From NCBI GenBank assembly GCA_030670545.1, contig DAOVBM010000007.1:1-46216 (forward strand): 46,216 nucleotides of DNA, written 5' to 3'. Both the position numbers and the translations under genes were made by a program. Positions 1 to 46,216 of this stretch are shown piece after piece. Origin of the DNA: Candidatus Woesearchaeota archaeon. Its GTDB lineage: Archaea > Nanobdellota > Nanobdellia > Woesearchaeales > JAGLGH01. The first letter of the stretch is position 1. Every line of letters starts with the position of its first letter. The notes below the pieces were generated by a model. The model was not told where the DNA came from. It was given only the letters and a program-made list of their open reading frames with translations, and made no database searches.

Positions 1-1563
1 AATGGCTACATAGACGAACTCCGCATCTCAAAAGGTATAGCAAGATGGACTTCTGACTTCACACCACCAAGTGAACCTTACAGCACACCACCACCTACTC
101 CTTTTGCTACTTGTGGTGATACTGTACCTTACGAAGGACAAAACTATAACACTGTCTTAATCGGAGAGCAGTGCTGGTTTGCAGAGAACTTGAATGTTGG
201 AACAAAGGTTACAGGTGTAACCACACAAAGCAACAATGCTTTAATTGAAAAATATTGTTATAATGATGATGAGGCTATCTGTACTACTGATGGTGGCTTA
301 TACCAATGGAATGAAGCAATGCAGTATGTTACTACAGAAGGTGCTCAGGGTATTTGTCCAAGTGGATGGCATATTCCAACACATGATGAGTTTACTACAT
401 TAGAACAAGAGGTCTGCACTTCAGAAACCTGCGAGACTGATTTTCCATATGATACTATTGCTGGCGGTTACCGAGGCACAGATGAAGGAGATAAATTAAA
501 GAAGTCCGGGCTTGTTCCAGATATTTGTTATGGAGCCACCCCTCCCTGTGGAACATCAGGCTTTGAATGTCTTCTTGCTGGCTACCGCTATTCTGATGGT
601 TATATTTACAATCGCGGCTCAATTGCGTACTTCTGGTCGTCGCTGGAGTCGGGTGTTGATGCGTGGTTACGCTACTTGCGTTCAAGCCTCTCTACGGTCT
701 GGCGCTGGACTGACAGTAAGGTGTTTGGTTTTTCAGTTCGTTGCATTCAGAATCCATCAACAACAACAACATCCTCAAATTTCACATCAACTGAAACCAC
801 AAACTTCTCAACTGTTGCAGATATAACAAATGTAACAAACTTAACTTTAGCAGTAACAGGCAAAGGGAAGATCAAATTCCCAGAAAGCACTGAAATAAAT
901 GCAGAAGCTCAGGATTACGACACTAACATAGTAATCGAAGATGAATTCATATCTGTCAATACTGCTGCTTTGGATGAAAGCTTCAACACTTCTGCAACAA
1001 TTACATTAAAAGGTGTAACATGCCCTGTTGCTACAATCACATATCAAGAAGGAACATTTACATCAAAAGATGATATAATCTCAGGAGGAAAGAACTGTGA
1101 ATTAGATGGAGTCTGTTCAAACATACAATGTATTGGAACAAACCTAACATTTGATGTCTTACACTTCACAGGATTCGCAGCAGGAGCAGATGCTAATCTT
1201 ACAACAGAAGCGCAGGCAGGAGTATTCTATCCTCTTGATCCAATTGAATTCACAGCAGAATACATAAACTCAACAGATGGAACTCCAATCTCTGGTGAAT
1301 GTAATATTACATTTGATGATGATTGGGATACAGAGTACACAATGGATTTTAATACTTCTGATTACAACTATACTAAATCATTTGTAACTGCTGCTATGCA
1401 TGAATACAATGTAACATGTTCATCTGCAAACTTTGTAACACTTGAAGCAAATGATACAAAGCTGGTAAGCAGCGTTGATATCCCTGAGTTCTCAACAATC
1501 ACTTTAGGATTAGGATTGATTGCTATATTGATAGGCTTAGTGGTAATCCGCAAAAAGAATTAA
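1..1563 (+). CDS. LamG/FISUMP surface protein with PEF-CTERM anchor, 5' end outside window
   Basis: The reading frame is open from base 1, so the N-terminus (signal peptide and most of a LamG domain) lies upstream. The first residues, with a YIDELRISKGIARW stretch, are the typical end of a concanavalin-like LamG_3 domain. A FISUMP domain (Fibrobacter succinogenes major domain, TIGR02145 type) follows at about 106-745, from CGDTV and GEQCWFAENLN to GFSVRC. Then comes a Thr/Asn-rich module of about 260 residues with many N-x-S/T sites. The protein ends with IPEFS, a hydrophobic stretch and RKKN, a PEF-CTERM signal expected to be cut by an archaeosortase. It is a paralogue of the gene at 39298-41421. 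Role inferred: an exported, anchored binding or adhesion protein; ligand unknown. Confidence 0.85.
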   Translation, partial: NGYIDELRISKGIARWTSDFTPPSEPYSTPPPTPFATCGDTVPYEGQNYNTVLIGEQCWFAENLNVGTKVTGVTTQSNNALIEKYCYNDDEAICTTDGGLYQWNEAMQYVTTEGAQGICPSGWHIPTHDEFTTLEQEVCTSETCETDFPYDTIAGGYRGTDEGDKLKKSGLVPDICYGATPPCGTSGFECLLAGYRYSDGYIYNRGSIAYFWSSLESGVDAWLRYLRSSLSTVWRWTDSKVFGFSVRCIQNPSTTTTSSNFTSTETTNFSTVADITNVTNLTLAVTGKGKIKFPESTEINAEAQDYDTNIVIEDEFISVNTAALDESFNTSATITLKGVTCPVATITYQEGTFTSKDDIISGGKNCELDGVCSNIQCIGTNLTFDVLHFTGFAAGADANLTTEAQAGVFYPLDPIEFTAEYINSTDGTPISGECNITFDDDWDTEYTMDFNTSDYNYTKSFVTAAMHEYNVTCSSANFVTLEANDTKLVSSVDIPEFSTITLGLGLIAILIGLVVIRKKN

Positions 1564-1696
1564 TCCCTGCCTTCGCGCAAGAATAATTTTTATTTTTAGG
1601 AGGATTGGCTATCCCCAGCTAAAGCTGAGTCTTAGGAACCTATTTAGAATAAATATTTAAATCAATTATATTCTTCAATAATATTAGGTGATTTAA

Positions 1697-2296
1697 ATCG
1701 TCGAATATGAGATAAGGATATGTAAATATGATGGGTGGGACTACCAATTTCCCATTACATCTCCTGAAAAGATAGCAGGATTAGACAAGATAGCAACAGC
1801 TAACAGGAGAAATATATCAACAATAGATGATTGGGTTGATGTAAATATTCCAAAAGAATTAAAAGAAGGTTATCTTAGCTGGTATCCAACTGATGATTTT
1901 ATCCTTAATATGAGACCCACAAATGCCCCTTCTTATGATGAAAAAGCTTATGTTGGCAAATTCTCTTTTGACCCTGAGACACAAGAATTCCTGTCAGCTA
2001 AGCTATCTAGCCACCATGCAAGTACAATACATGAGTTTGGGAACTCAATATACAATAAATACATAAGGGGAATATACATAAAAGATACGCAAACAATATT
2101 AATCAGGCCATATTATAATCCACTTGATGAAAATGGAGTATTTGATCATAAGAAACAGTATAATCCTGAATTGGATCATCAGAAAACATGGGCAACAATC
2201 CATATGCTTACGAAGAATGGATTGAAACCAGATCATAAGATAATAATAAAAATAAATAACAACATTCTCAAAGAATACATTCAAGTTTTTATATGA
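1697..2296 (+). CDS. Uncharacterised protein, start codon unclear
   Basis: The frame is open from a stop at 1694-1696 to TGA at 2294-2296, about 199 codons. The part before the first ATG (1907) looks coding, with segments such as DGWDYQFPITSPEKIAGLDK. No ATG, GTG or TTG occurs in this frame before 1907. A good Shine-Dalgarno-like GGTGAT at 1687-1692 sits just before ATC (1697) and GTC (1700), which points to a non-standard start, a damaged start codon or a base error. The shorter alternative starts at 1907 (about 129 residues). No family recognised; composition is polar with no membrane segment. It lies between a surface protein and the convergent topoisomerase VI operon. Confidence 0.5.
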   Translation: MVEYEIRICKYDGWDYQFPITSPEKIAGLDKIATANRRNISTIDDWVDVNIPKELKEGYLSWYPTDDFILNMRPTNAPSYDEKAYVGKFSFDPETQEFLSAKLSSHHASTIHEFGNSIYNKYIRGIYIKDTQTILIRPYYNPLDENGVFDHKKQYNPELDHQKTWATIHMLTKNGLKPDHKIIIKINNNILKEYIQVFI

Positions 2297-2308
2297 ATAT
2301 CAACAAGA

Positions 2309-3394
2309 TTAAGGAAGCCAGGTCTTATGATCCTTTATCTTATTTGGCAGGTAGTCGCTGATCACGAAGTTAAGGCCGTGTTTCGCCAATGCCTGCTGCT
2401 CTGCCCTTACTTTCATCTTGTATAGCTGCTTCAATGCTTTTTGCCATGGCTTATGCGTCTGCACAAAGGGATCGTTCTTGATAAGATCCTTTATTTTCTT
2501 GAAGTCAACTTCTTTTAAAGGATGGGTAGGCAGTTTGTAATCTATAATATCCTGCGGCGTTATGCCAATGAACTTTGCCTGCGGCACACAGAAATACTCG
2601 TTGATGTGCGCAGCATTTCCTGAACCAACCTTAAGTGTTCTGTAGATAGAGCCGAATCCATAAGGATCCCCGTCTGTGAATACATATACAGGAAGCTTTT
2701 TATCGTCGCTGAGTCTTCTGATGAACCTCCTGCATGCCCTTGTAGGGACACCTCCCAATGATATGAGTATGCAATTGGCTTTTTTCCAGTACTTATGCTT
2801 TACAAGCCTCTGGAACATACCTGCTGTCTCTATAGCAAGTATGAATTGTGCATTAGTCTGGAACTTAAGATGCTCTACAGATATAGGAATAGAATAAGCT
2901 CCTGTACCCATCTTTGTGCAATCTATCTTAATCTCTTTGCCTGTGTCAGAGTCTTTATCTATAACAATCAGCTTTCCTGCAATGTCTCCACCTTTTTCTT
3001 CAGGTATGAATCCCATCTGCTCCCTGTTGACCATGAGCATTGCTTCTATATCATCCATTACAGCGTCTGATTCAGGCTGCTCATTGAAACGCGCAGGCCC
3101 CCAGTTCTTTGATACGTAATAAGCCTCTCTCTTTGTAGCTATATCATTAGTATCTACTATATTCTTTGACAGGTCAAGCATCTTGAGTGTCTGCGCAAAT
3201 GATTTGACAGATGATGCAGTAAGAGTCCTTTTCTTCATCTTTCCATTAAGCTCAAAATACCCCTTTTTCTCATCATATTTTACATTAGATAACGCCCTTA
3301 AAGGCGTCTCAACCTCAGGCTGCTTCTTCTGGAGTATCTTTCCATAAATATCCTGCGCAATCCCTAATATCTGTTTAATCACATCTTTTACCAT
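2309..3394 (-). CDS. top6A: DNA topoisomerase VI subunit A
   Basis: This is the Spo11-like DNA-cutting subunit of the archaeal type IIB topoisomerase. A winged-helix region near residues 60-130 carries the KREAYYVSKNWG motif with the catalytic tyrosine that attacks DNA. A Toprim domain holds TDGDPYGFG (about residue 240), the acidic metal-binding motif. The length of about 361 residues fits the family. I chose the ATG at 3394 because GGAGGTGA lies six bases before it; a GTG at 3397 is possible but too close to that site. The ATG overlaps the stop of the B subunit by one base, so the two are translationally coupled. With GyrB-like subunit B it relaxes and decatenates DNA. Confidence 0.96.
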   Translation of the reverse strand: MVKDVIKQILGIAQDIYGKILQKKQPEVETPLRALSNVKYDEKKGYFELNGKMKKRTLTASSVKSFAQTLKMLDLSKNIVDTNDIATKREAYYVSKNWGPARFNEQPESDAVMDDIEAMLMVNREQMGFIPEEKGGDIAGKLIVIDKDSDTGKEIKIDCTKMGTGAYSIPISVEHLKFQTNAQFILAIETAGMFQRLVKHKYWKKANCILISLGGVPTRACRRFIRRLSDDKKLPVYVFTDGDPYGFGSIYRTLKVGSGNAAHINEYFCVPQAKFIGITPQDIIDYKLPTHPLKEVDFKKIKDLIKNDPFVQTHKPWQKALKQLYKMKVRAEQQALAKHGLNFVISDYLPNKIKDHKTWLP

Positions 3395-5151
3395 CACTGC
3401 TCACCTCCTGCACCTGTCTCTTCCTGCTCTTTTTCCTTCTTCCCATCATCTCCCTTAGGGTCATCATGGCCTGATTTTTCATCTTCTCCATTCCTGCCTA
3501 TTGAAGCAAGCTCTTTATCATAATCTAAATTCTTTGAAGGATCAAATGTGGTATCTTCAAGATTACCTCTTGTATGCTCAAGAATAACTGAAAGGTATTC
3601 TTCAATCTTATCTTTATCATCATCCTTAAGGCCAAGAAGGTCCTTTAGTGAATCAGCAATTATTGGCATGAATGTCTCTATATGCCCTCTTTTCTTTGAT
3701 TCTGCAAGTATCCTTTTTTTCTTATGCACATAGCTTGACAACTTTCTTCCAACATCCTGAAGCGCCAGCCTTATCTCTTTCATAATCTCTGGGTAATGAG
3801 CTATAGATTCTTTGCTCTCTGATGTAAAAGGGACCCATACAGATGCTATATGCACGATTATAGTAGCAGGGCCTACAGGCAGCGCATTCCTGCTTTGGCT
3901 CAGTCCATAGCTTCTCCATCCTGTTGCAATCGTTGATTTTGTGATGGCGCATGCTCCCTGCTGGTAAAGCAGCGGAACCCTGTTTGCAAATCTTAACATT
4001 CGTACTGCATGATCTCCTGGCTGGTCACCGCCATAAGCGATACCTGCCTCAATTACAAAAGGATTGCCCCTGTAAACTGTAGGTGACCTTGTAACTGTTG
4101 CATAGAATTCTGCATTTATTTCCTTTCTCATGCCTTTCTCAAGAGAATCAGCTCCTATAGGACTTATGCATTCCATAGGAGGAGCAATAAGTTTTGTCTC
4201 TTTTATACCTTTCATAAGCTGCTCTGTCATCTCCCTCTTCATTGTTCTTGGCCGGGTACTTGGAAGCAGAGCTGCATTCTCACAGATGAGCTTTGCTGTC
4301 CCTGATCCAACTCTTGTGAATTCCTTAGTGAGGAATACCTGCAATGTCTTTGCTTCTGTTGCCTGAAGCATTCTCATCATCATCCCAAGCTCTACTCCAT
4401 ATGGGTGTGGCTTGATCTCTTTTGGCTCTTTTGGAATCTGATCCACTACTCTTGGAAATATTATCTGCTCTGCTTTTGGATTTGTATAGATTATAGTAGC
4501 ATGAGGGTTTGCGATAGCTGTCTCTTTAAGGTATTCATCAATAGACTGGCTTCCTCCAAGATAGCTTGCTTCAATGTCAAGCTGGATCCTTGTGCCCTGA
4601 TCCTTGTCCCATTCAATTTCCTTTTCTTTCTTTATAAGCGGCTTATTTTTTATAGTGTCAATTCCAAGCTCATAATAATAAGCATGATGTTTTCTTGATA
4701 TCCTTGATATAACCTTTGCTGACCTGCCTGTTGTAAGCTGCGAATACAATACTGATGCTGATATGCCGATTCCTTGCTGTCCGCGGCTCTGACAAAGAGT
4801 ATGGAACTTGCTTCCATAAAGGAGCTTTGCAAAGATGTTAGGTATCTGCTTTTTGACAATCCCAGGACCATTATCCTCAACAATGACCCTGAACCGGTCA
4901 TTGCCCATCTCTATAACTTCAACAATCAGCTCAGGCATGACTCTTGCTTCCTCGCATGCATCAAGCGCATTGTCTACTGCTTCTTTTATTGTTGTCATAA
5001 GAGCCTTGCGCTTGTTGTCAAATCCAAGAAGATGCCTGTTTTTCTCAAAGAATTCGCTTACGCTTATGTCTCTTTGCTTTGTGGCAAGCTCATGAGCTTT
5101 TGTCTTTGTTTTTCCTGCAGGATTCCCAGTCAATGTTGTTTGTTCAGCCAT
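3394..5151 (-). CDS. top6B: DNA topoisomerase VI subunit B
   Basis: This is the GHKL-type ATPase subunit of topoisomerase VI. The N-box EAVDNALDACEE, the VEDNGPGI motif and the glycine-rich RGQQGIGISASVLYSQ lid are all visible in the first 170 residues. The H2TH and transducer regions follow. The tail of about 40 residues is rich in Asp, Gly, Lys and Glu and probably disordered. The ATG at 5151 is preferred over an upstream TTG at 5172 because GGTGAT lies seven bases before it. It sits 24 bases downstream of the KH-protein gene and overlaps top6A, so KH, top6B and top6A look like one operon. Confidence 0.96.
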   Translation of the reverse strand: MAEQTTLTGNPAGKTKTKAHELATKQRDISVSEFFEKNRHLLGFDNKRKALMTTIKEAVDNALDACEEARVMPELIVEVIEMGNDRFRVIVEDNGPGIVKKQIPNIFAKLLYGSKFHTLCQSRGQQGIGISASVLYSQLTTGRSAKVISRISRKHHAYYYELGIDTIKNKPLIKKEKEIEWDKDQGTRIQLDIEASYLGGSQSIDEYLKETAIANPHATIIYTNPKAEQIIFPRVVDQIPKEPKEIKPHPYGVELGMMMRMLQATEAKTLQVFLTKEFTRVGSGTAKLICENAALLPSTRPRTMKREMTEQLMKGIKETKLIAPPMECISPIGADSLEKGMRKEINAEFYATVTRSPTVYRGNPFVIEAGIAYGGDQPGDHAVRMLRFANRVPLLYQQGACAITKSTIATGWRSYGLSQSRNALPVGPATIIVHIASVWVPFTSESKESIAHYPEIMKEIRLALQDVGRKLSSYVHKKKRILAESKKRGHIETFMPIIADSLKDLLGLKDDDKDKIEEYLSVILEHTRGNLEDTTFDPSKNLDYDKELASIGRNGEDEKSGHDDPKGDDGKKEKEQEETGAGGEQ

Positions 5152-5175
5152 TACAAAAATCACCCTTGTCAAAAA

Positions 5176-5772
5176 TCACTCTTCCTTAATATTATCTTCT
5201 TTGCCTTCATCTTCTGAATCTCCTGTCCTTTCAATGAATAAATGGTCTCTCATCTGCCTTCTCTGGCGTTCAAGCCAGCGATATATTCTTGAGTGCGGGC
5301 TTCCTTTAAGCAAAGAGTCCACAGCTTTTCTCGCTATCGCAAGCTTTTCGCTCTCTCCAATTATTGCAAGAGTCTTGCCGTATACAGAGATGCTGCAGCC
5401 AGTCATATCTTCAATTATTCTGCGCGCCTTGCCTTCCTTGCCTATAACTCTTCCTTTAAGCCTGATAGCGTCATTGCTTGTCTTTGCATAATCGTTTATT
5501 GAAATAATCTCAAGACCATAATCCGGCTTCAGCAAGAGCATCGCTATCTCTGGGTTAAATCCTCTTCCAACAGCTTTTATTATTTCCCTTGCTGTCAGGA
5601 GATCAAGCGCGTCAGAGCCTGATACTGTAACCTCTCCTTCTTTTGAATCAATATTAATCTCAGTATCTGTTTCTTCTTCAAGCTTTTTTTTTATGTCTCC
5701 TTCCTTGCCGATAAGCACAGCAATCCTCTCTTTCGGAATCTTCAGCTGGTACTCATATCTTTCTTCTTCCAT
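5176..5772 (-). CDS. Archaeal KH-domain RNA-binding protein (Dim2/Pno1-like)
   Basis: The protein has two KH domains. The first, near residues 8-65, has the loop IGKEGDIKKKLEEET. The second, near 95-165, has VIGKEGKARRIIEDMTG. The family (TIGR03665 type) is nearly universal in archaea and is the counterpart of eukaryotic Dim2/Pno1, which binds the 3' end of small-subunit rRNA precursors. Its place next to topoisomerase VI genes is common in archaea. The last 25 residues are acidic and lysine-rich. It starts the minus-strand operon with top6B and top6A. Role in 16S rRNA maturation is inferred from the family. Confidence 0.9.
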   Translation of the reverse strand: MEEERYEYQLKIPKERIAVLIGKEGDIKKKLEEETDTEINIDSKEGEVTVSGSDALDLLTAREIIKAVGRGFNPEIAMLLLKPDYGLEIISINDYAKTSNDAIRLKGRVIGKEGKARRIIEDMTGCSISVYGKTLAIIGESEKLAIARKAVDSLLKGSPHSRIYRWLERQRRQMRDHLFIERTGDSEDEGKEDNIKEE

Positions 5773-5895
5773 TTTTGACTTATGACTCTGGTTTGAATGA
5801 ATTGATAATTGTTTTAAAAGCTTTTGGTTTTGTCAGTTAATCATAAAAATGGTGAATAATAAATATAGAGAATACTTATCTAAAACTGATATACA

Positions 5896-6447
5896 TCATT
5901 CTTCCTTTTCTATTCCTATATAGGCATTTATTACTCTTCTTCCCAATAAGCCCAAGCAAACTGCACGATGGCAGCCATCATCAATGTCATACTTCTCTTT
6001 CAGATATGGCTTTTTTCTTATTGTACCTCCTTTTACCACAATTATTGGCACCTGCCTGTTTAGAAACTGAACAAAAGGCAATATCCTAAACAGGTGGTTA
6101 AGCTGGCCTTTGAGAAGTTTACCTGAACTGGTATATATCTGATTAATTGACCATTGAGCATCTTTTATAAGTAGATTGTCCGCTATCTGGTTCATACGCG
6201 GCCAGAGTCCTATCTTATCCAGACTGACTTTTGTCTCATACCATTGAAACTGATTGTAGCGTCTTTTTCTGGAGGAATCTGTAATAAGCTTCCACAACTT
6301 TTGCTCTGAATAAGCAGCGACTTCTTTTTGCACCTCTTTATAAATCGTTTTGTAGTCTTTGAGGCTATTTATCTGGCCATATCGCTTCTTTAATCCCTGG
6401 GCAAGAACAAAATTTCTTGCAACTTTAGTAGAATTTATCTTTTTCAT
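5896..6447 (-). CDS. Uncharacterised protein with ParB/sulfiredoxin-like C-terminal motif
   Basis: The protein of 183 residues is basic in its N-terminal half (many Lys, Arg, Tyr). Near its end it carries YDIDDGCHRAVCLGLLGRR, which resembles the DG-x-HR helix of ParB-like and sulfiredoxin-like nucleotide-binding domains. The preceding VPIIVVKGGTIRKK strand fits the same fold. A GTGATG stretch lies shortly before the ATG. It follows the unknown gene 6484-6894 on the same strand, so the two may be co-transcribed. Function not known: DNA binding, nucleotide hydrolysis or a modifying role are all possible. Confidence 0.65.
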   Translation of the reverse strand: MKKINSTKVARNFVLAQGLKKRYGQINSLKDYKTIYKEVQKEVAAYSEQKLWKLITDSSRKRRYNQFQWYETKVSLDKIGLWPRMNQIADNLLIKDAQWSINQIYTSSGKLLKGQLNHLFRILPFVQFLNRQVPIIVVKGGTIRKKPYLKEKYDIDDGCHRAVCLGLLGRRVINAYIGIEKEE

Positions 6448-6483
6448 GCAACATCACATGATTTGCATTAATATCAAATCAAA

Positions 6484-6894
6484 TCACTTTTTGAGTTTAG
6501 CGCCAAGAGGATTATTCACTTCCCTCTGCCACAATATGCCTATCTTGTTAACCTCTTTTGTAAATTTGTCAGATATCTTGTATATCTTCTTATAGAGATC
6601 ATAATATATCATTCCCATACTTTTCATGGGAGTAAGGATCCTGTCATAGAACTGCCTCTTGTTGTAAGCCAACTTTACCTTCCTGCCCTCATAGCCAGGT
6701 TCATTTATCTCAGTCTCGAACTTGCCTTCATGCAGCTGTGTTGCAAAGAATGACATCTCTGTCTTGTTCAGCTCTCCATCGTGCTCTTTCATAGTCCTTA
6801 TAAGCACTTTTGCTACTATCTCCTGCTGCTTTGTAGCGAAGATTATCTCATAGATGTCGTCAGGCAGATTGAACTGGTCAAATAGTATTACCAT
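6484..6894 (-). CDS. Hypothetical protein, possible winged-helix
   Basis: This small protein of 136 residues has no membrane segment. The middle part (about residues 25-110) has the helix-rich, Lys/Tyr-rich look of a winged-helix domain, with RQFYDRILTPMKSMGMIYYD resembling a recognition helix and wing, but no family is recognised. An AAGGTAAT site just before the ATG supports the start. It is 36 bases upstream of 5896-6447 on the same strand. Confidence 0.6.
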   Translation of the reverse strand: MVILFDQFNLPDDIYEIIFATKQQEIVAKVLIRTMKEHDGELNKTEMSFFATQLHEGKFETEINEPGYEGRKVKLAYNKRQFYDRILTPMKSMGMIYYDLYKKIYKISDKFTKEVNKIGILWQREVNNPLGAKLKK

Positions 6895-7007
6895 ATTATT
6901 ACCTTCTTAAATAATCAGTTTTAACAGATATTATTCATAAAAGAATTGCTGGTATATAAATGTTGCTTTTTGTATACTGCTTTAGGAGTGGTTATATTGA
7001 GATACAG

Positions 7008-7113
7008 AAAGTTTCAGCGAAACTTTTTTCACTTTACTGAATTCAATCCCCTGTAGATTTGCTACATTTAGATTGATTCCAGTAAAGTTTAAAAATACCT
7101 CATAGCTTGAGGT
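7008..7113. repeat. Cluster of three intergenic hairpins
   Basis: The space between the genes ending near 6894 and 7128 holds three self-complementary segments in a row. First is AAAGTTTC-AGC-GAAACTTT (7008-7026), followed by T residues. Second is an imperfect 17-base arm pair at 7032-7048 and 7071-7087 (15 of 17 paired) enclosing a TGTAG/CTACA stem. Third is ACCTCA-TAGCT-TGAGGT (7097-7113). They could be terminators for the minus-strand gene ending at 7128, an untranslated RNA, or a decayed mobile hairpin. There is no clear likeness to the five dispersed elements described elsewhere. Confidence 0.5.
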
Positions 7114-7127
7114 AATTGGAATTTTTT

Positions 7128-7793
7128 TTAAATAAAACTGCTTAATATCAGGCCTAGTATCAGCCCGGTTATTATTCCCAGAAGATATTCCCTTATTCCA
7201 GCGGTTAGATATTCTGGGGCGCGTTTTAACTTTGATTTTGATCTTGCCTTAGTTGGGATTATTGCATTTATTTTCTTTATCACTCCTTCCTTTACTTCAG
7301 TAGCTCTTTCTCCAACTTTTTTTTCTGCAGTTTTAATTCCTGCCACTGCTTTTTTCTCTGCAATTTTCAGTCTTTTCATAACTCTTTTTTTTGGCGCTGC
7401 TTTCTTTTTTGCAGCCTTTTTTTTCACAACACGTGGCTTTTTTGGCAAGGGCTTTTTCTCTGCCTTTAGTTTGACCGCGCCTACAGCCTGTTCCTGAACT
7501 TTCTTTACAGCTTCAGTCACTTTCTTCAGGGAATTTATCTTTACATTGGCAGCATTGATCATATCATCCATTGTAAGGCATTTCTCTACCTTTGCAACAA
7601 AATCAGCATCGTCAGAAAGAAACTTTATCCAGTTTGCAAAATCATTTATCTCGGGGTTGACATGGTATCTGAAAGTATCATCGCTTATATCTTTAAGGAT
7701 TAACGGGAACTCTTCTATACTCTTTATTACTTTTCCGTCATGCAAATAAAAATATTCATCAGGTTTTAGTTTTCTTAATATGTTCTTTGTCAT
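7128..7793 (-). CDS. DUF5752 protein with Lys/Ala-rich linker and C-terminal membrane anchor
   Basis: Residues 10-85 (EYFYLHDGKVIKSIEEF through YHVNPEINDFANWIKF) match the DUF5752 pattern found in archaea. Residues about 105-185 are a Lys/Ala/Pro-rich region like a histone H1 tail, with runs such as KKPRVVKKKAAKKKAAPKKR. The last 20 residues, LLGIITGLILGLILSSF, form a membrane helix at the extreme C-terminus. That suggests a tail-anchored protein whose basic linker could touch nucleic acid or acidic lipids (inference). GGGGTGA precedes the ATG. Function unknown. Confidence 0.75.
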   Translation of the reverse strand: MTKNILRKLKPDEYFYLHDGKVIKSIEEFPLILKDISDDTFRYHVNPEINDFANWIKFLSDDADFVAKVEKCLTMDDMINAANVKINSLKKVTEAVKKVQEQAVGAVKLKAEKKPLPKKPRVVKKKAAKKKAAPKKRVMKRLKIAEKKAVAGIKTAEKKVGERATEVKEGVIKKINAIIPTKARSKSKLKRAPEYLTAGIREYLLGIITGLILGLILSSFI

Positions 7794-7926
7794 TGTTCAC
7801 CCCTTTTTTATAGATTTATTGCAGGTTATTTCTCTGCAAAAATCCCCCTTTTTTAAGATTTAAAGTATTCTCATCTATAAATTTTTCGATTTTGAACATT
7901 GTTTACCTCTTTTTGTTCATTGTCTT

Positions 7927-9162
7927 TTAACTTACGCTCTCCTCTATTATTGATGCTCTGTTAATGATACGCCCCCTCCTGTCTTCATCTTTAAGCCTGA
8001 TCATAATGTCATTGATTGCATTTGTGAAATTTATGAATGATTCATACGGACTGTCATAAGGATTGAAATATTTATGCACATCACCGTCGCTGAACCATTT
8101 CGTGCACATGTAATAGAAATGATCGCTTATCTGCAGCTTTCTCCAGTCATCCAAAAGACTTTTATCCTGGCTCAGCTTTATGCTTCTCTCAAGATCATAT
8201 ATCCTTCTTAATGATGCCTGCTGCATCCTGTTGCCGAGCCATGCAGAAAGATCTCTCTCAACATCAGCCCAGGATATAGGGTTATGAATATCAAGTTCTC
8301 CCATCACAGGATAACGCTTCACAAGCTCAGATGGAGTGGCAAAATCATTGTCAGGATGCTTTAATATTTCTTCTGGAAGATGCCTGAGGAACTTAAAGAT
8401 TCCTGTATCTTCCCACTGATGTTCTCCAAATGTCTCATAATCCATAAAAAGGTTTATGCAATTTCCGCTTCCGTTTGCAGCATTCAGCCATTGGCAGAAT
8501 TTTGGGGCTGTAAGAGGCCAGTCTTTCCAGCTCTTCTCAGAGAACCTGAAAGCTATGTCATCTGAAAGCTTATAGTTCTTTAGTATCAGCTTTATGCTTT
8601 TTGATGCAGCAGGCTTGTATAGAAAATTAGGTGATCTCCAGCCGAGGATATGGTCTGCGCCCTCTGCAATTATTCCTTTATATCCCATGTCTTCTACATA
8701 GCTTGCGAGCTCATTATTATATATCAGCTCAGTGTTCCTGAAAACCTTTGGGCTGTAGTTGAAAAGCTTTTTTATCTTCCTCTTATGCATGCGCACCTGA
8801 TCCCTGAACTCTTCTTTTGAATAAAGAAAAGAGAGTGAATGATGATATGTCTCACTAAGAAGCTCTACCCTTCCTGTATCTACAAGCTCCTGAAAAGATG
8901 TAAGTGCATCAGGAGAATATTCCTCAAGCTGGTCAAGAAGTATGCCTGAGAAAGAATAACTTAGTTTGAACTCTGGAACATTGTTGAGAATATCAAGCAT
9001 GACTTTATTTGCAGGAATATAACACTTCCCTGCGACCTTGTTCAGAATCTCCTTATTTTTTGGATGATCAAAATAATCATGGTTCTCTCCAATATCAAAT
9101 ATCGTGTAATTTCTCAACCTGTATGGTTGGTGCACCTGGAAATAAAAGCATGTACTTACCAT
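7927..9162 (-). CDS. Glycoside hydrolase family 57 protein (alpha-amylase type)
   Basis: The N-terminus (TCFYFQVHQPYRLR) has the HQP motif that opens GH57 enzymes. LLSETYHHSL is the second conserved region. FRNTELIYNNELA holds the glutamate expected to be the nucleophile, and FMDYETFGEHQW holds the aspartate expected as acid/base. The length of 411 residues fits the short alpha-amylase-like subgroup. GGGTGAT precedes the ATG at a good distance. The gene lies 26 bases downstream of glycogen synthase on the same strand, so an intracellular role in glycogen trimming or breakdown is likely. There is no signal peptide. Confidence 0.9.
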   Translation of the reverse strand: MVSTCFYFQVHQPYRLRNYTIFDIGENHDYFDHPKNKEILNKVAGKCYIPANKVMLDILNNVPEFKLSYSFSGILLDQLEEYSPDALTSFQELVDTGRVELLSETYHHSLSFLYSKEEFRDQVRMHKRKIKKLFNYSPKVFRNTELIYNNELASYVEDMGYKGIIAEGADHILGWRSPNFLYKPAASKSIKLILKNYKLSDDIAFRFSEKSWKDWPLTAPKFCQWLNAANGSGNCINLFMDYETFGEHQWEDTGIFKFLRHLPEEILKHPDNDFATPSELVKRYPVMGELDIHNPISWADVERDLSAWLGNRMQQASLRRIYDLERSIKLSQDKSLLDDWRKLQISDHFYYMCTKWFSDGDVHKYFNPYDSPYESFINFTNAINDIMIRLKDEDRRGRIINRASIIEESVS

Positions 9163-9188
9163 CTAATTTATCACCCTTTTTTTTGTAT

Positions 9189-10412
9189 TCAACCTGATAC
9201 CACCCTATCATATACATGGATACATTCTCTTGCAGGCTTGTCAAGATTAAACCTGCATGATTCCTTATAACAGTTCTCTTTCATCTCTTCTTCAAGCTCT
9301 TTGTATTTTATGATACTTACAATATGGTTTGCCATCTGGTTGATGTCCCAGAAATCAACTTTTAATGCATGGCTTACTACTTCTGATACACCTGAATTCT
9401 TTGATATTATTATTGGAGTGCTGTTTCTTATTGCTTCAAGCGCAACCAATCCAAACGGCTCTGAGACTGAAGGCATTATATAAAGGTCTGCCATCTTGAA
9501 GGCTTTATATACATCTGCTCCTTTCAGCCATCCAGTAAATAAGAACTTATCTGATATGCCCAATTCAACAGTCCGGTCTATCATCCTGTCGAGCATGTCG
9601 CCTTCTCCTGCAACAACAAATTTTACATTTTTTTCAAAATCAAGCACTTTTTTTGCAGCCTCTATGAAATAGTCAGGACCCTTCTGCAGTGTGATTCTGC
9701 CAAGAAACAGCACTATCTTATCCCTGCTTTTCTTGATTGCAGGATCATAATCCATATTAAGATAAAGATTATCAGGATCAATACCCCAGTGGACAATCTC
9801 AATCCTTTCTGGCTCGATATTATAATGGTTGATGATATTTTGCTTTGTATAGTTGCTGTTTGCTATTATCTTATCAGCGCTTTTCAGGCCTGTGTACTCT
9901 ATATGGGATATATAGCTGTTAGGGTTGCCTCCAGTCCTGTCAAATTCTGTTGCATGCATATGCAGCACAAGAGGCTTTCCTGATACCTGCTTTGCATTTA
10001 TGCCTGCCTGGTATGTCATCCAGTCATGCGCATGTATCACATCAAAATTCTCTTCCTCTGCTATGAATCTTGCAGATTCACTATATCTATATACCTCTTT
10101 GTATAGATTGCTGCCATATACCTCTCCCTTGCTCTTGAAATGAGGAGCATTCTTTAATGATCTATGGTATGATTCTGAAGTCATATACGGCTGCAGTATG
10201 CTGTGTATCTTCTTTATCTTTATCCTATCCTTTAGATTATTGCATCCGATTATCCTGACAAAATCAGAATCAGCTCCTTCAGGAGCACTTGGCATTACAA
10301 ATGTCACATTAACTCCCTGCCTTGCCAGCCCTTTGGTAAGGTCATAGCATGCAGTCCCTAATCCTCCGCTTTTAAATGGTGGAAACTCCCAGCCGAACAT
10401 AAGTACTTTCAT
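9189..10412 (-). CDS. Glycogen/starch synthase-type glycosyltransferase
   Basis: This is a GT-B-fold retaining transferase of the GT4/GT5 type. The N-terminus MKVLMFGWEFPPFKSGGLG has the K-x-GGLG loop that binds the sugar nucleotide. IHAHDWMTYQAG is the substrate-side motif, and PSVSEPFGLVALEA carries the E-x7-E motif of the nucleotide-sugar site. The ATG at 10412 is chosen because the family start lies there; the upstream extension of 17 codons to a TTG is Lys-rich and unlike the family. It is the first gene of the minus-strand pair with GH57 and diverges from an Lrp-like regulator. It probably extends alpha-1,4-glucan from UDP- or ADP-glucose. Confidence 0.88.
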   Translation of the reverse strand: MKVLMFGWEFPPFKSGGLGTACYDLTKGLARQGVNVTFVMPSAPEGADSDFVRIIGCNNLKDRIKIKKIHSILQPYMTSESYHRSLKNAPHFKSKGEVYGSNLYKEVYRYSESARFIAEEENFDVIHAHDWMTYQAGINAKQVSGKPLVLHMHATEFDRTGGNPNSYISHIEYTGLKSADKIIANSNYTKQNIINHYNIEPERIEIVHWGIDPDNLYLNMDYDPAIKKSRDKIVLFLGRITLQKGPDYFIEAAKKVLDFEKNVKFVVAGEGDMLDRMIDRTVELGISDKFLFTGWLKGADVYKAFKMADLYIMPSVSEPFGLVALEAIRNSTPIIISKNSGVSEVVSHALKVDFWDINQMANHIVSIIKYKELEEEMKENCYKESCRFNLDKPARECIHVYDRVVSG

Positions 10413-10563
10413 TGTATTGATTGTCTTTCTTTCCTCTTTCTTTTTTTTATGTAGTTTAAGCAATTAGCGTATATTGCGCATATAGGTTATATATTAATCA
10501 TTTTTATGATATTTTGTTATAATGTATATCCTTTTACAATTAGGGGATTTGTATTATTTAAGC

Positions 10564-10577
10564 TTTTGCATGCAAAA
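10564..10577. promoter_or_regulatory. Perfect 14-base palindrome between divergent glucan genes
   Basis: TTTTGCATGCAAAA is a perfect palindrome in the region between glycogen synthase (start 10412, minus) and the Lrp-like regulator (start 10714, plus). TATA-like stretches lie on both sides, for example TATTTATAT near 10620 for the plus side and ATTAATATAT on the minus strand near 10490. It is a reasonable operator candidate for the regulator next door; binding is inference. Confidence 0.4.
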
Positions 10578-10713
10578 ATAAGGGGTAAGGGATTCTGCCA
10601 AATTTTATAAAATAGAAAAGTATTTATATCATTTATTAATTCAATATGCTATATATATATCATATTTATTATATCTCTGGCATAAAATTTAACAAGATAA
10701 AAGCAAAAAAAAG

Positions 10714-11301
10714 ATGGATAAAAATAAAGAGTTGGATTCACAGGAGTACCATATTGTAAAGCAGCTGATAAAAAACCCAAGAATATCAGATAATAAGATC
10801 TCAAGGCTGACAGGCATTCCACTGCGGACTGTGAACAGGAAAAGGAAAGCGCTTGAAGCGCAAAACCTGATCTCATATTTTACATACCTTCATTCTTTTA
10901 CAGATGGACTTTGCCATTTCAATGCAAGAAACCTGGTTACCCTTAAATTCAGGCTTGGAATAACAAGAAAAATGCTTGTTGATTCAATAGATACAGGATC
11001 TGATTCAGCAGCTTTCAATTCTAAGCATGTGCTTGAATCATACATAGGAGAAAGTAATGGCCATCTGATGCTTGTGATGATAATTGAAAGCATGAGCCAT
11101 GCAGACATAATAGAAATAATCAATGCTGAGATTGTGCCATGTTTTCAGCAGGTCTTTGGCAAAGATGTTATAATAGACACATCTGTTATTGAGCTTAGTG
11201 TGATGCTTAGGATGTTGCACAATTATATGCCTGGCAGGAATATGAAAAACGGGAAGATAAAAGATGGCTGGGATGACACGCTGATATATGTAACAGAATG
11301 A
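10714..11301 (+). CDS. Lrp/AsnC-like transcription regulator
   Basis: The first 60 residues form a helix-turn-helix typical of the Lrp family: LDSQEYHIVKQLIKNPRISD followed by ISRLTGIPLRTVNRKRKALE. The remaining 130 residues do not show a clear RAM ligand domain, so the effector part may be divergent. The gene is divergent from glycogen synthase and 74 bases before the GalT-like gene on the same strand. It may control this glucan cluster (inference from position). Confidence 0.75.
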   Translation: MDKNKELDSQEYHIVKQLIKNPRISDNKISRLTGIPLRTVNRKRKALEAQNLISYFTYLHSFTDGLCHFNARNLVTLKFRLGITRKMLVDSIDTGSDSAAFNSKHVLESYIGESNGHLMLVMIIESMSHADIIEIINAEIVPCFQQVFGKDVIIDTSVIELSVMLRMLHNYMPGRNMKNGKIKDGWDDTLIYVTE

Positions 11302-11375
11302 TTAAACTAAAATTTTAAACTAAAACTATTTAAACAAAAGCTAACATCATATCATTCATAAAAGAGGGATAGAAT

Positions 11376-12329
11376 ATGGGAGAACTCAGGAAAGATTATA
11401 TTTTGGACAGATGGGTTATAATAGCATCAGAAAGAAGCAAGAGGCCGCATGAGTTCAAGAGCAAAAGCAAGAAAGAGAAAAAGGGTCTATGTTATTTCTG
11501 CCCAGGGAATGAGGACAAGACTCCTCCTGAAAAATTCTGCATAGATGACAAACAAGGCAATTGGAAAATCCGCGTATTTGACAACAAGTTTCCTGCAGAG
11601 AAGCTTGAGGGTCAGTTTGATATCCAGACACATAACAAATATTTCACTTTCTCATCATCCTATGGTGTGCACGAGATAATTGTCGAGACTCCAGACCATG
11701 ATAAGCAGTTATGGGATATGTCAGAGGAGGAATTTGCTGAAGTGTTGAAGGTATATGACATGAGGATAAGGGAACTTGAGAAACTTCAGCACATAAAGTA
11801 TGTGTCAATATTCAAGAACCATGGGGAAAAAGCAGGCACTTCGCTGCTGCATTCCCATACGCAGATTATTGCCTCAAATATAATCAACCAGAATGTTGCA
11901 GCAGAGGCAGAAGCTGTCAAAAGATATGAATCATGCCCTTATTGCGAGATAGTTGATATAGAAAAGACAAGTGACAGGAGATGTTTTGAGAACGATAAGT
12001 TTGCAGCTTTCTGCCCTTATGCTTCAAGATTCAATTTTGAGGCATGGGTATTACCTAAGATGCATATTAAAAGGCTTTCGGATCTCGATGATAATGGCTA
12101 TCTTCAGCTTGCAGATATTTTCCTCAGGGTTTTGCGAAAACTCAAAGAGCTTAATGCTCCGTACAACTTTTTCATACACTATTCTCCTAAAGGGGAAGAT
12201 CTTCATCTTCAGATACATATTACTCCAAGACTATCAATCAGGGCAGGCTTTGAATTCTCATCAGATATCATAATCACTATTGTGCCTCCAGAAGATGCCG
12301 CAGGATTTTACAGGGATCATGAAAAATGA
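11376..12329 (+). CDS. Galactose-1-phosphate uridylyltransferase-like enzyme
   Basis: This is a HIT-superfamily nucleotidyltransferase of GalT type, 317 residues. Zinc-ligand motifs are CYFCPGNE near residue 45 and CPYCE near 190. The active site GTSLLHSHTQI has H-S-H where classical GalT has H-P-H; the second histidine takes up the nucleotide and is present. A further motif, HLQIHITPR, supports the second HIT-like half. GAGGGAT precedes the ATG. It overlaps the debranching enzyme by four bases (ATGA), so it probably acts on hexose-1-phosphate coming to or from glycogen. The substrate could be glucose-1-phosphate or galactose-1-phosphate; the sequence does not decide. Confidence 0.88.
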   Translation: MGELRKDYILDRWVIIASERSKRPHEFKSKSKKEKKGLCYFCPGNEDKTPPEKFCIDDKQGNWKIRVFDNKFPAEKLEGQFDIQTHNKYFTFSSSYGVHEIIVETPDHDKQLWDMSEEEFAEVLKVYDMRIRELEKLQHIKYVSIFKNHGEKAGTSLLHSHTQIIASNIINQNVAAEAEAVKRYESCPYCEIVDIEKTSDRRCFENDKFAAFCPYASRFNFEAWVLPKMHIKRLSDLDDNGYLQLADIFLRVLRKLKELNAPYNFFIHYSPKGEDLHLQIHITPRLSIRAGFEFSSDIIITIVPPEDAAGFYRDHEK

Positions 12330-14206
12330 AAATTATTCATAAACTCCAGCAATATTCTGTAGAAAAGAACATAAATGAGAATGCAGGCTTCATGATCTGC
12401 AATGGAAGGGGAAGCTATTTCTCCAAGGGAATCAACAGCAGGTACAGCGGCATGTTCTGTTATATAGATGGAGAGATGTACAGGATTCTTGATTCTGTAT
12501 CAAACAGAGATGCTTCCAGAAATCCTATAAGGAAAATTACAAATAATCTTTCAGGTCTTGATGTTTCTTTCAAGTCACATGAGCAGGCTTTTTTTATACC
12601 TCATGGATTTGATGTGCTTGCCTGCTCCATGAAAAAAGAGCAGCCAGTTAATATAAAGTTTGATGTCCGCAAGTCATATGACCTGAGGAAATGGGGAAAG
12701 GATTACAGGATATATGAGGAAGGGGATTATATCATCATCGAGTTCACAAAAAAGACAGACAAAAGGGAAGATGATTCACATGGAAAAACAGAAGATAAGC
12801 TGTACATTGCGATATGCGGGGATAATATAAGATATAAGCTGGCAAATAAATGGGTAAGTAAACAATACGCTTTTGATATGAACAGAGAGTCAGGGCCATC
12901 AGAATGGTATGTGTATGAAGGCCTGCATATACTCGCTGAGAATATTATAATCTCTGCTGCAAAAGACAAGAAGGATGCTGTAAAAAATGCAGGTTATGTA
13001 AAAAAGAATCTTGAAGCATTGAAAAAAAAAGAAAAGAAAAGGATAGAAGATTCATTTGTAAAGATCGCAGGGAATAAAGAGCTTTCATTTGCATATAATC
13101 TTGCATCGCAGAGCATGAAAGACCTTTGTATTGGGTTATCAGATTCAGGCAAAAGTATGCAATCAAATGGAGAGCCAGGTATATTTGCAGGTCAGCCATG
13201 GTTCTTCCAGTTCTGGACAAGGGATGAAGCTATATCACTCAAATCACTTCTGCTTCTGAAAGAGTACAGGTTCTGCAGCGATGTACTGATGAGAGAACTG
13301 AAAGCAGTAGGATCTAATGGAAGGATTCCAAACAGATTTCCTGCTACGGATATTGAGACTGCTGATGGCACAGGGTGGATGTTCAGGCGGTGTGCAGACC
13401 TGAGAGACATTCTTGATAATGAAAAAAAGAGGAGGCTTAAAAAGAAATATTTCAGCAGCTTTTTCAGTGGATATGCCAAAGGACAGATAGAAAAATCATT
13501 GAAGCTCCTTTTCCAGAATTTCACTTCTGCAGATCTTGACAAATTTGCGCTTAACAAACCTCAGGAGACCTGGATGGATACTGTATGGGACGGAGACAAC
13601 CGCGCAGGAATAAGGATAGAGATACAGGCTTTGAGGCTTGCGATGTACAAGATTGCTTATGAACTAAGTGGGAAAGAAATATTCAGGAATCTTGAAAGAG
13701 GACTGAAAGCAAAAGTAAAGGAAAAATTCTGGAATGGAAGTTATCTTGCAGATGGGCTTGATGACTGGACAATAAGGCCTAATGTTTTCATAGCAGCCTA
13801 CATATATCCTGATCTGCTTTCAAAAAAGGAATGGAAAAAGTGCTTCAGCACAGTGCTGCCTAAGCTCTGGCTGCGGTGGGGAGGGATTGCGACAATCGAT
13901 AAGGGAAACCCACTTTTCTGCGCTGAATATACTGGAGAGACACCACAGAGCTATCACAGAGGGGATTCATGGTTCTGGATCAATAATCTTACTGCGATTG
14001 CAATGGCAAGGGTTGATAAAAAGTACTTTAAGAGCTACATAGACAGGATTCTCAATGCCAGCATTAAAGACATATTATACAAGGGCTTCATCTGCCACCA
14101 CAGCGAATTGAGCAGCGCTTCAAAACAGAAAGCAGAAGGCTGCTTATGCCAGGCATGGAGCAATGCAATGTTCATAGAGATGGTGCATGAGCTTTATAGT
14201 ATGTAA
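12326..14206 (+). CDS. Glycogen debranching enzyme (amylo-alpha-1,6-glucosidase, GH133)
   Basis: The N-terminal region (FMICNGRGSYFSKGIN) matches the GDE_N domain, and the C-terminal half is an (alpha/alpha)6 glucosidase. QPWFFQFWTRDEA, ETWMDTVWDGDNRAGIRIE and YHRGDSWFWINN are the conserved blocks carrying the catalytic acids. The length of 626 residues matches archaeal GDE. It is coupled to the GalT-like gene by an ATGA overlap. The stop codon (14204-14206) lies inside the outer arm of a dispersed palindromic element, so the last residues and the stop may have been set by that insertion. Confidence 0.92.
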   Translation: MKIIHKLQQYSVEKNINENAGFMICNGRGSYFSKGINSRYSGMFCYIDGEMYRILDSVSNRDASRNPIRKITNNLSGLDVSFKSHEQAFFIPHGFDVLACSMKKEQPVNIKFDVRKSYDLRKWGKDYRIYEEGDYIIIEFTKKTDKREDDSHGKTEDKLYIAICGDNIRYKLANKWVSKQYAFDMNRESGPSEWYVYEGLHILAENIIISAAKDKKDAVKNAGYVKKNLEALKKKEKKRIEDSFVKIAGNKELSFAYNLASQSMKDLCIGLSDSGKSMQSNGEPGIFAGQPWFFQFWTRDEAISLKSLLLLKEYRFCSDVLMRELKAVGSNGRIPNRFPATDIETADGTGWMFRRCADLRDILDNEKKRRLKKKYFSSFFSGYAKGQIEKSLKLLFQNFTSADLDKFALNKPQETWMDTVWDGDNRAGIRIEIQALRLAMYKIAYELSGKEIFRNLERGLKAKVKEKFWNGSYLADGLDDWTIRPNVFIAAYIYPDLLSKKEWKKCFSTVLPKLWLRWGGIATIDKGNPLFCAEYTGETPQSYHRGDSWFWINNLTAIAMARVDKKYFKSYIDRILNASIKDILYKGFICHHSELSSASKQKAEGCLCQAWSNAMFIEMVHELYSM

Positions 14207-14504
14207 TAAGTTTACTATTCTTAGAGCAGTAGCATCATCAGGTCAAAACTCCTTCGATTAGGATATCCTGCTCGTCGCGGGGGGTTGTCCCCAAATTTTA
14301 ACAAAATTTGATAAAAGGTGGTGTGACACAAGGTCACACTTCGCGGCTCGTCTGCTTAGACTCTCAAAGCCGCGTAGTGGAGCTTCATGCTCCACATTGC
14401 GTGTCAACCGAGCGTAACCAGTTGACGGGGACGCAGAGCCGTCCAAAAACACTTCCTGAGTTTTGAAGATGCTACTGCTATTTTATATATAACTTATTAC
14501 ATAC
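14199..14504. mobile_element. Dispersed palindromic element, copy 1 (long form)
   Basis: Outer arms GTATGTAATAAGTT (14199-14212) and AACTTATTACATAC (14491-14504) pair perfectly. They are flanked by the direct repeat GCTTTATA (14191-14198 and 14505-14512), an 8-base target duplication. The inner arms AGCAGTAGCATC (14225-14236) and GATGCTACTGCT (14468-14479) also pair perfectly. Between the shared core blocks CTGCTCGTCGCGGGG and GGGGACGCAGAGCC lie five small hairpins: AAATTTT/AAAATTT, GTGTGAC/GTCACAC, GCGGCT/AGCCGC, GTGGAGC/GCTCCAC and GTCAAC/GTTGAC. No protein is encoded. It fills the whole gap between the debranching enzyme and the NUDIX gene. Confidence 0.82.
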
Positions 14505-14547
14505 GCTTTATAGTAATTACCTTAAATGAGAATCAGAGTAAAGCAAG

Positions 14548-15099
14548 ATGACAAAAAAACCCAAAATAATATCTTCAGAACAAGTTTACAAAGGCTGGCT
14601 TGAGTTGAGGAAAGACAGGCTTATTCTTCCAAGGAACAGTCTTGAATATGATTATGATGTCATAAAGATAGGTGAGGGTGTAGCTATGCTCGCTTTTATC
14701 AACAGTGATATTCTCTTATTAGCGACCCAGTACAGGCATCCTGTAAAGGAAGATATGTTAGAACTGATCCAGGGAGGCATCAAAAAAGGCGAGTCTATAG
14801 AGGATGCAGCTAACAGAGAGCTTATGGAAGAAACAGGATATAGTGCAGGAACAATTGAATATATGGCAACAATCTATCCCCTGCCTGGGTCTTTAGAAAT
14901 GAAACTGCATATTGTAAGAGCTTATTGCCTGGAAAAAATCAAGCAGCCAGAACCAGAACCAGCTGAGGATCTTGTCATAACCATCAGGCCTTATCAGCAA
15001 GTTCTTGAAGAAGTTCTGTCAAATATGCATAAAGACAGCGCGCTTGTCACAGCAGTCATGTATAATGAGCTTAAGAGAAAAACCTTGGAAAGATTTTAA
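14548..15099 (+). CDS. NUDIX hydrolase (ADP-ribose pyrophosphatase-like)
   Basis: The full Nudix box G-x5-E-x7-REUxEExGU is present as GGIKKGESIEDAANRELMEE followed by TGY (about residues 74-96). A beta-rich N-terminal part and the sequence LPGSLEMKLHIVRAYCLEK after the box match ADP-ribose or nucleoside-sugar pyrophosphatases of 180-190 residues. It probably hydrolyses a nucleoside diphosphate sugar into sugar phosphate and nucleoside monophosphate. It stands alone, with an AT-rich upstream region and no clear Shine-Dalgarno site. Confidence 0.85.
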   Translation: MTKKPKIISSEQVYKGWLELRKDRLILPRNSLEYDYDVIKIGEGVAMLAFINSDILLLATQYRHPVKEDMLELIQGGIKKGESIEDAANRELMEETGYSAGTIEYMATIYPLPGSLEMKLHIVRAYCLEKIKQPEPEPAEDLVITIRPYQQVLEEVLSNMHKDSALVTAVMYNELKRKTLERF

Positions 15100-15125
15100 A
15101 AAAAATTAAAAGAAAAGAAAAGAAT

Positions 15126-15581
15126 CTAATCCAGAAGCAATGCAATCCTCTTTGGATCATACTTCCAGTCAACAGAGAGCCTCTCTGATTTTTTATAATA
15201 TTTGATAAGCCTTCTAATCTTAGATTCAGTAAGCTGGAATCCTCTTAATGCGCCTGTATCTTGTTTGTTGTTCTCAATATGCTTTCTTACTGAAATGCTT
15301 TTCTTGATCAACGCCATAAGATCCTCAGGGATTGCAGATAGAAGTTCTCTTTCTTCAAGTATCTGCGTTATCTTCTTTTTTGTTATAAGCTTTGTGTCAG
15401 GTACGCCATAGCAGTCTTTGAGTAAAGTCCCTATCATTGAAGGACTGTTCCCTGCCTTTGCAAGCTTGACCACAAGCATCTCTACCTCTTTTACCTTGTA
15501 CCTTATCCATGTAGGCACAGCTTTTTTTGCAGGCTTTGTGGAGCCTGATTTCCCTCGTTTTCGTGAATACATCCTTGCCAT
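15126..15581 (-). CDS. rps15: 30S ribosomal protein uS15, archaeal form
   Basis: The 151-residue protein has the archaeal/eukaryotic N-terminal extension (MARMYSRKRGKSGSTKP) followed by the conserved uS15 core (GNSPSMIGTLLKDCYGVP, RKHIENNKQDTGALRGFQL). It is a primary rRNA-binding protein of the small subunit. GAGG lies eight bases before the ATG. A minus-strand TATA box at 15711-15720 predicts a leader of roughly 100 bases. Confidence 0.95.
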   Translation of the reverse strand: MARMYSRKRGKSGSTKPAKKAVPTWIRYKVKEVEMLVVKLAKAGNSPSMIGTLLKDCYGVPDTKLITKKKITQILEERELLSAIPEDLMALIKKSISVRKHIENNKQDTGALRGFQLTESKIRRLIKYYKKSERLSVDWKYDPKRIALLLD

Positions 15582-15710
15582 TTTTATTGCCTCTTCCTAT
15601 TTGTAAATAATTTTTATTGAGAGAACAGAAACATAGAAATAAACTAATGTCTCCAGTATAAGCGAGCCTTAACCTGCTTACCCCTCGATAATATAGATAA
15701 ATTGCGTTGG

Positions 15711-15720
15711 GTTTATAAAT
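15711..15720 (-). promoter_or_regulatory. TATA box of the uS15 gene
   Basis: On the minus strand ATTTATAAAC lies about 130 bases before the uS15 start. It is the best TATA-like site in the gap and predicts a start of transcription near 15688 and a leader of about 100 bases. Confidence 0.5.
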
Positions 15721-15750
15721 ATATCGCATCTAAGAACATTTTTGTAAAAC

Positions 15751-15924
15751 ATAAGTAAAAAGTCTGCTATTCAAGGAGCACCAGCATCATCAGTCAAAAC
15801 TTAATCCTTTTCCTTATCCTGCTCGTCGCGGGGGGAAGCCCCATCCGGGGACGCAGAGCCTCCTAATAACCTATCCTAAGTTTTGAAGATGCTTGTGCTC
15901 TGTTACATTTGACTTTTTACTTAT
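15751..15924. mobile_element. Dispersed palindromic element, copy 2 (short form)
   Basis: Outer arms ATAAGTAAAAAGTC (15751-15764) and GACTTTTTACTTAT (15911-15924) pair perfectly. TGTAAAAC flanks both ends (15743-15750 and 15925-15932), an exact 8-base target duplication; the match runs on by four more bases. Inner arms GAGCACCAGCATC and GATGCTTGTGCTC pair except for one position. The core CTGCTCGTCGCGGGG and GGGGACGCAGAGCC are joined directly, without the hairpin block of copies 1 and 3. It lies in the 420-base gap between the divergent uS15 and PAC2 genes; the rest of that gap holds the uS15 promoter and leader and an AT-rich stretch before PAC2. Confidence 0.82.
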
Positions 15925-16001
15925 TGTAAAACATAACAATTAAATACTATTGAGATAAAAAAAATAAATACAATACATTATTACAACATGAGGTGCTTAT
16001 G

Positions 16002-16709
16002 ATGGAACTAAAACTTACAAAAAAACCCAAAAGTCCTATAATCATAGAAGGCTTCCCTGGATTCGGTCTTGTTGGTACGATTGCTACTGAATATCTTATA
16101 AATCATCTTGAGACAGAGCAGATAGGCAAGATTTGCAATGATGACAGCCCAGCAATAGTAGCTATACACGAAGAAAAGGTTGTTGAACCTTTGGGCATAT
16201 TTTATAACAAGAAATATAATCTTATACTCATACATGCAATCACAGCAGTTGCAGGCTTTGAGTGGAAACTTGCTGAACAGATAAATAAGCTTGCAAAGGT
16301 TGTGAATGCAAAAGAGATAATCAGCATAGAAGGTGTTGGAAGCAAGGCAAGCGTGGCAGATTCAAGAGTGTTTTATTATTCAAGTTCTGAATCCAGGAAG
16401 AAAAAGCTTGAAGCAACTGGAACAAAGCCTTTGAAAGAAGGGATAATCCTTGGAGTTACAGGAGCTCTTATGCTTAGGGCTGATGTCACTTTAACATGTA
16501 TATTTACAGAGACATTCTCAGAGCTGCCTGACAGCAGCGCTGCTGCCCGCACAATCAAGGTGCTTGATAAGTATCTTAACCTTAAAGTCGATGTAAAACC
16601 TCTTATAAAGCAGGCAGAACAATTCGAGCAGAAGCTTAAAGGTATATTATCCAGTAGCAGGGAAGCCCAGGCCATGGCTGATAAGAAAAAGATGAGTTAT
16701 GTAGGGTAA
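16002..16709 (+). CDS. PAC2-family protein (proteasome assembly chaperone type)
   Basis: The N-terminus PIIIEGFPGFGLVGTIATEY is the signature of the PAC2 family. Archaeal members (PbaA/PbaB) are related to eukaryotic proteasome assembly chaperones. Conserved ISIEGVG and GVTGALMLRADVTLTCIFTE blocks follow, and a short helical tail ends the protein. I start at the second of two adjacent ATGs (16002), because GAGGTG lies six bases before it; ATG 15999 and GTG 15993 are in frame. It is convergent with the Hel308 fragment, with about 25 bases between the stops. Confidence 0.88.
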   Translation: MELKLTKKPKSPIIIEGFPGFGLVGTIATEYLINHLETEQIGKICNDDSPAIVAIHEEKVVEPLGIFYNKKYNLILIHAITAVAGFEWKLAEQINKLAKVVNAKEIISIEGVGSKASVADSRVFYYSSSESRKKKLEATGTKPLKEGIILGVTGALMLRADVTLTCIFTETFSELPDSSAAARTIKVLDKYLNLKVDVKPLIKQAEQFEQKLKGILSSSREAQAMADKKKMSYVG

Positions 16710-16734
16710 AAGATTTTGCAGAGCAAAATTTGGT

Positions 16735-17406
16735 TTAATAAAACTCCAATTTCCCATCAAAACATATCCCTTTACGCAGCTTGACAGGTCTCCAGGTATC
16801 ATGCACAAGATTAGCGTTGAGCCATCCTGCCAGATCTTTTTCATTTCCTATTGTTGCAGATAACCCTATTATCTGGATGTCTTTTACCATCTGCCTCAGC
16901 ATTGTGATCAGTATCTCTAGAGTTGGGCCTCTGCCTACATCATTTAACAGGTGGATTTCGTCTGCTACAACAACTCTTACCTGTCTTATCCATGGCGAAT
17001 TATGCCTTATAAGACTGTCAAGCTTTTCAGATGTGCATAGTATCATATCATAATTTGCAAGGTAATAGTCAGGAGAATCCATATCGCCTATTGCAAGCGC
17101 TATATTGAACATACCTTTGTATTTTTCCTTAAACTCCTTATACTTCTCGCTTGCAAGAGCTTTTAGTGGAGTTATGTATATAACTTTTCCTTTTCCTTCA
17201 AGTATACATGTTGTTCCTGCAATCTCAGCAATCAATGTCTTTCCAGAGGCTGTAGGTGTACACACAAGAAGATTTTTTCCTTCAAGAAGTCCTGCATCAA
17301 TTGCTTTTGATTGGGCAGGCCTCAAATCATTTATGCCAGATTTTTCAAGAGCCTCGTATACCTGCCTTGGGATATCCTGCTTTATTTCGCTTAGCTTATG
17401 ATTCAT
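16735..17406 (-). pseudogene. Truncated Hel308/Ski2-type helicase (first RecA domain only)
   Basis: The protein is 223 residues, while Hel308 is usually near 700. Present are a Q-motif-like LRPAQSKAIDAGLL, Walker A PTASGKT, TPLKALASEK (Ia), DEIH (Walker B) and GLSATIGN (III). The sequence then runs through WRPVKLRKGI, the usual link to the second RecA domain, and stops. The second RecA domain, winged helix and ratchet domains are missing, and only about 25 bases separate the stop from the convergent PAC2 stop. It therefore looks like a deletion remnant, although a stand-alone single-RecA protein cannot be excluded. Without motifs IV-VI it should not unwind DNA. Confidence 0.75.
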
Positions 17407-17458
17407 ATAAGAAATAGAAATTCATACAGGTTTATATTATTTTTGGGATGAGAAATTA

Positions 17459-18142
17459 TTAACCTGCTGTTGGGGGGATTGGCCAATGACCCCAAGGGTA
17501 TTTCTGATTCTTTCTCTGATTCTTTCTGACTTTTTTTGCTTCCTCTCTTATTTCATTGTTATCTTGCATAAATTTTATTGGATTATAAATATGTTCATAT
17601 TCTATCTCTTGGGTTAATTCAGGTCTTTTTTCTTTAATCAATCTATAGTCACTATCTATAAACGTATAAGCCATAGCTATAGAACCAGCATAAATAATTG
17701 TAATTGCCAAACATATTCTTCCTATTCCTGAGGCAATTCTTTTAGCTATTGATGTTTGTTGAAGCGGAGGAATATTGGTTTCTTCCAGTAACTTAGTTCC
17801 TTCCAGTAACTTTTGAATCACTTTATAAACTTGAGAATTTTGGTCATACCACCCATCTAGATATACATTTTCTTCAGATATTGATAAGACTCCTTCCTTT
17901 TGTTCTATTGGCTTTTGTATGGCTTCGGCGATTATATAATCCAGACGACCTCTTGGAATTAATGCAACAGGACTGCTATTATAAGAATAATACGCGCCGT
18001 GAGGTCTGAACAAATTTTCTTCTTCTTTTATCACTATTCCTTCTGAGATTCTCTTCCCCTCTTTGGATATTAATTCAGCAGCGAATAAATTTTCTCCCAG
18101 GATATACTTTTCTAGCTTATCATCTATACTTGCCATAGACAT
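17459..18142 (-). CDS. Uncharacterised protein with one membrane helix
   Basis: The 227-residue protein has a soluble N-terminal part of about 135 residues, one hydrophobic segment (ICLAITIIYAGSIAMAYTFI, about residues 140-162) and a charged C-terminal part ending in a Pro/Trp-rich stretch (YPWGHWPIPP). No family recognised. It lies directly downstream of an HTH_10 regulator. A 20-base palindrome sits 29-48 bases before its ATG, upstream of a TATA-like ACATATATG, which suggests control by that regulator. Codon use is more AT-rich than in neighbouring housekeeping genes, consistent with transfer. Confidence 0.65.
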   Translation of the reverse strand: MSMASIDDKLEKYILGENLFAAELISKEGKRISEGIVIKEEENLFRPHGAYYSYNSSPVALIPRGRLDYIIAEAIQKPIEQKEGVLSISEENVYLDGWYDQNSQVYKVIQKLLEGTKLLEETNIPPLQQTSIAKRIASGIGRICLAITIIYAGSIAMAYTFIDSDYRLIKEKRPELTQEIEYEHIYNPIKFMQDNNEIREEAKKVRKNQRKNQKYPWGHWPIPPTAG

Positions 18143-18170
18143 TATATGTATTCTTGCATATATGTAGATT

Positions 18171-18190
18171 TAGGCGTAATATTACGTCTA
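18171..18190. promoter_or_regulatory. Operator-like palindrome upstream of 17459-18142
   Basis: TAGGCGTAATATTACGTCTA is a 20-base palindrome with a single mismatched pair. It overlaps the TAG stop of the HTH_10 regulator and lies upstream of the TATA-like site of the next gene. A near-identical half-site pair occurs at 18840-18855 in front of the regulator itself. Confidence 0.6.
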
Positions 18191-18838
18191 TTTAATATAC
18201 CTATAAAAGAATTCCATTATTTTTTTCTCAGTTTTTCTTAAGTGGGCCTGGTATGTTGATATAGATACTTTCATAAGCTTAGAAAGAGAACCTAACTCTG
18301 ATTCTCTTGGAAAATTATAATAATTATTTTCATATGCTAATTTGAAAGCTTGGAATTGCTTATCTGTCAAATCGGGAATTATTTTTGAGATTGATATGTT
18401 TTTTATTTTTTCTTGTTTCAGTTTCAATATTTCTTTCTTAATATTTTTTGCATTTAGATTGATTATAGCAGTAAGATTTTGTCTTTTCCAACTGCCTAAA
18501 TAGTATTCTTGATAGAACTTTGTTGTTATTGTTACTGGTTTTATGTGTATTAGTTCTGATGAGTATAGTTTAGATAATTCTTTTGGTTGTTCTATGCATA
18601 TTATTATGAAATCATTATTTATTTCAATATTTTTGATATCCTTAGATTTTTTGAGTTCTTTTAAAAATCCTATTTTATTCTTCTCAGAACCGATTATACT
18701 CCCTGCTGCATTAACATATAACTTATCATTTTTTGTAAATGTACTTAGAGGATAGCCGTATAGCCTGACATCATATTTATGCGCTAGTTTGTTTAAGATA
18801 TTCTCTTTATTAAAAAAACGTATCTTCAAAGTCCACAT
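18188..18838 (-). CDS. HTH_10 (bacterio-opsin activator-like) transcription regulator
   Basis: The C-terminal 60 residues carry the HTH_10 pattern: LTDKQFQAFKLAYENNYYNF, PRESELGSLSKLMKVSISTY and QAHLRKTEKKIMEF. The N-terminal 150 residues form a putative sensing part with no recognised domain. The transcript appears leaderless, because a TATA box on the minus strand (18861-18868) lies about 27 bases before the ATG. The palindromic site at 18840-18855 sits between the TATA box and the start, a place fit for self-repression. Confidence 0.82.
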   Translation of the reverse strand: MWTLKIRFFNKENILNKLAHKYDVRLYGYPLSTFTKNDKLYVNAAGSIIGSEKNKIGFLKELKKSKDIKNIEINNDFIIICIEQPKELSKLYSSELIHIKPVTITTKFYQEYYLGSWKRQNLTAIINLNAKNIKKEILKLKQEKIKNISISKIIPDLTDKQFQAFKLAYENNYYNFPRESELGSLSKLMKVSISTYQAHLRKTEKKIMEFFYRYIK

Positions 18839-18839
18839 A

Positions 18840-18855
18840 CATAATATTACGCCTA
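18840..18855. promoter_or_regulatory. Second copy of the regulator palindrome, in its own promoter
   Basis: CATAATATTACGCCTA matches the right part of the palindrome at 18171-18190 at 15 of 16 positions. It lies just before the regulator's ATG (18838) and just after its TATA box (18861-18868), over the expected transcription start. Confidence 0.55.
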
Positions 18856-18860
18856 TACAC

Positions 18861-18868
18861 TATATAAA
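18861..18868 (-). promoter_or_regulatory. TATA box of the HTH_10 regulator gene
   Basis: On the minus strand TTTATATA lies 23-30 bases before the ATG at 18838, which implies a leaderless messenger. Confidence 0.55.
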
Positions 18869-18902
18869 CTTTTCTTTTGATTTTATGTTGTGTTTTAACT
18901 CA

Positions 18903-19430
18903 CTATTCCAGCAATATTAATCCATAGCAGATAAATTTTGTCCTGTCTTTTATCACATCAAGGTTCTTCTTGAATTTCTTTAATGTAGAAAAAACATCTA
19001 TGCCCATGCTTTCCATGCTCGGCCTGCATTTTTCAGGATACTTGCATGGCTTGTTATCACCAAGACCACAGTTTTCGCATATGACACAAGATCCAGGTGT
19101 CAGGCCAAAGGTCTTGTAATATCCATTAAGGAAAAGCGCCCTTTCTATCGCAATTATACCCTCGCTAATCCTCTTCTGGCCTATGAATCCGCCTTTGACT
19201 TCGCCTCCTACAATCAGCGCTTTCTTGTATTCTGTAAGAATTCGTCTGGTCTGGTCAGGAGTAGGAGTATTAGGTGGACAGTTGTAGCTTTTTCCATATC
19301 TTGTACAGCCAAACTTGCACTTAAGCAACACATAGTCCTTTACATCAATTTTTGATGTGTATATGACAATAGCCTCATTTATGCCGTATTTTTTTCCTGT
19401 AGAAAGTGCTATTTGTTCCTCTTTGTCCAT
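18903..19430 (-). CDS. DUF2284 cysteine-rich metal-binding protein
   Basis: The 175-residue protein has the DUF2284 cysteine pattern. CKFGCTRYGKSYNCPP lies near the N-terminus, and GSCVICENCGLGDNKPCKYP then EKCRPSMESMGIDV lie in the second half. The cysteines probably bind an iron-sulfur cluster or other metal (family inference). Function unknown. I use the ATG at 19430 rather than a TTG five codons upstream. It stands alone after the Tad locus on the same strand. Confidence 0.85.
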   Translation of the reverse strand: MDKEEQIALSTGKKYGINEAIVIYTSKIDVKDYVLLKCKFGCTRYGKSYNCPPNTPTPDQTRRILTEYKKALIVGGEVKGGFIGQKRISEGIIAIERALFLNGYYKTFGLTPGSCVICENCGLGDNKPCKYPEKCRPSMESMGIDVFSTLKKFKKNLDVIKDRTKFICYGLILLE

Positions 19431-19496
19431 CTTAATCAATGCCAAATGTTCAAGGATTTATAAATATTACTATATCTGACATTGAAAACTTTTGAT

Positions 19497-20615
19497 TCAG
19501 AACAGTCCGGAGAATAGCTTATTGACGCCCCAGCTTATAATAAAGAATAGTGTGATTGTCGTTGCTATAAAGACTGGAATAAATTTGATTCCCTCTTTGA
19601 TATTGCCTTTCTGGATAGTAGAGATAATTGCTGCTGAAAAAAATGATGTGATGATGAGCATGACTATTGAAAAAATTCTAAAGTCCCCCACTGCTATTCC
19701 TCCGCCACCCATGCTTATTCCTATAGTGCCTCCTACATCAGCTGGTATGTTCATTGTTCCTGCAAGATTATTCACAATAGTTATCAACTGTCCTGCAAGC
19801 GCGAAAAGAAAAGGAGAAGCAAGGACTGTTGCAAAACTTATGAATATGACATAAGTGATTACACTTGCAGCCATTTCTTTTTTCATTATCTTTGTGTCCT
19901 GGATTTCTGTTGCAATCTTCATTACAAGGTCAGCGATCTCCCCACCAGCCATGATGCCTTCTATGATCAGGCTTATTGTTCTCTTCAGTATAGGAGATTC
20001 ATATTTCTCACTGAATTTCCTTAGCGCTGCCTCAAGATCTTCTCCACTCATAGTCTCTTTTGCGACAAACTCAATCTCTTTTGCAAGCACCCCGAATCTG
20101 GGCCTTACAGCATACCACAATGCCTGGTCAATAGGCATGCCTGACTTAATATTTGACGCAGTCAGCTGCAGGAAATCAGGAAGCACTTCTTCAAGGTCAA
20201 GTCTCCTCTTAAAAATCTTGAAGTCAAGAAGCAAGTATAAGAAAAGCCATAGGACAAAGATAATGACTGTAAAAGCAAAGATCCACAATACAATCATTAT
20301 GAATATGACATAACTTAGAGTGTATCCAAGGTTAGTTGAAAAGAAGTATATAAGGTATGCTGAGATCAGAATGTTTATTATTATTGCTATATTGAATATC
20401 TTTTTTGCGACTTTTCTATGATCAATCTCAAATCCTGCTTTTGGAAGGAAATATTCAAGATTGTGCCTTTTCTTTTTTGCCTTTAGTTCCTTTTTCTCTC
20501 TCTGATTCTTGAGTTTTTGGTACTCTTTTCTTTTTTCAGCTTCAGCTATCTCTTCGCTGATTTCTTCTTTCTTTAATTTTTTTTCTCTTGATTTTATAAG
20601 CTTGAATTTCATCAT
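19497..20615 (-). CDS. Tad-type pilus inner-membrane platform protein (TadC/GspF-like), second
   Basis: The protein has 372 residues. The first 50 are charged and coiled (KKEEISEEIAEAEKRKE), followed by two membrane helices. A T2SSF domain comes next (EEVLPDFLQLTASNIKSGMP, EIEFVAKETMSGEDLEAALR), then three more hydrophobic segments to the end. Members of this family form the platform on which the ATPase drives pilin assembly. It overlaps the upstream tadC-like gene by four bases (ATGA). The order ATPase, platform, platform matches archaeal Tad-like loci. Confidence 0.9.
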   Translation of the reverse strand: MMKFKLIKSREKKLKKEEISEEIAEAEKRKEYQKLKNQREKKELKAKKKRHNLEYFLPKAGFEIDHRKVAKKIFNIAIIINILISAYLIYFFSTNLGYTLSYVIFIMIVLWIFAFTVIIFVLWLFLYLLLDFKIFKRRLDLEEVLPDFLQLTASNIKSGMPIDQALWYAVRPRFGVLAKEIEFVAKETMSGEDLEAALRKFSEKYESPILKRTISLIIEGIMAGGEIADLVMKIATEIQDTKIMKKEMAASVITYVIFISFATVLASPFLFALAGQLITIVNNLAGTMNIPADVGGTIGISMGGGGIAVGDFRIFSIVMLIITSFFSAAIISTIQKGNIKEGIKFIPVFIATTITLFFIISWGVNKLFSGLF

Positions 20616-21433
20616 AGATCAACCGCTGGCCTTTGGGCCTTTATTATTGAAAGGAACATGAACTGCACAAAACCTAGAAATCCTGCAATAATCAGCAGGA
20701 CACCTACCCCTAGCTCAATATCTATAAATGATGACAGTATCACAAGCATTGTGATTCCCAGAGAGGGTATTATGACAGCTATCATCATATAGAACATTGC
20801 AAGAGGATTAAGCTTTCTGCCGTATTTCTCTACCTCTATAAACTGCTCCCTGCTTATCTGATCAAGAACTACCTGAAGTGAAGTTGCCATATCTGAGCCT
20901 GTTTTCAGCGAATTTATTATTTGCCACATCATCCGTCTTAGGTTGTTTGATGGTATAATCCCTACTTCATCATTAAGTGCATCATCCATTGCAGTGCCCA
21001 TATCTACTTTCTGCAGGATATTCCGGAAGTGCTTGCCCACGTATACATAATGCTCAGCCATGCTTCTCATGGTGTTGTAAAGAGATACTCCGCTGCTTAT
21101 CTCTATGATTATGAATCTTCCTGCAGCCACAATCTCCCTGTTTATTTCTTTTTCTTTCTGTATTATTTTTAGATATGGCAGCTTTGTGAGGTATAAGAAC
21201 ATCAGGACAAATACAATTGGAAATAAGGGTATAAGAATACCCGTCATGTTTTTCTTCGAGAGAATCATAAAAAATATTAGCATTATGCCTATAGTCAGGT
21301 AGAAGGCAGTAATAGCAGTCTTCTTCACAAATCCCATAGGACTTTCATAGATGCCTGCGCGCAGCATATTCAGTTTAAGATTAGGGATTGACCTTGCGAC
21401 TGCTCTGAATATTTGTTCAAGAATCTTTATCAC
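20612..21433 (-). CDS. Tad-type pilus inner-membrane platform protein (TadB/GspF-like), first
   Basis: This 273-residue protein has paired membrane helices near residues 37-82 and two more at the C-terminus. Between them is the T2SSF cytoplasmic part (GVSLYNTMRSMAEHYVYVGK, ATSLQVVLDQISREQF). It starts at a GTG that overlaps the stop of the ATPase gene by four bases. It probably pairs with the second platform protein to form a heteromeric base. Confidence 0.9.
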   Translation of the reverse strand: MIKILEQIFRAVARSIPNLKLNMLRAGIYESPMGFVKKTAITAFYLTIGIMLIFFMILSKKNMTGILIPLFPIVFVLMFLYLTKLPYLKIIQKEKEINREIVAAGRFIIIEISSGVSLYNTMRSMAEHYVYVGKHFRNILQKVDMGTAMDDALNDEVGIIPSNNLRRMMWQIINSLKTGSDMATSLQVVLDQISREQFIEVEKYGRKLNPLAMFYMMIAVIIPSLGITMLVILSSFIDIELGVGVLLIIAGFLGFVQFMFLSIIKAQRPAVDL

Positions 21434-23064
21434 CCTTCTTCTGGCAGTTTGCCTTTCCTTATAAGTTCCATGAGCTCATCTTCTGCAGTATAATACATTG
21501 CGATTACCTTTCCTACTCCATCGACAGTATTTATGTTGTGCTTCATAAGATATTGAAGTACCTTTACTTTTCTTTCAAGTATCTTCCTGAATTTTTTTTG
21601 CGATATCCCTGTATGCATCTCCAACTCCCTGAATATAAGCTTGGGCTTATTAGGCTTGAAAAATGAATCCTTTTTAGGGTCATACTGGTGAATGACATTT
21701 GTTCCAGCTCCTTCAAGCACTTCACCAACCTGGAATGTCCTTCTTAGCCCTGTCCTCCTGTTCCTGTACTGCACAATAATAAGCGAAATAGCCTGAACCA
21801 TTGTCTTTGGCACGCCTATAGGTGGATTTATTATCCTGTTGACAGTCTCCTTTACGCTGTTAGCGTGCACTGTTGCATAGACTGAGTGACCTGTGTGTAT
21901 AGCTTCAAAAAGAACCTCTGCCTCGCGCTTTCTTCTTATCTCACCGACCAGAATCCGGTCAGGCCTTTGCCTCAGCGAGTTTACAAGAAGGTCAAGCATC
22001 GAAACTTCCCCTTTGCCTTCAGGATTAGGCTGCCTTGTGATCATAGGAAGCACATGAAGGAATTTTGGAAGCCTAAGCTCCCTTGTATCCTCTATTGTCA
22101 ATATCCTCTGATTTGGAGGGAAAAAATTACTGGCAACATTAAGCATACTTGTCTTTCCGCTTGCTGTACCTCCTGATATAAGTATACTCATCTCATATTG
22201 GATGCACAGCCAGATAAGCGCAGCGATATCAACTGACATTGTTCCAGCTTTCAGGAAGTCTGTGATGGTCCATGGCTTTGCAGCAAACTTCCTGAGAGTT
22301 AGTGTATTTCCATCGATAGATATTGGATATAATGTTGCGTTCACCCTATCTCCTGTTGCAAGGTTCGCGTCAAGCAAAGGCTCAAGTACTGTTATCTGCC
22401 TACCTACTTTTCTCCCTATCATCGATGAATAATGCCTTGTCTGGTCCTCATCCTTCAGCAAGATTGTTGTTTTCACCCACCCATGACGCCTGTGATAAAC
22501 CCATACAGGCTCTTTTGCAGAGTTAATTGCAATCTCTTCCAGATTAGGATCGCTCATCAATATCTCTATAGATCCCAAACCAAGGCTTCTTTGTATAAGG
22601 AATGTGGTCAGGAATTCAGATGTCTGCTTATCCACTTCAGGGAAATATTTCTTTATAAGCAGAGTTATTGCTTCCTTAAACTTTTGTTCAACAAGATTCT
22701 CTTCCTTGATGTTAAGTATGTCAATCATTCCAAGGCTTACCTGCTCAATAAGCTCTTCCCTTATCTTTTCAAGGACAAATTCTGTATTCTTGCTGATAGC
22801 TGCAATAGATATTTCATATATTGGAACAAATTCTGCAGGCCTGCGAACTATATTTATTGTTATGGGGACATCCCCTGATTTGAATGAATATGTTTCTATT
22901 ACTTTTTCTTTTGCTTTGCCGGCTTTTTCAGAAGGAGTTTTTAAGGGAACCTTTTTTGCATTTTTCTTTTTCAGGGTAGTCTTGGCAGGCTTTTTTGTAA
23001 GTGCATTCTTCACTAATGAAACTTTTTTCTTCTCTTTTCTAGCTTTACCTCTCTTTTTTGCCAA
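21430..23064 (-). CDS. tadA: Tad/VirB11-type pilus assembly ATPase
   Basis: Residues 1-45 are very rich in Lys and Ala. A type II/IV secretion ATPase follows, with N-terminal LAEPVWVYHRR-like region (KEPVWVYHRRHGWV), Walker A GGTASGKTS near residue 295, the Asp box TIEDTRELRLP, Walker B DRILVGEIR near 370 and the His box AIHTGHSVYATVHANS. It supplies energy for pilin polymerisation. The start is TTG, preceded by GGGGTG at a good distance. The C-terminal 100 residues (QVGEVLEG to the end) are longer than in bacterial TadA. It is the first gene of a tight three-gene cluster with the platform proteins. Confidence 0.93.
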   Translation of the reverse strand: MAKKRGKARKEKKKVSLVKNALTKKPAKTTLKKKNAKKVPLKTPSEKAGKAKEKVIETYSFKSGDVPITINIVRRPAEFVPIYEISIAAISKNTEFVLEKIREELIEQVSLGMIDILNIKEENLVEQKFKEAITLLIKKYFPEVDKQTSEFLTTFLIQRSLGLGSIEILMSDPNLEEIAINSAKEPVWVYHRRHGWVKTTILLKDEDQTRHYSSMIGRKVGRQITVLEPLLDANLATGDRVNATLYPISIDGNTLTLRKFAAKPWTITDFLKAGTMSVDIAALIWLCIQYEMSILISGGTASGKTSMLNVASNFFPPNQRILTIEDTRELRLPKFLHVLPMITRQPNPEGKGEVSMLDLLVNSLRQRPDRILVGEIRRKREAEVLFEAIHTGHSVYATVHANSVKETVNRIINPPIGVPKTMVQAISLIIVQYRNRRTGLRRTFQVGEVLEGAGTNVIHQYDPKKDSFFKPNKPKLIFRELEMHTGISQKKFRKILERKVKVLQYLMKHNINTVDGVGKVIAMYYTAEDELMELIRKGKLPEEG

Positions 23065-23189
23065 ATTACACCCCTTTTTAATATCCTATAGACTAATCCT
23101 TTATAATAATTGCGGATAATTTATATACCCAAAAATATTTGAGCAAATTTTTTATTTGTTAATAATGCCTCTTGGGACGATTGGGATTT

Positions 23190-24332
23190 TTATTTGCCAA
23201 GCAAGCTTTTCAGCTTTCTTAACTCTTCTTCAAAGAAAGACTTTTTCTTTTCAACATCACCAAATATCTTTTCAAGCTCTATGATATTATTGCTTACATC
23301 CTTGTCTTTTGCTGTTATCTGGAATGCCTGCGCTTTCTTGATAGCATCCTTAAGCTTATTCTCCAACTCATCCCTGTCCTTATTAATCCTTGTCAATAGC
23401 TCTTCTATCTTCAGCTTCTGGTCAAAGAATTTCTGGAACTTTTCAGTCACTTCCCTGCTCTCCTTTAGGTCTTTTTTCTGCTTTGACAGCTTGTTGAGAA
23501 TCATGTCCTGCATCTTCTCTATCTCTTTTCCTTTTGATCTTGCCTCTTCAACAACAGGAATCAACTTATCTTTTTTTGATTCTATATCTTTCTTTATCTT
23601 GTCAGAAAAATCTTTCAGATTAGTGATGTGATCATGATATTTCCTGATGACATCGTCCTTTCCTTTTATCCTGTCTTCAATATTGTCAATGGAATCCTTC
23701 ATGCTTTCAATCTGTTTATACAGCTTTTTTTCCTGTTCTTCAAGCGCAATCGAATCCTTTTCCTCTTCAATAAGCATTATCTCCTCTTTCCCAATCTCCT
23801 TGATAAGATCAGTGTATTTCCTTTGCTCATCCTTTATTTTTAAATCATAGTCCTGGAGCGACTTTTCCATGCTTTTTCTCTGATTCATCAGTTTTACATC
23901 AAGATCTGATTTGAGCTCATCATATTTTTCAAGTTCTTTCAGCTCATCCTTAACTTTGTCTATTTCAAATCCCAACTCTTTCTTCAGCTTGTCAAACTCT
24001 GTTTTTGCGCCTTTTAGTTTTTCTCCTTCCTTCTTAATGAAATTAAGAGATACTGATGCCTGATTCAGGAACATTTCTCTCTTGCTCTTGAACTCTTTTG
24101 CTTTTGTGAGAAGTTCCCTTTTTGATAGTTTCTTATATACAAGATAAGGAACTGTCAGCCTGTACTCTATGGTAATAAGATCCTCCTCTTCAAGAAACTT
24201 TATCCAGTCCCCTATTACATTCTTGCTGACCCCAAGCTCTTTTGAAACATTAGGAAGGGATACCCTACCTCTTTCTTTTACAAGACTTATAAGCTTGTCA
24301 ATTCCTGTTTCAATTAAAGAATGGTCACTCAT
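23190..24332 (-). CDS. Winged-helix protein with long coiled coil
   Basis: Residues 1-75 form a winged-helix DNA-binding domain (RGRVSLPNVSKELGVSKNVI then GDWIKFLEEEDLITIEY). From about residue 80 to the end the protein is one long coiled coil rich in Lys, Glu, Leu and Asp, without membrane segment. It is placed between the N-anchored pilus protein and the TadA ATPase on the same strand, which suggests a role in control or scaffolding of pilus genes. Alternatively it may be a chromosome-binding filament protein. No precise family is recognised. Confidence 0.72.
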   Translation of the reverse strand: MSDHSLIETGIDKLISLVKERGRVSLPNVSKELGVSKNVIGDWIKFLEEEDLITIEYRLTVPYLVYKKLSKRELLTKAKEFKSKREMFLNQASVSLNFIKKEGEKLKGAKTEFDKLKKELGFEIDKVKDELKELEKYDELKSDLDVKLMNQRKSMEKSLQDYDLKIKDEQRKYTDLIKEIGKEEIMLIEEEKDSIALEEQEKKLYKQIESMKDSIDNIEDRIKGKDDVIRKYHDHITNLKDFSDKIKKDIESKKDKLIPVVEEARSKGKEIEKMQDMILNKLSKQKKDLKESREVTEKFQKFFDQKLKIEELLTRINKDRDELENKLKDAIKKAQAFQITAKDKDVSNNIIELEKIFGDVEKKKSFFEEELRKLKSLLGK

Positions 24333-24380
24333 ATTCTCAAAATTTATTCCAGAGTATTTATAGTTTTCGTTTTAAAAATT

Positions 24381-24783
24381 GTATGTGATAAGTCATATAT
24401 CTGGGAGCACCAGCATCTTCAAATCTTGATGAGCATAGCTCATTAAGTCTTGAGGAACAAGGTTCCTTAAGAACTTAGAAGGCTATGCCTTCCAAGTAAC
24501 TTAGAGAGCTTTGCTCTCCAAGTACTCTGCATGTGTTTTTAGAAGGCTCTGCGTTCCCGGCAACTGGTTACGCTCTGTTGACACGCAAAGTGGAGCATGA
24601 AGCTCCACTACGCGGCTATTAAGTCTTATTTAAAGCCGCGAAGTGTGACCTTGTGTCACACCACCTTTTATCAAATTTTGTTAAAATTTGGGAGCATCCC
24701 CTCGCGACGAGCGAGATGTAAAAATCGAAAGAGTTTTGACCTGATGATGCTAGTGCCCCCTCAACAGTAGACTTATCACATAC
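24381..24783. mobile_element. Dispersed palindromic element, copy 3 (longest, inverted core)
   Basis: Outer arms GTATGTGATAAGTC (24381-24394) and GACTTATCACATAC (24770-24783) pair perfectly. Flanking octamers TAAAAATT and TGAAAATG agree at six of eight positions, as for a decayed target duplication. The core is the reverse complement of copy 1, including the GTGGAGC/GCTCCAC, GCGGCT/AGCCGC and GTGTGAC/GTCACAC stems and the GAACGCAGAGCC block. It contains extra sequence at 24425-24523 with four small hairpins. It fills the 460-base gap between two minus-strand genes and encodes no protein. Its right end is nine bases from the stop of 24793-25758. Confidence 0.8.
24425..24523. repeat. Ladder of four small hairpins inside copy 3
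   Basis: Four near-identical stem-loops start at 24425, 24449, 24473 and 24499. Each has a 10-11 base stem and a three-base loop. The outer stem is constant (CTTGA/TTAAG or ACTTAG/CCAAGT). The inner stem changes from unit to unit but stays complementary: TGAGC/GCTCA, GGAAC/GTTCC, GAAGGC/GCCTTC, GAGAGC/GCTCTC. Such matched changes suggest that folding is what is kept. Confidence 0.8.
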
Positions 24784-24792
24784 TGAAAATGT

Positions 24793-25758
24793 TTATATAC
24801 ATTCAACATTATATGTGTTTAAATGATAATTATCATCATTATCAAGCCGGAACCATTCATATCCTGTTTCATTGAATGTCTCGTTTATAATACAGCTGCT
24901 TATTGATACATTGCTGAAATATATATAATCCACTGCGCTTGCTGTCTTTATGTCCAGACCTTGTATCATAAGCTTGTCAAAATTGACTATGCTCTCTATA
25001 CCCATAGTAGAATTTGAAAGATTGCCTTCAAGCCTCATCAGGAAGCTCGGACCGTGCTCAGAGGCTATATAATAAGAGTTTGCCAGATGCTGCTTGAGCA
25101 CATCAAGATTATCAAAATCTGTCTGATTTGCTCTTATGATCTTGTTTACTATCTTGTTATATGTATTCAGGCTGGACACAGGATCCTCAAGCCCAATTAC
25201 GCTAATCTGTGTGATTATATGTCTTGTTCGCAGCCAGCTTGCTGTTTTCCTCTTGTCAGTGACATTGAACAATATATCTACCTCAACATTTACTGTCCAT
25301 GGATCTGACTGGTTGATTGTAATGTTTGATGCAGTGAAATCTATGATTATGTCAATCTTATCAGCCTCTTCTTTTATCTTCTCCATCCAGTCTGGAAAAG
25401 ATGCACCCTCCAGTAGAGGATTACTTTCATTCATCACTGTTGCATTGAGAAGAGCCTCTTTAAATGCTGAGTCTATGTCTGGTATGAATGAGTTGTTGGA
25501 TGTGATGAAGTCTTCTATAGCAAGAAGCGACCTGAAGCTGGAAATATAGAGCCCTCTGTTTATATCTGTCTCAACATCTTTGATAAAGTCGCTTATTGTA
25601 CTGACCCTTGTCTCTATCACAAACATGGAATCCCTGTATACGTATCCAGTATGTATTGTAAATGAATAGACAATCAAGGATACAAGGCCAATGGCTATGA
25701 ATGTGAAAAAGACTCCTTTCCGGTTAAAAGATTTGCGCGGCGAATTTTTTACTGCCAA
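24793..25758 (-). CDS. N-terminally anchored extracellular protein of the pilus locus
   Basis: The N-terminus has basic residues followed by a hydrophobic segment (KGVFFTFIAIGLVSLIVYSF), like a pilin-type signal or an uncleaved anchor. The remaining 285 residues contain about ten N-x-S/T sites, as expected outside an archaeal cell. No known domain is recognised. It starts with TTG; GAGGTGA lies four to five bases before it. It overlaps the vWA-protein gene by ten bases, so the two are translated together and probably form part of the same surface structure. Confidence 0.75.
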   Translation of the reverse strand: MAVKNSPRKSFNRKGVFFTFIAIGLVSLIVYSFTIHTGYVYRDSMFVIETRVSTISDFIKDVETDINRGLYISSFRSLLAIEDFITSNNSFIPDIDSAFKEALLNATVMNESNPLLEGASFPDWMEKIKEEADKIDIIIDFTASNITINQSDPWTVNVEVDILFNVTDKRKTASWLRTRHIITQISVIGLEDPVSSLNTYNKIVNKIIRANQTDFDNLDVLKQHLANSYYIASEHGPSFLMRLEGNLSNSTMGIESIVNFDKLMIQGLDIKTASAVDYIYFSNVSISSCIINETFNETGYEWFRLDNDDNYHLNTYNVECI

Positions 25759-28700
25759 ACTCTCACCTCAAGTATTGCAGGGCCCCACATGGAAGGGACA
25801 TCAGATACTGAAAGGGTATCCAGCAGAAGGTTACTCTCATCAAGCCTCACATCAATATAGCCATCACTGTCAAAGTCAAGCTTCTGGAAAAGCCTGTATG
25901 CTGCTTCATCTGTTGCATCATCAGTATCATATACAGCATTAAGATAATCACAGCTCTTTGTGCCATTGTATAGCGGAGGCACAAGCACTGAGGAATTAGT
26001 GCTGTCCTCAAAGAATAATGTCCAGTTACATCCTTCATTCTCTGAGAATACGCCAGAGAAATCAATCAGGCTGTCCAGCCTTGCTGTATAGATAAGCCTA
26101 TTGTATGATGACCCTCCTGTGTTGTTTCCCTGCGCTGTGCTTGTCATGACATTTATAGTATTATTTTCACCGCTTCTGATTATGTTGACAGGTATGTTTA
26201 CCTTATATGCATCTCCCAGCTCATGGAAAAATGTGTTATAGCTGCTGAGGTTAAATACCTCAAAATGCCCCCCGCTGTTTGATACATTCACATAGCTTGT
26301 CCATCTGTCTGCTGAATAGCTTGTTGCAGTCAGTTCAATAAGCTCTGAATCCGGCGGGATGTAGAGCAATCTTTCGCTTATATTGTTCCCGAATACAGGA
26401 CCTTCTATTGTCATAGGTATCTTTCCGTATTCAGGAGGGCTTACAATAGGTGTATAGTTGAATTCTATATAAGATTCAGGGTAAAGATGCGAACTGATGA
26501 GATCTGAGTAATTTATAGACTGGGTTGAGGAATATTCCATAATCTGTCTTGATATAATTTTGTATGTTTCTACAAGCTCCTCAACACTTGTGCTGTTGAA
26601 ATACTGTCCGTCTGAGCAGTTTGCCATTGCAATAAGAGTTTCAGAATCTGCGCTGTAGCCAAAGCCCACTGTAAATACCTTTATGCCGAAATCATTATAT
26701 GCATCACATGCTGCATCTATGGCTTCTTCTTTTGCTTTGGTGATATTATAGAAGCCGTCACATGCATAGTTAGCTTCTCCGTCCGTCATCACTATCATTG
26801 CCTTTAGTTTGGTCTGGTTTATCTCTGATTCACTTATGACAAGCTCAAGGTCAAATGCGACATCAGTAGGCCAACACCAGATCAAGAAGCATTCTTCCTT
26901 ATTATAAAGCCTTGCAGCGATTATGTTCTCTCCTTCAACAAAAAGGCTTTTGTTTATATCTATTCTGTCCCTGTTCCAGTAGCGCGCGCTGTGGGATGAT
27001 CCGTAATCATTGTCAATAAGCTCTCCGTTCAGGTATATATCAGCTCCGTCATCGCTTAAGATATATACCCGCGAATGATTGATTGCTGATATATTTGCGA
27101 TATTGAATTTTTTCCTGAAATAATAATCTCCCTCATATTTGTCAAGGATTGTGCTTGGATTGCCAAGCCAGTTGTACCTGTTCCTGAATACAGTTGACTT
27201 TGATTTCCATGAACTGTCATCAAAGCTCAGGTCTGTCCAACCAACAGGTGGTGATGCAATATCCTTATCATTATATTTCCATCCGCTAGTTTTTCTTGAT
27301 ATAATCGTCTTGATCCTGTCAACCATCAGAATATCTATTGCGCTCCTGACACCGCAGCAGGGGCATGTCCCGCCATTGACAACATAACTATCCAGTTCGT
27401 CTTTAAGCGCAACTGCATCATCGTTTAAGTTAAATATGTTTTGGGTTACAGTCTCATATCCAATAAGCCCTACAAGAGTCTCAGGAAATGACAGGACATC
27501 ATCTATCAGGGCTTTTCCTGCGCATTGTGCCGCAGTAATCCTCCTTGTGCTTGGATCATTCAGCAGCGGGTCATCACATTCCCTTTTGACTCCTATTGCA
27601 TCAGAGTCAATCCTCCAGTCCATGCTTTTACTGATATCTGTTACAAGCGCTACATCAAATGGTACTTTGAGTAGTGATACATTCTTGATTGCAAATCTTA
27701 ATGGTATTGTGCTGAGGCTGAGATCGCTGTAATTTACGCTGTTGTTATAGAGTGTCTCTGATATATTATCATTATTTAGGATGAGACTCCTGTTTCCGAA
27801 TGGGTTCTCTTCATATATAGTAGTATTTCCAAGCGCCAGATATATGCTGTAATTGCTGAAAAATGACAGGTTGATTATCATCTGGCTCAGGTTTCCAGGG
27901 ACATAGAATGATGAATAAAGGTTGATGAAGCCGTCAATTCCTGGGAAATAATACCTCTTGATAGCATTATTATCACCATCATATGTTATGTCAAGCTCAT
28001 CCATGTTGTCAGAGATGTATGTCACCCTGAGATATCCCCCAGCTATGTATTTAGGCCCTTCTGCTGTGATGTTCTCGTTTATGTATTCAAACCTGATTGA
28101 TATGTTGTTCACTCCAGAAACAAAATAAGATGTATTGCATATGGAAAAGTTTATGTCCCATCTGTCAGGCACCATATAGCTTCCGTTTCCTGATCCCATT
28201 GGGAATTCTCCGCAAAGATTGTCATTGACATAAAACCTGAAATCTGTCCCTGGCTCAAGTTCAAGATATGCTGAAGTGATATTGAAATTGTCAGGAAGCA
28301 GCAGCCTCTTTATAAGGTTTCCCTCACCTTCAAATCCACCAAAGTATGCAAAAGATGAGGTCTTCCTGTCCTTGATTGAGCTGAGGTAAACCCTTGATGA
28401 ATATCCAAATATGGCTTTATCCTTTGCTATTCCTGATATCATCTTCTGGCTTGAGACTGATGAGCTTTCAACTGATTTTGGCCTTGTTGATATCTCTTTA
28501 GAATTAATATACAGGCCATATCCAAATCTTTCATCTATATAAGGCTCAATAAACTCCTGGCTCAGGTTAAAGGCAATCCATGTATTGTTTTCTGCCCACA
28601 TCTCGCCAATAAACTCAGCAATGGATATATTAAGCACCCTCTCACTGATATTGCCGTCAGCTATAAGCTGGTTCACATAGCTGTTGTTAAGTTCATAGAC

Positions 28701-28880
28701 TTTCATAGAAGAGAGGACCCGCACCATATCAGAAGAGAGATAGTTGATTGATGTTGATGTCTTTTCAGACATATAAAATGAAGAAGAGAGTATCAGTCCG
28801 AGCATTATGATTGATGCTGCTATAAGAGCATCTATGGCAAAGAATATACCTCTTTTTTGAAGAAAATTTATTACCACCAT
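25749..28880 (-). CDS. Large vWA surface protein with inserted jelly-roll domain, pilus locus
   Basis: The protein has 1043 residues. A pilin-like hydrophobic N-terminus (FFAIDALIAASIIMLGLILS) anchors it. After about 370 residues of beta-rich, N-glycosylation-rich sequence comes a von Willebrand A domain with MIDAS motif DISKSMD (about residue 413). The vWA domain is interrupted at about residues 528-685 by a galactose-binding-like jelly roll (GWTDLSFDDSSWKSK, YILSDDGADIYLNGE). It then resumes with AMIVMTDGEANYACD and IKVFTVGFG. A C-terminal beta region follows. It probably acts as a pilus tip or surface adhesin binding ligand through metal. The gene is tightly coupled to its neighbours. Confidence 0.85.
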   Translation of the reverse strand: MVVINFLQKRGIFFAIDALIAASIIMLGLILSSSFYMSEKTSTSINYLSSDMVRVLSSMKVYELNNSYVNQLIADGNISERVLNISIAEFIGEMWAENNTWIAFNLSQEFIEPYIDERFGYGLYINSKEISTRPKSVESSSVSSQKMISGIAKDKAIFGYSSRVYLSSIKDRKTSSFAYFGGFEGEGNLIKRLLLPDNFNITSAYLELEPGTDFRFYVNDNLCGEFPMGSGNGSYMVPDRWDINFSICNTSYFVSGVNNISIRFEYINENITAEGPKYIAGGYLRVTYISDNMDELDITYDGDNNAIKRYYFPGIDGFINLYSSFYVPGNLSQMIINLSFFSNYSIYLALGNTTIYEENPFGNRSLILNNDNISETLYNNSVNYSDLSLSTIPLRFAIKNVSLLKVPFDVALVTDISKSMDWRIDSDAIGVKRECDDPLLNDPSTRRITAAQCAGKALIDDVLSFPETLVGLIGYETVTQNIFNLNDDAVALKDELDSYVVNGGTCPCCGVRSAIDILMVDRIKTIISRKTSGWKYNDKDIASPPVGWTDLSFDDSSWKSKSTVFRNRYNWLGNPSTILDKYEGDYYFRKKFNIANISAINHSRVYILSDDGADIYLNGELIDNDYGSSHSARYWNRDRIDINKSLFVEGENIIAARLYNKEECFLIWCWPTDVAFDLELVISESEINQTKLKAMIVMTDGEANYACDGFYNITKAKEEAIDAACDAYNDFGIKVFTVGFGYSADSETLIAMANCSDGQYFNSTSVEELVETYKIISRQIMEYSSTQSINYSDLISSHLYPESYIEFNYTPIVSPPEYGKIPMTIEGPVFGNNISERLLYIPPDSELIELTATSYSADRWTSYVNVSNSGGHFEVFNLSSYNTFFHELGDAYKVNIPVNIIRSGENNTINVMTSTAQGNNTGGSSYNRLIYTARLDSLIDFSGVFSENEGCNWTLFFEDSTNSSVLVPPLYNGTKSCDYLNAVYDTDDATDEAAYRLFQKLDFDSDGYIDVRLDESNLLLDTLSVSDVPSMWGPAILEVRVWQ

Positions 28881-29377
28881 ACCTGCACCTGCATCTTTAT
28901 TATTTCATGCCTATATATCAGAATTCTTGTAATCTGGATAAGCTTATTATATCCTGATGGAACAAGCCCTATAGCATCGCCTGATGTTATGTTTATCCTG
29001 TCATTTGTACTGTTCTCAAAGAATATATAATAATTGAATCTCGCTCCCAACAGGCGGTGCGCTTTTGTATAGTTCATGGCATAGAACATGTCAATCTTTG
29101 CCTGATCTATTCTGTGGTTCCCGTCTGTGATTCCTATCCTCACCACTGTCTCATTTGTCCAGTTATAGGGATTACCCCCTGAAACAAGAGATGTAGAAAT
29201 GCTTTTTGCATCTGCAATAAGTTCGTCTATAACAATCTGATCCTTTAGTGAAAGATTTGTTATGTATTCATAATAGATAACAAGCGCGATTACAAATATG
29301 AGCACAGCTATCATAAAGTCAGTATACCATATCTGCGCTTTCTTCATCTTTTGCCTTTTCATTTGCTTCTTTATCAT
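28871..29377 (-). CDS. Pilin-like minor protein
   Basis: The N-terminus has lysines followed by KKAQIWYTDFMIAVLIFVIALVIYY, a hydrophobic helix of the class III pilin kind but without the usual E at position 5. The rest is a small beta-rich head with N-x-S/T sites. I start at ATG 29377, just after the stop of the upstream pilin; ATGs at 29362 and 29347 are possible and the last would fit a pilin best. A longer frame from 29437 overlaps the upstream gene by 54 bases and is unlikely. It overlaps the vWA gene by ten bases. Confidence 0.7.
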   Translation of the reverse strand: MIKKQMKRQKMKKAQIWYTDFMIAVLIFVIALVIYYEYITNLSLKDQIVIDELIADAKSISTSLVSGGNPYNWTNETVVRIGITDGNHRIDQAKIDMFYAMNYTKAHRLLGARFNYYIFFENSTNDRINITSGDAIGLVPSGYNKLIQITRILIYRHEIIKMQVQVWW

Positions 29378-29382
29378 TTGAT

Positions 29383-29796
29383 CTATGAATATACACAGCT
29401 TCCTGTCTCCAGGAGTATTGCGCTGTCTGTCCTGCATATCCTGTTCCAGCCTTTTTTCATATTGCCTTCAATCTGAGGCACAATACGCACGTATTGCTTG
29501 TTCTTTGTCGTCACTAGAAGTATAGTGTTTATTATTGATATATTGTATTCAAATGTCTGGATTGTTTCAGGAAGCTCAAAATTCCTTGCATACCCTGATT
29601 CTGCCTCTGATGCTATTTTAATCTCATTTTGTATCTTGAATGATATGTCCTGCACTGCTACAAACTCTTTCTCGTCATTAAGCTCTATAGCCTGGTCCAC
29701 AAGCGCATATGTGAAGATTATTGATATAGAAAATGCTATCGCTATCAGGAATATGAATTCTATAGCTACCTGCCCCCCTCTTTTTTTTATATGCAA
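29383..29796 (-). CDS. Archaeal type IV pilin, class III signal
   Basis: The N-terminus KKRGGQVAIEFIFLIAIAFS has the prepilin peptidase motif: Lys/Arg-Gly before Gln, with Glu at position 5 of the mature protein, then a hydrophobic helix. The 137-residue size is normal for a minor archaeal pilin. The start appears to be TTG. Two cysteines near the end could form a disulfide. It lies between two other pilin-like genes and should be assembled by the TadA/TadC system downstream. Confidence 0.85.
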   Translation of the reverse strand: MHIKKRGGQVAIEFIFLIAIAFSISIIFTYALVDQAIELNDEKEFVAVQDISFKIQNEIKIASEAESGYARNFELPETIQTFEYNISIINTILLVTTKNKQYVRIVPQIEGNMKKGWNRICRTDSAILLETGSCVYS

Positions 29797-29819
29797 AGTT
29801 CTCGCCTTGAATTATTTGG

Positions 29820-30236
29820 CTAGTATCCGCTTATATTGACATAATAATCTTCTGCCTTTATATTAATGTAATGGATTCCTGAAGATATAGGCACAGTCCC
29901 GCTTATGTTGACATGGGTGCTTGCTACTATATCAGATAATCCTGCGATTGTCTGGATAGTGAATGATATCTCATTGTCAGTTATATTGACATATTTTATA
30001 TTATTTGGCATATACAGCTTGATAGTTGTCTCTGATGGTTTTCCAAGATAATAGACAGAGTCTGAAGTATCTGCTATCTTCCTTGTTATCTGCAGCAGCT
30101 GATTCATATTTATTTCATCAACTGTCGCGCCTGCATAATTATAATATATAATTATGAGAGGAAGTGTTACTACCATTACAAAACCGACAATTGTCATATA
30201 CTCCATACTTATCTGTGCTGTCTTATTTCTGCGCAT
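29820..30236 (-). CDS. Archaeal type IV pilin, class III signal, first gene of the pilus locus
   Basis: The N-terminus RRNKTAQISMEYMTIVGFVM has Gln at +1 and Glu at +5 followed by a hydrophobic helix. The 138-residue protein has a beta-rich head with several N-x-S/T sites. A TATA box at 30259-30266 lies about 27 bases before the ATG, so transcription is probably leaderless and begins the long minus-strand pilus unit here. Confidence 0.83.
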   Translation of the reverse strand: MRRNKTAQISMEYMTIVGFVMVVTLPLIIIYYNYAGATVDEINMNQLLQITRKIADTSDSVYYLGKPSETTIKLYMPNNIKYVNITDNEISFTIQTIAGLSDIVASTHVNISGTVPISSGIHYINIKAEDYYVNISGY

Positions 30237-30258
30237 ATCACTTTTTCAGAAGATGTAG

Positions 30259-30266
30259 TATATAAA
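30259..30266 (-). promoter_or_regulatory. TATA box of the pilus locus
   Basis: On the minus strand TTTATATA lies 23-30 bases before the ATG of the first pilin, which predicts a leaderless messenger. Confidence 0.55.
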
Positions 30267-30304
30267 TTTATGCCACATTTTTTATTTTAGGTGGAGATAT
30301 TTTC

Positions 30305-30432
30305 ATAATTATTTAGTCTGTTATTTAAGAACCACCAGCATCAACTAAACAAACCAGTTGCCAGAGACGCAGAGCAAAACTCATTAAGATTTGAAGATGC
30401 TACTGCTCTTTGATATATGATTGATTACATAC
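30305..30432. mobile_element. Dispersed palindromic element, copy 4 (degenerate)
   Basis: The shared inner arm ACCACCAGCATC, the block CAGTTGCCAGAGACGCAGAGC (split here between core and stem) and the closing TTTGAAGATGCTACTGCT are present, but most of the middle is lost. The outer arms ATAATTATTTAGTC (30305-30318) and GATTGATTACATAC (30419-30432) no longer pair, and no target duplication is visible. It lies between the divergent pilin and surface-protein promoters. Confidence 0.65.
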
Positions 30433-30446
30433 CCTCTGGCAAAACA

Positions 30447-30454
30447 TTTATATA
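30447..30454 (+). promoter_or_regulatory. TATA box of the repeat surface protein gene
   Basis: TTTATATA lies about 90 bases before the ATG at 30544. A second TATA-like TTATATAAA follows at about 30460. Either predicts a leader of 50-70 bases. Confidence 0.45.
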
Positions 30455-30543
30455 ATAGCTTATATAAAAGGAATATTAAAGGGATTTGTCGCAGAGATGC
30501 TCGTAAAGGAGTCATATTTATTGAATGATCAATGGAGAAAAAT

Positions 30544-32673
30544 ATGAAAAAAACAATACTTTTATTGGTGATTTCTGTTGTTTTGGCAGGGGTTGTTTAT
30601 GGAGAAGGAACATCATATTTCATTAAAGCTGTTGGAGGCGAGAGTCATGATTTGGGTTATTCTGTTGCTCAAACAAATGATGGGGGTTATATTGTAGCTG
30701 GTAATTCACAAAGTTATGGTGGTTTAGATTCTGATGTTTTGATTGTTAAATTTGATAGTAATGGTGGGGAGCAATGGACCAAAACAGTAGGGGGAGATAG
30801 TAGTGATGCAGCTAAGTCTGTTGTGCAAACAAGTGATGGGGGTTATATTATAACAGGACAATCCTCAAGTTATGGTGGTTCAGATGCTGATGTTTTGATT
30901 GTTAAATTTGATAGTAATGGGGTTGAGCAATGGACCAAAACAGTAGGAGGAGATAGTGGTGATTATGGTAATTCTGTTGCACAAACAAGTGATGGTGGAT
31001 ATATTGTAGCTGGATCTTCATATAGTTATGGTTCAGATAATCAGGATTTATTAATTGTTAAGTTTGATAGTGATGGAGTTGAGCAATGGCTTAAAGTTGT
31101 TGCAGGACCTTATGTAAATTATCCTGAGTTGGGTTATTCTGTTGCTCAAACCAATGATGGAGGTTATATTGTGACAGGTAGTTCAGCAAAGTATAGTGGG
31201 GGATATGCTGATTTATTACTTGTTAAAGTTGATAGTGAGGGGATTGAGCAATGGACTACAACAGTTGGAGGAGATAACACAGACAGAGGTTATTCTATTG
31301 CGCAAACAAGCGATGGAGGTTATATTGTGACAGGTACTTCACAAAGCTATGGCGGTCCAGATACTGATCTTTTGCTTGTTAAATTTTATTCTAATGGAGC
31401 TGAACAATGGACTAAAACAATAGGAGGAGATAGTAGTGATTATGGTAAGTCTGTCGCTCAAACAAGCGATGGAGGATATGTTGTAATTGGTTATTCACAA
31501 AGTTATGGTGGTTCAGATGCTGATGTTTTGATTGTTAAATTTGATAGTAATGGAATTGAACAATGGACTAAAACAGTTGGGGAGGATAGTAGTGATTATG
31601 GTTATTCTGTTGTGCAAACAAGCGATGGAGGTTATATTATAACAGCTAATTCATATAATGGCATAGATTATGATTTTTTGCTTATACGTCTTGATGAAAA
31701 TGGTACTGGTTTAAGTGATTGTTTAGCAATAGCAGATGAAACAGTAACAGAAGAGAGTCATAGTGTAACAGCATTGATTCATGCAACAACAGAACAAAGT
31801 TATAGTGTAACAGAAGAAAATCATATAGTGACTGAGCAAAGTCATGATCCAGTGGAGACAATTATTTGTGTTGCAGCAGCTGGTGAAACAATTCCCACCT
31901 ACTCAAGCTTCACATCTCCAGAGACAACAAACTTTTCAGAAGAAACTAATCTAACAGATGTAACAAACTTAACTCTTGCAATTGAAAACAAAGGTAAAAT
32001 CCAGTTTGCAGATGACTATGGAATAAACGCAGAGAACCAGGATTATGACGCAAACATTGTAATTGAAGACGGATCAATTTCAATCGATACATCTGCTTTG
32101 GATTCAACATTCAACAATTCTGCAACATTAACATTCTATAATATTGACTGTAATTCTCCTTTGGTATATTATTCAGATACAGAAACAACAAGATATAATA
32201 TTCTTACAGAAGACAACCAATGTCTTGCTCCAAGATGTACAAACATACAATGTACTGGAACAACACTAACAGTAGATGTTTTGCATTTCACTGGTTATGC
32301 AGTAAGCGGAAGCGTAAACCTGACAATTGATGCAGATGACCCTAAATTTGTTCTTGAAGATGTCACATTCACAGCAGTTTATATGAATCTGACAGGCGGA
32401 TTTATAGCTGGAGCAACATGCTATATCAGCTTTCCTGATGGAAGCTATATCATGGACGAGCAAGCAGACCATTACAACTATACAAAAGCTTTTGCAGCAG
32501 CGCAAACAGTTGACTATAATGTAACATGCAGTAAAACAGGATACAACACAGTATTTGCAAATGATACTGCAATCATCAATGATATTCCAGTTCCTGAGTT
32601 TTCATTATTAACATTAGGTATTGGATTGATAGCTGTGTTAGCAGGATTAATAATCATCAGAAAAAAAAGATAA
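30544..32673 (+). CDS. Seven-repeat surface protein with PEF-CTERM anchor
   Basis: A signal peptide (KKTILLLVISVVLAGVVYGE) is followed by seven repeats of about 52 residues, each with DGGYI(V/I)-x-G, SYGG-x-D and EQWTKTVGG. They resemble delta-60-type repeats and may form a seven-bladed propeller. A short degenerate linker rich in VTE, SHS and TEQS follows (about residues 400-440). After it comes the same 260-residue C-terminal module found in the two FISUMP proteins, ending in PVPEFS, a hydrophobic stretch and RKKR. I start at ATG 30544, since GGAG at 30534 is well placed; ATG 30532 is in frame. Probably exported and anchored by an archaeosortase. Confidence 0.88.
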   Translation: MKKTILLLVISVVLAGVVYGEGTSYFIKAVGGESHDLGYSVAQTNDGGYIVAGNSQSYGGLDSDVLIVKFDSNGGEQWTKTVGGDSSDAAKSVVQTSDGGYIITGQSSSYGGSDADVLIVKFDSNGVEQWTKTVGGDSGDYGNSVAQTSDGGYIVAGSSYSYGSDNQDLLIVKFDSDGVEQWLKVVAGPYVNYPELGYSVAQTNDGGYIVTGSSAKYSGGYADLLLVKVDSEGIEQWTTTVGGDNTDRGYSIAQTSDGGYIVTGTSQSYGGPDTDLLLVKFYSNGAEQWTKTIGGDSSDYGKSVAQTSDGGYVVIGYSQSYGGSDADVLIVKFDSNGIEQWTKTVGEDSSDYGYSVVQTSDGGYIITANSYNGIDYDFLLIRLDENGTGLSDCLAIADETVTEESHSVTALIHATTEQSYSVTEENHIVTEQSHDPVETIICVAAAGETIPTYSSFTSPETTNFSEETNLTDVTNLTLAIENKGKIQFADDYGINAENQDYDANIVIEDGSISIDTSALDSTFNNSATLTFYNIDCNSPLVYYSDTETTRYNILTEDNQCLAPRCTNIQCTGTTLTVDVLHFTGYAVSGSVNLTIDADDPKFVLEDVTFTAVYMNLTGGFIAGATCYISFPDGSYIMDEQADHYNYTKAFAAAQTVDYNVTCSKTGYNTVFANDTAIINDIPVPEFSLLTLGIGLIAVLAGLIIIRKKR

Positions 32674-32774
32674 TTAACTTATGATTAATAAGTAATTCTG
32701 GACATTTTACATAAATTTAAATAGAATATAAAAAAACTGATGTAGTATCAACTAAAGATATGGTGATAATAAAT

Positions 32775-35210
32775 ATGGCAAAGATAGAACTTCCAAAACA
32801 ATACAAACCAAAAGAAAGCGAGGAACAACTCCTTGAATTCTGGGAGAAAGAAGGCATATATGCTTTTGATACTGAATCTGACAAGAAAATATATTCAATT
32901 GATACTCCTCCACCGACAATAAGCGGCAAGATGCACATAGGTCACGCATTCTCCTATGCGCAGCAGGACTTTATCGCAAGATTCAAGAGGATGAAAGGCT
33001 TCAATGTATTCTACCCATTCGGCACAGATGACAATGGGCTTCCTACTGACAGGCTTGTTGAGAAGACAAAGAATGTAAAGTCAGGTGATATGGAAAGAAA
33101 GGAGTATGTCAAATTAGTGCTAAAAACACTTGAAGAGCTGAGGCCTAAATTCATAGCAGACTGGAAAAAGATAGGCATGAGCTGTGATTTTAATATTTAC
33201 TATACAACAATTGATGAGCACTGCCAGAAGATATCGCAGAAGTCATTCATTGAATTATATAAAGAAGGCAGGGAATACAGGAAGGATGCTCCTACAATGT
33301 GGTGCCCTGAATGCAAGACAGGAGTGTCACAGGTCGAGTGCGAAGATAAGATGTTTGACTCATTCTTCAATGATATAATCTTCAGGATAGATGGAAAAGA
33401 TGTGATAATCGCAACAACAAGGCCTGAGCTATTGCCTGCCTGCGTTGCTGTCTTCTACCATCCAGATGACAAGCGATACCAGAAATATGAAGGAAAGACA
33501 GCAAAAGTTCCATTGTTTGACTTTGAGGTTCCGGTCCTTCCTGATGAAAGGGCAGATCCTGAGAAAGGAAGCGGTATTGTAATGTGCTGTACTTTTGGAG
33601 ACCAGACTGACATGGAATGGCAGAAAGCACATAATCTTCCTATAAAGTTAGCACTCTCCCATGAGGGTAAGATGACAGAGATTGCAGGCAGGTATTCTGG
33701 AATGGGAATCCAGACTGCGCGTAAGATGATTATCGAAGATCTGAAAGACAACCGGCTGTTGATATCACAGACTCCTATAAAGCATGCAATAAATGTGCAT
33801 GAAAGATGCGGAACTGAGATAGAATTCATAAAATCAAAGCAATGGTTCATAAAATATCTTGACTTAAAGGAAGACATGATTAAATGGGGAGCCGAGCTTA
33901 ATTGGTACCCAAAACATATGAAGCACAGGTATGACAATTGGGTCAAAGGGCTGCAGTGGGACTGGCTTATAAGCAGGCAGAGGCATTATGGTATACCGTT
34001 TCCAGTATGGTACTGCAAGAAATGCGATGAGGTTATCCTTGCAAAAGAAGAAGACCTTCCTGTTGATCCTCTTGAAGACAAACCTCCTGTTGACAAATGC
34101 CCTAAATGCGGATGCGCAGAATTTAAGCCTGAAAAGGATATAATTGATACATGGGCAACATCATCACTTACTCCTCAGCTATGCACTCAGCTGCTCAAGA
34201 ACAAGCCAATCTACAAAAAGCTTTTTCCGATGGACCTGAGACCGCAGGCTCATGATATAATAACATTCTGGCTATTCAATACTGTTGTGAAATCACGGCT
34301 GCATTATGATAAGAACCCCTGGAAAGACGTAGTTATCTCAGGCCATGCGCAGGATCCTCACGGCAAGAAGATGAGCAAGTCAAAAGGCAATGTTGTAGAT
34401 CCAAGAGAAATGATAGAGAAATATAATGCAGATGCGCTAAGGTTCTGGGCAGCAGGGACAAAGCTTGGCGATGACCTGCCTTTTATGGAAAAGGATCTTG
34501 TTACAGCAAACAAGACTATAACAAAGCTCTGGAATGCATCAAAGTTTGCTATAATGCATCTTGAGGATTATGACGGAAAATTCGACACTTCAAAACTGGA
34601 AGTGATTGACAGGTGGATACTTTCAAGGATGCACAAACTTATAAAATCATGCACAGAATCATTTGAGGTATATGAATTCTCAAAAACCAAAGCAGAAGCT
34701 GAAAAATTCTTTTGGCAGGATTTCTGCGACAACTATATGGAAATTGCCAAGCACAGGCTCTATAATCCTGATACTTATGGAGTGGATGCAAGGAAAAGCG
34801 CGCAATATACCCTTTACACGGTTGTATTGAACATACTGAAACTGTTTGCTCCGATAATGCCTTACATAACAGAAGCGACATACCAGATCTACTTTGCAGA
34901 GAAAGAAGGAATAAAATCAATACATAATTCAAGCTGGCCTGAGTATGATAAAAAGGTGATAGATGAAAAAGCAGAAGCAGCAGGAGAGCTTGTTGTCTAT
35001 GCAGTCACAAATGCAAGGAGAGCAAAAAGCGATAAGAATGTCAGCCTGAAGACTCCAATAGTCAATATGGTCCTTAAGTCAAAGCTAAGCAATGATGAAT
35101 TCAAAGCTGTTGAAAGGGATATAGCTGTAACAACGATTGCTGAGATATTAAGGTACGAACAGCTTGACAAGGATTCTAAAATAGATTATGAGCATGAGAT
35201 AGAACTTTAA
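32775..35210 (+). CDS. valS: Valyl-tRNA synthetase
   Basis: This class I synthetase of 811 residues has the HIGH motif in TISGKMHIGHAFSY, FYPFGTDDNGLPTDRLVE typical of archaeal ValRS, an editing domain with TTRPELLPACVAVF, and KMSKSKGNVVDP near residue 531. Zinc-type cysteines occur in WCPECKTG and CKKCDE/CPKCGC. The anticodon-binding domain follows. The start at 32775 is chosen because GGTGAT lies seven bases before it. It ends eight bases from the convergent DUF1704 gene. Confidence 0.95.
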   Translation: MAKIELPKQYKPKESEEQLLEFWEKEGIYAFDTESDKKIYSIDTPPPTISGKMHIGHAFSYAQQDFIARFKRMKGFNVFYPFGTDDNGLPTDRLVEKTKNVKSGDMERKEYVKLVLKTLEELRPKFIADWKKIGMSCDFNIYYTTIDEHCQKISQKSFIELYKEGREYRKDAPTMWCPECKTGVSQVECEDKMFDSFFNDIIFRIDGKDVIIATTRPELLPACVAVFYHPDDKRYQKYEGKTAKVPLFDFEVPVLPDERADPEKGSGIVMCCTFGDQTDMEWQKAHNLPIKLALSHEGKMTEIAGRYSGMGIQTARKMIIEDLKDNRLLISQTPIKHAINVHERCGTEIEFIKSKQWFIKYLDLKEDMIKWGAELNWYPKHMKHRYDNWVKGLQWDWLISRQRHYGIPFPVWYCKKCDEVILAKEEDLPVDPLEDKPPVDKCPKCGCAEFKPEKDIIDTWATSSLTPQLCTQLLKNKPIYKKLFPMDLRPQAHDIITFWLFNTVVKSRLHYDKNPWKDVVISGHAQDPHGKKMSKSKGNVVDPREMIEKYNADALRFWAAGTKLGDDLPFMEKDLVTANKTITKLWNASKFAIMHLEDYDGKFDTSKLEVIDRWILSRMHKLIKSCTESFEVYEFSKTKAEAEKFFWQDFCDNYMEIAKHRLYNPDTYGVDARKSAQYTLYTVVLNILKLFAPIMPYITEATYQIYFAEKEGIKSIHNSSWPEYDKKVIDEKAEAAGELVVYAVTNARRAKSDKNVSLKTPIVNMVLKSKLSNDEFKAVERDIAVTTIAEILRYEQLDKDSKIDYEHEIEL

Positions 35211-35218
35211 TTTTAGAT

Positions 35219-36733
35219 TCATAATCTATATTTTTTAATCAAATGTTTTACATCTTCAATGCCTATTTTTCCTCCAAGTAAATCTTCTGCACGCCCACCT
35301 GAAGCAATAAACTCTCTTAATAATTTATCTCCCAGGAAGTAAACATGATCTTTAAAGAAGCCTCCTGCTTGAGAAGTATTAGATAATCCTCTTTTAATTC
35401 GTACAACTACATCCCATGCTAGATCTGGGTCTATACCATATTCCATTAGGGACGCAAAACAATGATAAAATCCTTCTTTTGCTGCAAGGAATTCTGTTAT
35501 AACATAAAGATATTTTTTCTTTTCCAAAACTGGATTCTTTGCATTTTTTAAATCTTCAAAATATGTAGTCAGTCCTTCTTCAGTAGGGAGATAACCACTG
35601 GTACCATAAGCTAAAATTTTGAGAGGGGATTTTCTCCCTGATTCTAACCTAAAAGCATGTACTTTTATCTCATGTTCAATAGCTTTTATTATGTCTCTTT
35701 CAGAGAAAGGCGCAGCATCACGATTCACCCAAAATTCTCTTTTTGTATTCATTGTTTTAAATCTTCCATCAAGATCATCACTTGTTTTTATTACTGTCTT
35801 CCAATTCATTTTATTTTTACTGAAAAATTTGTCTACCTTATTCTTAAACTTCTTAACAGAATATCTTTTCTGGTCTAGTTTAGCATCCAATTGTTGTTCC
35901 ACTACTTTTTTTCCAGCTTCCAATGCTGTATATGCTTCACGAACTAAATCATTTGAAGGGAAGCCATATAATTGCATGGAATATTTTGTTACTTTATATG
36001 TACCAATACTTCTAATAAGATTTAGAATTGTTTGAAGATTTAGTCTCTTTTTTTCTACTAGATGATATGCCCCCTTTGCAAAATCTAGATTTAAATCTCT
36101 CAATTGCCTCATAACATCTCCTGCTTGAGATTCTGTTTTAGAAAGAACCTCTTCTGGAATTAATTTATAAGAAAATCTTGGATTATAAACAACTCCTTTA
36201 TTAAACAGTTCTATGAATTTCTTCTTCTCCGAATTTTTATTTGGAATACTAATAAAATTAACAGGGTCATCTAATCCATATCTCTCAATAATCTTAACAA
36301 TTATTCTATCTATTTCTTTTACATGGTTAATAATCTCTTCCTGAGAGAGTTGGATTACATTAACATTTTGTCTCATATACCTCTTATCAGCTTTGATTTC
36401 CCAAATCACAAATTTTTCCATCTTTTCAATTAGATTCAAGGTTTCTGAGTAGTTCCTTTCATTAAAATGTCCTCTTATTTCCATTAACATAGCTGTTACT
36501 TTTGAGAAAAGATGATTCAAATAATCAGAACCATATGCTAGACCTTTACTATCAATCTTAGAATGGTGTTTTTTTAACCATTTAATAAATCGTTTATTCT
36601 CCAAAAAACCAATCCTTAATTCTTTTAAACCATCTTCAAATTCCTTTTTTTTAATATCGGAATCAACTCTCTGTAAATATTTCAGGATTCTTCTTAATCT
36701 TCTAAACACTCTTGATTTTTCATCAAAAAACAT
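35219..36733 (-). CDS. DUF1704 putative metallopeptidase (MATCAP-like)
   Basis: The protein has 504 residues. A helical, lysine-rich N-terminal part of about 300 residues precedes a peptidase-like part with EHEIKVHAFRLESG, an HExxxH metal site, and PTEEGLTTYFE, the downstream third ligand. This arrangement defines DUF1704, the family that includes the mammalian tubulin tyrosine carboxypeptidases (MATCAP). The archaeal substrate is unknown. Codon use is more AT-rich than in ValRS and CysRS beside it, so transfer is possible. It lies between convergent valS and upstream Dph6. Confidence 0.82.
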   Translation of the reverse strand: MFFDEKSRVFRRLRRILKYLQRVDSDIKKKEFEDGLKELRIGFLENKRFIKWLKKHHSKIDSKGLAYGSDYLNHLFSKVTAMLMEIRGHFNERNYSETLNLIEKMEKFVIWEIKADKRYMRQNVNVIQLSQEEIINHVKEIDRIIVKIIERYGLDDPVNFISIPNKNSEKKKFIELFNKGVVYNPRFSYKLIPEEVLSKTESQAGDVMRQLRDLNLDFAKGAYHLVEKKRLNLQTILNLIRSIGTYKVTKYSMQLYGFPSNDLVREAYTALEAGKKVVEQQLDAKLDQKRYSVKKFKNKVDKFFSKNKMNWKTVIKTSDDLDGRFKTMNTKREFWVNRDAAPFSERDIIKAIEHEIKVHAFRLESGRKSPLKILAYGTSGYLPTEEGLTTYFEDLKNAKNPVLEKKKYLYVITEFLAAKEGFYHCFASLMEYGIDPDLAWDVVVRIKRGLSNTSQAGGFFKDHVYFLGDKLLREFIASGGRAEDLLGGKIGIEDVKHLIKKYRL

Positions 36734-36862
36734 ATAAATGTTATTTACGATTCCAGTATTTATATTTAATGTTTTTCAATTAGAAATTATGGTTTCAGGG
36801 TCATGTGGGAATTACAGTATAGATAAGAATTAATTAAAATTAGATTCAACACAATATTTAAG

Positions 36863-37579
36863 TCATTTCTCTTCAAGACAAGCTTTCTGTATAAGCATCC
36901 TTGCAGTGTATTCTTTCTCTTCCATTATTGTAAATTCTTTTATAACAAGCTTTTTTTTAAAAAGAGGGCAATCAATCACAAGACTTTCGAACTCACCGCC
37001 TTCTCCAGCAACATTTATACTGTATGCTTTATTTAGCCCAACTAACTTATTGATATCTCTTTTTGTAATCTTTCTTCCAAGCCAGCCATGATTCAGGCCG
37101 TATGCAGCAACTCCTGTGAAAATGATATGGAATCCTGACTCAAGTATCTCTTTCATCTCTTTTTCCTGATCCATATGCCATAATGGAGAATAAGCTTTCA
37201 ATCCAAGTTCTTTGCATATTTTATCAATTCTTTCCTTCTGGTACTGAGAATACAGGGCTCCTGTCACAACACCTTCAATATCATATTTATCTTTTGCTTC
37301 TTTTATAGCGTCCTTAAGCTCATTGAGCTCTTTTTCTTTTTCTCCTTTTGTTTTCTTTATTATTATGGGAATCTCCATTGCTTCTGCCTGAAGCTCAGCC
37401 ATCTCAATACCAGGTGTATGGAACATGTAAGAATATAGATTTTCGCTTATCATTGATATAAGGCATGATATCTCATAGCCTTTTTTCTTCATCTTATAGA
37501 TAGCATAAGCACTGTCTTTTCCAGAACTGAACAAAGCTGCAAGCCTTTTTCCTTTTTTTTTATTTTCTTTAGCTGCCAT
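36863..37579 (-). CDS. dph6: Diphthine-ammonia ligase (Dph6)
   Basis: The N-terminal PP-loop FSSGKDSAYAIYKM binds ATP. EGVVTGALYSQYQKERI, GLKAYSPLWHMDQ and NVAGEGGEFESLVIDCPLF are hallmark blocks of the Dph6 family (TIGR00289/290). The enzyme makes the last amidation of diphthamide on elongation factor 2. The length of 238 residues fits the archaeal form. It lies just downstream of cysS on the same strand and may share its transcript. Confidence 0.9.
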   Translation of the reverse strand: MAAKENKKKGKRLAALFSSGKDSAYAIYKMKKKGYEISCLISMISENLYSYMFHTPGIEMAELQAEAMEIPIIIKKTKGEKEKELNELKDAIKEAKDKYDIEGVVTGALYSQYQKERIDKICKELGLKAYSPLWHMDQEKEMKEILESGFHIIFTGVAAYGLNHGWLGRKITKRDINKLVGLNKAYSINVAGEGGEFESLVIDCPLFKKKLVIKEFTIMEEKEYTARMLIQKACLEEK

Positions 37580-37602
37580 ATTTTATTGCGCATTTCATTG
37601 TA

Positions 37603-39006
37603 TTACATAACCTTGACCCTTGGCCCATTTGGAGTGTCTTCTATAATATACCCCAGTTCTTTCAGCTCATCCCTTATCCTATCAGATGCTGCAAAATCCT
37701 TTTTCTGCCTTGCAATCTCGCGCATCTCTGCTTTTTCAAGAATCTCTGCAGGGATTTCAGCTTTCTCATGCTGCATCACATTAAGGACTGAATCAAAACC
37801 AGACATAACATCCTTTACTGCTTTTGCATCATGTATGTCAATTTCGTCCATTATTTTGTTCACCCCTGTCATGAACTCAAATACTGCTGCAAGGCCTCCA
37901 GAGATATTCAAATCATCATCCATTGCTTTTTCAAAATCTTCTTTTGCTTTTGCTATAAGCTGTTCAACCTGCTTTTTTATATCAGGTTTTGCTCCAGGCT
38001 TGTCCACTTCATCAAGCCTGCCAGTAAAATCATAAAACTTCCTGAGTGTTTCAGGAATCCTCTTAAGATTGTCTTCATTGAAATCAAGCTGGGATCTGTA
38101 ATGCGTTGAAAGCAGCTCATACCTTATTGCTTTAGGATCATAACCCTTATCAATAAGATCTTTTAATGTAAAGAAATTTCCAAGGGATTTGCTCATCTTC
38201 TCTCCGTTAACAATCAGGTGGGCACAGTGCATCCAGTAATTCACAAATCTTTTTCCTGTAGCAGCCTCACTCTGCGCAATCTCATTCTCATGGTGCGGAA
38301 ACATATTGTCAATACCGCCTGTATGAATATCAAAAGTATCTCCAAGATATTTCATAGACATTGCAGAGCACTCTATATGCCAGCCAGGCCTTCCTTTTCC
38401 GAATTCGCTTTCCCAGAAAACATCTCCATCATCCTTATCCCATGCTTTCCACAGCGCAAAATCAGAAACAGACTCTTTTTCATATTCGTCCTGTTTTACC
38501 CTTGCTCCTGCTTTCATGCCTTTCATGTCAATATGAGCAAGTTTTCCATATTCTGGAAACTTTGATATCCTGAAATATATTGAATTGTCATCTCCCTTAT
38601 ATGCATAATCTTTATCCATCAGAATCTTGATAAGCTCAACCATCTCTTTGATATGCTCTGTTGCTTTGGGATATACCTCTGCCTTGTCAATCCCCAGTGT
38701 TTCCAGATCCTTAAAAAAAGCTTTGGCATAGAAGTCTGTAAACTCCTTAAGTGTCTTGCCTTCTTTCTGCGAATCGCGTATTGTCTTATCATCAACATCT
38801 GTAAGGTTCATTACCTGCTTCACTTCAAATCCTTTGTATAGGAGATACCTTCTTATGATGTCTGCAAAGATGTAGGCCCTGTAATTCCCTATATGCGGAT
38901 AATTATATACAGTAGGACCGCAGTTGTACATTCTTACTTTCCCCTGCTCTATTGGCTTGAATTCTTCTTTCTTCCTTGTCAATGTGTTGAATATCTTGAG
39001 TGCCAT
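37603..39006 (-). CDS. cysS: Cysteinyl-tRNA synthetase
   Basis: This class I synthetase has NCGPTVYN and PHIGNYRAY (HIGH-type motif), VMNLTDVDDKTI, zinc ligands in WHIECSAMSM and FPHHENEIAQ, and KMSKSLGN near residue 272. The length of 467 residues is normal. AGGTGAT precedes the ATG. Its presence means the cell charges tRNA-Cys directly. Confidence 0.96.
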   Translation of the reverse strand: MALKIFNTLTRKKEEFKPIEQGKVRMYNCGPTVYNYPHIGNYRAYIFADIIRRYLLYKGFEVKQVMNLTDVDDKTIRDSQKEGKTLKEFTDFYAKAFFKDLETLGIDKAEVYPKATEHIKEMVELIKILMDKDYAYKGDDNSIYFRISKFPEYGKLAHIDMKGMKAGARVKQDEYEKESVSDFALWKAWDKDDGDVFWESEFGKGRPGWHIECSAMSMKYLGDTFDIHTGGIDNMFPHHENEIAQSEAATGKRFVNYWMHCAHLIVNGEKMSKSLGNFFTLKDLIDKGYDPKAIRYELLSTHYRSQLDFNEDNLKRIPETLRKFYDFTGRLDEVDKPGAKPDIKKQVEQLIAKAKEDFEKAMDDDLNISGGLAAVFEFMTGVNKIMDEIDIHDAKAVKDVMSGFDSVLNVMQHEKAEIPAEILEKAEMREIARQKKDFAASDRIRDELKELGYIIEDTPNGPRVKVM

Positions 39007-39221
39007 ATTATCACCTGATTTTATTAGATTATATGCAGTGCTATTTATTTCTTTTGTTTAGCAAGAATTTATATTATTTAGAATTGAATTTATGTTTGCG
39101 TTGTATTTAAGGTGAGCAGAAAAATAGGTATAAGTGAATGAATGAGCCATAGGGATTCAAAGGGATGTTTTGAAGGGTTTTTGTTTTAAATTATAATTAT
39201 TTATGAGATGTTTTAGGAATA

Positions 39222-39229
39222 TTTATATA
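39222..39229 (+). promoter_or_regulatory. TATA box of the FISUMP surface protein gene
   Basis: TTTATATA lies 69-76 bases before the ATG at 39298, predicting a leader of about 45 bases. GAGGTTT just before the ATG is the likely ribosome site. The gap 39007-39297 holds nothing else that I recognise. Confidence 0.55.
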
Positions 39230-39297
39230 TCACCGGATTTTAGGAGATTGATATCAAGATTTTTTATGAAATAAAAGATAAAGCTGAGGTTTAGAAA

Positions 39298-41421
39298 ATG
39301 CTTAAAAAAACAATCTCATTAATATTTATGGTTATCTTGATGGCAACTTTTGTTTCTGCAGAATGCCCTTCTGGGATGGTCAGCTACTGGACTTTTGATG
39401 ATGCTGATATTTCTGGGGATACTGTTTATGATACTTTTGGTAATAATGATGGAACTAATAGTGGTGCAACAACTGGTGTTACTGGGCAAGTGGGAGAGGC
39501 GTTTTATTTTAATGGAGTTAATTCCTTTGTTGTGGTGCTTGATGATGATAGTTTGGATCTGACGGATAATTATACAATAGGACTCTGGGCAAAATGGGGT
39601 GGAGTTGGAAATTATAATTTTATTATAACCAAAAAAGCCACATCGTATCTTCAAGCAAGTGGTTATTTATGGTATAGAACCGTTACTCTAGATGATTTCT
39701 ATACTAATGGTTATATGCGAACTAATTATGAAGCTCCAAGCGGATGGAATCATTATGTCGGTGTGCTCGAGGATGGTGTCGCTAGAGTATATTATAATGG
39801 TGAATTTAACAATTCCAAAACTCTAGGTGTGGCTACTGCGAATACAGATAATTTGATGTTCGGTCGCAGGGCACATGGACCTAGTTATGCGGAGGGGTAT
39901 ATGGATGAAGTAGCAATCTTTAACCGGGCTTTATCTGCATCTGAAATAAGTGATTTATATGATTGGGGTGTTGCTGGAAATGGTTACTGTGAAGAACCTG
40001 AACCTCCTGCTCCTTTCAGTTGTGGCGACACTGTATCTTACGAAGGTCAAAATTATAACACTGTCTTAATCGGAGAGCAGTGCTGGTTTGCAGAGAACTT
40101 GAATGTTGGGACAAAAATGGATGACTCAATTGATCATACCAATAATGCTGTAATAGAAAAATATTGCTACAATAATGATGAAAATATTTGCACAACAGAC
40201 GGTGGCTTCTACCAATGGGATGAGGTAATGAATTATTCTACAACAGCTGGTGCCAAGGGTATCTGCCCCACTGGCTGGCATATTCCAACTGATGATGAAT
40301 GGCATACACTTGAAAATGGTCTGGCAACTGGCACCTGCGACTCTACCAGAGATGGCGCATTTGATTGCGACCCGGCTGGAACAGCCCTTAAAGAAAATGG
40401 TTCATCAGGTTTTGAAGCTCTTATGACTGGCTACCGGTGGTATACTGGTACCTTCCGTAATAGTGACGCGGACACATACTTCTGGTCATCGTTGGAGTCT
40501 GGTTCGACTGCATTGGCACGTCTTTTCAGTTCTGGCGAATCTGAGACTCAGCGTTACTCTGGCATGAAAACGTTTGGTTTTTCTGTACGCTGCCTATACA
40601 ATGAAGATGTAACAGCAACAACAACTCCAACCACTTCAAACTTTACATCCGAAGAAACAACAAACTTCTCTGAGGTTGCTGATATAACAAACGTGACAAG
40701 CTTAACTTTAGCAGTAACAGGCAAGGGCAAGATTGAATTTGGAGAGGATTATGAGATGAATTGCGGTAACCAAGATTATGACACTCATGTAAAGATAGAA
40801 GATGAATTCATATCAGTTAATACTGCTGCTCTTGATGAAAGCTTTAATACTTCTGCGACAATAACTTTAGAAGGTGTAACGTGTCCTGTTGAGACAATCA
40901 CATATCAGGAAGGAACATTTACATCAAAGGATGATATAATCGCAGGAGGAAAGAACTGTGAATTAGATGGAGTCTGTTCAAATATACAATGTACTAGAAC
41001 AACACTGACATTTGATGTTGCTCACTTTACTGGATTCGCAGCAGGAGCAGATGCTAATTTAACAACCCAAGCAGAAGCAGGAGTATTCTATCCTCTTGAT
41101 CCAATTGAATTCACAGCAGAATACATAAACTCAACAGATGGAACTCCAATCTCTGGTGAATGTAATATCACATTTGATGATGATTGGGATACAGAGTATA
41201 TAATGGATTTTGACACTGATTATAACTACACAAAATCATTTGCAGCATCCGGAACACATAAATACAATGTGACATGCTCATCTGTAAACTTTGTAACACT
41301 GGAAGCAAATGATACAAAGCTTGTGAGCAGCGTTGATATCCCTGAGTTTTCAATAATGACTTTAGGATTGGGATTGGTTGCTGTACTAATTGGATTGTTT
41401 ATAATCAGAAGAAAGAAATAA
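39298..41421 (+). CDS. LamG/FISUMP surface protein with PEF-CTERM anchor
   Basis: The full-length 707-residue paralogue of the gene at the window start. A signal peptide (MLKKTISLIFMVILMATFV) is followed by a LamG-type sugar-binding fold (about 25-230; YWTFDD, FNRALSASEISDLYDWG). A FISUMP domain (about 240-436; GEQCWFAENLNVG to GFSVRC) comes next, then the shared C-terminal module, and finally IPEFS, a hydrophobic helix and RRKK. Parts of the FISUMP and anchor modules are nearly identical in DNA to 1-1563, while the stretch before GFSVRC differs strongly. Probably an exported adhesin or receptor. Confidence 0.9.
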   Translation: MLKKTISLIFMVILMATFVSAECPSGMVSYWTFDDADISGDTVYDTFGNNDGTNSGATTGVTGQVGEAFYFNGVNSFVVVLDDDSLDLTDNYTIGLWAKWGGVGNYNFIITKKATSYLQASGYLWYRTVTLDDFYTNGYMRTNYEAPSGWNHYVGVLEDGVARVYYNGEFNNSKTLGVATANTDNLMFGRRAHGPSYAEGYMDEVAIFNRALSASEISDLYDWGVAGNGYCEEPEPPAPFSCGDTVSYEGQNYNTVLIGEQCWFAENLNVGTKMDDSIDHTNNAVIEKYCYNNDENICTTDGGFYQWDEVMNYSTTAGAKGICPTGWHIPTDDEWHTLENGLATGTCDSTRDGAFDCDPAGTALKENGSSGFEALMTGYRWYTGTFRNSDADTYFWSSLESGSTALARLFSSGESETQRYSGMKTFGFSVRCLYNEDVTATTTPTTSNFTSEETTNFSEVADITNVTSLTLAVTGKGKIEFGEDYEMNCGNQDYDTHVKIEDEFISVNTAALDESFNTSATITLEGVTCPVETITYQEGTFTSKDDIIAGGKNCELDGVCSNIQCTRTTLTFDVAHFTGFAAGADANLTTQAEAGVFYPLDPIEFTAEYINSTDGTPISGECNITFDDDWDTEYIMDFDTDYNYTKSFAASGTHKYNVTCSSVNFVTLEANDTKLVSSVDIPEFSIMTLGLGLVAVLIGLFIIRRKK

Positions 41422-41561
41422 TTCTTTGATTGAATCAAAAACCCAATTACCGCAAGCGGCGGGGTATATTTTTATAAATAAATTCATCTGCTCTCAAGCT
41501 TAAAATGGTACCAATTTGATGAACCAAACATTTAAATAAATCAAAAATCTTCTATTCCATT

Positions 41562-41855
41562 ATGAACACAAAACTCAAAGAATTAAGACAATTAAGACCA
41601 AAGATTGTCAAAATCCTAAAGAAGAATGATGTAGTGAAAGCAGGGATATTTGGCTCTTATGCAAGAGGAGAGCAAACAAAAAGCAGTGATATTGATATAT
41701 TAGTGAAACCTCCCAAAGGCATTGGATTTGGATTTGTTGGCATTCAATTGGAACTTGAAGGCAAATTAAAGAAAAAGATAGATTTGTTAAGTTATAAGGC
41801 AATTCATCCTTTATTGAAAAAAAAAATATTAAAAGAAGAGGTTAGAATAATATGA
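41562..41855 (+). CDS. mntA: MNT-type minimal nucleotidyltransferase (antitoxin MntA-like)
   Basis: The 97-residue protein carries GIFGSYARGEQTKSSDIDIL, the G-S-x10-D-x-D nucleotidyltransferase motif, and a third acidic residue in KKKIDLL. Characterised relatives inactivate their HEPN partner by adding AMP to a tyrosine. It overlaps the HEPN gene by four bases (ATGA). The unit has a TATA-like TTTAAATAA about 30 bases before its start. Confidence 0.9.
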   Translation: MNTKLKELRQLRPKIVKILKKNDVVKAGIFGSYARGEQTKSSDIDILVKPPKGIGFGFVGIQLELEGKLKKKIDLLSYKAIHPLLKKKILKEEVRII

Positions 41856-42205
41856 TAAAGGACCCTCTAATTTTTATTGAACACATTTTACAAAGTATAG
41901 GTAAGATTGAAGCTTTCTCTAAAAATATTTCAAAAGAGAAATTATCTAAAAGTGAATTAAAGCAGTATGCTATTATAAGAGCTATTGAAATTATTGGGGA
42001 GGCTGTAAAAAATCTACCAGATTCTTTTAAAAATCAATATCCAGATGTTTCCTGGAAAGAGATAGCTGGAACAAGAGATAAAATTATTCATCATTATTTT
42101 GGGGTTGATTTAGATATTATTTGGGATATTGTTAAGAAAGATTTACCAAAATTAAAAAAACAAATGTTTGAAATCCTCAAAGATTTAAAATCAGATAATA
42201 CATGA
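41852..42205 (+). CDS. hepT: HEPN (DUF86) toxin, HepT-like
   Basis: The helical 117-residue protein has the HEPN motif R-x4-H-x-Y in RDKIIHHYFGVD, plus the conserved RAIEIIGEAVKNLP helix. It should be an RNA-cleaving toxin kept in check by the MNT protein translated just before it. The tyrosine after the histidine is the expected site of AMP addition. Confidence 0.9.
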   Translation: MIKDPLIFIEHILQSIGKIEAFSKNISKEKLSKSELKQYAIIRAIEIIGEAVKNLPDSFKNQYPDVSWKEIAGTRDKIIHHYFGVDLDIIWDIVKKDLPKLKKQMFEILKDLKSDNT

Positions 42206-42377
42206 CTTGAAGATATTTTCTTTTTTGTGCAAGGAGTATTTAGATAAAAAAAGACTTTATACTTTGCTAACCTCAGGAGACAAAGGGTATCCCTTTATTT
42301 AATCATACAGCTTAATCTCTTCATTATTTTAATAAAATCGTAACTTTTAAAAATATGCTAAATATTTAGAAGATAAT

Positions 42378-42740
42378 ATGGGAAATATATTTATGGAATA
42401 TGATTATGGTAATAGGACTCTTGATTCTATTCTTGATGTAGCATATAAATTAGATCAAGCAAAGAAAGAAGTGAATGAAAAATTTGGAGAAGGAATTAAT
42501 TGTTCTATATATAATAAACATTCTATCAATTCTTTTAATGTGATATTGTCTTCAAATAAAACAGAGAATAGTAAATTACAGGAATATATTAATTCTTTTT
42601 TTTCTATAGCAGGAGTTCCTGATTTTGTTGGAGGGGATTATAAAATGATTGAAATAGCTTTACAACCATATAACAAAGTCCTTCAAAGAAAATTCAATGG
42701 TATGCTATCTGGGAAGCATGTTGTTGATAAATATAAATGA
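42378..42740 (+). CDS. Hypothetical small protein
   Basis: A 120-residue soluble protein without recognised domain. The first part is helical (LDSILDVAYKLDQAKKEV), and the rest mixes strands and helices. It lies 172 bases after the HEPN gene and is convergent with cysteine synthase. Its AT-rich codon use is like that of the toxin-antitoxin pair, so it may belong to the same acquired patch. Confidence 0.55.
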   Translation: MGNIFMEYDYGNRTLDSILDVAYKLDQAKKEVNEKFGEGINCSIYNKHSINSFNVILSSNKTENSKLQEYINSFFSIAGVPDFVGGDYKMIEIALQPYNKVLQRKFNGMLSGKHVVDKYK

Positions 42741-42748
42741 AAAAAAAT

Positions 42749-43663
42749 CTATTTAAACAAGTCTGTGCTGAGATATCTGTCCCCGCTGTCAGGGAAGATT
42801 GTGACTATGTTCCCTTTTTCAATGCTCCTTGCTTTTTGAAGAGCTGCAAGCATTGCTGCTCCGCTGCTCATGCCTACAAATATTCCTTCCTGCCTTGCGA
42901 TCTCTCTTGCAGTCTCAAAAGCTGCTTCGCTTTCTATAGGAATTATCTCATCTATCTTTGAGCTGTCATAGATTGCAGGGACAAGTGCCTCTTTCAGGTT
43001 CTTGAGCCCCTGGATATAGTGGCCCTTTACAGGTTCAGCGCTTATTATCTTTATTTCAGGGTTCATCTTCTTCAGGTATGTAGCGACTCCCATAAGAGTG
43101 CCTGATGTGCCAATCACTGAAACAAAATAATCAATATTTCCATGATTCTGTATCCATATCTCTCTGGCTGTAGTTTCATAGTGCGCAATTTTGTTATATT
43201 TATTTGAGAACTGGTCAGGCATAAAGTACTTGCCAGGATTTGTTGATACTAATTCCTTTACCTTCATGATAGCGCCGTCTGTACCAAGTTCAGTGTCAGT
43301 CAATATCACTTTTGCGCCGTATGCTCCAATCATCCTCCTTCTCTCTACTGAAACTGCTGCGCTCATCACAATCTCAATATCATATCCCTTGGCTGCCCCT
43401 ATCATTGCAAGAGCTATCCCTGTATTGCCGCTGGTAGCCTCTATTATTGTCTTTCCCTTTTTCAAGGCTCCCTCTTTCTCTGCCTGTTCAATCATCTTAA
43501 GCGCTATCCTGTCTTTGATGGACCCGCTGGGGTTCAGGAACTCAAGCTTTGCATAAATATTAACATTTGGGTTAGGATTAAGCCGGTTTATCTTTACCAT
43601 GGGAGTATTGCCTATTACATCCAATATATTGTCTGCAATTATTGTTTTTTTGTTTTCATTCAT
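42749..43663 (-). CDS. cysK: Cysteine synthase (O-acetylserine sulfhydrylase)
   Basis: A fold-type II PLP enzyme of 304 residues. NPSGSIKDRIA contains the lysine that binds PLP, EATSGNTGIALA is the substrate loop, and GTSGTLMGVATYLK binds the PLP phosphate. The C-terminal GMSSGAAMLAAL block is intact. It makes cysteine from O-acetylserine and sulfide; some archaeal relatives use O-phosphoserine. AAGGTGA precedes the ATG. Confidence 0.92.
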   Translation of the reverse strand: MNENKKTIIADNILDVIGNTPMVKINRLNPNPNVNIYAKLEFLNPSGSIKDRIALKMIEQAEKEGALKKGKTIIEATSGNTGIALAMIGAAKGYDIEIVMSAAVSVERRRMIGAYGAKVILTDTELGTDGAIMKVKELVSTNPGKYFMPDQFSNKYNKIAHYETTAREIWIQNHGNIDYFVSVIGTSGTLMGVATYLKKMNPEIKIISAEPVKGHYIQGLKNLKEALVPAIYDSSKIDEIIPIESEAAFETAREIARQEGIFVGMSSGAAMLAALQKARSIEKGNIVTIFPDSGDRYLSTDLFK

Positions 43664-43869
43664 TTTGTCACCTTTATTTATGATTTGTAATTTATTTATA
43701 TTTGTTTTGGAAAGAAAAAAAGAGCTATAAGCCAGAAGTCATGATTTGAATCAAAACCCGGAACTGGCATAGATATATTTAACACAATGAGAATTCTAAC
43801 AACAACAGATTATGTTTGATTGCATATTTGTTGATAAATCTCTTCTGTTTATAAATATGTTGATAAATG

Positions 43870-44044
43870 GTAAGTAAAAAGTCTGCTACTCAAGGAGCAC
43901 CAGCATCATCAGGTCAACACTCTCTCGATTTGGAAGTCCTGCTCGTCGCGAGGGGTCGCTCCATCCGGGAACGCAGAGCCCTCTAAAAATACATCTAGAG
44001 TTTTGAAGATGCTTGTGCTCAGGTATATCTGACTTTTTACTTAT
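43870..44044. mobile_element. Dispersed palindromic element, copy 5 (short form)
   Basis: Outer arms TAAGTAAAAAGTC (43871-43883) and GACTTTTTACTTA (44031-44043) pair perfectly and match copy 2. Flanking octamers GATAAATG and GAAAAATT agree at six of eight positions. Inner arms GAGCACCAGCATC and GATGCTTGTGCTC and the core CTGCTCGTCGCGAGG and GGGAACGCAGAGCC are as in the other copies. It lies in the 390-base gap between cysK and pyruvate kinase and ends 11 bases from the stop of pyruvate kinase. The rest of the gap (43664-43869) is AT-rich, with two TTGATAAAT repeats near 43830 and 43860. Confidence 0.8.
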
Positions 44045-44054
44045 GAAAAATTGT

Positions 44055-45509
44055 TCATTTTCTCCGATGATATGATAAAAATGATTCTATCCTATGGATT
44101 TCAAGAAGATTTGTTGTGCCTATCTGCCCGACAGGAACCCCTGCTGTTACAACAACAGTATCATCTTTTGTTATTAATTTATTCTGAAGAGCCAGATCTA
44201 TAGAGTCTATGACAATTTGCCTTGATTTTGCAGCAAATTCGCTAAGAATAGGATAGACACCCCAAGACAATGCCAGCTGGCGGTATGTATCAAGCGATGC
44301 TGTGATTGCAATAATAGGAATATTTAGCTTGAACCTTGATATAAGCCTTGCAGTAAATCCAGAACTTGTAGCTGCGATAACTGCTCCAAGGTCAAGGCTT
44401 TTTGCTGCATTATATACAGATTTTGATATAAACGAAGCTATGTTGTCATCAATCCCGCAACTAATTTCTGTTTTTGCATCAAAATAAAAAGATTCTTCAA
44501 CAGCTCTTGCAATATCTGACATCTGTTTCAATGCTTTAAGAGGATATTTACCGTTTGCAGTCTCGCCTGAAAGCATCACAGCATCTGCGCCATCAATTAT
44601 GGCGTTTGCGACATCGTTTACCTCTGCTCTTGTCGGCATTGGATTATTAATCATCGAATTAAGCATCTGTGTTGCAATGATTACAGGCTTTGCAGCAAGA
44701 TTGCATCTTTTTACTATATCTTTTTGCACAATTGGAACATTCTTAGGTGATATGTCCACTGCGAGGTCACCTCTTGCAACCATTATTCCATCACTTGCCT
44801 CAATAATCTCATCAATATTATTTACTGCCTCAACAGTTTCTATCTTTGCAATAACCTTAATCTTAGCACCCCTATCTTTGACTATATTCTTTATTTTGAT
44901 GATATCATCCTTGGATTTTACAAATGATAATGCTAGGAAATCAAGATTATATCTTATTGCAAACTCGATATCCCTTATGTCATCAGAAGTAATAGAATCC
45001 AGCGAGATATCAAGCCCTGGCAAAGCCACAGTCTTCTTTGAGCCAAGCTTCTCACCATTAAGGACCTTGCAGATTACATCATTTCCATTAATCTTGATTA
45101 CCTCAAGCTCTATAAGGCCGTCATCAAGGTATATTCTCTGCTTAGGCTTTACTTCTTTTATTATATTCTTATAAGAGATTGATACCCTATTCTTTGTTCC
45201 AATCACATCTTCTGTTGTAAGGATAATGTTATCTCCATCATTCAGATAGACTTCACCTTCACATTCTTTGTCATCACTATAAATGCTTTCGATAATGCCA
45301 GTTCTGATTTCAGGTCCTCTTGTATCGAACATTATAGCTATAGAATCAGATAATCTCCTTACTATATTGATCTTATCAAGCTTTTCCTCATAATTGCCAT
45401 GCGAACAGTTAAGCCTTACGCAGTCCATTCCACTCTCTATCATATTTTGAATAATACTTTTACTGCTTGTCTTTGGCCCTAATGTACATATTATCTTTGT
45501 CTTTTTCAT
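44055..45509 (-). CDS. pyk: Pyruvate kinase
   Basis: The enzyme makes pyruvate and ATP from phosphoenolpyruvate. KTKIICTLGPKTSS opens the barrel, RLNCSHGNYEE and FDTRGPEIRTG bind substrate, VARGDLAVDI follows, and IATQMLNSMINNPMPTRAEV is the signature with the TRAE block. The B domain and a full C-terminal domain are present. I use the ATG at 45509 by family comparison, but AAAGGTGA lies before a TTG at 45533 and overlaps a GTG at 45542, so a longer N-terminus is possible. Confidence 0.93.
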   Translation of the reverse strand: MKKTKIICTLGPKTSSKSIIQNMIESGMDCVRLNCSHGNYEEKLDKINIVRRLSDSIAIMFDTRGPEIRTGIIESIYSDDKECEGEVYLNDGDNIILTTEDVIGTKNRVSISYKNIIKEVKPKQRIYLDDGLIELEVIKINGNDVICKVLNGEKLGSKKTVALPGLDISLDSITSDDIRDIEFAIRYNLDFLALSFVKSKDDIIKIKNIVKDRGAKIKVIAKIETVEAVNNIDEIIEASDGIMVARGDLAVDISPKNVPIVQKDIVKRCNLAAKPVIIATQMLNSMINNPMPTRAEVNDVANAIIDGADAVMLSGETANGKYPLKALKQMSDIARAVEESFYFDAKTEISCGIDDNIASFISKSVYNAAKSLDLGAVIAATSSGFTARLISRFKLNIPIIAITASLDTYRQLALSWGVYPILSEFAAKSRQIVIDSIDLALQNKLITKDDTVVVTAGVPVGQIGTTNLLEIHRIESFLSYHRRK

Positions 45510-45696
45510 CTTTTTCTTTAAATTATGTTTCAATTTGTTCACCTTTTACCCCTTTTACCCTCAAAAACTCTTTGATTAACAGGGGTTTATTTTTAATCTT
45601 TTCGGTTGCAATCTTAATTTTTAGCCTCGTCTTTTAAGCAAAACATGCTGTGTCGCATAAATAATATAAGTCTCTCCCCCTCTTCTATAACTCCTG

Positions 45697-46216
45697 TCAT
45701 ACTATATTGCATTGCTTTATTCTGCCATATTTCCTAACTTTATCATATATCCAAACTTTTCGTTTTAATTCAAGAAGTATGTTTTCTATCTTTTTTCCGT
45801 TTGCGCAATCACCATATCCTCTTTTTATGCCTGAAAAATGTCCTTCTGTCATCGGCCATCGCATACCATACTCTTTTTCTTTAGCCCATGCTTCATATCC
45901 TAATTCCTTAAATTTTAAAACCTCTTTTTTCCGTCGCATAGAACCATTAGCTTTAGTACTAGCATCTGAACGATTTCGTATTGCTGATTCAATTTTATGC
46001 TGTTCAAGAAAATTAAAGAAATCCTTAACATCAAACGCTCCATCGTCATAACTTTTAATAACATTACCACCCTCTTTAATAATGGAAGTTATATGTTTTT
46101 TAGCAGCATTAGGCTCAGACAAAGAGCCTTTTTCATTAATTACAACATCAACATCTAAAATGTCATCTTTGGTTGCAGTAATTATAACTCGTGCATATTT
46201 ACGTCTTATTTCCCCA
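45697..46216 (-). CDS. DDE transposase, C-terminal part, runs off the window
   Basis: The frame stays open to the last base, so the N-terminal part lies outside. The visible part runs from KYARVIITATKDDILDVDVV through SYDDGAFDVKDFFNFLEQH, which holds the second catalytic aspartate region (DDGAFD). It ends with RWPMTEGHFSGIKRGYGD, the final glutamate region typical of IS4/IS5-type DDE transposases. The downstream end of the insertion sequence should lie between 45542 and 45696; I could not fix its terminal repeat. Confidence 0.8.
   Translation of the reverse strand, partial: GEIRRKYARVIITATKDDILDVDVVINEKGSLSEPNAAKKHITSIIKEGGNVIKSYDDGAFDVKDFFNFLEQHKIESAIRNRSDASTKANGSMRRKKEVLKFKELGYEAWAKEKEYGMRWPMTEGHFSGIKRGYGDCANGKKIENILLELKRKVWIYDKVRKYGRIKQCNIV

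Follow-up and report, generated by a model that had tools for sequence, protein, structure and literature searches.

A hairpin ladder in an archaeal MITE-like element as a probable nested pair of 50-bp double-hairpin mobile elements

The window analysed here, a stretch of 46,216 nucleotides corresponding to contig C50 of a 1.48-Mb archaeal draft genome in 88 contigs (G000), harbors a ladder of four hairpins that is probably a nested pair of non-autonomous 50-bp double-hairpin mobile elements, which would move with the help of an HUH-type step. The ladder consists of two inverted pairs, each measuring exactly 50 bp, with one of them lying at the centre of the other, and it is carried by a long element of a MITE-like family (family A), which is the host of the ladder and not the finding itself. 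The gene content of the genome is archaeal in type, with topoisomerase VI A and B, GH57 and a T2SSE ATPase. The ladder and its immediate host are organised as follows:

24424 to 24448, minus strand: unit 1, reverse; arms ATGAGC/GCTCAT around loop ATA; forms the left half of the outer 50-bp pair
24448 to 24472, minus strand: unit 2, reverse; arms AGGAAC/GTTCCT around loop AAG; forms the left half of the inner 50-bp pair
24473 to 24497, plus strand: unit 3, forward; arms GAAGGC/GCCTTC around loop TAT; forms the right half of the inner pair
24499 to 24523, plus strand: unit 4, forward; arms GAGAGC/GCTCTC around loop TTT; forms the right half of the outer pair
24448 to 24497, plus strand: inner 50-bp double-hairpin element, flanked by CTCATTAAG and AACTTAG, which belong to the outer pair
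24424 to 24523, plus strand: complete 100-bp insert, the inner pair nested in the outer one, at site CTTCAAA^ACTC of the host element
24381 to 24783, plus strand: host, a long family-A MITE-like element of 403 bp with terminal inverted repeats GTATGTGATAAGTC / GACTTATCACATAC
24561 to 24690 (approximate limits), plus strand: module B, about 130 bp of further hairpins, situated in the loop of a host GC hairpin

Each unit is a hairpin of 25 nt with a 3-nt loop, constant feet (CTTR...YAAG) and an inner stem that differs from the others and is always matched, with 6/6 Watson-Crick pairs in all four units. The region folds far better than its shuffled versions, both as RNA (-47.9 kcal/mol, z = -6.94, 0/200 shuffles as good) and as DNA (-26.5, z = -6.89). 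A preliminary description of this DNA, which had recognized four stem-loops with changing but matched stems, constant outer stem halves and a constant loop length, was thus borne out by the inner pairing and the fold (z = -6.9), and the unit starts that it gave (24425, 24449, 24473 and 24499) are correct within one base. It had missed the inversion of units 1-2 relative to units 3-4, the constant mismatch at positions 5/21 and the cause of the 24/24/26 spacing of the units, which is the spacing expected when one 50-bp pair interrupts another at its junction. Indeed, units 1-2 stand in the reverse complement orientation of units 3-4, and the junction of the outer pair, CTCATTAAG/AACTTAG, is found uninterrupted in copies with two units. 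Read in one orientation, the general unit of 25 nt is N-S-TTA, N6, a 3-base loop nnn, N6', CAA-S-N, in which the 5/21 mismatch (G·T, or A·C on the opposite strand) is present in every ladder unit and in 37 of the 40 TT..AA-footed units recovered by a scan that did not use the mismatch as a criterion. The loops of family units, in forward reading, always begin and end with a pyrimidine, three unrelated A+T-rich matches excepted. The upper stem is variable (13 distinct perfect arms) while loop polarity and mismatch are fixed.

The 403-bp host lies between two genes of the minus strand, 23190-24332 and 24793-25758. Family A is considered MITE-like because of its terminal inverted repeats and its 8-bp target duplications, of which GCTTTATA and TGTAAAAC are located in the window and AACAATCC and CAATATCC elsewhere; its terminal repeat GTAWGTAAWAAGTC has 144 matches in G000 versus 6 for a control. 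No autonomous partner with the same terminal repeats, that is, no pair of repeats separated by 1-2.5 kb, was found among those of the 144 terminal-repeat matches that were listed. Four further copies in the window lack the ladder:

14199 to 14504, minus strand: family-A copy with module B; 8-bp duplication GCTTTATA at 14191-14198 and 14505-14512
15751 to 15924, minus strand: short family-A copy; target duplication TGTAAAAC
30300 to 30434 (approximate limits), minus strand: degenerate or deleted family-A copy
43870 to 44044, minus strand: short family-A copy

The host family has the appearance of a mosaic in which hairpin modules are nested. Module B (copies L002-L012) comprises five hairpins in the loop of a CCCCG-GGGG hairpin and is present or absent among family-A copies, and two more hairpin modules, of about 54 bp (L013, L015) and about 46 bp (L011), behave alike. 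Another hairpin-bearing insert, starting with TCATRGAAATCC and ending with TTTTTCGTGTAA, occurs in copies L017, L019 and L090, where no accompanying TnpB gene was found. Contigs C4, C15, C21, C25, C43, C56 and C58 end inside module B, so that the assembly breaks at family-A repeats and copy numbers are lower bounds. The window also encodes three paralogous ORFs (190-1563, 30532-32673 and 39298-41421) with stretches 71-86% identical, the second of which bears 156-nt tandem repeats at 30645-31733; these probably correspond to repeated surface-protein domains.

The length of the insert at the family-A site CTTCAAA^ACTY, measured in 46 copies at this one insertion site, takes exactly three values, 0 bp (29 sister copies, with the empty form CTTCAAAACTY), 50 bp (12 copies) and 100 bp (5 copies). 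Units always occur as [rev][fwd] pairs, 50 bp per pair, and in the 100-bp insert one 50-bp pair separates the CTCATTAAG of a second pair from its AACTTAG. On a tree of family-A copies built without their insert, the presence of the insert requires 11 state changes, compared to a mean of 11.2 with shuffled labels, and at least 5 of them are forced by well-supported branches; such a scatter needs repeated gain or loss, or exchange among copies, and the patchy distribution could come in part from gene conversion or recombination among MITE copies. This exchange would also serve a different explanation, which we consider very unlikely, in which the ladder was ancestral to the MITE, the forms with two and zero units are deletions and only the MITE moves. 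Four units could indeed be reduced to two by deletion between TTAAG or AACTTAG repeats, and recombination among copies could scatter the states. However, besides the scatter of the insert on the MITE tree, 50-bp pairs are also found outside family A, beside tRNA genes (C66:3681), on C68 and C69 and at several loci of G001, a sister genome of the same genus, and copies nested in loops (GAGCAAA[50]GCTC, GAACAAA[50]GTTC) have no flanking direct repeats that would allow a precise deletion. A second repeat family carries 50-bp pairs as well (C69:16231, C66:10153 and C31); with ends TTTCAAATA..TTCTAATC, it is represented with such pairs by loci L026, L053, L059 and L060.

The clearest matched empty and filled sites are provided by G001. 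On its contig C27, the empty site GAGCAAAGCTC is an intact unit loop, GAGC-AAA-GCTC, which is filled on C377 as GAGCAAA[50]GCTC, the near flanks being shared. On contig C51, the host ...CTGTCATTC^CAACTTGGG... carries just one pair; contig C49 has this host and pair together with two more 50-bp pairs, of which one follows AAA in the loop and the other follows TTAAG at the junction (TTAAG^A). Similarly, a pair lies within the loop of another unit on C31 of G000 (GAACAAA[50]GTTC). In all empty/filled and nested cases the inserted length is 50 bp and the target bases are never duplicated, and the ends of the insertion are unambiguous since the element starts and finishes with T and the flanks do not. 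The insertion site is loosely conserved and mostly AAR, with A at -2 in about 12/19 cases and A or G at -1 in 18/19 (hand count). Insertion into the centre of its own kind implies that ladders are extended at their centre and take the form rev(n)-fwd(n). A six-unit ladder on C48 of G001, rev-rev-rev-fwd-fwd-fwd, with a perfect middle and a mutated outside, is what growth from the centre predicts, and no rev-fwd-rev-fwd array was seen among the ladders examined.

Among 18 distinct 50-bp pairs, stem changes comprise 40 two-sided cells, a single one-sided cell and a single unpaired one, counts that come from related sequences and hence from events that are not independent. Overall, 99.7% of cells pair and two-sided changes affect 13 of the 21 base pairs, a level reached by 0/500 shuffles, with 0-2 pairs in slid controls. 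The view that this is not simple tandem duplication with drift is therefore upheld by the covariation of the stems (40 two-sided versus 1 one-sided changes), and simple tandem duplication is rejected as well by the inversion of the units about a centre. When long-form copies elsewhere were compared, their stems were intact, the broken ones being isolated decayed copies (C77 and the outer units of G001:C48).

Strong fold and strong covariation, together with a location between two genes of one strand, may suggest a structured RNA, a transcribed non-coding RNA whose stems are kept by selection at the RNA level and whose units were multiplied by duplication. We regard this as quite unlikely. RNA-level selection tolerates G·U and is expected to leave G·U intermediates, yet only one G·U-type one-sided change is seen versus 40 two-sided ones, and this near absence argues against a constraint on RNA only; on DNA, such intermediates would count as damage since G·T is A·C on the other strand. 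Moreover, the units are found in settings unrelated to one another (family A, family B, near tRNA genes, each other's loops), both strands fold equally well, and Rfam gave no match over the ladder but only over neighbouring tRNAs. Two-sided changes with a fixed mismatch and a fixed polarity point instead to recognition of hairpin DNA. A comparable division of labour is known from Escherichia coli, whose TnpA-REP needs the mismatch of the REP stem and reads the upper stem non-specifically, as a structure (PMC8266576).

As to the origin of the matched stems, it had been proposed that they reflect either selection on structure or a copying process that writes both arms together, such as snap-back synthesis. 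In its full form, the copying explanation needs no transposition: snap-back or template-switch synthesis would by itself write both arms and add units at replication. Two-sided changes do predominate, and compensatory changes produced by template switching are documented (PMC8794818). We nevertheless judge this explanation to be very improbable. Copying of whole hairpins would remove the mismatch and flip the loop, whereas the 5/21 mismatch is never erased and the loop polarity never flipped, which argues against such copying; furthermore, the arms differ mainly by single base pairs and not as random new stems, and the pairs end exactly at 50 bp at many unrelated sites. Of the original proposal, the covariation is thus real and the making of whole hairpins by snap-back is not retained; the ladder arises by nested insertion of 50 bp and not by writing one unit after another. 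An arm-to-arm correction confined to the upper stem would be compatible with the data.

In the mechanism that we favour, the 50-bp element inserts precisely and without target duplication, mostly just 3' of AAA or AAG, and it also inserts into its own kind, in the loop at AAA or in the foot at TTAAG. By analogy, single-strand transposition by an HUH nuclease acting in trans is the best mechanism we can infer, on the basis of the lack of target duplication, the hairpin ends, the short A-rich target and the use of hairpin loops as targets. The element would thus move as single-stranded DNA through an IS200/REP-like nuclease. Such a nuclease may recognize the foot and the mismatch and, in the upper stem, pairing irrespective of sequence; upper stems could then change only in matched pairs, perhaps aided by local template-switch correction.

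No transposase with ends matching the 50-bp pair was found in the carriers searched. The sole Y1 gene of G000 is complete and IS200-like (L109, G000:C82:5836-6282), and two truncated copies of the ends lie on C47 and C48. This IS200 was rejected as the mobiliser, its CTAYTGGTC hairpins, its end TTATTTGAC and its target all differing from those of the pair. No Y1 gene was detected in G001, the genome of which is 86% complete, and no TnpB in the four carriers searched. In G242 and G252, two carriers of a variant pair, the Y1 elements have no matching hairpins, and Y1 loci of relatives yielded only three isolated unit-like matches and no pair. An enzyme outside the known HUH, DDE and TnpB types, reading hairpins and inserting 50 bp into loops and junctions to form branched self-nested palindromes, appears unlikely. 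That a DDE transposase, for instance that of family A, mobilises the pairs in trans is extremely improbable: pairs and family A occur in one genome and many MITE copies bear ladders, but family A duplicates 8-bp targets where the 50-bp pairs duplicate none, and the pairs share no terminal sequence with family A.

A search of 288 relatives with a covariance model of the 50-bp pair gave strong matches in four genomes only, G000, G001 and, from another family of the order, G242 and G252, and weak ones in five more; a phylum-wide sample of 371 genomes, overlapping the 288, revealed no further carrier. The exact hairpin of unit 1 was not found in the viral contigs searched. The pair of G242 and G252, TCTCG-GGAATC-AGA-GATTCC-TGAGA followed directly by AGTTA-GAAAGC-TTT-GCTTTC-CAACT, has the same size and mismatch as that of G000 and a different foot. 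Longer hairpins flank it, with stems that vary between copies and mostly remain matched. Loci L161-L208 of G242 and G252 are composite elements, ATATACTAAAAG...CTTTTAGTATAT; they contain long hairpins that surround a conserved TTCGAA loop and have stems that differ widely between copies and are mostly still matched.

The closest known kinds are the bacterial REPINs, the haloarchaeal PATEs and SMRs, and the mitochondrial double-hairpin elements. Like the pairs, REP, REPIN and BIME sequences with TnpA-REP (RAYT) are short imperfect palindromes arranged as inverted doublets, clustered and intergenic (PMC3116915, PMC3733652, PMC8266576), with matched stem changes and, in E. coli REPs, a stem mismatch; the 25-nt units in [rev][fwd] pairs correspond to the REP format of a 20-40 nt imperfect palindrome in inverted doublets. 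On the contrary, the unit N-S-TTA...CAA-S-N lacks the 5' GTAG/GGAG (or CGTC) tag at the hairpin foot, no cognate TnpA-REP flanked by the same repeats was found at the Y1 loci of G000, G242, G252 and relatives, and the pairs have an archaeal-type host, a 50-bp doublet without spacer and recursive insertion into their own loops and junctions. In a 2018 survey, Y1 proteins of Archaea were only of the IS200 subclass (PMC6006769).

PATEs, which derive from IS605 in Haloquadratum, are also archaeal, with palindromes near their ends, no target duplication and no transposase, and include terminal-only forms of 52 bp, similar in size to the pairs (PMC3119063). The pairs likewise insert without target duplication 3' of a short motif, albeit a loose one, mostly AAR. 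PATEs however have no terminal inverted repeats and resemble the IS605 ends of their genome (PMC3119063), whereas the pairs have inverted ends, the IS200-like hairpins and ends of G000 differ from theirs, and neither an IS605 nor a TnpB with such ends was found. As no REP tag, no cognate RAYT and no ends shared with an IS605 were found, the pair is assigned to neither REPs nor PATEs. The SMRs represent the closest archaeal parallel, and for them, too, no mobiliser has been found (PMC3119063): SMR-A of Haloquadratum has terminal inverted repeats, generates no target duplication and inserts into palindromes of other elements, all of which is found for the pairs, but it measures about 110 bp and no self-nesting covarying ladders are described for it (PMC3119063). 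Double-hairpin elements and GC clusters of fungal mitochondria, as cited in PMC7218506, consist of two adjacent hairpins and are optional and apparently mobile; the likeness is drawn from this description, and they differ by being mitochondrial. Finally, host family A fits MITEs by its terminal inverted repeats and 8-bp duplications, whereas the ladder shows no target duplication and has unrelated ends. The 50-bp pair works like a REPIN, a PATE or an SMR.

Covarying hairpin ladders that resemble structured RNA would thus have a concrete origin in the nested insertion of very short mobile DNA. Covariation, the usual proof of a functional RNA, can come from recognition of DNA, and what tells the two origins apart here is that G·U intermediates are lacking and that mismatch and loop polarity are fixed. 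The pairs would extend REPIN- or PATE-like biology to an archaeal lineage with small genomes, and their empty and filled sites are ready for testing how hairpins read by a transposon evolve and which enzyme mobilises them.
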